DNA from: Cyanobium sp. M30B3 | Lineage (GTDB): Bacteria > Cyanobacteriota > Cyanobacteriia > PCC-6307 > Cyanobiaceae | NCBI GenBank assembly: GCA_018399015.1 | Contig: CP073761.1 | Coordinates: 2,170,001 to 2,234,000, forward strand | Direction: 5' to 3' | Length of the DNA stretch: 64,000 nucleotides | Shown: in pieces, positions 1 through 64,000 of the stretch | How positions within the stretch are numbered: position 1 is the first letter of the stretch | Layout: the number at the start of each line of letters is the position of its first letter | Made by a program: the position numbers and the translations under genes | The notes under the pieces: model-generated | What the model saw: the letters and a program-made list of their open reading frames with translations, nothing else | Databases searched by the model: none | What the model was told of the DNA's origin: nothing

Positions 1-260
1 CCGGGCTGCTGCCAGCCCAGCCAACCCGCCAGCACCTGCACCTTCGCCGTGCCCCAGAGCCGCTGCGGTTCGGCCAGCACGGCCAGAAACGGCAGCGCCG
101 CCCCCAGGCTGAACATCTCCGCCAGGGAACTGAGCAGCAGCAGGGCCAACACCCCCGCCAGCTGCCAGCGGCGCCGGCGGCTGAGGTGCCGCCAGAGCCG
201 CGGCAGGTCGTGGCGCAGGCGCGGCACGGGCCGGGCCTCAGGCCCCGCGACGCGAGACAT
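1..260 (-). CDS. ABC exporter, N-terminal fragment (runs off the window)
   Basis: The reading frame starts at an ATG at 260 and stays open to the window edge, giving 86 residues. The peptide has a basic leader (about residues 12-32) and then one strongly hydrophobic helix containing LALLLLSSLAEMFSLG, followed by ALPFLAVLAEP. This pattern is typical of the first membrane segment of type-I ABC exporters of the MsbA/HlyB kind found in polysaccharide and glycan-export clusters. The start overlaps the end of the FkbM gene by 23 nt, so the two are probably co-transcribed. No nucleotide-binding domain is in the window, so the class is inferred from the N-terminus only. Confidence 0.55.
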   Translation of the reverse strand, partial: MSRVAGPEARPVPRLRHDLPRLWRHLSRRRRWQLAGVLALLLLSSLAEMFSLGAALPFLAVLAEPQRLWGTAKVQVLAGWLGWQQP

Positions 261-984
261 AGTGATTCTCGCCGCGGCAGGCCTCCACAGGGAAATCGTC
301 CACCGCCGCCCAGAAGTGCCGGGAGCAGCCCGGCTCGTAGCGGTCGTGCAGCTCGATCACGATCGAGGCCACCTGCTCCAGCCAGCTCAGGTCCCGCCCC
401 GGCGCGAACAGCTGGGCCTCTGCTCCCTCGATGTCCAGCTTGAGCAGATCCACCGGGCCGTGGCTGGCGATCAGCTCCTGCATGGTGAGGGTGTCACAGG
501 TGGCTGGGGAGCTGGGGGGTGAGGTGGCTGGGGAGCTGGGGCTGGTAGGCGGGTGGGTGCGCACGGCGCACGCGGCGGCGAGGGAGTGGTCGAGCGCCAG
601 GCGGGTGGACTCGGGCCAGAGGGCCCGGTTGATCAGCACCGCCCGGGGATGGGCTGCGCAGTTGGCCGCCAGCAGGGCGAAGTTGCCGGGGTCGGGTTCG
701 ATGGCCACCACCGTGGCAGCCGGGAAGCGCTGCAGGAAATAGCGGGTGGCGCTGCCCACGTTGGCACCGGCATCCACGATCAGCTGCGGGCGCTCCCCTG
801 GCCGGTGATCGTCCAGCAGGGGAAAGGGAAAGGCGTAGTCGCCGCGGAAGAGAACGTCGGCCACCATCAGCACATCGGTGCCCCAGCTGCGCACCAGCAG
901 CTGCCCGGCCGGAGTGTTCAGCGGGGCGGTGCGGGCGCCGGCCAGCCTGGCCGTCAGCAGCCGCAGGGCATTGCGGCGGCCCAC
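238..984 (-). CDS. FkbM-family SAM methyltransferase
   Basis: Putative 248-residue methyltransferase, probably acting on sugars or lipids of a surface polymer. The SAM-binding motif I is visible as IVDAGANVGS, followed by VVAIEPDPGN (motif II) and LLKLDIEGAEA, the FkbM signature. The GTG at 984 is used because no ATG lies nearer; the frame continues upstream, in phase, to the TGA that ends the DUF5672 gene, so a longer product starting at a CTG is possible. Between motifs there is a Ser/Pro/Thr stretch encoded by a 24-bp tandem duplication (499-541), which looks like a recent expansion in a loop. It sits in the exosortase/exporter locus, suggesting a role in surface glycan decoration. Confidence 0.8.
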   Translation of the reverse strand: MGRRNALRLLTARLAGARTAPLNTPAGQLLVRSWGTDVLMVADVLFRGDYAFPFPLLDDHRPGERPQLIVDAGANVGSATRYFLQRFPAATVVAIEPDPGNFALLAANCAAHPRAVLINRALWPESTRLALDHSLAAACAVRTHPPTSPSSPATSPPSSPATCDTLTMQELIASHGPVDLLKLDIEGAEAQLFAPGRDLSWLEQVASIVIELHDRYEPGCSRHFWAAVDDFPVEACRGENHYVSRRGA

Positions 985-1074
985 CAGGGTGGCGGTGTGG
1001 CGAATGCCCCGAAAGCAGCGCGGACTGAACGGCAGGGGGGCTGGGCGGGTGATGGGCTGGATTCTGATGGAGGT

Positions 1075-2031
1075 TCAGGCCTGAAGGGCGGGGATGTGGG
1101 GGCGCCAGGCGGCGACCGTGGCGGGGTCCCTGAACCAGCCGTGGGATCCAAAGGGCAGACCTGGCTGGGCCGCCAGATCGCGCTCCACATAGCGATCCAG
1201 GGCAAAGCGGCAGGCCGTGGCGTAGTCGGGAACGGTGAACCAGGGCAGCAGCCTGGGCAGCACCGCTCCGAAGATCACGTCCTCATTGAGGCCAAGTCGC
1301 CGCTGCACCAGGTTGTGGCGCTGGCACAGCCGGCAGTCGCCGCTGAGCAGCAGCCGCAGCAGGCGCAGCAGCCGCACCACAGCGCCGCGCAGGTTGTAGC
1401 CCCGGATCACGCTGGGCAGATCGGCCAGCCCCACCAGCCGGGGATTGCGGGCAAAGGCCTGGCGGAAGGCCGCCAGGGCGCGCAGGGAGAAACCACCGGC
1501 CCCCAGGGCCTGGCAGCCCGCCTCGCCGTAGGCCGCACCCTCGGGATAGATCGGCGCGCCGAGATAGGCGTAGGGCTGGCGGCACCAGTGCAGCAGCTCG
1601 TCCCGGAACACGTAGCTGTCGAGCTGGGCGATCAACAGATGGCTGAACTCCCGGTAGTGGTCGTAGAACCAGGGCTGCAGCATCAGGTGGTTGTAGGCGG
1701 ACACATCGGCCAGCCAGTGATCGTCCACCAGATGGAGCTGCACCTGCAGGGCACCGAGATCGAGGCGGGCCGCCAGCCAGTCGCCGAGCAGGGGGGCGAG
1801 GCGGCGCGGAGCCAGGATGGCGATCGGGTGGGGGGCCAGCACCGAGGTGATGGCGGCAAAGCTCGCCCACTCCAGGCCGGACAGCTCCAGCTTGTAGAGG
1901 GGGATCACCACGACGGGGCGGATCTCGCTCTGCGGTGGGGGGGGGATCTCCTGGGTGGCACTGCGCGGCGAGCCGGAGGTGGGGGCGAGCGGACGGGGCA
2001 ACGGGGAGTGAGGAACCTGGGGCTTGAGCAA
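1075..2031 (-). CDS. DUF5672 family protein, putative glycosyltransferase-like
   Basis: The conserved body begins at VVVIPLYK and continues through LLIAQLDSYVFRDEL, YLGAPIYPEG, GAGGFSLR and LNEDVIF to a C-terminal FGSHGW. These are the marks of the DUF5672 family, seen in capsule and LPS clusters and thought to be glycosyltransferase-like. The open frame extends to 2379, but that would overlap the cyanoexosortase-associated gene, so I place the start at a TTG at 2031 (318 residues); a TTG at 2001 is also possible and neither has a clear ribosome site. The catalytic role is inferred from context, not shown. Confidence 0.65.
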   Translation of the reverse strand: MLKPQVPHSPLPRPLAPTSGSPRSATQEIPPPPQSEIRPVVVIPLYKLELSGLEWASFAAITSVLAPHPIAILAPRRLAPLLGDWLAARLDLGALQVQLHLVDDHWLADVSAYNHLMLQPWFYDHYREFSHLLIAQLDSYVFRDELLHWCRQPYAYLGAPIYPEGAAYGEAGCQALGAGGFSLRALAAFRQAFARNPRLVGLADLPSVIRGYNLRGAVVRLLRLLRLLLSGDCRLCQRHNLVQRRLGLNEDVIFGAVLPRLLPWFTVPDYATACRFALDRYVERDLAAQPGLPFGSHGWFRDPATVAAWRPHIPALQA

Positions 2032-2057
2032 AGCAGCCTGAGCAAGCAGCCTGAGAA

Positions 2058-2699
2058 TCAGTGGCCCGGGGGGGGCGGCCAGCGCACCGCACGGCTGAGG
2101 GCAGGCCAGAGGGGCTGGCTGGTGGCGGACTGCTTCAGCAGCTGGGGACGGTTGGTGCTGACCAGCAGGCAGTTGAAACTGCGATCCGGGGTGGGTAGCA
2201 GGGTGGCGAGAGCCTTCTGAGCTCGGGGCAGGGGCTCGGGCTTCAGGGGCAGCTCGGTGAGGGCATCCCGGTCTGACTGCAAGGTGCCCCTGGCTGTGAG
2301 GCAGCTCGCGGGACTCGAGGAGCCGGAGCCAGCCTGAGCTGGGGAAAGACTGGCGGGATCCAGCGCGGAGGCGGCCCAACTGGCCATGGGCGTGAGCCGC
2401 ACCTGGGCACCAGCCGGACCCTCAAGGACCGTGCCCGTGCCGACGGCCAGGGGGCTGAACAGGGGCCGATAGCCCCGGGGCTGGGGCGGTTTCGGCAGGG
2501 CGGGGGAGGGGCTTGAGCTGGAGCTGGAGAGAACCCGCCAGCCTGGCGGCAAGGGGAGATCGACGGGCAGCTGGGGCAGCCGGGGCTGGCGGGGCAGCAG
2601 GAGAGGCTGGAGCGTGGCCAGCAGCGCCAGGCTGGAGAGAGCGCCCAGCACCAGGCGGGTCTGGAGGCGTGAAGGGGTGGGGCTGATGTGGCGGAGCAA
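2058..2699 (-). CDS. Cyanoexosortase A system-associated (EpsI-like) protein
   Basis: A 213-residue protein with an N-terminal membrane anchor (LVLGALSSLALLATL, about residues 19-33) and a Pro/Ser-rich extracytoplasmic part. It begins 3 nt after the end of the cyanoexosortase gene at a TTG, consistent with translational coupling. A small anchored protein immediately downstream of the exosortase is the standard partner in cyanobacterial PEP-CTERM sorting loci, and the position of this gene supports that role. Sequence conservation is low and the Ser/Pro-rich stretches make the call depend mainly on location. Confidence 0.6.
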   Translation of the reverse strand: MLRHISPTPSRLQTRLVLGALSSLALLATLQPLLLPRQPRLPQLPVDLPLPPGWRVLSSSSSSPSPALPKPPQPRGYRPLFSPLAVGTGTVLEGPAGAQVRLTPMASWAASALDPASLSPAQAGSGSSSPASCLTARGTLQSDRDALTELPLKPEPLPRAQKALATLLPTPDRSFNCLLVSTNRPQLLKQSATSQPLWPALSRAVRWPPPPGH

Positions 2700-2702
2700 C
2701 GG

Positions 2703-3665
2703 TCAGACCAGCTCGTTGGGGCTTGAGGGGGATCCTGGGGAGCCAGCCGCCAGGCCCCTGCTGGCGAGCTCCCGGTCGATCAGCTTGGTGTAGCCCCAGC
2801 CCAGGATGAACACGGCGATCAGGGAGAACACCAGGCTGCCGTAGGAATCATGGAAGAAGTCGAAGCCCTGCTCGCCCCAGTCCTCGGGCACGGCCACCAG
2901 CAGGGCCAGCAGGGCAATGCGCACCGCATTCACCAGCACAGCTGACACCAGTGCGATCGCCACGGCCAGAAGGCGGTGCAGCCAGCTGCGCAGGGGAAAC
3001 ACCATCAGGAAGATGACCACCACCACCAGGCTCACCACGATCTGGTCGATGCCGGTGCAGGTGCCCGTGATCGACACGCCGCCGGTGCTGAGCATCACCT
3101 CGCGGCCGCTGAGGGCGGGCTCAAAGCCGAGGGCGGTGAGCAGCAGCCAACTGAGCTGGGCGGTGGGGCGCTCCAGGTAGGGGTGCAGGGCTGAGATGCG
3201 ATAGCCCAGGGGAAACAACAGGCCGATCACCCCCGGCACCAGAAAGATGCGCAGGCGGGAGAAGGGACGATTGAGCAGGGCCAGTCCCCCCACCAGCAGG
3301 GGCACCATCAGGTAAATGAAGCGGTCCTGCTGGTTGAGCAGCCAGCCGCCGCGCCAGAGGGTGTAGCCGATCAGCGCGCCACCCAGCAGCTGGGAGGCCC
3401 GGGATGGCCGCGGCCAGAGCAGGGGCAGCTGGTCCTCCAGGGCGATCGTGCAGCCGAACCAGATCAGCAGATTGAGCAGCTGGAACTTGGGATCCACATC
3501 GGCCCAGTAGAGCTGCAGGGCACTCCAGGTGAACAGCAGGGCGGCCAGCAGCAACCAGAGGGAGCGGCGGTTGCCGGCATGGCGGCGCAGCGTGGGGCCC
3601 ACGGCAGGGAGCCAGTGCCCGGGACGCCACCGGGGGGGAAGGAGCTGCAGGAGCTTGGGGGCCAT
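2703..3665 (-). CDS. crtA: Cyanoexosortase A (membrane transpeptidase/protease)
   Basis: Predicted multi-pass membrane enzyme of 320 residues that sorts PEP-CTERM-type proteins to the cell surface. The exosortase catalytic triad is visible: Cys203 in TGTCTGIDQ, Arg249 in VNAVRIALLAL, and His272 in FDFFHDSYG, each next to a hydrophobic helix. About eight hydrophobic segments are present. The start is the ATG at 3665, which shares a base with the stop of the upstream HpsJ-like gene, an arrangement typical of coupled translation; the open frame runs further but without a plausible leader. No PEP-CTERM substrate was found in this window, so the targets lie elsewhere. Confidence 0.85.
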   Translation of the reverse strand: MAPKLLQLLPPRWRPGHWLPAVGPTLRRHAGNRRSLWLLLAALLFTWSALQLYWADVDPKFQLLNLLIWFGCTIALEDQLPLLWPRPSRASQLLGGALIGYTLWRGGWLLNQQDRFIYLMVPLLVGGLALLNRPFSRLRIFLVPGVIGLLFPLGYRISALHPYLERPTAQLSWLLLTALGFEPALSGREVMLSTGGVSITGTCTGIDQIVVSLVVVVIFLMVFPLRSWLHRLLAVAIALVSAVLVNAVRIALLALLVAVPEDWGEQGFDFFHDSYGSLVFSLIAVFILGWGYTKLIDRELASRGLAAGSPGSPSSPNELV

Positions 3666-4621
3666 CAGGCGCGGCGGAAGAAGGCCCAGAAGGCCCAGCC
3701 GTACACCAGGGAGGCCAGCAGCACGCGCAGGCTGTCGCGGCCGAGGGCAAAGCGGGCGCCGCTGGCCTGGCTGCGCAGAGACTGCAGGGAGCTGTCGCGG
3801 TTGCGGTTGGCCTCGGCAATCAGGTCGTCCAGCTGGGCGGCGGGAGCGGGCAGGGTGGCCGGAGCGCTGGCTGGATCGAGCCGTTTGAGTTGCAACCACC
3901 CCTGGCGCAGGCGCTCGGCCGGCGCATCGCGCAGGGCCGTCTCCAGCTGCTCAAACTGCTGCCGCTGTTGCAGCGTGGCCTTGGTGAACTCCAGATCGAG
4001 GGCCGCTGCCCCCCGGATGAAGATCACCACCTGCAGGGGCGCCAGCAACAGCATTCCCAGGGCCCCGGCGATCGCCATGCGGCGGACCCAGAGCTTGTTG
4101 CGCTCCAGCGCCAGTTTGTCCTTCACATGCTGATCCACAGCGAAGGGATCGCGCCGGGACCCCGATCGTGCAGAACCGCTGAAGATCCTGGCCACCAGCC
4201 TGGAGAGAAGATTGCCGGAAGAACTGGCAGGGGAGGACTGGGCTGGTCGGGTCGAGGACGCGGACGCACTGGACCTGCGACCGGCGTTGCGCAGGCTGGT
4301 GGCCAGCGACTCGCGACTGGGAAGGTCGAGGGAGCGCAGGTAGGAGCCGTAGCGCACCAGACACAGGCCCACCAGGGCGAGGGAGCCGGCATCCACGATC
4401 AGCCGGGAGATGTTCTGGCTCCAGGCGAGGTTGCGGGGCTGCAGGGGCAGCAGACCCCCGATCACGGTGAGCACGAACACCGTGAACAGGGCCCAGCCGG
4501 CCGTGGTGAGGATCACCAGCTCCTTGCGCCTGGTGGGCAGAGAGTGAGATCGGGATGGGCCCGTCGCCGAGCCAGGGCCGGAAGTGGTGGTCAAGGGGGC
4601 GTGGTCGCGCTCAGATGGCAA
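3665..4621 (-). CDS. HpsJ-like protein, cyanoexosortase A-associated
   Basis: A 318-residue membrane protein with two N-terminal helices (about residues 35-60 and 75-92), a Ser/Ala/Arg-rich cytoplasmic linker, a third helix (about 185-205), a coiled-coil-like stretch rich in Gln/Leu/Glu, and a final C-terminal helix ending WAFWAFFRRA. This layout and its place directly upstream of cyanoexosortase A match the HpsJ-like proteins, named for a hormogonium polysaccharide gene. It probably helps assemble or stabilise the sorting/export machinery at the membrane. The likely start is a TTG at 4621; no ATG is available in the leader. Family assignment is by context and topology. Confidence 0.65.
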   Translation of the reverse strand: MPSERDHAPLTTTSGPGSATGPSRSHSLPTRRKELVILTTAGWALFTVFVLTVIGGLLPLQPRNLAWSQNISRLIVDAGSLALVGLCLVRYGSYLRSLDLPSRESLATSLRNAGRRSSASASSTRPAQSSPASSSGNLLSRLVARIFSGSARSGSRRDPFAVDQHVKDKLALERNKLWVRRMAIAGALGMLLLAPLQVVIFIRGAAALDLEFTKATLQQRQQFEQLETALRDAPAERLRQGWLQLKRLDPASAPATLPAPAAQLDDLIAEANRNRDSSLQSLRSQASGARFALGRDSLRVLLASLVYGWAFWAFFRRA

Positions 4622-4638
4622 GCATGTTGGCAGGCCTA

Positions 4639-4670
4639 TTGCCAGCAGATTGGGTTGCCAGCAGATTGGG
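4639..4670. repeat. Perfect 16-bp tandem duplication
   Basis: Two adjacent identical copies of TTGCCAGCAGATTGGG (4639-4654 and 4655-4670) fill the gap between the HpsJ-like start and the end of the upstream gene. One of many junction duplications in this window. Confidence 0.95.
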
Positions 4671-4672
4671 GA

Positions 4673-5041
4673 TCAGCTTTGGCGCTGGGCCCCGCGACAC
4701 TGGAGCTGGGCCAGGACGCCGGCGGGCAGGGGAAGCAGGCTGAGCTCGCCGCCGGGGGCGCGCTGGAGGCGCCAGAACAGCACGCTGTTGCAGGCCGGGC
4801 AGTGGAAGGCCTCGATCCAGTCGTCGGCCAGGGGGGTGAGGCCCTGCCGCTGGGCCCACTGCAGGAAGCACTCGCGCTGCACCGGGCCGGCCTGGATCTC
4901 ACCATCCGGGCCGGCCGCCAGAAAGCGCTTGGCCGACACGCTGCGCAACCCCTGCTGGGGATGGTGGGGACAGTGCAGGTGACGGCGGGGATGACGCCGC
5001 CGCGGGCGGGATGGCTGCGCTGATGGGGATCCCTGCACCAT
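4673..5041 (-). CDS. Conserved hypothetical protein with zinc-ribbon-like cysteines
   Basis: A 122-residue protein with no recognised enzyme domain. It has one Cys/His cluster near residues 22-25 (HLHCPHH) and a second at FHCPACNSVLFWRL (about residues 78-91); together these could bind one zinc ion as a split ribbon. The middle contains SAKRFLAAGPDG and WAQRQGL. The ATG at 5041 is chosen because codon use and composition become odd further upstream. It is followed on the same strand by the exosortase locus after a 16-bp duplication. Similar small proteins occur in picocyanobacteria, but I cannot assign a role. Confidence 0.5.
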   Translation of the reverse strand: MVQGSPSAQPSRPRRRHPRRHLHCPHHPQQGLRSVSAKRFLAAGPDGEIQAGPVQRECFLQWAQRQGLTPLADDWIEAFHCPACNSVLFWRLQRAPGGELSLLPLPAGVLAQLQCRGAQRQS

Positions 5042-5448
5042 GGGCGGACACACGGGTGGCGTGGAGGCACTGGCGGGACCGCAGTCAACCAGCCGAGTGC
5101 ACGTGCGCAGGGACTGCAATCCGAGGAAAGCGTCTCAACCGCGTCACGCGGCCTCTGGGGCCCGCGAAGCAACTGACTGCCTTGGAAGACAAAAGAGTGA
5201 CTTCAGAAGTTTACCAAACTGGCCAATCAGGAGAGCTTGGGAAAAATGAAAAGCCCGAATGTGATCCAGGTTGGCACCAAGGACTTTGCCGAAAGTCGGC
5301 CGCTACTGCACCTGAATTCTGCCAAAATCGTAGCAGCCCTGCCGCGTTTTCTCAAGAGCCATGGACCGGGGGTGAAGTGCCCGCATGGGCCCCTCTGCTG
5401 CAAGAAAAAGATCCAGCACATCTGGGGCCCCTTCGCTGGTGACGAGCA
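5042..5448. other. Gene-free stretch, lower GC
   Basis: About 400 bp with clearly lower GC content than its surroundings. Short open frames exist on both strands (for example plus from 5255 and minus 5227-5421), but none has a recognisable motif, and the plus one simply runs on antisense to the frameshifted oxidoreductase. No tRNA, clear terminator or array was seen. It may hold the promoter for the 4673-5041 gene and leftover sequence from a lost gene. Confidence 0.5.
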
Positions 5449-6480
5449 CTACAGATTGGGCACCTGGGTGGCCGCCTCCAGCACGGCCCGGGCCAGCTGG
5501 GGTGCCAGCCGCGGCACCGCCAGGAAGGCGGCACTGAAGCCCACGAAGCTCCACAGGCCCGGCGGCGCCCCAGCAACCGGGCCCACCAGGGGCTGGCCGT
5601 CCGTGCAGAAGCTCACCGGCACCTGCTGAAAACGGCCCGGCCAGTGGTCCAGCGCCGGCAGCAAGGGCGCCAGGGCCTGGCGCAGTCGCCGCTCCTGCAG
5701 GCCAGGGTCGGGGGTCGCCGGCCGCCAGGCCGGGGCGCACCAGGCTGATCTGGCCCGCCAGCCAGTGCTCGCCCCAGGGCAGCAGGCCCGGATCCACCTG
5801 CCAGGCCTCGGCGGCCAGGCCGGCGGCACCGGCCTCCAGGGCCAGCCGCTGGAAGCGGGCCGGCAGGCGCATCGCCAGCGGCCCAGCCCAGGGCCAGCCG
5901 CCGGCCTGGGGCTCCAGCAGCAGCACCCCCGCCCAGCTCACCCGCAGGCGCTCGGACAGCTGCGGCCACAGCTCCCGGCTGCCGGCCCCGGCGGCCAGCA
6001 CCACCTGCCGGGCCGCCAGGGGTTCGGGAGCGCCCGCCAGTTGCAGCCGCCAGGGCTGACCTGCGGCGGCGGGCGGCAGCAGGCGCTCCACCCGGCCCTG
6101 GCGCAGGCGCACCCCGCCCGCTCCAGGGCCCCGGGCAGCTGCCGGCGCAACACGGCGGCCTCCACCCGGCTGCAGGGCAGGGGCAGCCGGCCGCCCAGGG
6201 GCGCGCCGGGTCCCCAGGGGCGGAACCAGCGGCGCCGCCAGCCCAGATCGCCATGGCGGCGCTGCAGCCGGGCCCAGTGGCCGCCGGCGAAGGGGGCGAG
6301 CGCCCCGTAGCTCCACTGGCTGGCCTGGTGCGGGCTCGCGGCATCCACAAGCTGCACGGTCAGTCCGCCCGGTGTCTTGCAGGATGCAGCCGCCAGCTCC
6401 AGGGCCAGCAGCCCCCCCGCCAGGCCGCCGCCGATCACCACCACATCAACGGGAGCGGGGATGGCCGCTTGCGCGCTCAA
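5449..6480 (-). pseudogene. FAD-dependent oxidoreductase (DAO family) with two compensating frameshifts
   Basis: The N-terminus carries the Rossmann dinucleotide motif [10 protein letters not shown] and reads in one frame to about 6116. There it must shift by one base, in a run of four C (6112-6115), to continue as VRLRQGRVERLLPPAAAG. It shifts back at about 5712, in a run of five G (5710-5714), to read GLQERRLRQALAPLLPALD and the end WSFVGFSAAF...TQVPNL. Joined, the three parts give about 343 residues, the normal length for glycine/D-amino-acid oxidase-like enzymes. The TTG start directly follows the PsbP-like stop. Because both events fall in homopolymers and restore frame, sequencing error is as likely as genuine decay. 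Confidence 0.75.
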
Positions 6481-6481
6481 G

Positions 6482-7084
6482 TCACACCAACAGGTTGAAC
6501 GAGGTCACCACCTGGCCAAACAGCTCCTTCACCCGGGGCCAGCGGATCTCGTTGGTGCTGGCGGCGAAGGTGTAGAGGCGGCCCCGATCCACCACCACGG
6601 TGGCCAGCTCGTGGCGGTCGCGGTCCTGCAGGTGCACGGCGTATTCCAGGTCGTAGAAGGTGCGGCCGCCCTGCTGGCGCGCATCGGCCTGCACCAGCTC
6701 GGCCTGCCGGCCGCTGCCCGCGGGGGCGATCACGTTGCGGCGCAGGGCCTCACCCACCGCCACCGGACTGCCCAGGCTGGTGAGATCACTCTCGGGGGTC
6801 ACCTCCGAGATCACCAGGCTGAGGGTTTCATCGCTGTTGATCAGGTCGTGGAACACCACCGAGGGCCCGCCGCTCACCTGGGCCCGGATCCAGCCGGTGG
6901 GATAGAGGAAGGCATAGCGGCCATCCGGACTCTGGTAGCCGTTGAGGCCGGCGGTGGTGCCGCTGCAGGCCGTGACCAGCAGGGCCAGCGCCAGGGCCAG
7001 CACGCCCCGCCACAGGGCGGCCGGCAGGAGGGAACGGGCGGGCGTGGCGGTCACGGGCGCAGCGGGCGGGGAGCTGGCGCCCAT
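6482..7084 (-). CDS. PsbP-like photosystem II lipoprotein (CyanoP)
   Basis: A 200-residue lipoprotein of the thylakoid lumen related to PsbP of the oxygen-evolving complex. The leader ends in [10 protein letters not shown], a good lipobox, so the mature protein begins at the lipidated Cys. The fold signature follows: [20 protein letters not shown], then [19 protein letters not shown], the YDLEYAV strand, and the C-terminal [11 protein letters not shown] and SFNLLV. In cyanobacteria this protein is a photosystem II assembly factor rather than a permanent extrinsic subunit. It is divergent from recR, whose start lies about 45 bp away, and the frameshifted oxidoreductase follows on the same strand. 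Confidence 0.9.
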
Positions 7085-7129
7085 TCTGCTGGGCGCCGCG
7101 CCTACATTCCCGCCAGCGGCAGCACGGTC

Positions 7130-7738
7130 CTGAGCGGCTACACCCGTCCCCTGGCCCGGTTGATCGAGCAGTTCGAGCGGCTGCCCGGAATCGGCCCGCG
7201 CACGGCCCAGCGGCTGGCGTTGCACCTGCTGCGCCAGCCGGAGGAGCAGATCCGCAGCTTCGCCGACGCCCTGCTGGCCGCCCGCAGCCAGGTGGGCCAG
7301 TGCCAGCGCTGCTTTCACCTCTCGGCCGAGCCGCTCTGCGAGATCTGCCGCAACCCCGAGCGCCACACCGGCCAGATCTGCGTGGTGGCCGACTCCCGCG
7401 ACCTGCTGGCCATGGAGCGCACCCGCGAGTTCAAGGGCAGGTATCACGTGCTCGGCGGCCTGATCTCGCCGATGGATGGCATCGGCCCCGAGCTGCTGCA
7501 CATCCAGGCGCTGGTGCAGCGGGTGGCCGCCGAGGGCGGGGTGCCGGTGGAGGAGGTGATCCTGGCCCTCACCCCCAGCGTGGAGGGCGACACCACCAGC
7601 CTCTACCTGGCGCGGCTGCTGCGGCCGTTCGCGCCGGTGAGCCGCATCGCCTACGGCCTGCCGATGGGCAGCGAGCTGGAATACGCCGACGAGATCACCC
7701 TGGCCCGCGCCCTTGAGGGGCGCCGGCCGGTGGAGTAG
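7130..7738 (+). CDS. recR: Recombination mediator protein RecR
   Basis: RecR works with RecF and RecO to load RecA on gapped DNA. The protein has the helix-hairpin-helix [20 protein letters not shown], the four-cysteine zinc finger [18 protein letters not shown], the Toprim segment [15 protein letters not shown], and the closing [15 protein letters not shown]. The conserved N-terminus [10 protein letters not shown] is preceded by no ATG or GTG in frame; a CTG at 7130 gives 202 residues, the usual size, but the exact start is uncertain. It is followed within 3 nt by the HEPN gene. Confidence 0.92.
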
Positions 7739-7740
7739 CC

Positions 7741-8148
7741 ATGAACCGCTCAGCAGACTGGCTGCATCAGGCCGAGGCCGACCTGGCCCAGGCCCAGCTG
7801 AGTGCCGGTGCCGGCCACCATGAGTGGGCCTGTTTCGCCTGCCATCAGGCCGTGGAGAAGGCCCTCAAGGCGCTGCACCTGCGCCATGGCCAGCAGAGCT
7901 GGGGCCATGGCCTCGGGCGCTCCTTCCGCGACCTGCCAGCCGAGCTGGCCCAGTCCCTGGCCGTGGAGGTGGCGGATCTGGAGGATCGGCTCCGGGTGCT
8001 TGACGCCCTCTACATCCCCACCCGCTATCCCGATAGCCTGCCGGAAGGTGCACCGACCGATCATTTCGGCCGGCTGCAAAGCCAGGATGCCCTCGGCCAT
8101 GCCCGTGCGCTTGTTGACGCAATCCGTGCTGCGCTGGCCCAGGCCTGA
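7741..8148 (+). CDS. HEPN domain protein (toxin-like partner of MNT)
   Basis: A 135-residue HEPN protein. Hallmarks are the helix CFACHQAVEKALKALHLRHG and the later RYPDSLPEGAP loop common in this HEPN subgroup. No convincing Rx4-6H ribonuclease motif is visible apart from a weak one at the N-terminus (Arg3-His9), so nuclease activity is unproven. The downstream nucleotidyltransferase overlaps it by 50 nt, the standard HEPN/MNT arrangement, which in several cases acts as a toxin-antitoxin pair in which the MNT partner modifies the HEPN partner. The pair is wedged between recR and lipA on the same strand. Confidence 0.85.
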   Translation: MNRSADWLHQAEADLAQAQLSAGAGHHEWACFACHQAVEKALKALHLRHGQQSWGHGLGRSFRDLPAELAQSLAVEVADLEDRLRVLDALYIPTRYPDSLPEGAPTDHFGRLQSQDALGHARALVDAIRAALAQA

Positions 8149-8455
8149 GCAGGTGCTCCAGGAGGTGCGCACCTGGGCCGAGGAACAGCGGCTCGCCCAC
8201 GTGAGCCTCAGGCGCGTGGGGGTGTTCGGCAGCTACGGGCGGGGCGACGCCGGCGTGGGCAGCGATCTCGATCTGCTGCTGATCGACGAGGACGCCGGGG
8301 GCCCCCAGCACCAGCGCCTGCGCCACTGGCCGCTGGAGCGCCTTCCCCTCAGCTGTGATGCCCTGGTGCTCACATCCAGCGAACTCCAGGAGCTGCTCGC
8401 CGGCGACAGCCGCATGGCCCGGGAGCTGCGTCGCGATCTGCGCTGGCTCCACTGA
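8099..8455 (+). CDS. Minimal nucleotidyltransferase (MNT) partner of HEPN
   Basis: A 118-residue protein of the polymerase-beta nucleotidyltransferase fold. The active-site motif is clear: [19 protein letters not shown], giving the GS...RG and paired Asp residues that bind metal and nucleotide. A helix [19 protein letters not shown] precedes it. The ATG at 8099 lies inside the end of the HEPN gene; the next in-frame start would damage the first helix. In HEPN/MNT systems this subunit is the antitoxin, often an AMP transferase acting on the HEPN protein. The family is certain; the toxin-antitoxin function is inferred. Confidence 0.85.
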
Positions 8456-8457
8456 GA

Positions 8458-9426
8458 ATGGGCCGATTCAGGCGGCCGCCGCTGCGGAGTGTGATGCCCA
8501 GCCAGCCCACCAGCCGCTACAGCGCCATCGCCCCGGCCGAACGGCTGCCGGCCTGGCTGCAGCGGCCGGTGGGCCGGGCCTCCGACCTGGCGGCAGTACA
8601 GGCGGTGGTGAAGCAGCAGCGGCTGCACACGATCTGTGAGGAGGGCCGCTGCCCGAACCGGGCGGAGTGCTACGCCGCCGGCACCGCCACCTTCCTGCTG
8701 GGGGGCTCGATCTGCACCCGCAGCTGCGCCTTCTGCCAGGTGCACAAGGGCCAGGCGCCGATGCCCCTCGACGGCGCCGAGGCCGAGCGGGTGGCCGAGG
8801 CGGTGGCGGCGCTGGGCCTCTCCTACGTGGTGCTCACCGCCGTGGCCCGCGACGACCTGGCCGACCACGGCGCCGGCCTGTTCACCGCCGCCATGGCCGC
8901 CATCCGCCGCCGCAGCCCGGGCACATCGATCGAGGTGCTCACCCCCGACTTCTGGGGCGGCCACCGCGAGGAACAGGCCGGCCTGGCAGCCCAGCGCCAG
9001 CGGCTGGCCACCGTGCTGGCGGCTGAACCGGTGTGCTTCAACCACAACCTGGAGACGGTGGAGCGCCTGCAGGGGGAGGTGCGGCGCGGCGCCACCTACC
9101 GCCGCTCCCTGGGGCTGCTGGCCGCCGCCCGGGAGCTGGCTCCGGCCATCCCCACCAAGAGCGGCCTGATGCTGGGGCTGGGGGAGAGCGAGGAGGAGGT
9201 GGTGCAGACCCTGCGCGACCTGCGGGCGGTGGACTGTCAGCGGCTCACCCTGGGGCAATACCTGCGGCCGTCGCTGGCCCACATCCCCGTGGCCCGCTAC
9301 TGGAGCCCCCACGACTTTGACCGCCTCGGCGCCATCGCCCGCGAGCTGGGCTTCCGCCAGGTGCGCAGCGGGCCGCTGGTGCGCAGCAGCTACCACGCCA
9401 ACCCTGCAGTTCAACTCCCATCCTGA
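8458..9426 (+). CDS. lipA: Lipoyl synthase (radical SAM)
   Basis: LipA inserts sulfur into octanoyl groups on lipoate-dependent enzymes such as pyruvate dehydrogenase and the glycine cleavage H protein. Both iron-sulfur sites are visible: the auxiliary cluster motif [12 protein letters not shown] and the radical-SAM motif [10 protein letters not shown]. Other family blocks include [39 protein letters not shown] and TLGQYLRPS. The ATG at 8458 gives 322 residues; an ATG at 8494 fits the family equally well. It follows the MNT gene by 2 nt. Confidence 0.95.
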
Positions 9427-9430
9427 AGGC

Positions 9431-10096
9431 TTAGCGAATCGCCGGGGCCAGCTGGGTGATGACAATCTGACTCACCCCGGTGACCATGAACTGAACGCCC
9501 ATCGCGGCCACCATCAAACCCATTACCCGCATCAGGATATTGAGCCCGATCGGGCCCACAACGGCTTTCAACCAACGACCAGCCAGAAAGATCGCCAACA
9601 CAACCACCGAGAGCAGGAACGAGCCCAACAGCAGTGCGCCACCGTCATGATCGGCACGATCTTTAGCGGCATACAACACCACGTTGGCAATCACTCCGGG
9701 CCCCACCAGCAAGGGCATGGCCAGGGGAATCACAATCTTCTGAAACACCGTTTCCGCCTCTTGCAGTTCGCTCTCAGCCGCGGCGGAACCTGCGTCCTGA
9801 ATGACTGAATCGCCTGCATCCCCGGACACAATCTTCAAGCCCATCAGTAACAGGAGAATGCCGCCGGCGATGCGGAACGCATCCATCGAAACACCGAGGA
9901 ACTGCAGGATGCTCTCACCAACGAACAGAAAGACCACCAGCAGTGCCAGCACCGTGAGCGACACGAACAGGGCCACGAGGCGCTGCACATCGCGGTTCTC
10001 CCGCGCGGTGAGAGCAATGAAGATCGGCAGCACCCCGAGGGGATTCATCAAGGCAAAGGTGGTGACCATGAAATTGATCAGCTCCGGTCCATTCAT
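9431..10096 (-). CDS. MarC family integral membrane protein
   Basis: A 221-residue inner-membrane protein with six hydrophobic segments. The family pattern starts with TTFALMNPLGVLPIFIALT and includes RIAGGILLLLMGLKI, IPLAMPLLVGPGVI and ILMRVMGLMVAAMGVQF. Despite the name, MarC proteins have no proven role in multidrug resistance. The ATG at 10096 puts the conserved first helix near the N-terminus; the open frame continues upstream through an 18-bp repeat that creates extra Met-Pro-Pro starts (10167-10212), so a longer form is possible. It is divergent from the porin gene, with no clean promoter gap between them. Confidence 0.85.
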   Translation of the reverse strand: MNGPELINFMVTTFALMNPLGVLPIFIALTARENRDVQRLVALFVSLTVLALLVVFLFVGESILQFLGVSMDAFRIAGGILLLLMGLKIVSGDAGDSVIQDAGSAAAESELQEAETVFQKIVIPLAMPLLVGPGVIANVVLYAAKDRADHDGGALLLGSFLLSVVVLAIFLAGRWLKAVVGPIGLNILMRVMGLMVAAMGVQFMVTGVSQIVITQLAPAIR

Positions 10097-10164
10097 TGAG
10101 AAATTGCCAATCAATTCAGCATAATCCAGCCCTGAATCAGCCGCAAGCGCTGCCACACCTAGAA

Positions 10165-11682
10165 TTGGCGGCATTGCTTTGCTCGGCGGCATTGTTTGGC
10201 TCGGCGGCATTGATAGGCCACTCAGATCGCCCTCTGTCGCGTGGCCATGGCAGGGGCGGCCTGGGGTCTTGCTGGAGCAGGGCAAAGCGGCTCGCCGTTG
10301 CCTGCCTGGCTTGCAGTCCTCTGCCAGGCCCCTGTCAACCCATTCACAGTGAGCCCATTCACAGTGAGCCCATTCACAGTGAACCAGCAGACGCGATCGA
10401 AGCATCTGCAGCTCAACCAGCGGCGCAGGAACACCCTGGCGAAACCAAGTTTTCTTCTCTGGAAACCCATTCGTCTGCTGCCAGTGCTGTTTCTGCCAGG
10501 GCGTTCTCGCTGAATGGCTGGGTCAAGCCACCTGCATGGCTGGACCTGCAGCTGCGCCTCCAGGCCCAGCCCCTGGCCAATCCCCTTGGCGGCCTTGAGC
10601 AGAGCGCCAGCTGGATGCAGCAGCTCACCCTGGATCTGCAGCTGGGAACCGGCCTGCGCAAGCCCTTGGCCGCATGGCGGGAGGGCGACCACTGGCGGGG
10701 CCACCTGGAGCTGGGCCTGTTCAGCGGCCAGCCCAACTGGTGGCAGCAGATCGGTGCCGCCTTCCCCCTGCAGGCCACCGCCAGCCCCAACGGCCTCTGG
10801 CTCACCGAGGCGAGTGTGGAGCGCCGCCCCGGCACGGGTGGGCTGGCCCTGAAGGCCGGGCTGTTCGCGCTCGATCCGGACTGGGTCACGGCGCCGGTGC
10901 TGAACGCCTACGTGCATGCGGCGCTGAACAACAGCCTCAACCTGAACGTGACCGGGTTGCCGATCAATCCGGCCGTGGCCCCCGGGCTGCAGGTGAGCTG
11001 GACGCCGGGTGCCGACGGGGAGAGCGGCAGCGGAGAGTGGGGCAGCTGGCAGCTGGGTGGGTTCTGGCTCGATCCGGTGGACGAGCTGGCCGCTCTGTTC
11101 GGCGTGAACCCCGGGCTGGCGGAGGTGCGGGGCAGCGCCCAGCTGCTGCAGTGGCGCTACCAGCGCCTGCCGGGCTGGAGAGCGGCCCACACGCCGCTGG
11201 CCCACCCGGGCGGCCCGGTGCCGCGCCTGCTGCCGCCGCCCCTGCTGCAGCTGGGCGGCCTGGCGGTGCTCTCCGACCAGGCTGGCGGCAGCACCGCCGC
11301 GTTCACGGGCAGCCTCACCCTGGCCGCGCCCCTGCCGCTGGGCCTCGACAACCGGCTGTGGCTGGGGGTGAACGCCGGCCAGGAGCGCTCCAGCAACCAG
11401 GTGCCCCTGTTTCTGGCCGGCGGCTGGCTGAGCCAGGGACCGCTGCCGGGCCGTCCCCGGGATGTGCTGGCGATCGGCTACGGCCACAGCCGCCTGAATC
11501 AGCCGGCGGCGACCGGCGGTGGGCGGAACGACGCCCACGAGGCCGTGCTGGAGCTGAACTACCGCTGGCAGGTGAACCAGCGGCTCAGCCTGCAGCCGGT
11601 GCTGCAGCTGATCCTGCACCCCGACGGCCGCAACGCGGATCCGATCCTGGCCACCGGCCTCGGGATCAACCTGCAGTTCTGA
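10165..11682 (+). CDS. Carbohydrate-selective porin (OprB-like) outer-membrane protein
   Basis: The body from about 10500 reads as an outer-membrane beta-barrel of the OprB kind: alternating aromatic/hydrophobic strands, LKAGLFALDPDWV, NAYVHAALNNSLNLN, QLGGFWLDPVDEL and the typical close ELNYRWQVNQRLSL...ILATGLGINLQF with a terminal Phe. It lacks the N-terminal SLH domain of the longer cyanobacterial porins. The start is unclear: no ATG exists in the leader, the TTG at 10165 is a guess, and KRLAVACLACSPLPG (about 10293-10337) may be the core of the signal peptide. The leader also holds a 15-bp triple repeat at 10341. Confidence 0.7.
   Translation: MAALLCSAALFGSAALIGHSDRPLSRGHGRGGLGSCWSRAKRLAVACLACSPLPGPCQPIHSEPIHSEPIHSEPADAIEASAAQPAAQEHPGETKFSSLETHSSAASAVSARAFSLNGWVKPPAWLDLQLRLQAQPLANPLGGLEQSASWMQQLTLDLQLGTGLRKPLAAWREGDHWRGHLELGLFSGQPNWWQQIGAAFPLQATASPNGLWLTEASVERRPGTGGLALKAGLFALDPDWVTAPVLNAYVHAALNNSLNLNVTGLPINPAVAPGLQVSWTPGADGESGSGEWGSWQLGGFWLDPVDELAALFGVNPGLAEVRGSAQLLQWRYQRLPGWRAAHTPLAHPGGPVPRLLPPPLLQLGGLAVLSDQAGGSTAAFTGSLTLAAPLPLGLDNRLWLGVNAGQERSSNQVPLFLAGGWLSQGPLPGRPRDVLAIGYGHSRLNQPAATGGGRNDAHEAVLELNYRWQVNQRLSLQPVLQLILHPDGRNADPILATGLGINLQF
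10167..10212. repeat. 18-bp tandem repeat, about 2.5 copies
   Basis: Copies at 10167-10184 and 10185-10202 and a partial copy at 10203-10212, each beginning GGCGGCATTG. It lies between the divergent MarC and porin genes and produces three possible ATG codons followed by Pro-Pro in the MarC frame. Confidence 0.9.
10341..10385. repeat. 15-bp tandem repeat, three copies
   Basis: CATTCACAGTGAGCC occurs at 10341, 10356 and, with one change, at 10371. In the porin frame it encodes a repeated Ile-His-Ser-Glu-Pro just after the presumed signal peptide. Confidence 0.95.
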
Positions 11683-11698
11683 ATCGGCCGGTGCGGGT

Positions 11699-11723
11699 GC
11701 CGCTCAACCGATCAGCAGCTGGT
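11699..11723. repeat. 25-bp direct repeat, left copy
   Basis: Matches 12673-12697 with one mismatch (first 21 bp identical, beginning GCCGCTCAACCGATCAGC). The right copy contains the stop and last codons of the J-domain gene; this left copy is an isolated remnant. The two flank the DUF1778/GNAT cassette. Confidence 0.9.
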
Positions 11724-11786
11724 GCGCTCGGGATTCAGAACCACTGCCGGAGCCTGCGGGGCTGCCGCCCCGTCTCTTCATCAGCG

Positions 11787-11804
11787 CCGTACAGTATCCG
11801 TACG
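11787..11804. promoter_or_regulatory. Candidate operator/promoter of the DUF1778/GNAT pair
   Basis: CCGTAC occurs twice, at 11787 and 11798, 11 bp (one helical turn) apart, with a TACAGT-like -10 between. It lies just before the GTG start at 11811. Antitoxins of this class usually repress their own promoter, so an operator is plausible. Confidence 0.4.
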
Positions 11805-11810
11805 TTCGGA

Positions 11811-12143
11811 GTGGTTGTCCCCTTGACCAGCACCAAGCCACCAGGGCACCGCCCGGCCAAGACCAGCCGGATCGAGCTGCGGGCCACCGAAGACGACCGC
11901 GACCTGCTGGATCGAGCCGCTGCGGCCCTCGGCACCGACCGCAGTTCCTTTCTGCTCACCCAGGGGCGGCTGGCGGCCCAGCGGGTGCTGGCCGACCGCG
12001 AGCACTTTCTGCTCGATGCCGACGCTCAGCAGGAATGGGAGCGGATCAACAGCCGCCCGGCCCGCAGCCTGCCCGGGCTGGCGCGGCTGCTGGAGCGGCC
12101 CTCGCCCTTTGTCACTCCAGCGGCAGATCAGCCCCAGGCATGA
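11811..12143 (+). CDS. DUF1778 (TacA-like) antitoxin
   Basis: A protein of about 110 residues with an N-terminal ribbon-helix-helix: SRIELRATEDDRDLLDRAA followed by LGTDRSSFLL, the standard DUF1778 pattern. The C-terminal part (SRPARSLPGLARLLERPSPF) is the region that typically wraps around and neutralises the toxin. Start is GTG 11811 or TTG 11823. Its stop overlaps the start of the acetyltransferase toxin (ATGA), and the pair is bounded by 25-bp direct repeats. Expected to repress its own operon in complex with the toxin. Confidence 0.88.
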   Translation: MVVPLTSTKPPGHRPAKTSRIELRATEDDRDLLDRAAAALGTDRSSFLLTQGRLAAQRVLADREHFLLDADAQQEWERINSRPARSLPGLARLLERPSPFVTPAADQPQA

Positions 12144-12655
12144 GCCACTACCAACCGCCAGAGCTGCTGGCGGCCCGTCACCAGCTCCCGGGGTTCCGCT
12201 GCCGATCAGAAGAGCAGGGCGACTGGCTGGTGGAGGTGGCCAGGCAGGCCCATGGAACCGGTACCACCCGCGTGTTTGTGGTCACTGAGGTGGATCAGTC
12301 CCGGGTTGTGGCTTACTACGCCTGGTGCATGGCGAGCATGGCGATTGCGGATCTGCCGGTGCGGCTGCGCCGTGGCGCCGGCCGCTACCCCCAGCCCATG
12401 GCGCTGCTGGCACGACTGGGGGTGGACGAACGCCATGAGGGGCAGGGCCTCGGTGCGGCCCTGCTGCTGGATGTGATCACCCGGGTCGCCAGCCTCAGCG
12501 ACGCCATCGGCTGCCGCGGCCTGCTGGTGCATGCCGAATCCGAGCTGGCCCGGGGCTTCTACGAGCACCTGATCCCGGAGTTCGAGCGTGCACCCACCGA
12601 TCCTTTGCACCTGCTGCTGCTGGTCAAGGACATCCGCCGCACGCTGGGCCGCTGA
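12140..12655 (+). CDS. GNAT-family acetyltransferase toxin (TacT-like)
   Basis: A 171-residue GNAT protein. The acetyl-CoA binding loop is visible as RLGVDERHEGQGLGAALLLD, followed by GLLVHAESELARGFYEHL, the C-terminal strand and helix of the fold. Toxins of this family acetylate the amino group of charged tRNAs and so stop translation. The ATG overlaps the stop of the DUF1778 gene by 4 nt, the normal toxin-after-antitoxin order. The gene appears intact, unlike the Phd/PIN pair 1 kb away. Confidence 0.88.
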   Translation: MSHYQPPELLAARHQLPGFRCRSEEQGDWLVEVARQAHGTGTTRVFVVTEVDQSRVVAYYAWCMASMAIADLPVRLRRGAGRYPQPMALLARLGVDERHEGQGLGAALLLDVITRVASLSDAIGCRGLLVHAESELARGFYEHLIPEFERAPTDPLHLLLLVKDIRRTLGR

Positions 12656-12672
12656 GGCGCTTCGCTCATGGC

Positions 12673-12697
12673 GCCGCTCAACCGATCAGCAGCCGGT
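12673..12697. repeat. 25-bp direct repeat, right copy
   Basis: Pairs with 11699-11723. It covers the last codons and stop of the J-domain gene (minus strand), so an insertion bounded by the repeats would leave that gene intact. Confidence 0.9.
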
Positions 12698-13307
12698 AGG
12701 CGGCGTCGAGGCGGTGGAAGGCCTCCGCGTCGCCGCCCAGGTCGGGATGGTGGGCCTTGGCCAGGCGCCGGTAGGCCCGCTTGATCGCCGCGCTCGAGGC
12801 CCCCGGCTCCAGCCCCAGCAGCAGCAGAGCGGCCGTGCGGGGGTCGGTGGGACATGCGGTGAGCCGCAGCAGGTCGTCCACCAGCCGCAGAGGGGCCTCG
12901 TTCAGCCACTCCGGCGCCCGCTGGCCATGGAGGGCGAAGGCGGCACGCACGGCCCAGCGCACCCGGCTGTGGGGACCGCGCAGGGCCTGCGCCAGCTCCG
13001 CCCCCAGCACTGGAGCGCCCCGCTGCTCCACCAGCCCCCGCAGCCCCCCGGGCGGCCCCACGCGCAAGGCCTGCCAGCGGGGATGGCGGGCCATGGCGAC
13101 CCCCCAGCGCTCCACCTGGGCGGCCATGACGGTCACGGTCTGCCCCCGCTGGTGTTGCTGCATCTGCAGCTCCTGCAGCTGCAGGCGCAGGCGGCGCACC
13201 TCCCGGCGCAGGGCGTCGTTCTCCACCAGCAGGGTGTCCACATTGCTGGTCACCACCCCGCGGGAGGGCGGGCGGCCGACGGCGCCGGTGCGGGGATCGA
13301 AACCCAT
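12678..13307 (-). CDS. J-domain protein with N-terminal coiled coil
   Basis: A 209-residue protein. The C-terminal 55 residues form a J domain: LGLEPGASSAAIKRAYRRLAK, then the diagnostic HPD in AKAHHPDLGGD and FHRLDAAYRLLIG. J domains stimulate DnaK ATPase. The N-terminal part has a coiled coil (VENDALRREVRRLRLQLQEL) and a helical middle section of unknown role that may recognise clients. The J domain is at the C-terminus, not the N-terminus, as in some cyanobacterial DnaJ-like proteins. The 3' end is one arm of the 25-bp direct repeat. Confidence 0.82.
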   Translation of the reverse strand: MGFDPRTGAVGRPPSRGVVTSNVDTLLVENDALRREVRRLRLQLQELQMQQHQRGQTVTVMAAQVERWGVAMARHPRWQALRVGPPGGLRGLVEQRGAPVLGAELAQALRGPHSRVRWAVRAAFALHGQRAPEWLNEAPLRLVDDLLRLTACPTDPRTAALLLLGLEPGASSAAIKRAYRRLAKAHHPDLGGDAEAFHRLDAAYRLLIG

Positions 13308-13411
13308 CGGCTCAGGGCATCTGCGGGCGCAGGCGGCGCCGATCAGCGGTCATGCAGCAGCTGACAACTCCCCACAGCATGGAACTCTTGCGTGCACTGG
13401 GGGAAGACAGC

Positions 13412-13696
13412 TCAGCCCCAGAGACGCTCCACCCCGAGGGAATCGAAGGCGGCATCGGCCGAGATGAGGAGCAGGTCCTCCTGGCGGGCCACCACCGCGA
13501 TCATCCGGTCGAAGGGGTCCCTGTGGTCCCAGTCGAGCAGCGCTGCAGCCAGGGCAGCAGCTGGCGAAAGGGGTAGAAGATCGAAGCCGTCGGCATCGGC
13601 GCGATCCAACAGGCCCGCGGCGAAGGGAACCATCTCCGGCCATTTGCCCAGCCGCACTTTCTGGCCGATTTCAACCAGCGAGATCACACTCAACAC
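13412..13696 (-). pseudogene. PIN-domain (VapC-like) toxin lacking its N-terminus
   Basis: The 94-residue frame begins in the middle of a PIN domain: SVISLVEIGQKVRLGKW, then LLDWDHRDPFDRMIAVVARQE and LLLISADAAFDSL. These supply the second and third acidic positions of the fold. The opening strand of the family, with the first catalytic Asp (DTHxxLW), is missing; the residues upstream (RIGEADRAV) continue the domain but join directly onto the end of the antitoxin gene. About 35 residues appear to be deleted, so the toxin should be inactive. A GTG at 13696 is the only nearby start. Confidence 0.75.
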
Positions 13697-13721
13697 AGCG
13701 CGATCGGCCTCACCAATCCGC

Positions 13722-13907
13722 TCACAGGGCCCTCCAGTCGCCCAGTTCCTCCGCCGAGAGGGGGGCGAGGAAGTCTGCAGGCGGGGGAGGGACCTGCCCT
13801 TTCAGACTGCCGATCCGCAAGCGGGTCATCACAATCTGCTCGCCCCTTGCCACTGCTTCCAGCAGTTTGGAGAGGTTGGCCCTCGCCTGAGGGACCGACG
13901 CCTGCAT
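13722..13907 (-). CDS. Phd/YefM-type antitoxin, internally shortened
   Basis: A 61-residue protein beginning QASVPQARANLSKLLEAVARGEQIVMTR, the typical Phd/YefM DNA-binding N-terminus. The usual continuation (GKPVARL and a short linker) is absent, and the sequence jumps in frame to GSLKGQVPPPPADFLAPLS, the usual toxin-binding tail. It thus looks like a product of an internal in-frame deletion of about 15 residues. It lies 25 bp upstream of the truncated PIN toxin, so the whole module is probably decaying. Confidence 0.7.
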   Translation of the reverse strand: MQASVPQARANLSKLLEAVARGEQIVMTRLRIGSLKGQVPPPPADFLAPLSAEELGDWRAL

Positions 13908-13938
13908 GGATCAACCGTTTGGTTTGACTAAAGCTTAG

Positions 13939-14640
13939 TCATCGCTGCAAAGGCTCTCCCACGGCCAGCCGCCGGGCGCTGCGGGCCAGGCCCTCGGCGC
14001 AGTCGCAACGCATCAGCAGCCCGGCGCCGCCCCAGAGCAGGCGCGGTGCCAGGTCGACCGCGCCGGCGCCCAGCTCGCGCAGTGGCCGGAAGCCCAGCTG
14101 GCGGAAGTAGCGCACCAGCCGCCGGTGCTGGGCCTCCCGGTCGCGGATCGCCAGCAGGGTGGCCTGGCGGCAGGGGGTGGCCTCCAGGGCCCAGGCGAAG
14201 GTGGCCGCCCAGATCAGCGGGCCCACGGCGGCCGTGTCCGTGCCCTGCACCCGCATCGTGTCGAGCCGCAGGCCGCCGGCGGTGGGCAGGGCCCAGCCCT
14301 TGAGCTCCCCCAGCAACTGCAGCGGCGAGGCGGGATCGGCCGGTTCGCGGCGCCGGGCCACCCCCACCCGCAGCCCCCAGGCCAGCCCCGCCGGCCGGCC
14401 CACCTGCAGGCGCAGCAGCAGCCCCCGCTTCTGGGCCTGCTGCTCGAGCTGGGCCAGGCTGGGGGCGCTGCGGGAGTGGCAGGTGGAGCGGGGCAGCGCA
14501 TCGGAGGAATGGATTGGCAACCAGGCACCTCCAGGGTCTGGAGCAGTTTCAATCAGGCCCCGCCGGGCTGCCGTGGACTGGAACCAGCAACAACGGGCCG
14601 GCCTGGCTCCCCGAACCGATGGGCAGGGAGGGGTGCACAT
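13939..14640 (-). CDS. Conserved cyanobacterial protein, GNAT-like C-terminus
   Basis: A frame of up to 233 residues. The conserved part runs from about residue 65: QLEQQAQKRGLLLRLQVG, then VGPLIWAATFAWALEATPCRQA, LLAIRDREAQHRRLVRYFRQLGFRPL and a Gly-rich LLWGGAGLLM. The strand-helix pattern and the RYFRQLGF segment resemble the end of GNAT acetyltransferases, but no clear acetyl-CoA loop is visible. Residues 1-55 look unlike the rest; a TTG near 14518 may be the true start. Function unknown. Confidence 0.5.
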   Translation of the reverse strand: MCTPPCPSVRGARPARCCWFQSTAARRGLIETAPDPGGAWLPIHSSDALPRSTCHSRSAPSLAQLEQQAQKRGLLLRLQVGRPAGLAWGLRVGVARRREPADPASPLQLLGELKGWALPTAGGLRLDTMRVQGTDTAAVGPLIWAATFAWALEATPCRQATLLAIRDREAQHRRLVRYFRQLGFRPLRELGAGAVDLAPRLLWGGAGLLMRCDCAEGLARSARRLAVGEPLQR

Positions 14641-14732
14641 GTCGTGTGTGGTGGACCTGGTCTGGTCTGGTCAAGCGGATGAAGGCAACGCTGGACATGG
14701 AGATCCAGCGGGACGTGGGGAGAGGAGAGCTT

Positions 14733-14790
14733 TGAGGGGTGAGGGGTGAGGGGTGAGGGGTGAGGGGTGAGGGGTGAGGGGTGAGGGGTG
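14733..14790. repeat. Heptanucleotide tandem array (TGAGGGG), 8 copies
   Basis: Eight perfect consecutive copies of TGAGGGG start at 14733, followed by a partial copy. It lies in the 260-bp gap between the 13939-14640 gene and the zinc-ribbon protein; no gene is otherwise seen there. A 7-bp unit changes reading frame with each copy gained or lost. Confidence 0.97.
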
Positions 14791-14899
14791 AGCTGTTGGT
14801 CGGGCCCCGCGCTACCTGGGGGCGCTGGAGTTGCTGCATGGCGGCGCCCGGAGGGGAGTGGCTCCCACCCGATCAGCCGCCTGGGCCGTGGTGGAGGGT

Positions 14900-15946
14900 T
14901 CACGGCGCTGCAGCGGCCTCCTCTGCGGCCAACTCAGCCGCCTGCCCGCAGCTGGGGCAGTAGGGGAAGCAGGCCAGGTGCTGGCTGCCGCAGCCGCCGC
15001 AGTGGCGCTGCAGCTGCAGGCCGCAGTGCATGCAGTAGTTGGGCAGGGCGCCCTCCTGGCGCGGCAGGCTGCGTTCGCAGCTGGGGCACTGGTGGCGGCC
15101 CAGGGCCTGCAACGCCTTCTCGTAGCGGATCTGGCGCTGGCGCTGCTGCTGGGGCGCGGCCTGCTCCTGCTGTTTGCGCAGGAGGTAGGCGTTCAGCCAG
15201 CGGATCAGCGAGCGGCCCACCACCAGGGTGAGCAGGGCGCCCACGCCGTAGCGGATGTAGGCGCCGAAGCTGGGCAGGTAGGGCACCAGCTCCACGAAGA
15301 AGGCGAACAGGCCGAACAACAGAAAGCCCCACACGAAGGGCCACTGGTCGCTGCCCCGGTAGCGGCGGAACTGCCAGAGGGCCAGCAGCAGCAGCGGTCC
15401 CACAAACGCCAGCCGGATCCCGAAGGCCAGCAGCTCGGCGCGCCGGCGGGCCTGGCGGCGCAGCTGCTCCAGCTGCCCCTGGGGAGCGGCCAGCTCGGCC
15501 TGGGCCCGCTGCAGGTCGGCCTCCAGCTGGCTGCGCTGGGCGCGGAGCTGCTGCTCCTGGCGCAGCAGCCCGTCGAGCTGGCGGGCCCGGGCGATCACCT
15601 CCGGGTTCTGCTGCGACTGCTCCGTGGCCGAGCGGGCCGCGCGCCAGTTGTCGAAGCTGGTCTGCTCGCGGGCGGTGGCCTCCCCCGCCAGCAGCTGCCG
15701 TTCGGTGAGCCGCTCGATCTCGCCCTGCAGCTGGTCGCGGCGCTGCTGCAGGGGCTGCAGCTGGCGCTCGAGCTGGCCCACCCGGGCGGTGTCGAGGAAA
15801 CGCTCCTGGGGCGGCCGGCGCGAGAGCAGGGGCAGGTCGGCGATCAGCGAGCCGCCCACCTGGATCAGGAAGTAGGCGAACAGCAGGGCGATCAGCCACT
15901 GGCCCAGGCGCACCATCCGTTCCGGACCACGCGAAGGACTGAGCAT
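14900..15946 (-). CDS. Zinc-ribbon membrane protein with coiled coil
   Basis: A 348-residue protein with four parts: an N-terminal membrane helix (WLIALLFAYFLIQVGG, about residues 17-32); a long Gln/Arg/Glu-rich coiled coil (about 55-185); three further hydrophobic helices (about 187-270); and a C-terminal double zinc ribbon with four CxxC pairs, CPSCERS, CMHCGLQ, CGGCGSQ and CPSCGQA. The ribbons end in an Ala/Glu tail. Proteins of this plan occur in picocyanobacteria but have no assigned role. ATG at 15946, with a second Met ten residues later. Confidence 0.65.
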   Translation of the reverse strand: MLSPSRGPERMVRLGQWLIALLFAYFLIQVGGSLIADLPLLSRRPPQERFLDTARVGQLERQLQPLQQRRDQLQGEIERLTERQLLAGEATAREQTSFDNWRAARSATEQSQQNPEVIARARQLDGLLRQEQQLRAQRSQLEADLQRAQAELAAPQGQLEQLRRQARRRAELLAFGIRLAFVGPLLLLALWQFRRYRGSDQWPFVWGFLLFGLFAFFVELVPYLPSFGAYIRYGVGALLTLVVGRSLIRWLNAYLLRKQQEQAAPQQQRQRQIRYEKALQALGRHQCPSCERSLPRQEGALPNYCMHCGLQLQRHCGGCGSQHLACFPYCPSCGQAAELAAEEAAAAP

Positions 15947-15994
15947 CAGGGGTGGGGCCGGGCTCCCATGCTGGCCAATGCAGGCTGGGCAGGC

Positions 15995-17062
15995 CTATCC
16001 CGGCACGGTTTGTAGGCCGGCTGGAGCGGGAGCAAACGGCTCGGCCAGCAGCACCGCCTCCAGGGGCAGCGGGCCGAACAAGTGAGGGAACAGCTCGCCG
16101 CCCAGTTCACCACTGCCCTGGGCCGGCTCCCAGCGCAGCTCCAGACCGGCGGCGGCCAGGCGCTGGGGATCCACCACCAGCAGCACCAGCTCGCCGGCGG
16201 GCAGATCGCCGTAGAAGCGCCCGGCGGTGGCCTGCACCTGGTGGGCAGCGCTGAGGTGAATGAAGCCCACCTCCTCCAGGGAGCGCCCCCGGGTGGAGCG
16301 GCGATAGACGCCTGCCACGCGGGCCGCCCTCCACTCGCTGCGGAGTGCCAGGTGATAGAGCCAGTTGGGGGAGCGCCAGACAGCGCGAGAGGACCAGGGC
16401 TCCGCCATCACGCTGGCCAGCTCCGGGCTGCCCAGAAACCGCGTCAGCCAGCCTTGCAGCGGCGCCAGCCCCGGTTCGGCATCGAAACCCGCGGGATCGA
16501 CCAGGCGGAACTGGCGCACGAACGGCAGCAGGGCCCAGTCGGCCAGGGAAGGCCGGTGGCCCAGCAGCCAGCCACCGCAGGCGAGACGCTCGCTCCAGCC
16601 CCGCAGGATGGCGAGGCCCGCCCGGCGGTGCTCCCGCAGATGCTGCTCAGGGGGCAGCTGGGTGCCGGCGACAAAGCGATCGGGGTACTTGAAGCGATCG
16701 AGGTGGTGCTTGAAGGGGCCATCGTTCTCGGCGATCAGCGCCGCCATCCGGGCGCTGTCGGCGGTGGCGCTCCAGCCCGCCAGCCAGCCCTGGGGATCGC
16801 GGCGGGCCAGGGCCCAGTGCATGATCGCCAGGCTCTCGTCGAGCACCGTGGGTGGAGCGGCACCATCACCCGCAATCGTGAGCACCGGCACCGTGCCCTT
16901 GGCCGAGGCCGCCAGCAGCTCCGGCGGCTTGGCGCGCAGGCTCACCTCGCGCAGCTCCAGATCCCGGCCGCACTCCAGGCCCGCCGCCGCCAGGGCCAGC
17001 CGCGCCCGGATCGCATAGGGGCAGCGGCGGAAGCTGTAGAGAACGGGCCTGGGCTCAGCCAC
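15995..17062 (-). CDS. Glutathione S-transferase fused to a DUF952 domain
   Basis: A 355-residue fusion. Residues 1-225 form a GST: the thioredoxin-like start PVLYSFRRCPYAIRARLAL holds a CPYA active site, followed by GTVPVL, DESLAIMHWAL and a helical C-terminal part with LGHRPSLADWALLPFVRQF. Residues about 245-350 match DUF952: VGFIHLSAAHQV, GRFYGDL, LVLLVVDPQRL, LRWE and FPHLFGPLPLEAV. The GTG start overlaps the trhO stop by 8 nt, so the gene ends the lysA-to-GST operon. Both domains are clear; the joint function is unknown. Confidence 0.85.
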   Translation of the reverse strand: MAEPRPVLYSFRRCPYAIRARLALAAAGLECGRDLELREVSLRAKPPELLAASAKGTVPVLTIAGDGAAPPTVLDESLAIMHWALARRDPQGWLAGWSATADSARMAALIAENDGPFKHHLDRFKYPDRFVAGTQLPPEQHLREHRRAGLAILRGWSERLACGGWLLGHRPSLADWALLPFVRQFRLVDPAGFDAEPGLAPLQGWLTRFLGSPELASVMAEPWSSRAVWRSPNWLYHLALRSEWRAARVAGVYRRSTRGRSLEEVGFIHLSAAHQVQATAGRFYGDLPAGELVLLVVDPQRLAAAGLELRWEPAQGSGELGGELFPHLFGPLPLEAVLLAEPFAPAPAGLQTVPG

Positions 17063-17999
17063 CGATCGGCCGCGAGCACCGCTCCATCTGGTGCTGGCGC
17101 TCGCGGAAGCGGGCCCGGTCGGCATCGCTGAAGCGATCGATGCAGTGGCGGCAGCTCACGCCCGGCTCATAGCTGGCCTCCTGGCAATCGGCGGGTGAAA
17201 GGGGCAGGCCGCAGGCGTGGCAGAGGCTGTGTTCACCGGGCTCGAGCCGGTGGTTCAGCGCCACCCGCTGGTCGAACACAAAGCATTCGCCGCGCCAGCT
17301 GCTGCCCGCCTCGGGCCTCTCCTCCAGGTAGCGCAGGATGCCCCCCTCCAGGTGGTGCACCCCTGCAAATCCCTGCTGCTGCAGGTAGGCCGTGGCCTTC
17401 TCGCAGCGGATGCCGCCGGTGCAGAACAACGCAATCGCCCGGGGCCGGCGCTCGGCCACCAGCGGCCGCAGGTCGCGCTCCACCCATTCGGGGAAGTCGC
17501 GGAAGCTGGCCGTGCCCGGATCGATCGCGCCGGCAAACGTGCCGATCGCCACCTCGTAGGCATTGCGGGTGTCGATCACCAGGGTGTCCGGCTGGGCGAT
17601 CAGGGCATCCCACTGCTCGGGCGGCACGTGGGTGCCCACCGCCGAAGCCAGGTAGGGCCGCACCCCGAGCTGGCCGAGGGTGACGATCTCGCGCTTGAGC
17701 CGCACCTTGAGCCGGTGGAAGGCCTGCTCCTGCGTGCGGCTGAACCTGGCCTTCAGCCGCTCCAGCCCGGGCACCCGGCGCAGGCGTGCCAGCACCGCCA
17801 TCACGCCGGCCTCCGGTCCGGCGATCGTGCCGTTCACCCCCTCGGGTGCCAGCAGGATCGTGCCGCGCACCGCAGCGGCCCCGGCCAGCTCCTGCAGCTC
17901 CGCCCGCAACGCCGGCAGTTCCTCGAGCGCCGCAAAGCGGTAGAACGCCGCCACCAGAAAGCCTTCCCTGGCCTGCTCTGCCGGCTGCATGGCGGTCAC
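17055..17999 (-). CDS. trhO: tRNA uridine(34) hydroxylase (rhodanese domain)
   Basis: TrhO makes 5-hydroxyuridine at the wobble position of certain tRNAs using oxygen. The 314-residue protein has the ferredoxin-like N-terminal domain ([16 protein letters not shown]), a rhodanese domain ([20 protein letters not shown]), the active-site loop [13 protein letters not shown] with its catalytic Cys, and a C-terminal Cys-rich tail ([15 protein letters not shown]). GTG at 17999 overlaps the bioB stop (GTGA); an ATG three codons later is equally possible. Confidence 0.93.
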
Positions 18000-19045
18000 T
18001 GCCAGGCCTGCACCCCGGCCGCCGCCAGCAGCTCGCGGTCGGCCGCCACATCCGGGTTGCCGGTGGTGAGCAGGGTGTCGCCGTAGAAGATCGAATCAGC
18101 ACCGGCCAGCAGGCAGAGGATCTGGGCCTCGCGGCTGAGCTGCTCCCGCCCGGCACTGAGCCGCACACGGGAGTGGGGCATGAGGATGCGGGCGACGGCC
18201 ACCATCCGCACCAGCTCCAGCGGTTCCACGGGGGGCTGTTCCTCCAGCGGCGTGCCCTCCACCGCCACCAGGGCATTGATCGGCACGCTCTCGGGATGGG
18301 GATCGAGGCTGGCGAGCACCTGCAGCAGGCTGGCCCGATCCTCCAGGCTCTCGCCCATGCCGATGATGCCGCCGCAGCACATTGTGATGCCGGCGCGGCG
18401 CACGCGCTGCAGCGTTTCCAGCCGCTCCTGGTAGGTGCGGGTGGTGATGATCCGGTCGTAGTGCTCGGGGCTGGTGTCGAGGTTGTGGTTGTAGGAGGTG
18501 AGACCCGCCTCCGCCAGCCGCTCCGCCTGCTGATCGGTGAGCATGCCGGCGGTCACGCAGGCCTCCAGCCCCAGCTCGCGCACGCCGCGCACCATCTGCA
18601 GCATCGCCTCGAAGGGCGCGCCGTCGCGGATCTCCCGCCAGGCCCAGCCCATGCAGAAGCGGTGGGCGCCGGCGTCCTTCGCCGCCCGCGCCCGGGCCAG
18701 CACCGGCTCCACCTCGAGCTCCGGCCGGCCCGCCACATCACTGCTGTGGTGCATCGACTGGGGGCAGTAGGCGCAATCTTCCTCGCAGCCGCCGGTCTTG
18801 ACGCTCAGCAGCGAGGCCAGCTGCACCCGGTAGCCGGGGTTGGCCTGGCGGTGCACCGCCTGGGCCCGCCAGAGCAGCTCCAGCAGCGGCAGCTCCAGCA
18901 GCTGCTGGATCTCGGCGCGGCTCCAGTCATGGCGGGTGGGCGCTGGCGGGGTGGCGGTCACAGGCGGTGGAGACGACTGGGCGGGGGCGGGCGGAACGGG
19001 CAACAGGGCGGGGCTCAGGGCGTGGCGGGGCTCAGGGCGTGGCAT
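17996..19045 (-). CDS. bioB: Biotin synthase (radical SAM)
   Basis: BioB converts dethiobiotin to biotin by inserting sulfur. The radical-SAM motif is in [13 protein letters not shown], and [22 protein letters not shown] and [13 protein letters not shown] are family blocks; the Arg ligand of the second cluster lies in RVRLSAGRE. The first 35 residues are a Pro/Ala-rich extension not typical of the family. The start overlaps the uppS stop by 14 nt, and this overlap lies inside a 17-bp tandem duplication (19010-19043), which probably created it. Confidence 0.95.
19010..19043. repeat. Perfect 17-bp tandem duplication at the uppS/bioB junction
   Basis: GGGGCTCAGGGCGTGGC occurs at 19010-19026 and again at 19027-19043. 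It spans the stop of uppS and the first codons of bioB. Confidence 0.95.
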
Positions 19046-19901
19046 CGATGCCGCCGAACCGGCGCTGGCGGCTCTGGTAGTCGAGCAGGGCGGAGCGCAG
19101 GGCCGCCTCGTCGAAGTCGGGCCAGAGCACGTCGGTGATGTGCAGTTCGGCGTAGGCCAGCTGCCAGAGCAGAAAGTTGCTGAGGCGCTGCTCGCCGCTG
19201 GTGCGGATCAGCAGGTCGGGGTCGGCCTCCCCGGCGGTGTGCAGTTCGGCGGCGAAGTGCCGCTCGTCGATCGCCGCAGGGTCGAGCTCGCCCCGGGCCA
19301 CCCGCTCCGCCAGCCGCCGCGCCGCCCCCACCAGCTCGGCCCGGCCGCCGTAGTTGGTGCACACGTTGAAGCGGATGCCGGTGTTGCCGGCCGTGCGGGC
19401 GGTGGCATCGGCGATCAGCCGCTGCAGCCCGGCCGGCAGCGCACGGAGATCGCCCAGGAAGCGGATCCGCACCCGCTCCCGCTCCAGCCCCTGCAGCTCC
19501 CGTGCCAGCACCCGCTCGAACAGGGCCATCAGAAAACTCACCTCCTCCCCGGGCCGGTTCCAGTTCTCGGTGGAGAACGCGTAGGCCGTGAGAGTGCCGA
19601 TGCCCCAGTCGCTGCACAGGCGCAGGGTGCGCTTGAGTGCCTCCACCCCCTGGCGGTGGCCCATCACCCGGGGCAGGCCCCGGCCGCGGGCCCAGCGGCC
19701 GTTGCCGTCCATGATCAGGGCCACGTGGCCCGGCAGGCGGCCGGGGTCGAGCCCGTCGGGCAGCAGCCGCGGCCGCTGGGCCGGCCCGCCATCGAAACCG
19801 CCCACCTGCTGATCCAGCGCAGCCAGGGGGGCGGGGCTCAAGTCAGGACCGTTCAAGTCAAGACCGTTCCCATGCGTGCCTGGCGCCAGGGCGCGACTCA
19901 T
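19032..19901 (-). CDS. uppS: Isoprenyl transferase (undecaprenyl diphosphate synthase family)
   Basis: Cis-prenyltransferase that makes the lipid carrier for peptidoglycan and surface polysaccharides. Family blocks: [20 protein letters not shown] with the catalytic Asp, [52 protein letters not shown] and LWPDF. The N-terminal 55 residues are a variable extension that includes a 15-bp tandem duplication (19838-19867). Its ATG overlaps the cdaA stop (ATGA). 289 residues. Confidence 0.95.
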
Positions 19902-20776
19902 CCACGGGCCTCCGGCGAATCCTTGCCCACGCTACGCCCAGTGGGGCGGGCCAGGGCGGCGCTGAGCAGGTCGTGCAGGCGGCTGCTGGTGATCGGCCGC
20001 TCCAGCCGCCCCTGGCAGGCCAGGGACAGGGTGCCCGTCTCCTCCGACACCACGATCGCCAGGCAGCGGTCGTGGCGCTCGGTGAGCCCCAGGGCCGCCA
20101 GGTGACGGGTGCCGTAGCGGTTGCTGCCCTGCCGGGAGAGGGGCAGGATCACCCCCGCCGCCAGGATGCGGTTGCCGCGCACCAGCACGGCGCCGTCGTG
20201 CAGGGGGGTGTCGGCGGCGAACAGGTTGAGCAGCAGGTCCACCGACAGCTGGGCATCGATCGCCAGGCCGGGGTTGAGGAAGTCCTCCGGGCGCAGGTCG
20301 CTGCCCAGATCCACCACGATCAGGGCCCCGCGGCGCAGCTGCGAGAGCCGGCCTGCCGCCTCGCTGAGCAGACCCACCGCCCCCGAGGCCAGCTGGTCGC
20401 CGTTGCGGCTGCCGAACAGCACCCCCAGCCGGCCGGTGCCCAGCAGCTCCATCAGCCGGCGCAGCTCCCCCTGCCAGAGGATGGCCAGGGCCAGGCTGCA
20501 GGCCAGCACCAGGGCGTCGAGCAGGGTGGTGGTGAGCGGCAGGTTGGCAAAGCGCTGCACCGCCCAGGCCAGGGTCACCAGCAGCAGGTAGCCGCGCAGC
20601 AGCCAGAGGGTGCGCGGTTCGCTCACCCGCCCCAGCAGCAGCCAGCCCAGCCCGGCGGCCAGGGCGAGATCGAGAATCAGGCGCAGGTGGGGAAGGGTGA
20701 GCAGTGCGCCGGACAGAACACCGGGACGTGCACTGGGGAGTGCACCGAACAGTGCACCAATCCAGAACCCACCCAC
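19898..20776 (-). CDS. cdaA: Diadenylate cyclase CdaA
   Basis: Makes cyclic di-AMP from two ATP at the membrane. Three N-terminal helices (about residues 30-110) are followed by the DAC domain: GALIVVDLG, the DGA motif in [24 protein letters not shown] and [15 protein letters not shown], the equivalent of the RHRxA motif with Leu in place of Arg. Cyclic di-AMP controls osmotic and night-time survival responses in cyanobacteria. The GTG at 20776 lies 21 bp after lysA. The neighbouring uppS and lysA suggest coordination with wall synthesis. The first 20 residues come from a repetitive stretch and may not be translated. Confidence 0.92.
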
Positions 20777-20797
20777 ACCTTCATCCAGACCTGGAGT

Positions 20798-22192
20798 TCA
20801 GGGTACCGGCGTCAGCCGGGCCGGCAGCACGTCGTAGCGCAGTAGCTCGTCCGGCTGCTCGCGCCGCTGCACCAGGTCGGCCAGGCCGCCCGTCACCAGC
20901 ACCGCCGCCGGCCTGGGGATGCGGTTGTAGTTGGAGCTCATCGAGGCGTTGTAGGCGCCGGTGGCCAGCACCGCCAGGATCTCGCCACTGGTGGCGGGGG
21001 GCAGGGCCGCATCCCGGAGCAGCACGTCGCCGGATTCGCAGTGCTTGCCGGCCACGGTCACGGTTTCGCCGGCCTCGGCGCCGGGGCGATCGGCCAGCAG
21101 GGCGGTGTACTGCGACTGATAGGTGATCGGCCGCGGGTTGTCGCTCATGCCGCCATCCACCGAGAGGTAGGTGCGGATGCCGGGAATCTGCTTGCGGCTG
21201 CCGATCGTGTACAGCGTCACGCCGGCGGTGGCCACCAGGGAGCGGCCGGGCTCACACAGCAGCCGAGGCAGCTCCAGCCCCCGCTCCCGGCAGGCCTGGG
21301 CCACGGCGCCGGCCACCGCCGCCACCCAGGTGTCGATCGACGGCGGGTCGTCGCCGGCCACGTAGCGGATGCCCAGGCCGCCGCCCACGTTGAGGTCGGC
21401 CACGGGGTGGCCCAGGGAGCGGGCCAGCCCCAGGGCATCGGCCATCACGGCGGCCAGGTCGCAGTGGGGCTGAATCTCGAAGATCTGGGAGCCGATGTGG
21501 GCGTGCAGGCCGGTGAGCCGCCCCCAGGCGCAGCCCGCCAGCTGCTGCAGCACCTGCTCCAGCTGGTCGGGATCAAAGCCGAACTTGCTGTCGAGGTGGC
21601 CGGTGCGGATGTACTCGTGGGTGTGGCACTCGATCCCCGGGGTGAAGCGCAGCATCAGCCGCACCGGCTCGCTCAGGCTGGGGGCCAGCTGGCTGAGCAG
21701 CTCGATGTCACGCCAGTTGTCCAGCACCACGGTGACGCCATGGGCGGCCGCCAGGGCCAGCTCCTCGGCGCTCTTGTTGTTGCCGTGCAGCACGATCCGC
21801 TCGGCCGGCATGCCCCCGCCCAGGGCGGTGAGCAGTTCGCCCGCCGACACGGCATCGAGGCCCAGGCCCTCCTCGGCCACCAGGGCCGTGATCGCCAGGG
21901 AGCTGTTGGCCTTGGAGGCGTAGAGGGCCAGGGAGGGGCCGGGGTAGTGGCGCTGCAGGGCCTCGCGATAGGCGCGGCAGCTGGCCCGCAGGGTGGCCTC
22001 ATCGAGCACATACAACGGTGTGCCGTAGGTGCGGGCCAGTTCGCTGAGGGTGCAGCCCCCCACCTGCAGGCGCCCCTCCCCATCGAGGCTGCTGCTCAGC
22101 GGCGCCAGGTTGCGGTTGGGACTGGCCAGGTCCACGCTGGCCTCGAACGGCCGCTGGCTGCCCAGGCTGGGGGGCTGGCTGGAGATCACCAT
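20798..22192 (-). CDS. lysA: Diaminopimelate decarboxylase
   Basis: Last step of lysine synthesis, using PLP. The PLP lysine is in LYASKANSS; further blocks are GLGLDAVSAGEL, LHGNNKS, GLHAHIGSQI, LNVGGGLGIRY, LCEPGRSLVA, SVDGGMSDNPRP and CESGDVL, the last holding the active-site Cys. The ATG at 22192 gives 464 residues. It heads the minus operon lysA-cdaA-uppS-bioB-trhO-GST and is divergent from rimI. Confidence 0.95.
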   Translation of the reverse strand: MVISSQPPSLGSQRPFEASVDLASPNRNLAPLSSSLDGEGRLQVGGCTLSELARTYGTPLYVLDEATLRASCRAYREALQRHYPGPSLALYASKANSSLAITALVAEEGLGLDAVSAGELLTALGGGMPAERIVLHGNNKSAEELALAAAHGVTVVLDNWRDIELLSQLAPSLSEPVRLMLRFTPGIECHTHEYIRTGHLDSKFGFDPDQLEQVLQQLAGCAWGRLTGLHAHIGSQIFEIQPHCDLAAVMADALGLARSLGHPVADLNVGGGLGIRYVAGDDPPSIDTWVAAVAGAVAQACRERGLELPRLLCEPGRSLVATAGVTLYTIGSRKQIPGIRTYLSVDGGMSDNPRPITYQSQYTALLADRPGAEAGETVTVAGKHCESGDVLLRDAALPPATSGEILAVLATGAYNASMSSNYNRIPRPAAVLVTGGLADLVQRREQPDELLRYDVLPARLTPVP

Positions 22193-22238
22193 GACCGGGG
22201 CAGACGGCGCACGAATCCATGAATGTACGGAATCCGGC

Positions 22239-22685
22239 GTGCCAGCTGCCCTTACCCCGGTGCCCCTGGCGCCCCCTGACCTGCAGGCCTGCCTGGCGCT
22301 CGACCGGCTCTGCCTCGGCGGCCTGTGGAGCGAACAGCAGTGGCGCACCGAGCTGGCCGACCCGCAGCGGCCCGGCCTGGGGTTGACGCAGGGGGGCCGG
22401 CTGCTGGCCATCGCCTGCGCCTGGCTGGTGGTGGATGAGCTGCACCTCACCCTGGTGGCCGTGGATCCGGCCCACCGCCGCCGGGGGCTGGCCCAGGAGC
22501 TGGTGCGGGCCCTGCTGCAGCGCGGGCGGGAGCTGGGGGCGGCGCGGGCCACGCTGGAGGTGGCCAGCGGCAACCCCGCCGCCCTGGCCCTCTACCGGAC
22601 CCTGGGCTTCCGCACGGCGGGCGTCCGTCGCCGTTACTACAGCAATGGCGACGACGCCCTGATCCAATGGCTGGATCTGGAATGA
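22239..22685 (+). CDS. rimI: Ribosomal protein-alanine N-acetyltransferase RimI-like (GNAT)
   Basis: A GNAT enzyme of 148 residues. The acetyl-CoA loop is clear: LVAVDPAHRRRGLAQELVRA, followed by ATLEVASGNPAALALYRTLGF and RRRYYSNGDDAL, the usual RimI signature. RimI acetylates the N-terminal Ala of ribosomal protein S18; in other organisms related enzymes act more broadly. The GTG at 22239 fits the family length; an ATG at 22191 would give 164 residues and overlap the lysA start on the other strand. Confidence 0.85.
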   Translation: MPAALTPVPLAPPDLQACLALDRLCLGGLWSEQQWRTELADPQRPGLGLTQGGRLLAIACAWLVVDELHLTLVAVDPAHRRRGLAQELVRALLQRGRELGAARATLEVASGNPAALALYRTLGFRTAGVRRRYYSNGDDALIQWLDLE

Positions 22686-22804
22686 CCCGTGCCGGAGGGA
22701 CTCTCCTGAAGCGGTTGCCGGGGCTTTTTAGGAGGGCCCGAACTGGGTCGCGGCAGGTGCGGATAACCGGTTTCCTGATCTCATTCTCCCATCAATCAGA
22801 CCGA

Positions 22805-22820
22805 TTTCGTTGTAACGAAA
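22805..22820. promoter_or_regulatory. Perfect palindrome upstream of clpC
   Basis: TTTCGTTGTAACGAAA: two 7-bp arms around GT, in the 244-bp gap between rimI and clpC, about 110 bp before the clpC ATG. Arm sequence ACGAAA also occurs in the larger palindrome before the sigma factor gene (37014-37037). A repressor operator is possible. Confidence 0.45.
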
Positions 22821-22929
22821 CTGTGCTGCGATCCCGCTGCGCCAGCGCTTCTTGGCCGTCGCCGCTGCCGTTCACACCCCACCGCTCAACCCTGATAGGT
22901 TGGAGCCAACGTGCAACAGGCCCCGCCCC

Positions 22930-25506
<2,577 letters not shown>

Positions 25507-25525
25507 CCCGCCATTCCTGCACCCT

Positions 25526-25555
25526 GTTCACCATCCGCCCGTTCACCATCCGGTT
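25526..25555. repeat. 15-bp tandem duplication between clpC and the dehydrogenase gene
   Basis: GTTCACCATCCGCCC at 25526 and a near copy at 25541 fill most of the 54-bp intergenic gap. A second 15-bp duplication (25619-25648) lies in the first codons of the next gene. Confidence 0.9.
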
Positions 25556-25560
25556 GTTGA

Positions 25561-26724
25561 ATGAAGGCCATTCACCCCCAGCCGGCCATCAGCAGCGCCA
25601 CCCCCAGTTGCACCACTGCCTCGCACGCCATCACCTCGCACGCCATCGGCCCCGCCCAGGTGCTGCGGGGCCCAGGGGCCTGGACTGAGGCCCTGCCCCT
25701 GCTGGCCCGGCTCGGTCAGCACGTGCTGCTGCTGGGCCGCAGCCAGGCCACGGCGGAGCTGCGCAACCAGCTCCAGGCCGACCTGGAGGCTGCGGGACTG
25801 CGGGTCACCGCGGCGCTGCTGCGGCACGACTGCTGCGAGGCCGACCTGGGCCGGCTGGCCCAGGAAGCCCGGCGGGCCGGGGTGAACCAGGTGCTGGCGG
25901 CCGGCGGCGGCAAGGTGCTCGATGCCGGCAAGCTGCTGGCCCACCGGCTGGAGCTGGCCTGCGTCACCGTGCCCACCAGCGCCGCCACCTGCGCCGGCTG
26001 GACGGCCCTCGCCAATCTCTATTCCCCCCAGGGGGCCTTTGAGGGAGATGTGGCCCTCGCCCGCTGCCCCGACCTGCTGGTGTTCGACCACGCGCTGGTG
26101 GGCCTGGCCCCGGCCCGCACCCTGGCCAGCGGCATCGCCGACGCCATGGCCAAGTGGTACGAGGCCTCCGTGAGCAGCGGCGCCAGCGGCGACGGCCTGA
26201 TCCAGCAGGCGGTGCAGATGGCCCGGGTGCTGCGCGACCAGCTGCTGCTCGACGCCGAGGCCGCCCTGCAGGACCCCGGCGGCGAGGCCTGGGTGCGGGT
26301 GGCGGAGGCCTGCGGTCTCACCGCCGGCCTGATCGGCGGCATTGGCGGCGCCCGCTGCCGCACCGTGGCCGCCCATGCGGTGCACAACGGCCTCACCCAG
26401 CTGCAGGCCACCCACGGGGTGTTGCACGGCGAGAAGGTGGGCTTCGGCATCCTGGTGCAGCTGCGGCTGGAGGAAGTGCTGGGCGGCTCCCAGCTGGCGG
26501 CCCAGGCCCGCCGCCAGCTCCTGCCCCTGTTCCAGCGCCTCGCCATTCCCTGCACCCTGGCCGAGCTCGGACTGGGCCAGGCCAGCCTGGCGGAGCTGGA
26601 GCAGGTGTGCGCCTTTGCCTGCGCCCCTGGGTCCGACCTGCACCACCTGCCCTTCGCGGTGGCCCGCACCGACCTGCTGGCGGCCCTGGTGAGCACCACC
26701 AGCGGCGAGCGCCAGCCCGCGTGA
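25561..26724 (+). CDS. Glycerol dehydrogenase-like iron-containing alcohol dehydrogenase
   Basis: A 387-residue GldA-type enzyme. It has the nucleotide-binding stretch NQVLAAGGGKVLDAGKLLA, then VTVPTSAATCAGWTALANLY, ASGIADAMAKWYEA (with a metal-ligand Asp), and two conserved His in CRTVAAHAVHNGLTQL and THGVLHGEKVGFGIL. These are the Asp and His metal ligands of the family. The physiological substrate in picocyanobacteria is not known. The N-terminal 25 residues include a tandem duplication and are probably dispensable. The hydrolase gene overlaps its stop (GTGA). Confidence 0.85.
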   Translation: MKAIHPQPAISSATPSCTTASHAITSHAIGPAQVLRGPGAWTEALPLLARLGQHVLLLGRSQATAELRNQLQADLEAAGLRVTAALLRHDCCEADLGRLAQEARRAGVNQVLAAGGGKVLDAGKLLAHRLELACVTVPTSAATCAGWTALANLYSPQGAFEGDVALARCPDLLVFDHALVGLAPARTLASGIADAMAKWYEASVSSGASGDGLIQQAVQMARVLRDQLLLDAEAALQDPGGEAWVRVAEACGLTAGLIGGIGGARCRTVAAHAVHNGLTQLQATHGVLHGEKVGFGILVQLRLEEVLGGSQLAAQARRQLLPLFQRLAIPCTLAELGLGQASLAELEQVCAFACAPGSDLHHLPFAVARTDLLAALVSTTSGERQPA

Positions 26725-27653
26725 GCCCGCCAGCCCTCCCCATCCAACCGGGCGACCAGCAGGGCTGTGAGGCGCTGGTGCACCGGGCGGCCACGGCCCT
26801 GCTCGATCCCCAGGGACGCCAGCTGGCCGCGGCCGTGCAGTGGTGGCCGCTGGCCGGGCTGCCGGGCCGCTGGCCGGTGGCCGTGCTGGGGGCCGGTCCG
26901 CCGCTGCTGCTGCTGCACGGCTTTGACAGTTCCTTCCTGGAATTCCGGCGGCTGGCCCCCCTGCTGGCGGGGCACTGCCAGCTGTTCATCCCCGACCTGT
27001 TCGGCTTCGGCTTCACCCCCCGGCCCAGCCAGGGCCCGTTCAATCCGGCGGGGGTGCTGGCCCACCTGGAGGCCCTGCTGGCGGCGATCGCTGCGCGCGG
27101 CGACGCGGGCCACCCCGGGGAAGGGATCGGCCTGATCGGCGCCTCGATGGGCGGCGCGGTGGCCGTGGAGCTGGCGCGGCGCCAGGCCGGGCGGATCGGC
27201 CGGCTGCTGCTGCTGGCCCCCGCCGGCCTCACCGGCCGGCCCATGCCGCTGCCGCCGCTGCTGGATGGCCTGGGGGTGCGCTTTCTGGCCCTGCCCGCCG
27301 TGCGCCGTGGCCTCTGCCGCAGCGCCTTCGCCGATCCGCACCGCGACGTGGGCCCCGCCGAACTGGAGATCGCCTCCCTGCACCTGCAGGCCCCCCGCTG
27401 GGCGCAGGCCCTGGCGGCCTTCGCCCGCTCCGGCGGCTTCGCCGGCTGCGGTGACCCCCTGCCGCCCCAGCCCCTGCAGGTGCTGTGGGGCAACCAGGAC
27501 CGCATCCTGCGCGGCCCCCAGAAGCAGGCGGCCCAGGCGCTGATGGGGGATCGGATCGAGGCGCTGGAGCACTGCGGCCACCTGCCCCACATCGACCAGC
27601 CCCAGCGCGTGGCAGAGCGCTGGCTGGCCGCCCCTGCCGCCATCCATGGCTGA
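26721..27653 (+). CDS. Alpha/beta-fold hydrolase
   Basis: A 310-residue hydrolase. Features: the oxyanion region LLLLHGFDSSFLEFR, FIPDLFGFGFTPRP, the nucleophile elbow GLIGASMGGAVAVE with Ser142, the acid VLWGNQDRIL, and the catalytic His in LEHCGHLPHIDQP. This set is typical of epoxide hydrolase/esterase-type enzymes; the substrate cannot be told from sequence. GTG start overlaps the preceding stop, and the DUF2993 gene overlaps its end by 8 nt, so the three are one operon. Confidence 0.88.
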   Translation: MSPPALPIQPGDQQGCEALVHRAATALLDPQGRQLAAAVQWWPLAGLPGRWPVAVLGAGPPLLLLHGFDSSFLEFRRLAPLLAGHCQLFIPDLFGFGFTPRPSQGPFNPAGVLAHLEALLAAIAARGDAGHPGEGIGLIGASMGGAVAVELARRQAGRIGRLLLLAPAGLTGRPMPLPPLLDGLGVRFLALPAVRRGLCRSAFADPHRDVGPAELEIASLHLQAPRWAQALAAFARSGGFAGCGDPLPPQPLQVLWGNQDRILRGPQKQAAQALMGDRIEALEHCGHLPHIDQPQRVAERWLAAPAAIHG

Positions 27654-28269
27654 CCAGCCCCTGCTCAGGCTGCTGGCCAGGGCGCTGGAGCTGTGGCTGC
27701 GCCAGCAGTGCGACGCGGTGCAGAGCCTGGAGATCGAGCTGCTGGGCTCCGGCCGCGAGCTGCTGCGCGGCCGGCTGGCGGGCGTGCGGGTGCGGGCCCG
27801 CGGTGTGCGCTACCACCAGCTCGAGCTGGCCCTGGTGGACCTGCAGGTGGGCGACCTGCAGTTGCAGCTGGGCCAGCTCTGGCGCGGCCAGCCCCTGCAG
27901 TTGCCGCCGCAGATCCCGATCACCGGCCTGGTGAGCTTCACCCCGGAGGGCCTCAGCCGCTCCCTGCTCCAGCCCCCGTGGCAGGCCATGGCCGACGTGC
28001 TGGCCGAACAGCTGCTGGGCGTCAGCCCCATGGTGGGACTGCAGATCCGCGAGCAGCACCTGGTGTTGCAGGCTCAGGGGCTCGGCCACAGCGCACCCCT
28101 GGAACTGGAAGCATCGCTCAGTGCCGCCAGCGGCGGCGTGCGGATCAGCGCCGCCAGCGGCGGCATCGACAGCCTGTTGCCGATGGCCCCCACGATCACG
28201 CTGCAGCGGGCGGCGATCGAGGCGGGACTGGTGGTGCTGGAGGGCAGCGCCACCGTGATCACCACCTGA
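27646..28269 (+). CDS. DUF2993 family protein (LmeA-like)
   Basis: A 207-residue protein with the DUF2993 pattern: an amphipathic N-terminal helix, LEIELLGSGRELLRGRLAGVRVRARGV (read in parts), LVDLQVGDLQLQL, PITGLVSFTPEGLSR and the closing ITLQRAAIEAGLVVLEGSA. The family, which includes mycobacterial LmeA, binds lipids in the cell envelope; no clear signal peptide is visible here, so location is uncertain. It ends the clpC-side plus-strand cluster. Confidence 0.8.
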   Translation: MADQPLLRLLARALELWLRQQCDAVQSLEIELLGSGRELLRGRLAGVRVRARGVRYHQLELALVDLQVGDLQLQLGQLWRGQPLQLPPQIPITGLVSFTPEGLSRSLLQPPWQAMADVLAEQLLGVSPMVGLQIREQHLVLQAQGLGHSAPLELEASLSAASGGVRISAASGGIDSLLPMAPTITLQRAAIEAGLVVLEGSATVITT

Positions 28270-28286
28270 GCCCCCAGACCAGCGCC

Positions 28287-29144
28287 TCAGCGCTGCAGCA
28301 GGGGCAGCACCAGGGTGACGAGCGAGTACACCGCCGCCGGCACGAACAGATAGCTGTCGATGCGGTCGAGGATGCCGCCATGGCCGGGGATGGCGTCGCC
28401 GGAATCCTTGAGGCCGGCATCGCGCTTCATCATCGATTCGGTGAGGTCGCCCACCAGGGCGAACAGGGCCACCACCGCCCCCAGCAGGGCACCCACCAGC
28501 CAGCCCCAGGGCCAGCCGATCCAGCTGCCGCCGATCACCCCCACCGCCATGGCACAGGCCACGCCCCCCAGGGCGCCCTCCACGGTCTTGCCCGGGGAGA
28601 TCGGCGAGAGCGGGCGGCGGCCCAGGCGCCGCCCGATCACGTAGGAGCCGATGTCGGTGGCCACGATCAGGAAGCAGGCCAGCAGGGTGAGGGCCAGCCC
28701 GCCATCGGCCAGGGCGCGCAGCTTGATCCAGTGGCTGGGCAGAAAGCCCAGATAGAAGAGGCCGAACACCGAGGCGGCGATGTCGGCGATGGTGCCGGTG
28801 ACCGGCTGGAGCAGCAACCAACCGCAGATCACCGCCCCCGAGGCCGGCAGCACCGCCGCCGCCACGTCCCCCGCCAGCCAGCCACTGCCCGCCTGGCTGG
28901 CGGCCTGGGTGCTGAACAGCAACAGCTGCACCGCCACGAGGGTGGTCTTGGTGGCCGGCCGGATGCCCTTGAACTGGGCCATGCGGAAGTACTCCAGCAG
29001 CCCCAGGTGCACGATCAGGCCCACCGCCACCGTGAACCACCAGCCCCCCAGCCACACCACCACGAAGCCGATGCCCCCGGCCGCCCAGCCGCTGAGCAGC
29101 CGGGCCAGGGAGGTGGCCTGCCGGGGTCGGATCTGGCGGGACAA
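28287..29144 (-). CDS. cdsA: Phosphatidate cytidylyltransferase
   Basis: Makes CDP-diacylglycerol for membrane phospholipids. An integral membrane protein of about 285 residues and eight helices with the full family signature near the C-terminus: SMMKRDAGLKDSGD followed by IPGHGGILDRIDS. Also IVATDIGSYVIGRRLGRRPL and SPGKTVEGALGG. The start is taken as TTG 29144 because the conserved LARLLSGWAAGG should be near the N-terminus; no ATG exists there. It begins 20 bp after cbiT. Confidence 0.93.
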   Translation of the reverse strand: MSRQIRPRQATSLARLLSGWAAGGIGFVVVWLGGWWFTVAVGLIVHLGLLEYFRMAQFKGIRPATKTTLVAVQLLLFSTQAASQAGSGWLAGDVAAAVLPASGAVICGWLLLQPVTGTIADIAASVFGLFYLGFLPSHWIKLRALADGGLALTLLACFLIVATDIGSYVIGRRLGRRPLSPISPGKTVEGALGGVACAMAVGVIGGSWIGWPWGWLVGALLGAVVALFALVGDLTESMMKRDAGLKDSGDAIPGHGGILDRIDSYLFVPAAVYSLVTLVLPLLQR

Positions 29145-29164
29145 ACGGGCGGGGAGGGCGGGGA

Positions 29165-29776
29165 TCAGGGGCGCTCGGCCGCAATCAGGAACAGCGGCTC
29201 GGCTGCGGCCAGCTTGGCCTGGCTGCCGCGCCGCTGCATGCGGTGCACGGTGGCCTGCACCACCTGCAGGTCGATGGCGGCCAGCTGGGTCAGGGTATCG
29301 GTGGCATCCACCAGCCCCTCCAGGCTGGCGGTGCTGATCACCAGGCGCCCTCCGGACCGCAGCGCCTGCCACACCGCCTGCAGCACGTCGCCGAGGGGGC
29401 GCCCCACCTCCAGCAGCACCCGGTCGGGCCGCGGGGGCAGCAGGGCCAGGCCATCCGGGGCGGCGCCGGCATGGATATGCAGATTGCTGATGCCGAAGCG
29501 CAGCCGGTTCTGCTCCAGCAGGGCGATCGCCTCCGGGTCGCGCTCCAGGGTGTGCACGGCCCCGGCGGGCATCAGCCGGGCGATCTCCAGGGCCAGGGCC
29601 CCGGTGCCGCCGCCCACATCCCACACCAGCGAATCGCCCTGGGGGCGCAGGTGGGCCAGCAGCATCACCCGCAGCTCCATCGGCGTGGGGCTGAAGCCGG
29701 GGGCATCGGCGAAGGCGGCGTCGGGCAGGCCCGGCGTCACGAAATCCCAGTGGAAGGACGGTGGGGATTGGGCCAC
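29165..29776 (-). CDS. cbiT: Precorrin-6B C15-methyltransferase/decarboxylase, CbiT-type
   Basis: A 203-residue SAM enzyme of the corrin ring pathway to cobalamin or pseudocobalamin. Diagnostic parts: the CbiT start GLPDAAFADAPGFSPTPMEL, motif I VWDVGGGTGALALEIAR, VHTLERDPEAIALLEQN, and RVLLEVGRPLGDVLQ. In many bacteria it is fused to CbiE as CobL; here it is free-standing. Preceding gene on the strand is the PLP decarboxylase, following is cdsA. Another cobalamin gene (cbiA) lies at 57837. Confidence 0.9.
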   Translation of the reverse strand: MAQSPPSFHWDFVTPGLPDAAFADAPGFSPTPMELRVMLLAHLRPQGDSLVWDVGGGTGALALEIARLMPAGAVHTLERDPEAIALLEQNRLRFGISNLHIHAGAAPDGLALLPPRPDRVLLEVGRPLGDVLQAVWQALRSGGRLVISTASLEGLVDATDTLTQLAAIDLQVVQATVHRMQRRGSQAKLAAAEPLFLIAAERP

Positions 29777-29791
29777 GGCTCCGGCGCTGGC

Positions 29792-31180
29792 TCAGTGGGC
29801 CACAACCCTCACCGTATCAGCGATCTGCCCGGGCCAGCGCCGGGCCTGCTCCTGCAGCCAGGCGGCCCGCTCGCCATCGATCCGCTCGCCGGGGATGAGC
29901 AGGGGGATCCCCGGCGGGTAGGGGCAGATCGGCGCGGCGGCGATCCGGCCGGCGGCGACGGCCAGGGGCACGGCCTGGCTGGTGGCACGCCAGGCCGTGC
30001 CCAGGGGTAGGTCCGGCTCAGCCACCAGCGGCAGGGGCGGCCGGCTGAAGGGCGGCAGCGGCGGCCCGCCCAGGGCCGCCTTCAGGGCCAGCAGCGCCCG
30101 CGGCAACCGCCACTCCACCCCGGCCGGTGGCCGCTCCCCCAGGCAGAAGGTGAGGGTGCCCGGTTCCGGCAGTTCGGCCAGCACCCGCCGCTGCAGCAGC
30201 CAGGCATCGGCCTCCAGGCCGTTGATGCCCAGGGCGGCGGTGTGCAGCACCAGGCGCAGGGGATCCTGGTTGGCCAGCAGGGGCAGGCCCCGGGCCCGGC
30301 AGCGCTGGCGCAGGCGGGCGGCGCGGGCCTCGGCATGGCGGCGGCGGCGCAGGCCGGCGGGGCTGGCGGCGGCCAGCAGGGAGGCCTCGGCCGAGGCCAG
30401 CAGCAGGGCACTGGGGCTGGAGGTCTGCAGCCAGAGCAGGGCCCGCTCCAGGGCGGGGAGGGCCAGCCGCTGCCCCTGGGCCAGCAGCACCGCGCTCTGG
30501 GCCAGGCCGCCGCCCGCCTTCTGGCAGGAGAGCACCACCAGGTCGGCGCCGGCGGCCAGGGCCTCGCCGCGGCCGTGGGCCTGGTCCACCAGCACCGGCA
30601 GCCCCGCCGCCTGCAGGAGGCTCACCAGCGCCGGCAACGCATCCGCCGCCAGCCCCTGGTACGTGGGCGACACCAGCACCGCCGCCGCCAGCGGTCCGCT
30701 CTCCAGGGCCGCGGCCAGCACCCGCTCCAGCCAGGCCGGATCGGGCGGCAGCCACAGGCCGGTGGCCGGATCGAAGGGCAGGTCGAACAGCACGGGCCGC
30801 AGCTGGCCCAGCAGGCAGCCGTGCAGCAGCGAGCGGTGCAGCTGGCGCGGCAGCAGCACCCGGCTGCCCGGCGGCGCCAGCGCCAGCAGGGCGGCCTGCA
30901 GCAGCCCGGAGGCACCGTTCACCCCGAACCAGCAGTGGTCGGCGCCGAGCAGGGCGGCGCAGCGGCGCTGGGCATCGGCCACCCCGCCCTCCGGCTCGAG
31001 GGGACCGCCGATCTCCGGCAGTTCCGGAAGGTCCCAGCGGCCGGGGGGCTGGCGCAGCAGCAGGGCCAGGGGCGGTGCCAGCCCCCGGCCGCGCCCGTGG
31101 GCAGGCAGGTGCAGGGCCAGGGGGGGAAGTGGCCGCCAGGGTTGGCGCAGCAGCAGGGCGGGCAACAGCGGGCGCATCAC
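29792..31180 (-). CDS. PLP-dependent Orn/Lys/Arg decarboxylase family protein
   Basis: A 462-residue fold-type I enzyme of the short arginine/lysine decarboxylase group. Landmarks are LPAHGRGRG, FGVNGASGLLQAALLAL, LLPRQLHRSLLHGCLL, VSPTYQGLAAD, PVLVDQAHG and the PLP lysine in VVLSCQKAGGGLAQSAVLL, followed by PICPYPPGIPLLIPGE near the end. The usual STHK around the lysine is CQK here, a change that could alter substrate choice. It may serve polyamine synthesis. Divergent from the UbiB-type kinase. Confidence 0.85.
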   Translation of the reverse strand: MMRPLLPALLLRQPWRPLPPLALHLPAHGRGRGLAPPLALLLRQPPGRWDLPELPEIGGPLEPEGGVADAQRRCAALLGADHCWFGVNGASGLLQAALLALAPPGSRVLLPRQLHRSLLHGCLLGQLRPVLFDLPFDPATGLWLPPDPAWLERVLAAALESGPLAAAVLVSPTYQGLAADALPALVSLLQAAGLPVLVDQAHGRGEALAAGADLVVLSCQKAGGGLAQSAVLLAQGQRLALPALERALLWLQTSSPSALLLASAEASLLAAASPAGLRRRRHAEARAARLRQRCRARGLPLLANQDPLRLVLHTAALGINGLEADAWLLQRRVLAELPEPGTLTFCLGERPPAGVEWRLPRALLALKAALGGPPLPPFSRPPLPLVAEPDLPLGTAWRATSQAVPLAVAAGRIAAAPICPYPPGIPLLIPGERIDGERAAWLQEQARRWPGQIADTVRVVAH

Positions 31181-31246
31181 CCCGGCGGGCTGCAGTTTCT
31201 AGAGTCTGCCCAGTCCAGTAGCCGCCGCCCCCGGCGGGCCACACCC

Positions 31247-32947
31247 TTGCCCGTCGCGCCCGCCACCCCTGCTGCGTCTGTGGGGATCTCGTCCAGTACG
31301 GCCGGTTACCACCCCGGCGCCGACCTGCGCTGGCTGTTGCTGCGCCCCTGGCTGCTGCTGGGCCGCCTGGCCGCCGTGCTCTGGCAACTGGGCAGCCTGG
31401 TGGTGGTGCTGCTGGTGCAGGGGAGCAGCAGCGATGCCGCCACCCAGCGCCGCCTCGGCCAGCGCATCCTGCGCACCCTCACCCAGCTGGGCCCCTGTTT
31501 CATCAAGGTGGGGCAGGCCCTCTCCACCCGGCCCGACCTGGTTCGGCGCGACTGGCTGGAGGAGCTCACCCAGCTGCAGGACAACCTGCCCCCCTTCCCC
31601 CATGCCGTGGCCCTGGCCACGATCGAACAGGAGCTGGGCGCTCCGGCCCACCAGCTGTTTGTGGAGTTCCCCGACCACCCGATGGCGGCCGCCAGCCTGG
31701 GCCAGGTGTACCGCGCCCGCCTGGCCGACGGCCACTGGGTGGCGGTGAAGGTGCAGCGGCCCAACCTCGACTGGATCCTGCGCCGCGACCTGGTGCTGAT
31801 CCGCCTGCTGGGCAACGTAGCGGCGCCCTTTCTGCCCCTGAACCTGGGCTTCGGGCTCGGCGAGATCATCGACGAATTCGGCCGCTCCCTGTTCGAGGAG
31901 ATCGACTACCGCCTCGAGGCCGACAACGCCGAGCGCTTCGCCACCCTGTTCGCCGGCCATCCGGAGGTGACCGTGCCGGCGGTGGAGCGCCACCTGAGCG
32001 GCCAGCGGGTGCTCACCACCACCTGGCTGCACGGCACCAAGCTGCAGGAGCGCCACACCCTGGAGGCCCAGCGGCTCGACCCGGCCGCCCTGATCCGCAC
32101 CTGTGTGATCGCCGGCCTGCGCCAGTTGCTGGAATTCGGCTACTTCCACGCCGATCCCCATCCCGGCAACCTGTTCGCCCTGCCGGGCCGCACCGGCGCC
32201 ATGGGCCATGTGGGCTACGTGGATTTCGGCATGATGGATTCGATCAGTGATGCCGACCGCCTCACCCTCACCGGCGCGGTGGTGCACCTGATCAACCGGG
32301 ATTTCCGCGCCCTGGCCCAGGATTTCGTGACCCTGGGCTTCCTCAACCCCAGCGCCGATCTGGAGCCGATCATCCCCGCCCTCGACGAAGTGCTGGGGGG
32401 AGCCATCGGGGAAAACGTGGGCGACTTCAACTTCAAGGCGATCACCGACCGCTTCTCGGAGCTGATGTACGACTACCCCTTCCGGGTGCCGGCCCGCTTC
32501 GCCCTGATCATCCGCGCCGTGGTGAGCCAGGAGGGTCTGGCGATGCGCCTCGACCCCTCCTTCCGCATCCTGCAGGTGGCCTACCCCTACGTGGCCCGAA
32601 GGCTGCTGGCCGGCGACACCGCCGAGATGCGCGAGAAGCTGCTGGAGGTGCTGTTCGACCCCCAGGGCCGCCTGCGGGTGGAACGGCTGGAGAGCCTGCT
32701 GGCCGTGGTGGAGGGGGAGGGCCCCGGACCGGAGCTGCTGCCGGTGATGGGCTCGGGCCTGCGCCTGCTGCTCGGTCCCGATGGCGGCAGCCTGCGCCAG
32801 CGGCTGCTGCTCACCCTGGTGCAGGGCGACCACCTGCACACCGACGACCTCCGCGCCCTGGCAGGACTGCTGCGCCGCACCTTCTCCCCCCGCCGCCTGG
32901 CCGGGGGCATGCTGGCCCGCCTCAACCCGCTCAGCGCAGCAGCCTGA
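31247..32947 (+). CDS. AarF/ABC1/UbiB kinase-family protein
   Basis: Atypical protein-kinase-like ATPase family, linked to quinone metabolism and membrane lipid homeostasis. The 566-residue protein has the family KxGQ motif in CFIKVGQALSTRPDL, the ALAS-type loop HPMAAASLGQVYRARL (read with Ala-rich P-loop substitute), VAVKVQRPNL, and the catalytic FHADPHPGNLF and YVDFGMMDSI. Cyanobacteria carry several paralogues. Start TTG 31247 or GTG 31280; no ATG is close. Its stop lies within a 14-bp triplet repeat. Confidence 0.92.
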   Translation: MPVAPATPAASVGISSSTAGYHPGADLRWLLLRPWLLLGRLAAVLWQLGSLVVVLLVQGSSSDAATQRRLGQRILRTLTQLGPCFIKVGQALSTRPDLVRRDWLEELTQLQDNLPPFPHAVALATIEQELGAPAHQLFVEFPDHPMAAASLGQVYRARLADGHWVAVKVQRPNLDWILRRDLVLIRLLGNVAAPFLPLNLGFGLGEIIDEFGRSLFEEIDYRLEADNAERFATLFAGHPEVTVPAVERHLSGQRVLTTTWLHGTKLQERHTLEAQRLDPAALIRTCVIAGLRQLLEFGYFHADPHPGNLFALPGRTGAMGHVGYVDFGMMDSISDADRLTLTGAVVHLINRDFRALAQDFVTLGFLNPSADLEPIIPALDEVLGGAIGENVGDFNFKAITDRFSELMYDYPFRVPARFALIIRAVVSQEGLAMRLDPSFRILQVAYPYVARRLLAGDTAEMREKLLEVLFDPQGRLRVERLESLLAVVEGEGPGPELLPVMGSGLRLLLGPDGGSLRQRLLLTLVQGDHLHTDDLRALAGLLRRTFSPRRLAGGMLARLNPLSAAA

Positions 32948-32985
32948 GATCAGCGGCCGGAGATCAGCGGTCTGAGATCAACTGC
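32944..32985. repeat. 14-bp tandem repeat, three imperfect copies
   Basis: Units at 32944, 32958 and 32972, each containing GAGATCA. The array covers the stop of the kinase gene and the stop of the convergent channel gene. Confidence 0.88.
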
Positions 32986-34207
32986 CTGCGGGGATGGTGA
33001 GCCAGCACACCACAATCGTGAGCGAGCTGAACACCACCACCAGCAGGGGCCAGAGTTCGTCGAGACGGGTGAGCCGCCGCTGCATCTGCTCCCGCTCCAT
33101 CCCCTCCGCCAGGGCCTCCATGTCGCCGTAGCGGCGGCCGATCCAGAGCACCAGCACAAACGCCACCAGGGTGACCACGTAGGCCACCACATACACCATG
33201 TCGAGAAAGGTGAGGAAGGGCAGCTGGGGCAGTTCGGCCCGGTAGGTCTCCTGCAGGAACACCAGCGTGAGCAACACCGTGACCGGAATGCTGGCGCGGG
33301 CGTCCTGCTCATCCGGCCGCACCTTGAACACCAGCAGCACCATCGCCATCAACACCGCCAGCGGCAACAGCAGGCGCCAGAACGCCGCCCAGGCCGAGGT
33401 GCCATAGGCGATGTCGAACACCACCTGGCTGTAGTCGTTCTCAGGCCCGCCCAGGCCGAAGTTGGTGGCGTAGTGGTGGCGGTACTCGGCGATCGACCAG
33501 CCCCGATTCAGCCAGCCGATGATGCCGGCATAGAGGCCGATACCGCTGTTCTGCAGATCGGGTTCCAGGCGGAGGTTGGTGTAGTCGAGCCCGCCGTCCA
33601 CGTCGTCCACCTCCAGCACCAGCGGCAGACTCACTGTGGTGAAGGGATAGTGGCGAAAGCTGGCGCGATCGATGTAGAAGCGGCCGATGTAGCCGAACAG
33701 CTGGTAATAGCTGCCATCGCTGAGCTTTTCGGGGTTGTCGGAGAAGGGCCGCAGCACCGGCTCGGCGTCCGACACCAGGCCATTGAGCAGGTTGATCCGC
33801 TCGGCGATGCCCACCTGCTGGGCCTCCAGCAGATCCTGCAGCGGCTGATCCCAGCGCAGCCACACATAGCCGTTGGAGGAAAAACTGGGGACGCTCAGAT
33901 CGAGGTCGTAGGTGCTGTTGGCGTAGATGCCCACCTGCAGGTGGTGCTTCGCCCGCTCCAGGGCCTGCTGATCCTCTGCGGTCTCCGCTTCGCTGAGCCG
34001 CTCACCCCGCAGGGAGGTCCAGTCGCCGGCGCGCAGCCGGGCCGGATCGGTGGTGAGGGCCCGGGACGCGGAGGTGAGCCGCAGCGCATCGCGGTTCTGC
34101 ATCGGCACCACGTCGATGTGGGCAAGCCCCAGCACCCCCAGAATGATGGCCAGCACCAGCGAGACGGCGGCCAGGATGTTCCAGCGCTTCTGCTTGCGCG
34201 CGGCCAT
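32978..34207 (-). CDS. Pentameric (Cys-loop-type) ligand-gated ion channel homologue
   Basis: A 409-residue membrane protein with the layout of prokaryotic pentameric channels: an extra N-terminal helix (about 10-30), a beta-rich extracellular domain with VGIYANSTYDLDL (92-104), YVWLRWD (114-120) and HYPFTTVSLPLVLEV (186-200, matching the FPFD-Q-L loop), then M1 (272-294), M2 (about 305-320, ASIPVTVLLTLVFLQE), M3 (331-355, after LPQLPFLTFLD) and M4 (385-404). The paired Cys of animal receptors are absent, as in bacterial members. The ATG shares bases with the ATG of a divergent binding-protein gene. Ligand and ion selectivity are unknown. Confidence 0.8.
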   Translation of the reverse strand: MAARKQKRWNILAAVSLVLAIILGVLGLAHIDVVPMQNRDALRLTSASRALTTDPARLRAGDWTSLRGERLSEAETAEDQQALERAKHHLQVGIYANSTYDLDLSVPSFSSNGYVWLRWDQPLQDLLEAQQVGIAERINLLNGLVSDAEPVLRPFSDNPEKLSDGSYYQLFGYIGRFYIDRASFRHYPFTTVSLPLVLEVDDVDGGLDYTNLRLEPDLQNSGIGLYAGIIGWLNRGWSIAEYRHHYATNFGLGGPENDYSQVVFDIAYGTSAWAAFWRLLLPLAVLMAMVLLVFKVRPDEQDARASIPVTVLLTLVFLQETYRAELPQLPFLTFLDMVYVVAYVVTLVAFVLVLWIGRRYGDMEALAEGMEREQMQRRLTRLDELWPLLVVVFSSLTIVVCWLTIPAGS

Positions 34208-35402
34208 GGCAGACCAGGCTGACCGCCTGAGCGTACGGGGGCGCTGGCTGGGAGGCGCGCTCGTGCTGGTGCTGGCCATGGCCGCAGCCAGGGCAGCCAT
34301 CCCCACTCCCCCCGGGCCAGCCACCCAGGCCAGCAACGCCGCCGCTCCGCCTCCCCTTCTCTTGGGCCAGTCGGCCCCCCTCTCCGGCCCCTCGGGCCAG
34401 CTGGGCCAGGACTATCGCGAGGGGGCGGAGGCCTGGTTCGCGGAGGTGAACCGCCGTGGCGGCATCCACGGCCGGCCGATCCGCCTGGTGAGCCGCGACG
34501 ACCGCTACGAACCCGAGCTCACCCTGCGCAACACCCGCCAGCTGCTGCAGCAGGACCGGGTGCTGGCCCTGTTCGGCTATGTGGGCACGCCCACCAGCAA
34601 GGCCGTGCTGCCCCTGGTGGAGCGCGAGCGCGTCCCCTTCGTGGCCCCCCTCACCGGTGCCCAGACCCTGCGCCAGCCCCTGCGCGCCACTGTGTTCCAC
34701 CTGCGGGCGGGCTACCAGGCCGAGATCGATCAGCTGGTGGATGCCCTGGTGCGCGATGCCCGCCACCGGATCGCCGTGCTGGCTCAGAACGATGCCTTCG
34801 GCGACGATGGCCTGGTCGCCAGCGAGCGGGCCCTGGCGCGCCATGGGCTGAAGCCCGTGGCCACGGCCAGGGTGGAGCGCAACTCCAGCCAGGTGGGCAG
34901 TGCCGTGGCAACGATCACGCGCGCCCGGCCCAACGGGGTGATCATCATCGCGGCCTACCCCGGCTCGGCCGCCTTCAGCCGGGAGTTGCGCCGGCGCCGC
35001 AGCACGGCCCAGCTGATGAATGTGTCGTTCGTGGGCACCCGCGGCCTGCAGGACGCGCTGCCGGGGGGCGAGGCCAGCGGCATCGGCGTTGCCCAGGTGG
35101 TGCCCTTTCCCTGGAACCGGCGCCTGCCGGTGGTGGCCGACTACCAACGGTTGATGCAACGCCGGTCGCCCATGGCCAGCTTCGGCTTCACCAGCCTGGA
35201 GGGGTTCCTGGCCGCCCGGATGATCACCGAGGGGCTGCAGCGGGCCGGGCCCCGGCCCAGCAGGGAGGCGCTGATGCGCGGGCTGGAATCGATTCGCCAG
35301 CTCGACCTGGGCGGCTTCACGCTGGATCTCGGCCCGAAGGACCGCGAGGCCAGCGCCTTCACCGACCTCACCTTCCTGGGGGCCCAGCGCTGGGAACCCT
35401 GA
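34206..35402 (+). CDS. Type-I periplasmic binding protein (Leu/Ile/Val-binding-like)
   Basis: A 398-residue exported protein: basic start, hydrophobic core LGGALVLVLAMAAARA, then a mature domain of the Peripla_BP_6 family with LLLGQSAPLSGPSGQLGQDYR, WFAEVNRRGGIHGRPI, DDRYEPELTLRNTRQLL, FGYVGTPTSKAVLPL and IAVLAQNDAFGDDG. No ABC permease or ATPase lies nearby, so it is an orphan. It shares its start with the divergent channel gene (CATG at 34205-34208), which suggests a joint role in ligand sensing. Substrate is unknown, though this fold commonly binds amino acids. Confidence 0.88.
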   Translation: MADQADRLSVRGRWLGGALVLVLAMAAARAAIPTPPGPATQASNAAAPPPLLLGQSAPLSGPSGQLGQDYREGAEAWFAEVNRRGGIHGRPIRLVSRDDRYEPELTLRNTRQLLQQDRVLALFGYVGTPTSKAVLPLVERERVPFVAPLTGAQTLRQPLRATVFHLRAGYQAEIDQLVDALVRDARHRIAVLAQNDAFGDDGLVASERALARHGLKPVATARVERNSSQVGSAVATITRARPNGVIIIAAYPGSAAFSRELRRRRSTAQLMNVSFVGTRGLQDALPGGEASGIGVAQVVPFPWNRRLPVVADYQRLMQRRSPMASFGFTSLEGFLAARMITEGLQRAGPRPSREALMRGLESIRQLDLGGFTLDLGPKDREASAFTDLTFLGAQRWEP

Positions 35403-35445
35403 AGCGAGAGCTGGCTAGGGTCGGCGCCTGCCCGTTTCCCACGCC

Positions 35446-35925
35446 GTGCCCCTCGAGCCCTTTCCCGCCCCCGTGAGCCTGAGTGAGGCCGCCAGCGACC
35501 TGGCCAGCGGCGACTTCGGCGACCTGGACATGGCCGAGCTGCTGCTGGAGTTCGCACCGATCAGCCAGCCCCCCTATCTGGTGGCCGGTGTGGGCCTGGC
35601 GATCGGCGTGCTCTGCGGCCTCACCTTCGCCCGGCTGGTGCAGGACCGGCTCGAGGGCTGGAAGCAGGACCGGCTGGCCCTGCTGCCCCTGGGCAATGCC
35701 GCCACCACCCTGCCCTACATCGGCGTGGTGATCGGCATCACCCTGTTCATCGGCGGCAGCCTGCAGGTGTTCGGCTTCTCCAGCGGCGCGGCGCTGCTGG
35801 TGAGTTTCGTGCTGTCGCTGGCCACGGCCGGCGCCCTGTGGGTGCAGCTGGAGCGGCTGATGGGCCAGGTGCAGGACGGCACCTTCAGCGCCGTGGATTT
35901 CGACAACTTCGACCAGTTCTTCTAG
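35446..35925 (+). CDS. Conserved cyanobacterial membrane protein
   Basis: A 159-residue protein with three hydrophobic helices (YLVAGVGLAIGVLCGLTFARL, with two more in residues 90-130) between an acidic N-terminus and an acidic tail, DNFDQFF. It is conserved-looking with clean codon use but has no recognised domain. It follows the binding protein by 43 bp on the same strand and could belong to the same unit. GTG start at 35446. Confidence 0.55.
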   Translation: MPLEPFPAPVSLSEAASDLASGDFGDLDMAELLLEFAPISQPPYLVAGVGLAIGVLCGLTFARLVQDRLEGWKQDRLALLPLGNAATTLPYIGVVIGITLFIGGSLQVFGFSSGAALLVSFVLSLATAGALWVQLERLMGQVQDGTFSAVDFDNFDQFF

Positions 35926-35964
35926 GCAGCCCGTTTTTTAGGCAGCCCAATTTTTTAGGCAGCC
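35924..35964. repeat. AGGCAGCC tandem repeat, three copies
   Basis: AGGCAGCC at 35924, 35940 and 35957, with T-runs between. It bridges the ends of the membrane-protein gene and the convergent sigma factor gene; the T-runs might aid termination, but no hairpin is present. Confidence 0.88.
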
Positions 35965-37004
35965 AAGTAGCCGTCCAGCATGCGCGACTGGGAGCGGATG
36001 CCCTCGAGGGCCTTGCGCTCCAGGTTGCGGGCCTTGTCGCGGCTCATGCCCAGGGTCTTGGCGATCGAGCTGAGGCTCATCGGTTCGAGCATGCCGGTGC
36101 CGTCGTTGTCGATGCCGTAACGCATCTGCAGCACCCGCCCCTGCAGCTCCGGCAGCTGCTCCAGCAGCGCCCGCAGGTCCCCCTTCAGGCACTCCCCATC
36201 CAGGCGCTCCTCCGGCAGCTCCCCATCCCCCGCCAGCAGGTCCAGCAGTTCCGTGTCCTCCCCGTCACCCACCTTCGTCTCCAGGCTCACCGGCTGGCGC
36301 GCGCGGCACAGCAGGTCCTTCACCTCCTCCTCCGGCAGCTCCACCGCTTCGGCCAGTTCCGTCACCGTCGGCGTGCGCCCCAGCAGCTGGCTCAGCTCCC
36401 GCTGACCCTTCTTCAGCTTGTTCAGCGTCTCGGTGATGTGGATCGGCAACCGGATCGTGCGGCTCTTCTCGGCGATCGCCCGCGTGATCCCCTGGCGGAT
36501 CCACCAGTACGCATACGTCGAAAACTTGTAGCCCCGGGTGGGGTCGAACTTCTCCACACCCCGCACCAGCCCGATCGTTCCCTCCTGGATCAGGTCCAGC
36601 AGCTCCATGTTCCGCTTGGTGTATTTCTTCGCCACGCTCACCACCAGCCGCAGGTTCGCCGCCACCATCCGCTCCTTCGCCCGCCGGCCCGCACGCACGC
36701 GCTTGCGCAGCACCTGCTCGCTCAAACCCGCCGCCGCCGCCAGCTCCTCCTGGCTCGGCGCCGTGCCGCCAGCGCGCATCGTGAGCTCCTGCTCCAGCTC
36801 CTCGATCGCCACCAGCTCCTGCACCTGACGGCCCAGCGTGATCTCCTGCTCGTGCGTCAGCAGCGGCACCCGGCCGATGTCCCGCAGATAGCTGCGGACC
36901 AGGTCACCACCACCGCCACCGCTGCCAGCGGAGGGTTCCTGGGATGCTCCCCGGGAGCCGTTCGAGCTGGCAACGGCTGGCGCAGCCACGGCAAGGATGG
37001 TCAT
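35955..37004 (-). CDS. RpoD/SigA-family (group 2) RNA polymerase sigma factor
   Basis: A 349-residue sigma-70 factor. Region 1.2/2: [21 protein letters not shown] (read in parts), [32 protein letters not shown] and [19 protein letters not shown]; region 3: [15 protein letters not shown]; region 4: [20 protein letters not shown]. It lacks the long region 1.1 of the housekeeping factor and so is probably a group 2 factor for stress or clock-linked transcription. The ATG is preceded by a 24-bp palindrome (37014-37037) that may control it. Confidence 0.93.
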
Positions 37005-37013
37005 GACGGGCAG

Positions 37014-37037
37014 TTACGAAACATTCCTGTTTCGTAA
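37014..37037. promoter_or_regulatory. 24-bp perfect palindrome before the sigma factor start
   Basis: Two 10-bp arms, TTACGAAACA and TGTTTCGTAA, around TTCC. As RNA from the sigma gene it would form a 10-bp stem with a GGAA (GNRA-type) loop ending 9 nt before the AUG. It could be an operator for the divergent genes or a translational control hairpin. Confidence 0.6.
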
Positions 37038-37082
37038 ACTTACCATCCTTTGCCCGGGGCGCCCCCTGGCGAGGATGGCTGA

Positions 37083-37811
37083 ATGGCTGCTGAACGGCTG
37101 CAGAAACTGATCGCCGCGGCCGGACTCTGCTCCCGACGCGGCGCGGAGGAGCTGCTGCGCCAGGGCCGGGTGCGGGTGAATGGCGCCCGGGCGGGCCTGG
37201 GCGACCGCGCCGATCCCGAGCGGGACGCCATCGCGGTGGACGGCCGGCCCCTGGGGGCCGCTGCCACTCCCCTGCTGGTGCTGCTCAACAAACCCGCCGG
37301 GGTGGTGAGCAGCTGCCGGGATCCCCGCGGCCGGCCCACCGTGCTCGATCTGTTGCCGCCAGCCCTGCGCCGGGGCCAGGCCCTGCACCCGGTGGGCCGG
37401 CTGGACGCCGACAGCCGCGGCGCCCTGCTGCTCACCAACCAGGGGGACCTCACCCTGCGCCTCAGCCATCCCCGCTACGGCCACCGCAAGACCTACCGGG
37501 TGTGGGTGTCCGGCCAGCCCGGCGCCGAGGCGTTGCGGCGCTGGGCGGCGGGGGTGCCCCTGGAGGAAGGCCCCAGTGCGCCGGTGGGCGTGACGGTGCT
37601 GCAGCGCCGGCCGGACCGTTGCCTGCTGGAGCTGGAGATGGGCGAGGGGCGCAACCGCCAGATCCGTCGCACCGCAGCCCTGCTGGGCTATCCGGTGCTC
37701 GATCTGCAGCGGGTGGCGATCGGACCACTGGCCCTCGCCGACCTGCCGGAGGGGGAGTGGCGCCACCTGGAGCGCCGAGAATGGGACGTCCTGGCCGCAT
37801 CAGTCCCCTGA
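37083..37811 (+). CDS. rRNA pseudouridine synthase (RsuA/RluB family)
   Basis: A 242-residue enzyme that isomerises uridine in ribosomal RNA. An N-terminal S4 domain (LQKLIAAAGLCSRRGAEELL, then GRVRVNG) is followed by the catalytic domain with LLNKPAGVVSS, the catalytic Asp in HPVGRLDADSRGALLL, HRKTYRVWV and GEGRNRQIRR. A TTACCAT -10-like element lies at 37040-37046. The next gene begins inside its last 31 nt. Exact rRNA target is not predictable. Confidence 0.93.
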   Translation: MAAERLQKLIAAAGLCSRRGAEELLRQGRVRVNGARAGLGDRADPERDAIAVDGRPLGAAATPLLVLLNKPAGVVSSCRDPRGRPTVLDLLPPALRRGQALHPVGRLDADSRGALLLTNQGDLTLRLSHPRYGHRKTYRVWVSGQPGAEALRRWAAGVPLEEGPSAPVGVTVLQRRPDRCLLELEMGEGRNRQIRRTAALLGYPVLDLQRVAIGPLALADLPEGEWRHLERREWDVLAASVP

Positions 37812-38488
37812 TCCGCCCTGCCCCATCCCCCCTGCGTGCCCGCCTCAGCCGCCTTTGGCGGCGGCGGAAGCCAGCGGCCGCCACCACGACCGCCGCAGTG
37901 CCAGCGGCCGATCCCCTGATCGCCGCCGGCCAGCTGTTGCGCGAGGCCCGGGAGCGGCGCGGCCTGGGGCTGCGTCAGCTGGCCCAGGAGACCCGCATCA
38001 GCACTCCGGTGTTGGAGGCCCTGGAGCGGGGCTGGCGGGATCGCCTGCCCGAGTCCACCTATCTGCGCACGATGCTGCCGCTGATCGAGCGGCACCTGGA
38101 GCTGGAACCGGCCAGCCTGCAGAAGCTGCTGCCCAGTGAACCCCTGCCAGGGCAGAAGCTGCGCGGATCCAGCCTGCTGCGCCGCTTCACCCCCGGCTCG
38201 ATCGACGTGTTCACCACCTGGCAGGGCACCGTGCTCTACGGCGTGCTCACCCTGGGGCTGATCTACGCCCTCAACCTGCAGCAGCAGCGCCTGGCGCGTG
38301 CCGGCTGGCGGGCGGTGGCCCCCCTGCCGGTGGCCCCGGAGCCCACCAGCGCGCGTCGGGGCAAGGCTGGCGGCCAGCCGAGCCGGGGCACCAGCCTGCT
38401 GCTGGAGGGCTACCCGGAGCTGCGCCCCCTGGACCAGGCCGGCCAGGGTCAGGCGCTGCGGCTGTGGCGCCGGGCCAGCTCGCCGTAG
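37781..38488 (+). CDS. RodZ-like helix-turn-helix membrane protein
   Basis: A 235-residue protein. Residues about 45-110 form a Xre-type helix-turn-helix: LREARERRGLGLRQLAQETR, ISTPVLEALERGW, LPESTYLRTMLPLI. After a basic linker comes one membrane helix (TVLYGVLTLGLIYALNL) and a Pro/Arg-rich tail, the plan of RodZ-like proteins, which link the cytoskeleton to the membrane in rod-shaped cells. Its last 40 bp overlap the end of malQ on the other strand. Confidence 0.75.
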   Translation: MGRPGRISPLIRPAPSPLRARLSRLWRRRKPAAATTTAAVPAADPLIAAGQLLREARERRGLGLRQLAQETRISTPVLEALERGWRDRLPESTYLRTMLPLIERHLELEPASLQKLLPSEPLPGQKLRGSSLLRRFTPGSIDVFTTWQGTVLYGVLTLGLIYALNLQQQRLARAGWRAVAPLPVAPEPTSARRGKAGGQPSRGTSLLLEGYPELRPLDQAGQGQALRLWRRASSP

Positions 38489-39978
38489 CCCTGCAGCGGT
38501 CCGTCCAGGGCCGCCACCGGGCCCGTCAGCCGCCAGGTCCAGTTGGCCCCCAGGGTGCCCGGGGTGTTGAAGCGGGCCTCGTGGCCCAGCTCCAGCAGGT
38601 CCTGCAGGGGCACCACCGCCAGCTCCGCCGGGCTGGCCAGGGCCAGCTCGAGCAGCTGCCAGCCCGGGGCAGTCACCGGGGCCTGGAGCTGGTGCTCCAG
38701 CCGCTGGCGACTGGCGTGATCGAGGTCGTGCCACCAGCCGATCGCCGTGGCGTTGTCGTGGGTGCCGGTGTACACCACCCAGCGGCTGCCCTGGATGTTG
38801 GCGGGCAGGTAGGGGTTGTCGTCGTTGCCGTCGAAGGCGAACTGGAGGATCTTCATGCCCGGCAGGGCGAAGCGGTCGCGCAGGGCCTCCACCGCCGGGG
38901 TGATCACGCCGAGGTCCTCGGCCACCAGGGGCAGGCGGCCGGCGCGCAGACGGCCGCGCAGCATCTGGTGCCACCACAGCAGGGTGAGTAGAACTCCTCC
39001 AGGGGAGGGCTGCCAGCAGCCGTTCTCGGCCGTGGTGTCGCCGCCAGGAACCCGCCAATAGGCCTCCAAGGCACGGAAGTGGTCGAGGCGGAGCAGGTCG
39101 AACAGCTGCAGCTGGCGGCTGAGCCGGCCCAGCCACCAGGCAAAGCCGCCCAGCCAGTGCCGCGGCCAGCGGTACACCGGCGTGCCCCAGAGCTGGCCGG
39201 TGGCGGAGAAGTAGTCGGGCGGCACGCCGCTCTGGGCTTCCAGGCTGCCGCCGCCGCCAGGCGCCAGGGAGAACAGGCCGGGATGGCTCCACACATCGGC
39301 GCTGTCGTGGGCCACGTAGAAGGGCAGGTCGCCGAACAGGGCCACACCCAGGCCATGGGCCTGGCGGCGCAGGGCCTGCCACTGGCCCTGCAGCTGCCAC
39401 TGCAGCAGCTGTTCCTCAAGCAGCAGCGGCGCCTGCTGGCGGTCGAAGCGGGCCAGGGCGCCGCGCTGGCGGCGGGCCAGGGGCTGGGGCCACTGCCACC
39501 AGGGCAGGCCGTCATGCAGGCGGCGCAACACCATGAAACGGCAGTGGTCGCGCAGCCAGAAGGCCTCACGGCGGCACCAGCGCCGGAAGGCACGCTGGCG
39601 GCGGGGGTGCTGCAGCGGCCAGGCCAGCCGCAGGGCCTCACCCAGGGCCTGGCTGCGGCGCTGCTGCAGCGCCGGGTCGAGCCGGTCGCCATGGGCCGCC
39701 GGCAGGGCGGCGGCGGCGGCGGCCCCGAGGTAGCCCTGCTGCACCAGCTGCTCGGCATCCAGCAGCCAGGGGTTGAGGGCCGAGCCGCTGGGGGAGCTGT
39801 AGGGGGATCCGGTGCCGTCGGTGGGGGCCAGGGGCAGCAGCTGCCACACGCCGATGCCATGGCGGCCGAGCAGGTTGAGCCAGTCGGAGGCGGCCTGGCC
39901 GAAGCTGCCGCAGCCGCCCCCCCCGGGCAGGGAGGTGGGATGGAGCAGCACCCCGGCCCGCCGCTGGGGAGCACTCAC
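38449..39978 (-). CDS. malQ: 4-alpha-glucanotransferase (amylomaltase)
   Basis: Disproportionating enzyme of glycogen breakdown, GH77 family. In 509 residues: GVLLHPTSLPG at the start, WQLLPLAPTDGTGSPYSS, the nucleophile region LLRLDHFRALEAYW, the acid/base LPLVAEDLGVITPAV, LPGMKILQFAFDG and YTGTHDNATAIGWW with the third catalytic Asp. The GTG at 39978 overlaps the stop of bciB (GTGA), so the two genes are co-transcribed. Confidence 0.95.
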   Translation of the reverse strand: MSAPQRRAGVLLHPTSLPGGGGCGSFGQAASDWLNLLGRHGIGVWQLLPLAPTDGTGSPYSSPSGSALNPWLLDAEQLVQQGYLGAAAAAALPAAHGDRLDPALQQRRSQALGEALRLAWPLQHPRRQRAFRRWCRREAFWLRDHCRFMVLRRLHDGLPWWQWPQPLARRQRGALARFDRQQAPLLLEEQLLQWQLQGQWQALRRQAHGLGVALFGDLPFYVAHDSADVWSHPGLFSLAPGGGGSLEAQSGVPPDYFSATGQLWGTPVYRWPRHWLGGFAWWLGRLSRQLQLFDLLRLDHFRALEAYWRVPGGDTTAENGCWQPSPGGVLLTLLWWHQMLRGRLRAGRLPLVAEDLGVITPAVEALRDRFALPGMKILQFAFDGNDDNPYLPANIQGSRWVVYTGTHDNATAIGWWHDLDHASRQRLEHQLQAPVTAPGWQLLELALASPAELAVVPLQDLLELGHEARFNTPGTLGANWTWRLTGPVAALDGPLQGYGELARRHSRSA

Positions 39979-41180
39979 GCGTCTGGCAGCCGGTAGCGGC
40001 TGATGATCGTCTGGGCGAAGGCCGGGATGTGGGCCGCCGCCTTGCCGGGGTGATTCCGCCGCAGCCACAGGGCGTTGCGGGTGAAGTGGGAGTCGATCGA
40101 GAAGCGGCCGTATTCCAGGCCCCTGGGGCCGAAGCGCTCCACAAAGAAGCCGATCAGCCTGGCCAGCCACAGGGGCAGCTTCACCGCCTTGTCGTAGGCC
40201 TCGATGCCCTGCTGCACCGCCGCCTGGCGGTCGCCCTGGCTGGTCACGGGCGCCACGTCGAGTTCCGCCTCCACCAGATCCAGCAGCACCTGGCCCCTGG
40301 GATTGCGCACCGTGAGCCACTGGCGCCCGAAGCTGGCGCCCATGTAGCCCACCACCAGGTCGGCGCCGGCATTGGTGTAATCGAAGCAGCTCAGGCAGCT
40401 GGGGGCGAACACGTCCTTGAGCTTCGGGGTGTCGAGGCCGAAGAAGGGCACCGTTTCCTCGCGGCCGTCGCTGTGGCGGAAGTGGATGCGGAAGTCCTGC
40501 ATGAACTCGTAGTGCACCACCGTGTGCGGGGAGCTCACGGTGCTCTCCAGGAAGGTCTGCAGGCCCTGGCGGCTCACGTTGTCGACGCAGGGCAGCCCGA
40601 GCACATAGAGCTCATCGAGCGGCAGGGTGGGCTGCACGGCCCGCAGGGCCTGGATCTGGCAGCCCACGCCGATGGCCAGGAGCTTCCTGATGCCGCTGCC
40701 GGGCAGCTGCTCGAGCACCTCCAGATTGGGCGAGAGGGTGGGCTTGTTCACCCGGGCGCTGAGCACCTCCTCCGGGGTGCGGGCCAGGCGCGGCACGGGG
40801 GTGAAGCGGTCGTCCGGGCTCTGGCCCACGCACAGCACCGCGTCCACCAAGCCCGTTTCCAGGGCGCGCACGCCGATGCGGCTCACGATGCCGGTCCACT
40901 GGGCGCCCGCGATCGGCCGCTGCAGCCGGGCGGTGAGCATGCGCTGCTGCACGCCGAAATAGAGCTCGTCCTCGTTCTCCAGATCACGGCTGCGGCCATG
41001 GGCCTGCTCCTCCATCGCCTCGAAGCGCTGCTCGAGGAAGGCGCAGCTGCTCTTCACATAGGCCACCCAGCGGCTGTCGCAGAGGCCGCACTGGCTGCAG
41101 AGGTCCTTGGCGGGGTAGACGCTGCCCTTGGCCAGGGGCCGGGCCTTCTCATGGGGAGCCGGCACGGGCAGGCCGATCAC
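39975..41180 (-). CDS. bciB: Divinyl (proto)chlorophyllide a 8-vinyl reductase, BciB type
   Basis: Ferredoxin-dependent reductase of chlorophyll synthesis, in the F420 hydrogenase beta-subunit-like family. The 401-residue protein has iron-sulfur ligands in DLCSQCGLCDSRWV, further Cys in LGLPCVDNVSRQGL and APSCLSCFDYTNAGADLVVG, and the blocks RVNKPTLSPNLEVLEQLP and LLAIGVGCQIQALR. Length and features match cyanobacterial BciB (Slr1923 of Synechocystis). The GTG at 41180 is the only suitable start before the conserved Cys motif. Divergent from the LCP gene. Confidence 0.9.
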   Translation of the reverse strand: MIGLPVPAPHEKARPLAKGSVYPAKDLCSQCGLCDSRWVAYVKSSCAFLEQRFEAMEEQAHGRSRDLENEDELYFGVQQRMLTARLQRPIAGAQWTGIVSRIGVRALETGLVDAVLCVGQSPDDRFTPVPRLARTPEEVLSARVNKPTLSPNLEVLEQLPGSGIRKLLAIGVGCQIQALRAVQPTLPLDELYVLGLPCVDNVSRQGLQTFLESTVSSPHTVVHYEFMQDFRIHFRHSDGREETVPFFGLDTPKLKDVFAPSCLSCFDYTNAGADLVVGYMGASFGRQWLTVRNPRGQVLLDLVEAELDVAPVTSQGDRQAAVQQGIEAYDKAVKLPLWLARLIGFFVERFGPRGLEYGRFSIDSHFTRNALWLRRNHPGKAAAHIPAFAQTIISRYRLPDA

Positions 41181-41252
41181 TGGCCACAACCTATCGGCTG
41201 CACCCACCAACGGGGTCCCTGCAGGGGATTGGGTCAGAGTGGGGGCATCTGA

Positions 41253-42329
41253 ATGTCGGGACGCCCGTCCCTCCGCCTCGCCGCGATGTCGCCCCGCGCC
41301 AGCCGAACGCCTCCCCAGGAACCAGCACCGCGCGGACGACTCCGCCTTCCCCGCATCGGCCTGCCCGGCATCCGGCTGCCGCGGGTGAGCGGCCGCCAGC
41401 TGGTGCACGCCGGCCTGGCCGCCGCCGGCGCCCTGGCCAGCGTCACCGTCATCGACCTGATCTGGCCCCTGAACCAGGCCCAGCCGATGGCCGAGGCGGG
41501 CGCCCTCAGCGCAGTGGCCAAACCCGCCAACCGGGCGGTGACGCTGCTGGTGATCGGCCTGGACAGCGACCGGCTCAGCGACGTGGCCAACAACGCCGCA
41601 CCGGCCGGCGCCGCCAATGCCGATGCCCTGATGCTCGTGCGCTTCAACCCGGGCGGGCCGGTGCAGGCGCTGCAGATCCCGGCCAACCTGGCGGTGCTGG
41701 TGCCCGGAGAGAAGAAGCCCCGCTCCCTGGGCAGCCTCTACCGCAGCGGCGGAGCGGCCCTCACCGCCGACGCCGTGCGCGAGCTGGCGGGCCTGCCCAG
41801 CGGCAAGCCCGACCGCTATCTGGTGATCAGCCGCCAGGGGCTGCGCCTGCTGGCCGATCGCCTGGGCGGCGTGGAGGCCAACCCCAGCCGCACGATGCGC
41901 CACAGTGACAACAGCCAGAAGCTGAAGATCGATCTGCAGAGCGGCCTGCAGCGGCTCAATCCCACCCAGCTGGAACACCTGGCCCGCTGGCGTGATCCGA
42001 AACAACCCGTGGAAACCCGGCTCACCAACCTGCAGGAGGTGGCCCGCAGCCTGCACAGCGAACTGGAGCTGCGCCAGGGGCAGCTGTCGCTGCCCGACCT
42101 GGTGACGAGTCTGCAGAGTCAGGTGCAGACCAACCTCAGCCGCAGCGAGACCCTCAGCCTGCTGGTGACGGCCCTGCAGCCGGACACCGCCGTGCAGTTC
42201 ACCACCCTGCCGCTGGATCCCCGCCGCAGCGGCGAAGGCCCCGCCGCCGCCAGCCCCCTGCGGGAGCGGGTGAAAGAACTGCCCAAGCCCTTCTGGATCC
42301 CGCCCAAGCCTGCCGAAAGGCCCACCTAG
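41253..42329 (+). CDS. LCP family (LytR-CpsA-Psr) protein
   Basis: Membrane-anchored phosphotransferase family that attaches glycopolymers to peptidoglycan. The 358-residue protein has an Arg/Pro-rich cytoplasmic leader, one membrane helix (LAAAGALASVTVIDLIW) and the LCP core: VTLLVIGLDSDRLSD, NADALMLVRFNPGGPVQALQIP, RYLVISRQGLRLLADRLGG and LARWRDPKQPVETRLTNLQE. Several of the usual core Arg and Asp are present. It may act in surface polysaccharide attachment. The island of secreted-protein genes follows after 246 bp. Confidence 0.85.
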   Translation: MSGRPSLRLAAMSPRASRTPPQEPAPRGRLRLPRIGLPGIRLPRVSGRQLVHAGLAAAGALASVTVIDLIWPLNQAQPMAEAGALSAVAKPANRAVTLLVIGLDSDRLSDVANNAAPAGAANADALMLVRFNPGGPVQALQIPANLAVLVPGEKKPRSLGSLYRSGGAALTADAVRELAGLPSGKPDRYLVISRQGLRLLADRLGGVEANPSRTMRHSDNSQKLKIDLQSGLQRLNPTQLEHLARWRDPKQPVETRLTNLQEVARSLHSELELRQGQLSLPDLVTSLQSQVQTNLSRSETLSLLVTALQPDTAVQFTTLPLDPRRSGEGPAAASPLRERVKELPKPFWIPPKPAERPT

Positions 42330-42575
42330 CACCTCCCGCCCGGCCACATGCGGCGCTTCAGCGCCTGGGAATGGTGCCCCTGATCTCAGCCCAACGCCGT
42401 GAATCGAGCCTTGACAGGCTGGCGCGACTTAAGCGAAGCGGATACCATTTTAATCAGCATGGTGAAGTCGATCCGGTCGATGATCGTGCAATCGAAGTCT
42501 GCTGAACCAGCTGACCGCCACTCCAGGTCAGATCACCCTGCTGCTTGACGACCTTCTCCATCCAATCCCCAAACC

Positions 42576-43097
42576 ATGTCCAACCACCCTTTGCTCAATC
42601 TGAGACCGGCTGGTCTCCAAACCGGCCTCAGCACCTCACTCCTGCTGTTCGCGGCGGCGCTGAGCACCCCAAGCGCTCTGGCACAACAAGTCGGTCCGCC
42701 GGTGAGATTGCAATTCCAACCTGGAATACTTTCTGACGTTTGCACAATCACCCACAGCTCAGGTTCTCTAGGAGCTTCGGAAAACCGGTTGACGATCAGC
42801 TCCTCAGCATCAGAGCTGACTGAACCCATCCTCGGGCTGCCCCGTGGTGCGCGTGTCGAGGTCACCAGCAACCTTGGTACGCTTGGCAGACTGACCATTG
42901 ATTCTCCGACTCTCACCGGCGGCAGTCCTGCTACCCAGTCTCTTGTTGCTTTTAATGGAGGCTCTTTCTCCGACTCTGATTCCCTTGCACTCGATGGGAA
43001 TGGCAGCCTGAGTACGACCGTCCATGTCAAGTTCACTTCAGATCGATTTGCTACTGGAACGTACCAAGCCGAAGCCGTGGCAACCTGCTCCACCTAA
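42576..43097 (+). CDS. Secreted fimbrial/spore-coat-U-like protein
   Basis: A 173-residue exported protein: signal peptide LSTSLLLFAAALSTPSALAQ, then a small beta-rich domain. One Cys lies near the start (DVCTI) and one at the end (YQAEAVATCST); a disulfide joining the first and last strands and a terminal tyrosine-containing strand is the plan of SCP-U and fimbrial subunits. It is low in GC compared with neighbouring genes and lies just upstream of a broken pilus-chaperone-like gene. The functional call is by fold pattern and context. Confidence 0.5.
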   Translation: MSNHPLLNLRPAGLQTGLSTSLLLFAAALSTPSALAQQVGPPVRLQFQPGILSDVCTITHSSGSLGASENRLTISSSASELTEPILGLPRGARVEVTSNLGTLGRLTIDSPTLTGGSPATQSLVAFNGGSFSDSDSLALDGNGSLSTTVHVKFTSDRFATGTYQAEAVATCST

Positions 43098-43132
43098 CTT
43101 GATGACGTCTGTCAAGTTGAGTCAGAGCATCG

Positions 43133-43536
43133 ATGGCAGCACTCCAGCGGTTCTGTAAGGCTCTGATCGCGATCGGTCTTGTGGCTTGCCCTGTGCAAGC
43201 CCAAGGCTTTCACTCTCGCCGATGTCACTTGAGCAGAAACGTGGGATTCTCCAAGTTGTTAACCGATCGAATCGGTCGATCCAGATTGAAGTCAAAGCAT
43301 TCCCCGTCCGCGAGGTGGACGGAGCACCGACGGCATCCTTGACACCTTTTGCCAAAGACGAGCAAGAACGACTCATCCGATTCAGGCCCCACGGGGCGAG
43401 AGTACGCAGCAACGCATCGCATAATATTTCCTATCAAATCCTCGACCCCAACACACCATTCTACCTATGTGCTCTCACCCAAACAGATACCTTGCTGCTG
43501 CGTATTTGCTCTGCGTGGCGAGCATCATCTCCCTAG
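43133..43536 (+). pseudogene. Pilus-assembly (PapD-like) chaperone, frameshifted
   Basis: A signal peptide in one frame (ALIAIGLVACPVQAQ, from ATG 43133) is followed, one base out of phase, by a PapD-like N-domain: LSLSPMSLEQKRGILQVVNR, then QIEVKAFPVREVDG and LIRFRPHGARV. One T missing in the TTT at 43208-43210 would join them as AQGFSLSPMS. Only the first chaperone domain is present (about 135 residues), and the next gene overlaps its end. It may be a sequencing error or true decay of a chaperone-usher-like locus. Confidence 0.6.
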
Positions 43537-44264
43537 CGTCCGCCGAGAAGGCAAGCGCTCAGATCTTCCTGAATCCAGCCCAGCAGCAGATGACTCGGTC
43601 GAGGGTCTCGATTGACATGGGGAACGGCCTGCGCTGCACCTCCGACGGCGGCTCAGTGCCCACGCTCTCCTTGTCAGTGGGTGCCTACCCGGACCAATGG
43701 GGCTCCAATTCGATCATCGTTGAACGCTCGGTGGCCAATCAGAGCTCATTGCTTGGACTCGTCAGCCTGCACGTTCCCCTCGGAGGCACAAGTCAGTCGT
43801 TTGATTGCAATGCTCTGTTGAAAGACGCCCAGCTGCGTGCACGACTCGATAATCTCAGAGAATTGCTCGATGAGAATCTCATCAGCGAGTCTCAGTACAG
43901 GGATATTGTTTTACGGCTCTACAATCCCATCCTGGAAGAGAAAAACCTCCTGAAGGAGGCAGCCACCACCGAACGCCCTGGAAGCGTTCGTCTTTCCGAT
44001 GCCAGGGCGGAGCAACAACAACCGATCACGGCGGGCCCATCGAGCCCTCTCCCATCGAGCGATCACGCGAGCAGCGAAAGGCCAATCGAAAGACCAATCG
44101 AAAGACCAATGCCTGCTCAGCCACTGGCGGTGAATCCCGTTGCTGCCGGTTGGCCAGCGTTCCCACCGCCTCAACTGCCACCACTGCCGGACAATGTTCA
44201 GGAGCAGCAGGACAGCGACCCCAGGCCTGCCTGGACGCGCTCAATCCTGACTGCCTGGGAATAA
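43467..44264 (+). CDS. Secreted protein of unknown function
   Basis: A 265-residue protein with a signal peptide (YLAAAYLLCVASIISLASA) and two Cys in the mature part (GLRCTSDGG and SFDCNALL) that could pair. A helical SHOCT-like stretch follows (LRELLDENLISESQYRDIV), then a disordered tail with a 12-bp triple repeat encoding Ile-Glu-Arg-Pro and a Pro-rich end. It overlaps the broken chaperone and completes the AT-richer island. No family recognised. Confidence 0.55.
   Translation: MCSHPNRYLAAAYLLCVASIISLASAEKASAQIFLNPAQQQMTRSRVSIDMGNGLRCTSDGGSVPTLSLSVGAYPDQWGSNSIIVERSVANQSSLLGLVSLHVPLGGTSQSFDCNALLKDAQLRARLDNLRELLDENLISESQYRDIVLRLYNPILEEKNLLKEAATTERPGSVRLSDARAEQQQPITAGPSSPLPSSDHASSERPIERPIERPMPAQPLAVNPVAAGWPAFPPPQLPPLPDNVQEQQDSDPRPAWTRSILTAWE
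44076..44111. repeat. 12-bp tandem repeat, three copies
   Basis: GAAAGGCCAATC at 44076, then near copies at 44088 and 44100, inside the C-terminal tail of the secreted protein. Confidence 0.92.
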
Positions 44265-44319
44265 ACCGGAACAGGCCCACCCACAGGCGCTTGGTTGACG
44301 ACCGTTGCAGACAGCGGCG

Positions 44320-44940
44320 TCAGGTGTAGAGCTGATGTCTGAGGTCTTGCCACCGGGCCTGGCATGTGAATCTCAGGGCGGTTGCCCGTTCAGCATCGGC
44401 CTCCATTGCTGCATCGGCAGCCCCAGCCACACCCACATCAGCTGCAACCCGGCTGCCTGGCCAACGGCGCGAAGACTCAAGGGCGCCCAGCCAGGGCAGG
44501 CCCTCCCGGCGGCGCTGCTCGGGCTGCCAGGGGCCGCCCCACTGCACCAGTCCAAGACAGGGCACCTGCCACTGACGCAGCAGGGCGGTCAGGGCAGCCG
44601 GCAGGCCCGTCTCCAGCTGTTCCGCCGCCAGCAGCAGCAGCACCGGCTGGCGCCAGGCCCCCAGGGCGGCGGCCCAGTGGCGGCCGTCGGCCAGGGCCAG
44701 GCCTGGGTCGCGGGGCAAAGGCGCCAGGCCGCTGGGCCCTTCCGCCAGGGCCGCCAGAGCGGCATCGGGGGCCAGGGGATCGAGGGGGGTCCGCAGAGGC
44801 AGCCTGAGGACCTCCGCCAGGACCGGAGCGGCCTGCTGCTGCAGTGCGGCCAGGCAGGCGACTGGACCCGCCGACAGCAGAACCAGGGCAGGCGGAGCGC
44901 TGTGGTCGCCACCAGCGCCGGCGGCTGTTGAAAACGTCAT
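44320..44940 (-). CDS. Conserved cyanobacterial protein of unknown function
   Basis: A 206-residue protein with alternating hydrophobic strands and helices (PALVLLSAGPVACLAAL, QPVLLLLAAEQLETGLPAAL, QVPCLGLVQWGG). The pattern loosely resembles P-loop dethiobiotin-synthetase-type folds, but no Walker motif is visible. It is divergent from prs. The ATG at 44940 overlaps an in-frame ATG of prs, though prs probably starts further on. Confidence 0.5.
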   Translation of the reverse strand: MTFSTAAGAGGDHSAPPALVLLSAGPVACLAALQQQAAPVLAEVLRLPLRTPLDPLAPDAALAALAEGPSGLAPLPRDPGLALADGRHWAAALGAWRQPVLLLLAAEQLETGLPAALTALLRQWQVPCLGLVQWGGPWQPEQRRREGLPWLGALESSRRWPGSRVAADVGVAGAADAAMEADAERATALRFTCQARWQDLRHQLYT

Positions 44941-45007
44941 GGTTGTTCGCACTCCCGGGGCCGGCACGCTTCTACCATCGGGGTTCGCCGACGCGCCCGC
45001 GCCCGCC

Positions 45008-46027
45008 GTGACCAGTTTCCTCACCGCCGACCGGCTGGCTCAGGCTGGCGACGCTGCGGAGCACGCGGCGGGAAGCAGCCACGACACGCGCCGCCTGCGG
45101 CTGTTCAGCGGCACCTCCAACCAGGAACTGGCCCGGGAGATCGGCGCCTACCTGGGGGTTCCCGATGGCCCGCGGGTGATCAAGCGCTTCGCCGACGGCG
45201 AGACCTACATCCAGATCCAGGAATCAATCCGCGGCTGCGACGTGTTCCTGATCCAGCCCACCTGCGCTCCGGTGAACGACCACCTGATGGAGCTGCTGAT
45301 CATGGTGGACGCCTGCAAGCGGGCCTCGGCCCGCCAGGTGACGGCCGTGATCCCCTACTACGGCTACGCCCGCGCCGACCGCAAGACCGCCGGTCGCGAG
45401 TCGATCACCGCCAAGCTGGTGGCCAACCTGCTCACCAAGAGCGGCGTGGACCGGGTGCTGGCCATGGACCTGCACTCCTCCCAGATCCAGGGCTACTTCG
45501 ACATCCCCTGCGATCACATCTACGGATCCCCCGTGCTGGTGGACTACCTCAGCACCCGCAATCTGGGCGAGGTGGTGGTGGTGTCGCCTGACGTGGGCGG
45601 CGTGGCCCGGGCCCGGGCCTTCGCCAAACAGATGAACGATGCGCCGCTGGCGATCATCGACAAGCGCCGCGCCGGCCACAACGTGGCCGAAAGCCTCACC
45701 GTGATCGGCGATGTGGCCGGCAAGACAGCCGTGTTGATCGATGACATGATCGACACCGGTGGCACCATCTGCCAGGGGGCCAAACTGCTGCGCCGCAAGG
45801 GGGCCGCGCGGGTGCTCTGCTGCGCCACCCATGCGGTGTTCTCGCCGCCGGCGGCTGAACGGCTCTCCGAGCCGGGCCTGTTCGAGGAGGTGGTGGTGAC
45901 CAACTCGATCCCCCTCAGCGCGGAGCGCAATTTCCCCCAGCTGCGCGTGCTCTCCGTGGCCAACATGCTGGGCGAAGCGATCTGGCGGATCCACGAGGAG
46001 AGCTCGGTGAGCTCGATGTTCCGCTGA
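45008..46027 (+). CDS. prs: Ribose-phosphate pyrophosphokinase
   Basis: Makes PRPP for nucleotide, histidine and tryptophan synthesis. Signature parts in 339 residues: LRLFSGTSNQELAREIG, RFADGETYIQIQESIRG, IPYYGYARADRKTAGRESI, the metal/ATP motif VLAMDLHSSQIQGYF, and the PRPP loop VLIDDMIDTGGTICQGA. The GTG at 45008 is chosen because related proteins start near VTSFLTADR; an ATG at 44939 is in frame. A CTACCAT element at 44972 could be the -10. Confidence 0.95.
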   Translation: MTSFLTADRLAQAGDAAEHAAGSSHDTRRLRLFSGTSNQELAREIGAYLGVPDGPRVIKRFADGETYIQIQESIRGCDVFLIQPTCAPVNDHLMELLIMVDACKRASARQVTAVIPYYGYARADRKTAGRESITAKLVANLLTKSGVDRVLAMDLHSSQIQGYFDIPCDHIYGSPVLVDYLSTRNLGEVVVVSPDVGGVARARAFAKQMNDAPLAIIDKRRAGHNVAESLTVIGDVAGKTAVLIDDMIDTGGTICQGAKLLRRKGAARVLCCATHAVFSPPAAERLSEPGLFEEVVVTNSIPLSAERNFPQLRVLSVANMLGEAIWRIHEESSVSSMFR

Positions 46028-46047
46028 CCAGCCCAGACCCCCTGCCC

Positions 46048-47349
46048 GTGACGCCAAGCCAGCCCAGGGTTCAGCGCATCCCCCTGCGCCGCTTCTCCCG
46101 AATCAAGGCCCTGTTGCCTGCCAGCGTCAGCGCTCTGCTGGCGGCGCTGCTGGTTTCGGGCCTGCCGCCGGCCGCGGGGGCCCAGCCGGCGCGGCGCATC
46201 GGCGTGTGGCTCACCAACAGCCCCAGCCCCCTCTACTACGACGGCGCCCGCATCGACCGGGCCGTGGCCGAACTGGCCGGGGCTGGCTTCACCACCCTCT
46301 ATCCCAACGTGTGGAGCCGGGGCACCACCTTCCACCGCAGCCGCTGGGCACCGATGGAACCGGCCCTGGAGAAGGCCAACCCCAACCTCGATCCGATCTG
46401 CCGGATGACCAGGGCCGCCCAGCGCCGCGGCCTCGAGGTGATCCCCTGGTTCGAGTACGGCCTGATGGAGCCGGCCAGTGCCGCGGTGGTGCGCAACCAG
46501 CCGGAGTGGGTGCTGGCCAAGCGCGACGGCAGCACCGGCGTGGCCATGCACGGCACCACGATGGTGTGGCTCAACCCGGCCCACCCCGGCGTGCGCGAGC
46601 GCTTCATCGGCCTGATCACCGAGGTGGTGCAGCGCTGCGGCGTGAATGGCATCCAGCTCGACGACCACTTCGCCTGGCCGGTGGAACTGGGCTACGACCC
46701 CTACACCCGCGCCCTCTACCGCCAGGCCACGGGCCGGGAGCCGCCCGCCGATCACAACGACCGCTTCTGGATGCGCTGGCGCCGCCAGCAGCTCACCGAC
46801 CTGCTGCGGGAGCTGCGCGCCAGCCTGCGCCAGCTCGACCAGCAGGCCGCCGCCACCGCGACCCGCCAGGGCAAGCCCAGGCCGCCGGCCACGGTGGTGA
46901 GCCTCTCGCCGGGGCCGTTCCGCTTCGCCTACAACACCTGGCTGCAGGACTGGGAACTCTGGGCGGTGGGCGGCCTGGTGGACGACCTGATCGTGCAGAA
47001 CTACGCCTTCTCGGTGAAGGGCTTCGAGAAGGACCTCAACCAGCCCGCGCTGGTGAAGGCGAGCGGCTGGGGCATGCCCGTGGAGATCGGCATCCTGGCC
47101 GGCTTCGGCGGCCGCACGCCGGACATGGCCACCCTGGGTGAGAAGGTGCGGCTGGCCACCGCCCGCGGCCACGGCGTGATCTATTTCTACTGGGAGGGTC
47201 TGTGGGGTGTGCACGCCGGCAAGGAAGGGGCGGCCCGCCGCCTGGCCGCCTTCCGCCAGCTGCACCAGAGCATCCATGGCCAGGGCATCCATGGCCAGGC
47301 CATCGCCCCGCCACCGCCGCCGGCCCTAGGCCAGGGCCGGCGGCGCTGA
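46048..47349 (+). CDS. Exported glycoside-hydrolase-like protein (GHL10/DUF187)
   Basis: A 433-residue protein: basic start, membrane/signal segment LPASVSALLAALLVSGLPPA, then a TIM-barrel-like domain with IGVWLTNSPSPLYYDG, FTTLYPNVWSRGTTFH, RGLEVIPWFEYGLM, VNGIQLDDHFAWP (probable acidic active site) and VIYFYWEGLW. This matches the glycosyl-hydrolase-like GHL10 family, whose cyanobacterial members are exported or lipid-anchored; the substrate is unknown. Near its end a 15-bp tandem duplication (47270-47299) repeats His-Gly-Gln. Confidence 0.82.
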   Translation: MTPSQPRVQRIPLRRFSRIKALLPASVSALLAALLVSGLPPAAGAQPARRIGVWLTNSPSPLYYDGARIDRAVAELAGAGFTTLYPNVWSRGTTFHRSRWAPMEPALEKANPNLDPICRMTRAAQRRGLEVIPWFEYGLMEPASAAVVRNQPEWVLAKRDGSTGVAMHGTTMVWLNPAHPGVRERFIGLITEVVQRCGVNGIQLDDHFAWPVELGYDPYTRALYRQATGREPPADHNDRFWMRWRRQQLTDLLRELRASLRQLDQQAAATATRQGKPRPPATVVSLSPGPFRFAYNTWLQDWELWAVGGLVDDLIVQNYAFSVKGFEKDLNQPALVKASGWGMPVEIGILAGFGGRTPDMATLGEKVRLATARGHGVIYFYWEGLWGVHAGKEGAARRLAAFRQLHQSIHGQGIHGQAIAPPPPPALGQGRRR

Positions 47350-47356
47350 GCCTCAC

Positions 47357-50071
47357 TCAGGCCGCACCCAGGCACAGGCCCACCACCTCGCGGGTGTTGG
47401 CCGAGAGCTCGGCGCCGGCCAGCTGCTCCAGGGCCGCCGCCATCGCCGCCGAGCGCTGGGGGCCGTAGCTGCGCCAGCGGCTGAACACCTTGGCCAGGCG
47501 CGAGGCGGTGATCGGGTTGCGCCGGTCCACCGCGGCGATCTGCTCGGCCATGAAGCGGTAGCCGGAGCCATCGGCGGCATGGAACACCGGTGTGTTGGCG
47601 ACCAGCCCTCCCAGCACCGCCCGCACCGAATTGGGGGCCATCGGGTCGTAGCGGGGGTGCTCCAGCAGCCGGGCCACCCGCTCCAGGCCATCGGCCAGGG
47701 GGGCGGCGGCCTCCATGGCAAACCAGGCGTCGAGGATCACCGGCCGCTGCTGCCAGCGCTGGTAGAAGGCCCCCATCGCCGCCTCGCGCTCCGGGATCGC
47801 CAGGGGCTGCAGGGCCCGCAGGCCGGCGCGGGCCAGGGTCATCGAGGGGCCGTCCACGGCCGCCCGGGCAGCGGCGATCACCGCCTGATCGCCGGCGGCG
47901 GCCCGCCAGCTCCAGGCCAGCCCGGTGAGCCGGCGGGCACCATCGCCATCGGGCCAGGGCCGCGTCCAGCCGTCAGCGCAAGCCGCCAGGGCCGCGGTGA
48001 GCGGAGCGGCCAGGGCCTCGCCGAAGCGCCGCTGCAGCTGCTGCTGGGCAGCGAACAGGGCCGGTGGATCGGGCACCTGGCCCGATGCCACCGCAGCGTC
48101 CTCCAACTCCGCCAGGCCCGGCAGCGCCAGCAGGGCGCTGCGGCTGGCATCCGAGAGGGAGGGATCCGCCAGGATGCGGCCGCAGGCGTCCACCAGCTGC
48201 TCCTCCAGCGCCCGGGCGAGGGGGCCGTCGCCGCTGGCGCGGGCCAGCAGGGCCTGGCGCCACAGCTCCTGGCCCGCATCCCAGCGGGCGAAGGGGTCGC
48301 GATCGGCCGCCAGCAGGTGCACCAGCTCGGCGGTGGGCCGGCCAAGCTCCAGCTTCACCGGCGCCGAAAACTGCCGCAGCAGCGACAGGGCCGGTGGATG
48401 GTGCTGGCGGGGCAGGTCCACCAGCCGCAGCCGCTGCTCCTCCTGCTGGATCACCACCAGGCGGGTGCCGCTGGGGTGATCCATCGCCGGCTCGGGCTCC
48501 CCTTCCAGCCGCACGGCCAGGGGCACACCCACCTGGTCGATCAGCCCCAGGGCCAGGGGGATCACCAGCGGCTGCTTCTCGGGTTGCCCGGGGGTGGGCG
48601 GCGTGTGCTGGCGGATCTGCAGCTCCAGCACCCCCGCCTCGCCATCCCAGTGGCGCTGCACCTGCAGCACCGGCGTGCCGGCCTGGTGATACCAGCGGCG
48701 GAACTGGGCAAAATCGAACCGGGGGGCGCTGGCAGCGGCAGCCAGGGTTTCGGCGGCCAGGGTTTCCGCAGACCAGGCCTCGGTGGCGGCATCCTCCATC
48801 GCCTGCACGAAATCGGCGCAGGTGGCGGCCGATCCGTCGTGGCGCTCCACGTAGAGGGCCATGCCGCGCATGAACGTCTCCTCCCCCAGCAGGGTGTGGA
48901 GCATGCGGATCAGCTCCGATCCCTTTTCGTAGATTGTGGTGGTGTAGAAGTTGTCGATCGCCTGATAGGAATCGGGCTGCACCGGATGGGCCGTTGGGCC
49001 GGCATCTTCTCGAAACTGGGTGTTGCGCAGCAGGGCCACATTTTCAATGCGGTTCAGGGCGGCACCGTGCAGATCCTCCGTAAAGCTCTGGTCACGGAAC
49101 ACCGTGAGCCCCTCCTTCAGCGACAGCTGGAACCAGTCGCGGCAGGTGATGCGGTTGCCGGTCCAGTTGTGGAAGTACTCATGGGCAATCACACTTTCAA
49201 TGCGCTCGAGTTCTCCGTCGGTGGCGGTTTCGGCGTCGGCCAGCACCAGCTTGGAGTTGAAGATATTGAGGCTCTTGTTCTCCATGGCGCCCATGTTGAA
49301 GTGGCGCACGGCAACGATGTTGTATTCATCGAGGTCGTATTCCAGCCCATAGCGCTGCTCATCCCAGGCCATCGCCCGCTTCAGCGAGGCCATGGCGTGG
49401 GCGGTGTAGGGGGTGTCGCCCGGCTCCACGTGCAGGCGCAGGGCCACGGCACGGCCGCTGGCGGTGGTGAAGCTGTCCCTCACCTCCTCCAGCTGGCCCG
49501 CCACCAGGGCGAACAGATAGGAGGGCTTGGGGAAGGGGTCGTCCCAGACGGCGTAGTGGCGCCCGCCCGGCAAGGGGCCGGTCTCCACGCAGTTGCCGTT
49601 GCTGAGCAGCACCGGACAGCTGGCCCGGTCGGCCTCGATCCGCACCCGGAAGCGGCTGAGCAGGTCGGGACGGTCGGGGTGGAAGGTGATGCGGCGGAAG
49701 CCCTCGGCCTCGCACTGGCTGGTGAACAGGCCGCCGCTCAGGTAGAGGCCCTCGAGGGTGGTGTTCGTCTCCGGATGGATGCGCACCCGGCTCTCCAGCA
49801 GGAACGGCTCGCGGGGCGGAGCAGCCAGCAGCACACCGTCAGCGTCCTGGCTGTAGGCCTCCCCAGGCAGCGGCGCTCCATTGAGGCGGAGCTCCAGCAG
49901 CTCCAGGTCGAGGCCCCGCAGCCGCAGCGGGCCGGGTTCGGCCTGCGGATTGGGGCGCAAGGCCAGGCGGGCCTCCACCTCGGTGTGATCGGCGTGGATG
50001 CGCAGGGTGAGATCGGTGCGCTCCAGCAGTTGGGGAGCGGGACGGTAGTCGGCAAGACGCACCGTGGACAT
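47357..50071 (-). CDS. pepN: Aminopeptidase N (M1 metalloprotease)
   Basis: A 904-residue zinc aminopeptidase of the bacterial PepN type. Substrate recognition motif GAMENKSLNIF, zinc site VIAHEYFHNWTGNRITCRD with the distal Glu in LKEGLTVFRDQSF, and the transition-state Tyr in TTTIYEKGSELIRM. N-terminal beta domain and C-terminal helical domain are of normal length. It probably recycles peptides in the cytosol. Convergent with the GHL10 gene (8 bp apart). Confidence 0.96.
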   Translation of the reverse strand: MSTVRLADYRPAPQLLERTDLTLRIHADHTEVEARLALRPNPQAEPGPLRLRGLDLELLELRLNGAPLPGEAYSQDADGVLLAAPPREPFLLESRVRIHPETNTTLEGLYLSGGLFTSQCEAEGFRRITFHPDRPDLLSRFRVRIEADRASCPVLLSNGNCVETGPLPGGRHYAVWDDPFPKPSYLFALVAGQLEEVRDSFTTASGRAVALRLHVEPGDTPYTAHAMASLKRAMAWDEQRYGLEYDLDEYNIVAVRHFNMGAMENKSLNIFNSKLVLADAETATDGELERIESVIAHEYFHNWTGNRITCRDWFQLSLKEGLTVFRDQSFTEDLHGAALNRIENVALLRNTQFREDAGPTAHPVQPDSYQAIDNFYTTTIYEKGSELIRMLHTLLGEETFMRGMALYVERHDGSAATCADFVQAMEDAATEAWSAETLAAETLAAAASAPRFDFAQFRRWYHQAGTPVLQVQRHWDGEAGVLELQIRQHTPPTPGQPEKQPLVIPLALGLIDQVGVPLAVRLEGEPEPAMDHPSGTRLVVIQQEEQRLRLVDLPRQHHPPALSLLRQFSAPVKLELGRPTAELVHLLAADRDPFARWDAGQELWRQALLARASGDGPLARALEEQLVDACGRILADPSLSDASRSALLALPGLAELEDAAVASGQVPDPPALFAAQQQLQRRFGEALAAPLTAALAACADGWTRPWPDGDGARRLTGLAWSWRAAAGDQAVIAAARAAVDGPSMTLARAGLRALQPLAIPEREAAMGAFYQRWQQRPVILDAWFAMEAAAPLADGLERVARLLEHPRYDPMAPNSVRAVLGGLVANTPVFHAADGSGYRFMAEQIAAVDRRNPITASRLAKVFSRWRSYGPQRSAAMAAALEQLAGAELSANTREVVGLCLGAA

Positions 50072-50117
50072 GGCGGCAGGGGAAAGGGGACGGGGGCAGA
50101 CAGTGGGGGCCGGCGGC

Positions 50118-50609
50118 TCAGCGGCCGGAGCCGGGCATGGCGCGGCGCAGGCTGGCCTGCAGGTCCTTGCGCACCGCTTCGGGCACCTGGTCGGGACAGG
50201 CCTCCACGGCGCCCAGCAGCGCCGAATTGATCGCGCCCTTGCGCAGGTCGTCGAGGCTGAGGGGCTGGCTGCCCACCAGGCTGATCACGCTGCCGTGCTG
50301 GCTCTGGATCAGCCGGGCGATGGTTTCCCCGGCAATCGCCACCGCCTGGTCGAAGCCCACCCCCGCACTGCGAGCCACGCACACATTCATCGCCGCGATG
50401 CCGCTGTAGAGGATCATCTCCGCCTCCCCGGCGGGGGGCGCTGGAGCGGCCGGCACGGCACTGGCGGGCAAGGGCCGGACAGCCCCCAGGAACAGTCCCA
50501 GCAGCGCAAGCAGCTGGGCTGTGGATCGGGCCGCGGGCTGGGCGGCGGAACGCGGCAGGGCGGTCAAGACGTTGGGGCCTCTCGGCAGAGTCCCATGCTG
50601 CTGCATCAC
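50118..50609 (-). CDS. Small exported protein conserved in picocyanobacteria
   Basis: A 163-residue protein with a hydrophobic leader (LLALLGLFLGAVRPLPASA) and a helical mature part (EMILYSGIAAMNVCVARSAG, then AIAGETIARLIQSQHGSVI and CPDQVPEAVRKDL). Two Cys could form a disulfide. Similar proteins are common in Synechococcus-type genomes without known function. Start GTG 50609 or ATG 50606 overlaps the stop of the upstream gene. Confidence 0.6.
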   Translation of the reverse strand: MMQQHGTLPRGPNVLTALPRSAAQPAARSTAQLLALLGLFLGAVRPLPASAVPAAPAPPAGEAEMILYSGIAAMNVCVARSAGVGFDQAVAIAGETIARLIQSQHGSVISLVGSQPLSLDDLRKGAINSALLGAVEACPDQVPEAVRKDLQASLRRAMPGSGR

Positions 50610-51124
50610 ACCTGCAGTGGGGTGCCGGCCTCCTCCACGCGGCTCTCATGGTGGGTCTCCACCAGCTCCAGCTGGCCGTCCTTCCAGGAGTAGATCAAAC
50701 GGGCCCGGTAGCGGTCCTGGTCCACCAGGCGGATGTGCTCCAGGATGTCCCACTCCTGGTAGTGGGACTCGAAGATCAGTTCGTGCTCATCCACCTGGCG
50801 GATCTGGGTCTTGGTGGGACTGCCGCAGAGGTAGCTGCGGCTGCGGCGCAACTGATGGCCGCAGAGGTAGGCCTCCATGGTGCCGTTGGCCACGTAGCGG
50901 GGCTTGCGCTCGAAGAAGTCGTACTCCTGCTCCGGCCACCAGGTGAACCGGTAGGCCGCCTCCCCCTCGATCGGCTCGGAGAAGGTTTCCACCCGCAGCA
51001 TCATGTCCACCCGCAGGGCTTCACCATCGGCGAAGTAATACATCCGGCGGGAGCGCCACAGGCCCAGATTGCGCGAGAACCAGCGGCGCAGGCTGCTGTC
51101 GAGCTGAATGCGGCTGGCGAGCAT
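50606..51124 (-). CDS. Conserved cyanobacterial protein, possibly lipocalin-like
   Basis: A 172-residue protein from ATG 51124. It is rich in predicted beta strands with alternating aromatics ([60 protein letters not shown]). The spacing resembles the lipocalin-like barrel of phycobiliprotein lyases (CpcS/CpeS/T groups), but their key residues are not evident, so a lyase role is only a possibility. It precedes the 50118-50609 gene and is divergent from sasA. Confidence 0.5.
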
Positions 51125-51210
51125 CACACGCGGAAGGGCAACCGTTGGGGCGACATCCCCTTCATAGCCACGCTGGCCCGGTCTGCCCATTTTCCCATAA
51201 CCTGGCCCCT

Positions 51211-52380
51211 GTGATTGCCAACCCCTCCCCCACCGGAGCCGACGATCCCGGCCAGGGCGATGACCGCCAGGACCTGCGGCTGCTGCTGGTTGCGGCCAAC
51301 CACCACCTGGCCAGCGCCGATCTGCGCAACCTGCTGCAGATGCTCAAGAGCGAAGAAGTGGGGTTCGCGGTGAATCTGGAGCTGGCCGATCCGGCCCGGC
51401 AGCCGGAACTGCTGGAACTGCACCGGCTGGTGGCCACGCCGGCCCTGGTGAAGCTCTCCCCCCTGCCCAGGCAGGTGTTCGCTGGCAACGCCATCACCCA
51501 GAAGCTGCGCACCTGGCTGCCCCGCTGGCAACAGCAGCAGGTGGTCACCGACCTGGGCATGAGCCTGGAGCCGGTGGAGATCGACGGCAGCCGCAGCCGC
51601 CGGGAGCTGCAGCTGGAGGACCAGCTGCTGGTGCTGCGCCAGGAGAACGAGACCCTCACCGAGCGGCTGGGGGTGCAGGAGCGGCTGCTGCGGATGGTGG
51701 CCCACGAACTGCGCACGCCGCTCACCGCCGCCAAGCTGGCGGCCCAGAGCCACGAGCTGGGCCAGATCGACGCCGGGCGTTTCCAGGACGTGCTCAGGCG
51801 CCGGCTCAACGACATCGAGGCCCTCTCCCAGGACCTGCTGGAGGTGGGCACCACCCGCTGGGAGGCCCTGTTCAACCCCCAGCGGCTCAACCTGGGCACG
51901 GTGGCGGCCGAGACGATCCTGGAGCTGGAGAAACTGTGGGTGGGCCGTCAGCTGCGCCTGGTGACCGACATCCCCGCCGACCTGCCGGACGTGTACGCCG
52001 ACAGCCGGCGCATGCGCCAGGTGCTGCTCAACCTGCTGGAGAACGCCCTCAAGTACACCCCGGACGACGGCGAAGTGAGCCTGGCCCTGCTGCACCGCAC
52101 CAGCCAGTGGGTGCAGGTGAGCATCTGCGACAGCGGACCGGGCATCCCGGCCAGCGAACAGCAGCGCATCTTCCAGGACCGGGTGCGCCTGCCCCAGACC
52201 TCCCAGACGACCTCCGGCTATGGCGTGGGCCTGTCGGTGTGCCGGCGCATCGCCGAGGTGCACGGCGGCCGCATCTGGGTGGTGTCCGAGCCCGGCGAAG
52301 GGGCCTGTTTCCACGTGACCGTGCCGGTGTGGCAGGGCCAGGGTCAGCCCTCCTTGACGAACGGTCACCCCGACCCGTAA
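51211..52380 (+). CDS. sasA: Circadian clock sensor histidine kinase SasA
   Basis: Clock output kinase that docks on KaiC and phosphorylates RpaA. The 389-residue protein has an N-terminal KaiB-like thioredoxin fold ([20 protein letters not shown] to LPRQVFAGN), a coiled-coil linker, the H box [19 protein letters not shown] with His about residue 165, and the ATPase domain with the N box [24 protein letters not shown] and [15 protein letters not shown] start at 51211, no ATG nearby. kai genes are not in the window. Confidence 0.95.
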
Positions 52381-52536
52381 CGTCCACACATCGGCGCAAC
52401 GGGCCGGATCTGCCACCGGATTCCGCCCCAGGATCTCCAGAGATCTGCACCCGAAATCACCTGGATGTCACCCATCAGCGACAGCCGTCGCCCGGGATCA
52501 TTTCAAGTGAATGAAGGTTATTCATGCCGTGGCCTC

Positions 52537-52609
52537 GCCCCCATCGTCTAGAGGCCTAGGACACCTCCCTTTCACGGAGGCGACAGGGGTTCGAATCCCC
52601 TTGGGGGTA
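52537..52609 (+). tRNA. tRNA-Glu (anticodon TTC)
   Basis: A 73-nt cloverleaf: acceptor GCCCCCA pairs with TGGGGGT, anticodon stem CCTCC/GGAGG encloses the loop CTTTCAC with anticodon TTC (52571-52573), and the T arm contains GGTTCGAATCC. CCA is not encoded. In cyanobacteria this tRNA also supplies glutamate to the C5 pathway for chlorophyll and haem. Confidence 0.97.
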
Positions 52610-52656
52610 TTTCACACAATCAACCTGGGACAAATTGAGTCTGGAGTTTTTCCCAG

Positions 52657-52752
52657 CGCTTATTTTCTGTCTTGGTTATACTGCCTTGGTTATTCTGTCC
52701 GGGAAATCCTGTCTGGGAGATTCTGTTCGGATCTGGATTCTGTCCGGGCTGC
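52657..52752. repeat. Degenerate 14-bp tandem array after tRNA-Glu
   Basis: About six units, most ending in CTGT: at 52657, 52671, 52685, 52699, 52713 and a longer one from 52727. The region is AT-richer than its surroundings and has no convincing gene; no clear terminator for the tRNA is visible. Confidence 0.75.
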
Positions 52753-52768
52753 CACTCCGTCGGCCAGC

Positions 52769-53374
52769 TCAGGCCGCTGCAGCTTGAGCCCGTAGGCTGG
52801 CTTCCCTCTGGACGCCGCGCAGATTGCTGGCCAGATCCTGCTGCAGGCGCTGTTCGATCAGACCGATCGGCATGCCCGGTTTGCCCTGCACCGTGAGGCA
52901 ATAGAGGAGCCGGGTGCTCACCGCATCGCGCTCCACCCGCCAGATCCCCTCAAAACGGCGGAAGTCGCCGTTGCGCATCTCGAAGCGCAACTCACCGCGT
53001 TCCGGATCCTCCTCCAGCTCCAGCTCCACCCGTGCACTGAAGCGCAGGCCGCAGAACTGCTGGCTGCCCACCTGTTCCAGACCCACCCGGCTGCCCCGGC
53101 GCCAGAGCTGGCGGGAGCTGCTGAGGTTGGGGATGTAGCGATTGAGGTTGTTGTAGTCGGTGAGCACGGCCCAGATCCACTGGGGATCGAGGGGCAGCCG
53201 CAGCTGCACCGCCAGCCGCCGTGCCCCCTGGTCGAGGCGCTCCATCTCCTGCTGAATCGTGTCCAGGCTGCAGCTGGCGTCAGCAGGCCAGGGGGCAGAT
53301 TCGGGCTCCACCTTGGCGGAATCGGCCTCCCCCACGAGCTCGGCCAGGCCGGCATCCGTGGGACCTGGAGCCAT
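52769..53374 (-). CDS. SRPBCC (START-like) family protein
   Basis: A 201-residue protein. After a variable leader the SRPBCC core is clear: VQLRLPLDPQWIWAVLTDYN, NLNRYIPNLSSSRQL, RVGLEQVGSQQFCGLRFSAR, FRRFEGIWRVE and LLYCLTVQGKPGMPIGLIEQ. Such proteins bind lipids or polyketide-like ligands, and cyanobacterial members of this cyclase/dehydrase group have no fixed role. The ATG at 53374 is preferred; the frame can extend to 53449. Divergent from petH. Confidence 0.82.
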   Translation of the reverse strand: MAPGPTDAGLAELVGEADSAKVEPESAPWPADASCSLDTIQQEMERLDQGARRLAVQLRLPLDPQWIWAVLTDYNNLNRYIPNLSSSRQLWRRGSRVGLEQVGSQQFCGLRFSARVELELEEDPERGELRFEMRNGDFRRFEGIWRVERDAVSTRLLYCLTVQGKPGMPIGLIEQRLQQDLASNLRGVQREASLRAQAAAA

Positions 53375-53454
53375 GGCAGGGGTGGCTGGGGCGGGCGAGA
53401 AGAGGGTGAGCGGCACCGGACGGATCCAACCCTGTGATCTGGGCGACAACCTAG

Positions 53455-54735
<1,281 letters not shown>

Positions 54736-54795
54736 GCGCCGGTTGCTGAGCAGCGGTTGAACTCTGGCCGGCGTGCCCGTCGCACCCGGCCACCT

Positions 54796-54818
54796 GCCCG
54801 CCTCCGGCGGGCTTTTTT
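54796..54818 (+). terminator. Rho-independent terminator after petH
   Basis: Stem GCCCGCC/GGCGGGC with loop TCC, followed by six T. It lies 60 bp after the petH stop and before zwf, so zwf probably has its own promoter. Confidence 0.93.
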
Positions 54819-54910
54819 CTGTTTCCCACACACAGACCGTCACAAACAACCCCAGCCCCTCGGCGGTGGGCCCCGGTTTGGTTAAACCGAAGGCATCAGC
54901 ACGCCTTCCC

Positions 54911-56434
54911 ATGCAAGCCGTCCTCACCAACCCCCTGCGGGTGGGCCTGCGGCAGGAGCGGGTGATTCCGCCCCAGTGCATCGTGATCTTCGGGGCCAGC
55001 GGTGACCTCACCCACCGCAAACTGGTGCCCGCCCTGTTCGAGCTCTACCGCCAGCGGCGCCTGCCCAGTGAATTCGCCGTGCTGGGCTGCGCCCGCCGCC
55101 CCTGGAGCGACGAGGAGTTCCGCAGCCGCATGGCCGAGGCGATGGCCTCCACCATCGCCGCCGATCCCCAGGCCTGGGAGGGCTTCGCTTCAGCCCTCTA
55201 CTACGAACCGGCCGACCTCTCCGATCCGGCCTCGATCGTGCGGCTGGGCGAACGGCTCGACCAGCTCGACCGCCAGCGGGCCACCCGCGGCAACCGCACG
55301 TTCTACCTCTCGGTGTCGCCGGCCTTCTACGGCAGCGGCTGCCGGGCGCTGGCCGCGGCAGGGCTGCTGGCTGACAGCGAGCGCAGCCGGGTGGTGATCG
55401 AGAAGCCCTTCGGCACCGACTACGCCAGCGCCCAGGCCCTCAACAAGGTGGTGCAGGCCTGCGCCAAGGAGAACCAGATCTTCCGCATCGACCACTATCT
55501 CGGCAAGGAGACGGTGCAGAACATCCTGGTGCTGCGCTTCGCCAACACGATCTTCGAGCCGATCTGGAACCGCAACTACATCGCCAACGTGCAGATCACC
55601 GCCGCCGAAACCGTGGGGGTGGAGGAGCGGGCCGGGTACTACGAGAGCAGTGGCGCCTTGCGCGACATGGTGCAGAACCACCTCACCCAGATCCTGGCGC
55701 TCACGGCCATGGAGCCCCCCGGCCGCTTCGACGCCGAGGCGATCCGCAATGAGAAGGCCAAGGTGCTGCAGGCGGCGCGGCTGGCCAACGACAACGAGCC
55801 CTGGACCTGCTGCGTGCGCGGCCAGTACACCGCCGGCGGCAGCAGCAGCCGGCCTATTCCGGGCTACCGCCAGGAGCCGGGAGTGGACCCGAACAGCACC
55901 ACGGAAACCTATGTGGCCACCAAGCTGTTCGTGGACAACTGGCGCTGGCAGGGGGTGCCCTTCTACATCCGCACCGGCAAGCGCCTGCCCAAGCGCCTCT
56001 CCGAGGTGGTGCTCACCTTCCGCGAGGCGCCGGTGCATCTGTTCGACGCCGCCGGCGGCGCCCCCACCCCCAACCAGCTGATCCTCAGGATCCAGCCGGA
56101 TGAAGGCACCAACATCCGCTTCGAGGTGAAGGCGCCCGGCTCCGGCATGCGCAGCCGGCCGGTGGACATGGGCTTCAGCTACGACGAGAGCTTCGGCGAA
56201 CCCAGCGACGAGGGCTATGTGCGCCTGCTGGCCGACGCCATGCTCGGCGATCCCACCCTGTTCACCCGCAGCGACGAGGTGGAGGCGGCCTGGCGGCTCT
56301 ACACCCCCCTGCTGGAGCTGATCGAGGACGCCCCCTGGCGGCTGCCGGTGCAGCCCTACGAGGCCCGCACCTGGGGTCCGGCCGCCTCCGATTCCCTGCT
56401 GGCCGAGGACGGCCTGGGGTGGCGTCGCCCCTGA
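54911..56434 (+). CDS. zwf: Glucose-6-phosphate dehydrogenase
   Basis: First enzyme of the oxidative pentose phosphate pathway, the main night-time source of NADPH in cyanobacteria. 507 residues with FGASGDLTHRKLVPALFEL (NADP site), VVIEKPFGTDYASA, the catalytic RIDHYLGKETVQN, and the structural block YIRTGKRLPKRLSEV. Length is normal. It needs OpcA for activation, and opcA follows after 57 bp. ATG at 54911. Confidence 0.97.
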   Translation: MQAVLTNPLRVGLRQERVIPPQCIVIFGASGDLTHRKLVPALFELYRQRRLPSEFAVLGCARRPWSDEEFRSRMAEAMASTIAADPQAWEGFASALYYEPADLSDPASIVRLGERLDQLDRQRATRGNRTFYLSVSPAFYGSGCRALAAAGLLADSERSRVVIEKPFGTDYASAQALNKVVQACAKENQIFRIDHYLGKETVQNILVLRFANTIFEPIWNRNYIANVQITAAETVGVEERAGYYESSGALRDMVQNHLTQILALTAMEPPGRFDAEAIRNEKAKVLQAARLANDNEPWTCCVRGQYTAGGSSSRPIPGYRQEPGVDPNSTTETYVATKLFVDNWRWQGVPFYIRTGKRLPKRLSEVVLTFREAPVHLFDAAGGAPTPNQLILRIQPDEGTNIRFEVKAPGSGMRSRPVDMGFSYDESFGEPSDEGYVRLLADAMLGDPTLFTRSDEVEAAWRLYTPLLELIEDAPWRLPVQPYEARTWGPAASDSLLAEDGLGWRRP

Positions 56435-56491
56435 GCCCCGGGATCTCCCCACGGTCTGATCGCCTTCCGCCCCCGCACCCCTCTCCCCCCC

Positions 56492-57790
56492 ATGTCCGCC
56501 CAACTCACCCTCCAGGCCCCCACCGCCCTGCCACCCCGTGAGGTGGCCAGCTACCTCGAGCGGCTCTGGGGCGAAGACCTGCAGCACTCCAATGGCGCCG
56601 CCACCTTCACCCTGGTGGTGTACGAGGGGTCGTGGCTGCAGCAGCAGTTGATCCGCACCGGCAGGGCGGAGGGACCGCTCACGGGTCTGCTCGACCCCGG
56701 TCTGATCGAGGCCGCCAAGGTGGCCGTGCCTGCCCTCGGTCTACCCCTGAGCACCGCCGTGATGGACCAGCGCCTGGCCTGGGAGCTGGGGCAGCAACCC
56801 GGTGCGGCCAGTGCGGAGGACCAGCGGGGCCAGTTCGTGGATGCGGCGATCAGCGCCCACATGCCGCGGCGGCTGATCACCCTGGCCCCCACCCTCGATG
56901 CCGATCGGCCCCTGGAAACCCTTGTGGCGGCCTACTGCCCCCTGCCGGAAGAGGGAGGCGGCGGCGCGGCCTGCGGTGACGTGGTGGTGCTGCGCGGCGG
57001 CCGCAGGGCCCTGGGCGGCAACCTGGAGCTGGTGCAGCCGCTGATCCCCACCGACCTGCCCTGCTGGGTGTGGTGGAACAGCAGCCTGGACGAGGCCCCC
57101 GAGCTGCTGGAGGCCCTGGCGCCAGCATCCAGGCGGCTGGTGGTGGACAGCTCCCTGGGCCAGCCGCGCCGCTGCATCGACCTGCTGGTGGACCGGATCG
57201 CCGCCGGCCAGGCGGTGAACGACCTCAACTGGCTGCGGCTGCGCACCTGGCGCGAATCGCTGGCGATGGTGTTCGACCCGCCGGCCCGCCGCGATGCCCT
57301 GGAGCACGTGGTGCAGCTGGACATCGACGTGGAGGGCGACCACCCGCTCAAGGGGCTGCTGCTGGCGGCCTGGATCGCCGACCGGCTGGGCTGGCAGCCC
57401 CAGGAGACGTACCCGGTGGAGGCCGACGGCATCGGCCCGGGCATCGGCGCCAGCTTCCTGCGGCCCGACGGGGCGGCGGTGCAGTTCCGGCTGATGCCCG
57501 TGCCGGTGGGCAGTCCCAAGATCCACCCCGGTGCCCTGGTGGGTCTGCGGCTGGTGTGCGCCCCCGAGGGCCGGCCGCCGCTGTGCGTGATCCTCTGCTC
57601 GGAGTCGGGGGGCTGCATGCGGCTGGAGGCCGGCGGCATGGCGGCGATGGAGCTGGCCGAGGACGTGGTGCCCCTGCCCAACGAGAGCGAGGAGAAGGAG
57701 CTGGCCCGGCTGCTCTCCGGTGGCCACGACACCACCAATCCGCTGATGGCCTCGGCCGCCCGCCTGGCCGCCCAGCTGCTGCCCCAGTGA
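56492..57790 (+). CDS. opcA: Glucose-6-phosphate dehydrogenase assembly protein OpcA
   Basis: Cyanobacterial activator of G6PDH that helps it oligomerise and tunes redox control. The 432-residue protein has the expected blocks: the RTGRAEGPLTGLLDP segment, SAHMPRRLITLAPTLD, LPCWVWWNSSLDEAPELL, and DLNWLRLRTWRESLAMVFDP. A Cys-rich stretch (CVILCSESGGCMRLE) lies near the C-terminus. Its place directly after zwf is conserved in the phylum. Confidence 0.95.
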   Translation: MSAQLTLQAPTALPPREVASYLERLWGEDLQHSNGAATFTLVVYEGSWLQQQLIRTGRAEGPLTGLLDPGLIEAAKVAVPALGLPLSTAVMDQRLAWELGQQPGAASAEDQRGQFVDAAISAHMPRRLITLAPTLDADRPLETLVAAYCPLPEEGGGGAACGDVVVLRGGRRALGGNLELVQPLIPTDLPCWVWWNSSLDEAPELLEALAPASRRLVVDSSLGQPRRCIDLLVDRIAAGQAVNDLNWLRLRTWRESLAMVFDPPARRDALEHVVQLDIDVEGDHPLKGLLLAAWIADRLGWQPQETYPVEADGIGPGIGASFLRPDGAAVQFRLMPVPVGSPKIHPGALVGLRLVCAPEGRPPLCVILCSESGGCMRLEAGGMAAMELAEDVVPLPNESEEKELARLLSGGHDTTNPLMASAARLAAQLLPQ

Positions 57791-57836
57791 GCGCAGGCCC
57801 CGGGGGCGGTGGGTCCGGGCCTGGCAAGCTGCCCCG

Positions 57837-59237
57837 ATGCCCTGCCTGATCGCCGCGCCCTGCAGTGGCAGTGGCAAGACCCTGCTCAGCCTCTGCCTGG
57901 CGGCCCTGGCCCGCCGACGCGGGCTGCGCCTGCAGCCATTCAAGGTGGGGCCCGACTACCTCGACCCCCAGCTGCTCAGCCGGGTGAGCGGCCTGGCCTG
58001 CCGCAACCTCGACCCCCTGCTCTGCGGCGAGGCCTGGGTGGAGCGCTGCTTCACCTGGCACGGCAGCCGCGCCGACCTGGCCCTGGTGGAGGGGGTGATG
58101 GGGCTGTTCGACGGCCGCGGCCCCAGCAGCGAGGGCAGCTCGGCGGCGGTGGCGGCCCAGCTGGATCTGCCGGTGGTGCTGGTGGTGGAGGCGTCGCGCC
58201 AGGCGGGATCGCTGGCGGCGCTGGTGCGCGGCTTCCGCGACCACGGCCCACCGCCGGTGCAACTGGCGGGAGTGGTGCTCAACCGGGTGGGCAGCGCCCG
58301 CCACCGCGCCCTGCTGGCCGAGGCGCTGGCGGCGATCGAGGTGCCGCTGCTGGGGGTACTGCCCAGCCACCCCGCCCTGGAGCTGCCCTCGCGCCACCTG
58401 GGACTGCTGGCGCCGGGCGAGATCGGCGACCTGGCCGGCCGCAGCCAGGCCTGGGCCGAGCTGGCGGAGCAGCACCTGGCGCTGGAGCGGCTCTGGCCGC
58501 TGCTGCAGCCGCCCGCCTGCCGCCTCGCCCACGATCCGATCCACAACCTGCTCAGCGCAGCCAGCGAGCCCGGATCAGCGCCACTGCCCCAGGGCGCGAC
58601 GCCCATTCCGGTGGCCGTGGCCAGCGACGCCGCCTTCCACTTCCGCTACCCGGAAGCCGCCGAACTGCTGCAGGCCTGCGGCCTCGAGCCCCGGCCCTGG
58701 AGCCCCCTGGCCGATGAGCCCCTGCCGGCAGCCTGCCGCGGCGTGCTGCTGCCCGGCGGCTATCCGGAACTGCACGCGGCCCAGCTGGCGGCCAGCGGCC
58801 GCAGCCTGGGGGCCCTGCGCCAGGCCGCGGCGGCGGGACTGCCGGTGGTGGCCGAGTGCGGCGGCCTGCTGCTGCTGGGCCGGGAGCTCTGCGACGGCGA
58901 GGGGCACCCCCATCCCATGGCCGGCGTGCTGCCCTTCCGGGCCCGCCGCGGCGAGCTGAGCCTGGGTTACCGCCAGGCCACCGCCCTGGGCGACAGCCTG
59001 CTGCTGCGCCAGGGCGAGCGCCTCTGGGGCCATGAATTCCACCGCTGGCAGCTGCAGGACGCCCCTGCAGGCGCCGAGCCGCTGTGGCAGCTGGAGGGCT
59101 GGGGCTGCCCGGCGCGGCCGGAGGGCTGGAGGCGGGCCAACGTGCACGCCAGCTGGCTGCACCTGCACTGGGCGGGCTGCCCGGCCATCCCCACCCGCCT
59201 GGCCACGGCGGCCGCCGCATGCCAGCGTGGGGGCTGA
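57837..59237 (+). CDS. cbiA: Cobyrinate a,c-diamide synthase
   Basis: Amidates the corrin ring in cobalamin-type synthesis. The 466-residue protein combines an N-terminal ATP-binding P-loop domain (IAAPCSGSGKTLLSLCLAAL, FKVGPDYLDPQLL, LVEGVMGLFDGRG) and a C-terminal glutamine-amidotransferase domain with the Cys in VVAECGGLLLLG and the His in GHEFHRWQL. The ATG at 57837 begins right at the P-loop domain, as expected. Confidence 0.94.
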   Translation: MPCLIAAPCSGSGKTLLSLCLAALARRRGLRLQPFKVGPDYLDPQLLSRVSGLACRNLDPLLCGEAWVERCFTWHGSRADLALVEGVMGLFDGRGPSSEGSSAAVAAQLDLPVVLVVEASRQAGSLAALVRGFRDHGPPPVQLAGVVLNRVGSARHRALLAEALAAIEVPLLGVLPSHPALELPSRHLGLLAPGEIGDLAGRSQAWAELAEQHLALERLWPLLQPPACRLAHDPIHNLLSAASEPGSAPLPQGATPIPVAVASDAAFHFRYPEAAELLQACGLEPRPWSPLADEPLPAACRGVLLPGGYPELHAAQLAASGRSLGALRQAAAAGLPVVAECGGLLLLGRELCDGEGHPHPMAGVLPFRARRGELSLGYRQATALGDSLLLRQGERLWGHEFHRWQLQDAPAGAEPLWQLEGWGCPARPEGWRRANVHASWLHLHWAGCPAIPTRLATAAAACQRGG

Positions 59238-59257
59238 GCAGCGGTGCTGCCCCCAGC

Positions 59258-59701
59258 ATGTCCTCATCCTCCTCCTCCTCCAGCTCCTCCAGACGCTCGC
59301 CGCGCACGGCCCTGCCCCTGGGCTGGATGCCCGGAGATTCCCTCTCCCCCGGACGCAGCAGCAAGGCCAGGCGGTCTGAGGCCAACGCCCGGCGCTTTCT
59401 GCAGCCCGGTGAAACGCGGCTGGCCAGCCCCTCGGAGCGCTGGCAGCTGATCGTGCGCGGACGGGTGCAGGGGGTGGGCTACCGGGCCGCCTGTTGCAGC
59501 CGGGCCCGGGAACTCGGCCTGGGGGGCTGGGTGCGCAACCGCGCCGATGGGTCGGTGGAGGTGCAGGCCGAGGGCCCCGCCAGCGACCTGGCGGAGCTGC
59601 GCCTGTGGTGCGAGCGGGGGCCCGCCGTGGCCCAGGTGACGGGAGTGGCGGTGACCACCCTGGGCAGCACCGGGCAGGACTGGTTCGAAATTCACGCCTG
59701 A
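59258..59701 (+). CDS. Acylphosphatase with low-complexity N-terminal extension
   Basis: The last 85 residues are a complete acylphosphatase: LIVRGRVQGVGYRAACCSRA with the catalytic Arg, GGWVRNRADGSVEVQAEG with the catalytic Asn, and the closing strand. Ahead of it is an extension of about 60 residues starting with a run of ten Ser encoded by TCC repeats. ATG at 59258, 59219 or 59327 are all in frame; the last would remove the poly-Ser. The enzyme hydrolyses acyl phosphates; its physiological role is unclear. Confidence 0.88.
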   Translation: MSSSSSSSSSSRRSPRTALPLGWMPGDSLSPGRSSKARRSEANARRFLQPGETRLASPSERWQLIVRGRVQGVGYRAACCSRARELGLGGWVRNRADGSVEVQAEGPASDLAELRLWCERGPAVAQVTGVAVTTLGSTGQDWFEIHA

Positions 59702-59791
59702 ACGCAACGCTTCGTTCAGCTGCCACCTGCCCCCTGACTGACGGGCCACCTGGTTGTTCTCGCTGATGTCCCCCATGATCTCCACTCCCTG

Positions 59792-60481
59792 ATGGGTGCT
59801 CTTCTGGCCGAACTGGGCGCCTTCGCGCTGGCGGTGGGTTTCTCCCCCCTGCACATCGCCCTGCTGCTGCTGCTGCTGCTCGGGCCCCAGCCCCGGCGCC
59901 GCGCCGGTTGGTTCGTGGCGGGCTGGCTTCTCACCACCGCCGCGGCCGTGGGGCTGCTGCTGAGCGCGGGCCACGGACTGGTGCTCACCATGGAAAAGGG
60001 CAGCGGCCACCGCACCGGCCTCGACCTGCTGGCGGCCGGGGCCCTGCTCGGCCTGGGCGTGAAGGAGTTGCTCAGCCGCGAGGAGGACGGCCAGGCCCCC
60101 GGCTGGACCAACAAGCTGGAGCAGTTCTGCGCCATGCCCCTGCCCCTGCTGCTGGGGGTGAGCGCCGGGCTGGAACTGGCCAGCCCCGACGATCTGTTTC
60201 TGCTGGCCAAGACGGCCGGCAGCCTGCTGCAGGCGGGCTTGGGGGTGGGCGGCGAACTGCTGGCGACGGCGGTCTTCACCCTGGTGAGCAGCCTGCTGCT
60301 GCTGCTCCCCCTGCTGGCGCTGGTGGCGCTGGGAGCGGAGCGGGTGCAGCCGCTGCTGCTGGGCGGCAAGCAGTGGCTGTTTGCCCGCGGCGACCTGCTG
60401 GTGGGCCTGGTGAGCATCGGCCTGGCCCTCTACCTGGGCTGGCAGGGGATCGAAGGCCTGCGGCTTGGGCTGAACGCCTGA
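59792..60481 (+). CDS. GAP/LysE-like integral membrane protein
   Basis: A 229-residue protein with six hydrophobic helices. The start GALLAELGAFALAVGFSPLHIALLLLLLLG (read in parts), the central KLEQFCAMPLPLLLGVSAG and the closing helix LLVGLVSIGLALYLGW match the GAP (sulfolipid-1-addressing-type) family, which is related to LysE exporters. Substrate unknown. It follows the acylphosphatase gene by 90 bp and is convergent with the helicase gene. Confidence 0.75.
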   Translation: MGALLAELGAFALAVGFSPLHIALLLLLLLGPQPRRRAGWFVAGWLLTTAAAVGLLLSAGHGLVLTMEKGSGHRTGLDLLAAGALLGLGVKELLSREEDGQAPGWTNKLEQFCAMPLPLLLGVSAGLELASPDDLFLLAKTAGSLLQAGLGVGGELLATAVFTLVSSLLLLLPLLALVALGAERVQPLLLGGKQWLFARGDLLVGLVSIGLALYLGWQGIEGLRLGLNA

Positions 60482-60510
60482 CGCTTGCGCTGGTGGTTCT
60501 TGCCCCTGGA

Positions 60511-61981
60511 TCAACCCGAACGGTCGGCATCGGCCAGCCAGCGGCGCCAGAGCGCCTGCTGGCCACCAGCCGCGGGGCCGGCCATCAGGGTCACGGCGGT
60601 GCGGGCCCGGCTCACCGCCACATACACCAGCTGGCGGCGCAGCAGCGGGTCCTTCGGCCAGAACACGTCGGCATCCACGAACACCTCGCCGAAGGTGCTG
60701 CCCTGGCTGCGGTGCACGGTGAGCACCGCGGCCGGGCCCAGGGAGGCGAAGGCATCGCGCAGCAGAAAAAACCGCCGCCACAGCGCCCTGGCGGCGCCCT
60801 TCTCCTGGCCGCGGGCGGCGGAGCGCAGGCGGGCCAGCACCCCGTCGAGGCTGGCACGGGCGGCCGAGCCCAGGGGCGGCAGCAGCCGCAGCTGCAGGCT
60901 GCCCTCGCCCACCTCCACCGTGGCCGTGAGCGTGTCGATCAGCGGCACCGCCATCGCCGGCAGCAGCAGGTCGCCGGCCAGGTCGGCGGCGCTGAGCCCA
61001 AAATCAGCCAGGTCGGTGCGTTCGGGCTGCACGTCGCGCACCACCAGCTCGCGGTTGGAGCCGAGCACCATGTCCGGCTCCTCGGCCATCTCCTCCCCCT
61101 GGCGGCAGGCTGGCGCCATCACCGCCGCCCGGGTGATCAGCACCTCGCCGGGCAGCACCGCCTGCTGGTCGGCCATGGCGCCGTGCAGGGCGCGGCGGGC
61201 GATCGGCACCAGCTGCTCCAGGGAGCGGTTGGTGTAGCAGAGGATGCGGGCCAGGTCGGGGTTGTCGGTGGCGGCGCTGCGGCGCAGGGCGTCCTGGGCC
61301 TGCTCCAGCCACTGGCGCCGGGGCAGCACGGCCACCTGGCCGGCGGCCTCCCGCACCGGCGGCAGGGGCGGCGGCGGCCGGCAGGGCAGTGCCTGCTCGC
61401 GAATGCCCTGGGCCAGGCGCAGCACGGGCCCCTGGTGGCGCACCACCTCGCGCAGCTCGGCCGTGGCGGCCCGGCCCATGGCAAACACCGGACTGCTGGC
61501 CTCCCCCACCGGGGGCAGCTGGGCCGGGTCGCCCACGAACACCAGCCGGGTGCGGAAGGGGTGGGCGCAGCGCAGGCTGATCTCCAGCAGCTGGGAATCC
61601 ACCATCGAGGCCTCATCGATCAGCACCAGGCCCAGGTGTTCAAGGGCCAGGGCGGTCTGCTCGGTTTCCTCGCAGCGCTCCACATCCCCCTGGCGCCTCA
61701 GCTTCAACCGCAGCAGGCGGTGGATGGTGGAGGGGAACCAGGTGGGGCTGAGACCGGCCGCGGCCAGCTGCCCGCGCAGCACGCCCACCGCCTTGTGGGT
61801 GGGGGCCACCAAGGTCCAGCAGAGGCCACTGGCCTCCACCCGGGCCAGCAGCTGGCTGGAGAGGAAGGTCTTGCCCGTGCCGGCGTAGCCGCTGAGCACA
61901 AAGGGAGTGCCGTCGGCCGGCGCCGCCAGCCAGGCCTGGAAGGCGCCGGCAGCCGCCTGCTGGTCGGCGGTGAGAACGGGC

Positions 61982-61989
<8 letters not shown>
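60511..61989 (-). CDS. RecD/Dda-like superfamily 1 helicase
   Basis: A 492-residue ATPase: Walker A LSGYAGTGKTFLSSQLL, motif Ia LVAPTHKAVGVLRGQL, Walker B LVLIDEASMVDSQLL, motif III VFVGDPAQLPPVGE, and motifs V/VI LTVHRSQGSTFGEVFVDAD and YVAVSRARTAVTLM. It is a free-standing RecD-like (Dda-type) 5'-3' helicase without RecBC. TTG start at 61989 overlaps the stop of the DUF212 gene by 8 nt. Confidence 0.9.
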
Positions 61990-63621
<1,632 letters not shown>

Positions 63622-63711
63622 TCAGCCTCCCGTGGCTGCACACCGTTCCAGATTCCGTAGGGACTGTACAGAATTCACGATGGCTGGGACGCCGATCAGC
63701 CGGAAACCCGA

Positions 63712-64000
63712 TCAGCCAGGAACCAGATCCTCCAGATCGTGCGCCAGGCCGTGGCGGCGGCACCAGGCCACCACGGTGTTCACCAGCAGCATGGTCACCG
63801 TCATCGGGCCCACGCCGCCCGGCACCGGGCTGATGGCGCCGGCGATCGGCTCCACCTCCGCAAAGCGCACGTCGCCGCAGAGGCCGCCGCCGCTGCGGTG
63901 GATGCCCACATCCACCACCACGGCGCCGGGCCGCACGTGCTCGGCGCCGATCATGCGCGGCCTGCCGGCGGCCACCACCAGCACGTCGGCCTGGCGGGTG
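63712..64000 (-). CDS. folD: Methylenetetrahydrofolate dehydrogenase/cyclohydrolase, C-terminal part
   Basis: The frame is open to the right edge of the window; 95 residues of the C-terminus are present. Diagnostic are [28 protein letters not shown] and especially [17 protein letters not shown], the FolD signature in the NADP-binding domain. FolD interconverts one-carbon forms of folate for purine and formyl-methionine synthesis. The N-terminus lies beyond the window. Confidence 0.92.

Follow-up and report, generated by a model that had tools for sequence, protein, structure and literature searches.

A 64,000-nucleotide stretch of the Cyanobium sp. M30B3 genome (hereafter the window) encodes a 409-residue protein that homology and a structural model identify as a true member of the pentameric ligand-gated ion channels (pLGICs) and thus as kin of the receptor channels of nerve cells. 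Next to it and transcribed in the opposite direction lies the gene for a type-I periplasmic binding protein (PBP-I). We consider it fairly likely that the two genes encode a two-part chemosensor, in which the liganded binding protein would modulate gating of the channel. The genome consists of a single contig of 3.18 Mb, and the PBP-channel pair resides at 2.20 Mb. The relevant features are as follows:

32978 to 34207, minus strand: pLGIC subunit P0001, 409 aa, assigned by homology, profile and AlphaFold model; hydrophobic helix 11-29, linker, beta-sandwich extracellular domain at about 88-269, transmembrane helices M1 272-295, M2 301-323, M3 334-365 and M4 370-404
34206 to 35402, plus strand: orphan PBP-I P0002, 398 aa from the candidate ATG at 34206; signal-like N-terminus (read by eye), then Peripla_BP_6 domain
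34205 to 34208: CATG holding both divergent start codons, that of the PBP being a candidate start
35446 to 35925, plus strand: gene for a 159-aa membrane protein, a resident neighbor outside the system
ending at 32947: ABC1/UbiB-type kinase gene, flanking the pair on the channel side
35955 to 37004: RpoD-family sigma factor gene, beyond the 159-aa gene

The open reading frame coordinates agree with the initial annotation, which had described divergent channel and binding-protein genes with overlapping start codons: the channel ATG and the candidate PBP ATG share 2 bases within the CATG at 34205-34208. Of the 30 loci examined (window included), 12 carry a CATG at the aligned channel start and 18 do not. 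Neither a promoter nor a terminator was detected, or expected, when the start region was scanned for them. Two genes away from the channel, at 29792-31180 on the minus strand, we noted a weak match to ornithine/lysine decarboxylases; this gene is probably resident because a look-alike occurs at L060, a locus without a channel.

Homology of P0001 to characterized channels spans the extracellular as well as the transmembrane domains. Single-sequence phmmer retrieved ELIC with an E value of 5.9e-7 over residues 90-360, and a profile of 26 relatives matched ELIC at 7.8e-20 and GLIC at about 1e-10. Membership of the 32978-34207 protein in the pentameric-channel family, for which a profile search had been named as the check, is thereby upheld. 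The AlphaFold monomer (mean pLDDT 83.6) features a beta-sandwich domain followed by four transmembrane helices and matches GLIC with Z 22.6 and rmsd 3.2 over 285 aligned residues. Against Pfam, PF02932 gave a weak hit (E 0.0064, below the family cut-off), while the search with PF02931, without a match in the window's genome, is uninformative because 14 control genomes gave no match either. A plasmid search with the channel as query also gave no match. The Pro-loop proline, P188, is found in all rows of both alignments (26/26 and 40/40), and the same is true for R304, P308 and L313. An FPFD-like loop had been reported for this protein; the loop itself is present, with P188 as its Pro-loop proline, but its letters read YPFT. 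M2 shows the pore pattern of the family, with L313 as the hydrophobic 9' gate in 40/40 rows. Residue 302, placed at M2 -2', is acidic (D/E) in 26/26 and 39/40 rows, with N in one; the prime numbers were assigned by hand from the ELIC alignment, using -2' and 9' positions that we take to be the landmarks in ELIC and GLIC. An acidic residue at -2' predicts cation selectivity, and the channel is probably cation-selective. The predicted helix 11-29 at the N-terminus had been singled out as unusual. This view found no support, as relatives inspected by eye likewise start with a hydrophobic stretch, so that the helix is most simply read as a signal or membrane anchor.

P0002 (searched as the open reading frame plus one extra leading codon) belongs to the PBP-I proteins by fold and by family profile, scoring 193 bits against PF13458 with a cut-off of 31.7. 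Its nearest solved relatives by sequence are 3lop (35% identity) and 4kv7 (33% identity), both with Z 37.2 and neither naming a bound ligand in its title. A hydrophobic stretch with AxA, read by eye, forms a putative signal peptide at the N-terminus. In a comparison with LivJ, on which we do not rely, the acidic residue that binds the amino group is seemingly not conserved. In the window's genome, PF02653 is found at two adjacent places only, which lie at 19-21 kb and represent UrtC and UrtB, and the same locus encodes an UrtA that scores above its curated cut-off. As UrtB and UrtC thus have their own binding protein, P0002 is a PBP without an evident transporter of the usual type, and the whole-genome PF02653 search revealed no cognate HAAT-type permease in its vicinity. 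No ABC permease or ATPase was detected among the neighbors scanned, i.e. the kinase gene, the 159-aa gene and the sigma-factor gene. The description of the binding protein as an orphan is therefore corroborated by PF02653, and that of a neighborhood free of ABC permease and ATPase by the scan of the adjoining genes.

The closest named relatives stem from Cyanobium and Synechococcus-type genomes. Within the family, the channel is patchily distributed, with a match (E 0.001 or better) in 61 of 201 genomes. A first set of 30 loci, obtained from the 201-genome search with 1.5-kb flanks, contains a PBP orthologue divergently oriented beside the channel in 25 cases (window included), and in the named set L073-L106 of the window's subfamily (47-83% identity) this arrangement occurs at 30 of 34 loci; the two sets overlap in genomes and their counts are not additive. 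In L073 and L094 the PBP gene is cut by the contig edge, and in L104 the channel is spread over two frames. The four exceptions are L082, which begins at a contig edge, and L093, L101 and L103, which are without PBP. The genomes of L101 and L103 (taken to be G156 and G169) do not contain any match to P0002 at E 0.001 or better. Since some channels occur without it, the PBP is not obligatory. A survey of neighbors in related genomes had been suggested for the proposed functional link of the two genes, and the link gains support from it, as the genes are still adjacent at 30 of the 34 named loci.

A PBP of 50% identity or more is situated next to the channel in 25 genomes at 27 places. In eight of these 25 genomes the pair resides at another chromosomal place, still together, and two genomes contain tandem duplicate pairs (seen as L042/L043 and again as L091/L087) in which the second channel copies group with their own kind and the second PBP copies with theirs. 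Channel and PBP distances are correlated with r 0.87 for 29 pairs, the best of 2000 permutations reaching 0.43. Where the 159-aa gene adjoins the pair (15 loci), channel and PBP correlate with r 0.91, and each of them with the 159-aa gene with 0.74 and 0.71, the partial r being 0.80; correlated channel and PBP distances can also stem from shared species history. Taken as a pattern across genomes, the pairing of PBP and channel is not a matter of chance. When 386 genomes of the phylum were searched, 13 outside the family had a channel match (E 1e-15 or better); 11 of them gave loci, and none of these 11 cyanobacterial loci (L172, L174-L183) has a PBP within 1.5 kb of the channel.

Some individual loci deviate from the common arrangement. 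The arrangement in L045:4836-7285 is tail to tail rather than head to head, with a divergent channel and a PBP that belong to the same lineages. L060 (genome G183) contains the 159-aa gene and a 75-residue PBP remnant with no channel beside it, an apparent loss of the pair. L077 carries a picocyanobacterial PBP-channel pair under the label Bifidobacterium breve and is probably mislabelled or derived from a mixed metagenome assembly. At L048:5204-7298, one genome has a second channel, divergently oriented to a gene for a Tll0287-like (PF11845) protein and likewise next to a stand-alone gene of sensor type.

The 159-residue membrane protein had been put forward as a possible third part. We do not regard it as a member of the system because its gene is present in 163 of 201 family genomes, compared with 61 of 201 for any channel match, and because it adjoins the pair in 17 of 25 genomes and not in the other eight, as read from coordinates. 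Its score against TctB is below the cut-off. Long open frames in six relatives (L031-L036) appeared as candidate PBP-channel fusions and were rejected; they are without any Pfam match at E 0.01, channel included, and their N-terminal parts look by eye like antisense of adjacent genes. In the window, PBP-I and pLGIC are encoded in two open reading frames and not in one polypeptide.

The association with PBP-I proteins extends to a second lineage. The 34 loci with more distant channels (L115-L148) divide into nine cyanobacterial and 25 non-cyanobacterial ones (one named only 'Bacterium'). In 17 of the 25 non-cyanobacterial loci a different, UrtA-like PBP-I gene is located directly upstream of the channel gene in the same direction. 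Every one of the 15 upstream PBPs that were scanned matched PF13433 with E below 1e-129; the remaining two, from L128 and L132, scored 35 and 25 bits against the PBP profile. A lipobox pattern is found in 14 of the 17, and the candidate channel start lies at -4 in seven. The hosts belong to the Myxococcota/Deltaproteobacteria, the Gammaproteobacteria (including Luminiphilus, Halieaceae and Halioglobus) and the Verrucomicrobiota. No such upstream PBP was found at the other 17 of the 34 loci, all nine cyanobacterial ones included; three of these 17 (L122, L137 and L140) are cut near a contig edge. In the PBP tree, which includes 14 of the 17 upstream PBPs, UrtA of the window's genome sits among these and away from the window's PBP lineage, and a tree uniting all pLGIC partner PBPs was rejected (AU p 3e-118; the tree was a quick one, and its branches are long). 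The link between PBP and pLGIC has therefore probably been formed at least twice, and the pairing with UrtA-like PBP-I proteins is apparently an independent recruitment. A third channel subfamily (L119, L126, L144, L145, L148 and L072) is located between DnaJ-like and hemB-like genes, the gene names being given by eye.

PBPs of the window's lineage also occur apart from channels of the pLGIC type. Where they are not beside such a channel, a gene for a bestrophin-like protein (PF14023) comes directly after them, as seen at 8/8 loci fetched from the 201 genomes (L053-L059 and L061). The PBPs at these loci are 40-49% identical, plus two that are partial or broken (L059, L061), and the 75-residue remnant of G183 is excluded from the count. 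The 4-12 kb of sequence obtained for each of these loci revealed no pLGIC. Eight of the 14 places with PF14023 above cut-off in the 201 genomes are such PBP-bestrophin loci.

A sister clade of the channels (eight rows, one clade, SH-aLRT 98) features yet another gene arrangement. At seven loci the channel gene closes an operon whose other products are an enzyme of the histidine-decarboxylase family, a Cache-like membrane protein and an MFS transporter; at L112 only the MFS and channel genes are present in the available sequence. The decarboxylase operon was seen in L040, L044, L047, L081, L106, L108, L109, L110, L111 and L113, several of which represent the same genomes. It stands beside the PBP-channel pair in L081 and L106 and beside fragments of the pair in L109. 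The decarboxylases of L040, L044 and L047 score 335-390 bits with an equivalog cut-off of 305. This enzyme family may also include serine decarboxylases, which leaves more than one candidate for the amine of the sister operon. The label Cache-like for the membrane protein is a reading by eye together with a sub-threshold match, and a profile search of solved structures with this protein found nothing.

A two-part chemosensor made of P0001 and P0002 could work in the following way. The channel would assemble in the inner membrane as a homopentamer like GLIC and ELIC, its beta-sandwich domain located in the periplasm, and the binding protein would be exported and close on a small solute, perhaps an amino acid as first proposed. 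Most likely, the closed PBP would then dock on the periplasmic face of the channel and modulate gating in a manner similar to fused PBP-I domains elsewhere, hand-over of the ligand to the channel's own site being the second choice after docking. Opening would admit cations by way of the acidic ring at M2 -2', and a chemical signal would thus become a change in membrane potential or ion content. Docking is the most natural reading because of the PBP-I domains fused to pLGICs (PMC549065) and the N-terminal domain of DeCLIC (PMC12664993). Channels with no PBP beside them, in the subfamily, at half of the more distant loci and in cyanobacteria outside the family, weigh against the two-part model, as does the decarboxylase operon that the sister clade has in its place.

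It is conceivable, if rather unlikely, that PBP and channel act in the same pathway without contact, each sensing the same or related solutes independently, with the PBP feeding UrtBC or another transporter and co-regulation keeping the genes together. PBP-I proteins normally serve ABC transporters and UrtBC is present in the genome, but the UrtBC locus has its own UrtA above the curated cut-off. Channels without PBP (L093, L101, L103) and a head-to-head start overlap that could serve shared regulation fit such an independent action, while the pairing of a separate PBP lineage with pLGICs in other phyla, and the fusion of PBP-I in others still, speak for contact. Alternatively, the PBP might merely concentrate a periplasmic solute and release it to the channel's orthosteric site, which we hold to be improbable. 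Delivery by a PBP usually involves its docking to a membrane partner, and the sequence evidence gives no preference for hand-over over docking. Release to the channel would be close to the proposal made by Tasneem et al. (2004; PMC549065), and ELIC needs high micromolar to millimolar agonist (PMC3119659), so that a concentrator would help. That the two genes are neighbors solely through joint acquisition or inheritance, without any functional tie, would agree with related channel and PBP trees and with the patchy channel family (61 of 201 genomes) but is highly improbable for a pair that stays intact when its chromosomal location differs, that is found duplicated as a unit and that has comparable counterparts with the other PBP-I lineage.

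Returning to the two-part chemosensor, we tentatively suggest, as a possibility that we ourselves regard with some doubt, that PBP-I proteins are exchangeable soluble ligand-sensing subunits for bacterial channels and form a general two-part ligand-gated channel. They may have been recruited at least twice by pLGICs, i.e. from the Peripla_BP_6 lineage in picocyanobacteria and from the UrtA-like lineage in Gammaproteobacteria, Myxococcota and Verrucomicrobiota, and the first lineage possibly also by bestrophin-like proteins. The sister clade with histidine-decarboxylase-family enzyme and MFS transporter might then be the receptor arm of a biogenic-amine circuit. Little is known of what bacterial pLGICs bind and do in nature. 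A PBP partner that stands alone would offer a direct handle, as ordinary binding screens can find its ligand, and ligand plus protein can then be applied to the channel. If the suggestion is true, ligand sensor and channel can reside in different proteins that are exchangeable, with a parallel in the PBP-derived domains of animal glutamate receptors.

The theme of PBP and pLGIC has been known since 2004, and the two-part idea itself is not new. Tasneem et al. (2004; PMC549065) describe PBP-I domains fused to pLGICs and PBP-II genes in operons with pLGICs, propose a role of such PBPs in concentrating or sensing the ligand on behalf of the channel, and assign a simple architecture to the cyanobacterial members. 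In the open-licence PMC literature searched, we found no mention of a PBP-I encoded separately next to a pLGIC, let alone as a conserved partner from two PBP lineages; nor did we find there a PBP paired with a bestrophin-like protein or a cyanobacterial histidine decarboxylase(-MFS)-pLGIC operon. The PBP-I-fused ART-LGICs from Magnetospirillum and Bradyrhizobium likewise combine a PBP-I sensory unit with a pLGIC core, the PBP being an N-terminal fusion there (PMC549065) and a separate, divergently encoded protein here. A separate sensor gene adjoining the channel gene is also a feature of the pLGIC operons with stand-alone PBP-II or Cache genes (PMC549065), whereas the sensors described here are PBP-I proteins from two separate lineages and are encoded head to head with the channel in picocyanobacteria. 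In DeCLIC (PMC12664993), a periplasmic accessory unit modulates a pLGIC as well, but this unit is calcium-dependent and resides within the channel chain, in contrast to a separate PBP. P0002 shares the PBP-I fold with LIV/HAAT-type binding proteins such as 3lop, 4kv7, LivJ, AmiC and UrtA (Z 30-37 among the matches listed) and differs from them in having a channel as neighbor and no cognate permease of the usual type found. With ELIC and GLIC, P0001 has in common the whole extracellular and transmembrane fold, the Pro-loop proline and the acidic -2' residue, which we assume to be a landmark of GLIC; it is set apart from them by low identity (16-19% to GLIC in the model alignment), by its N-terminal helix and linker and by its PBP partner.
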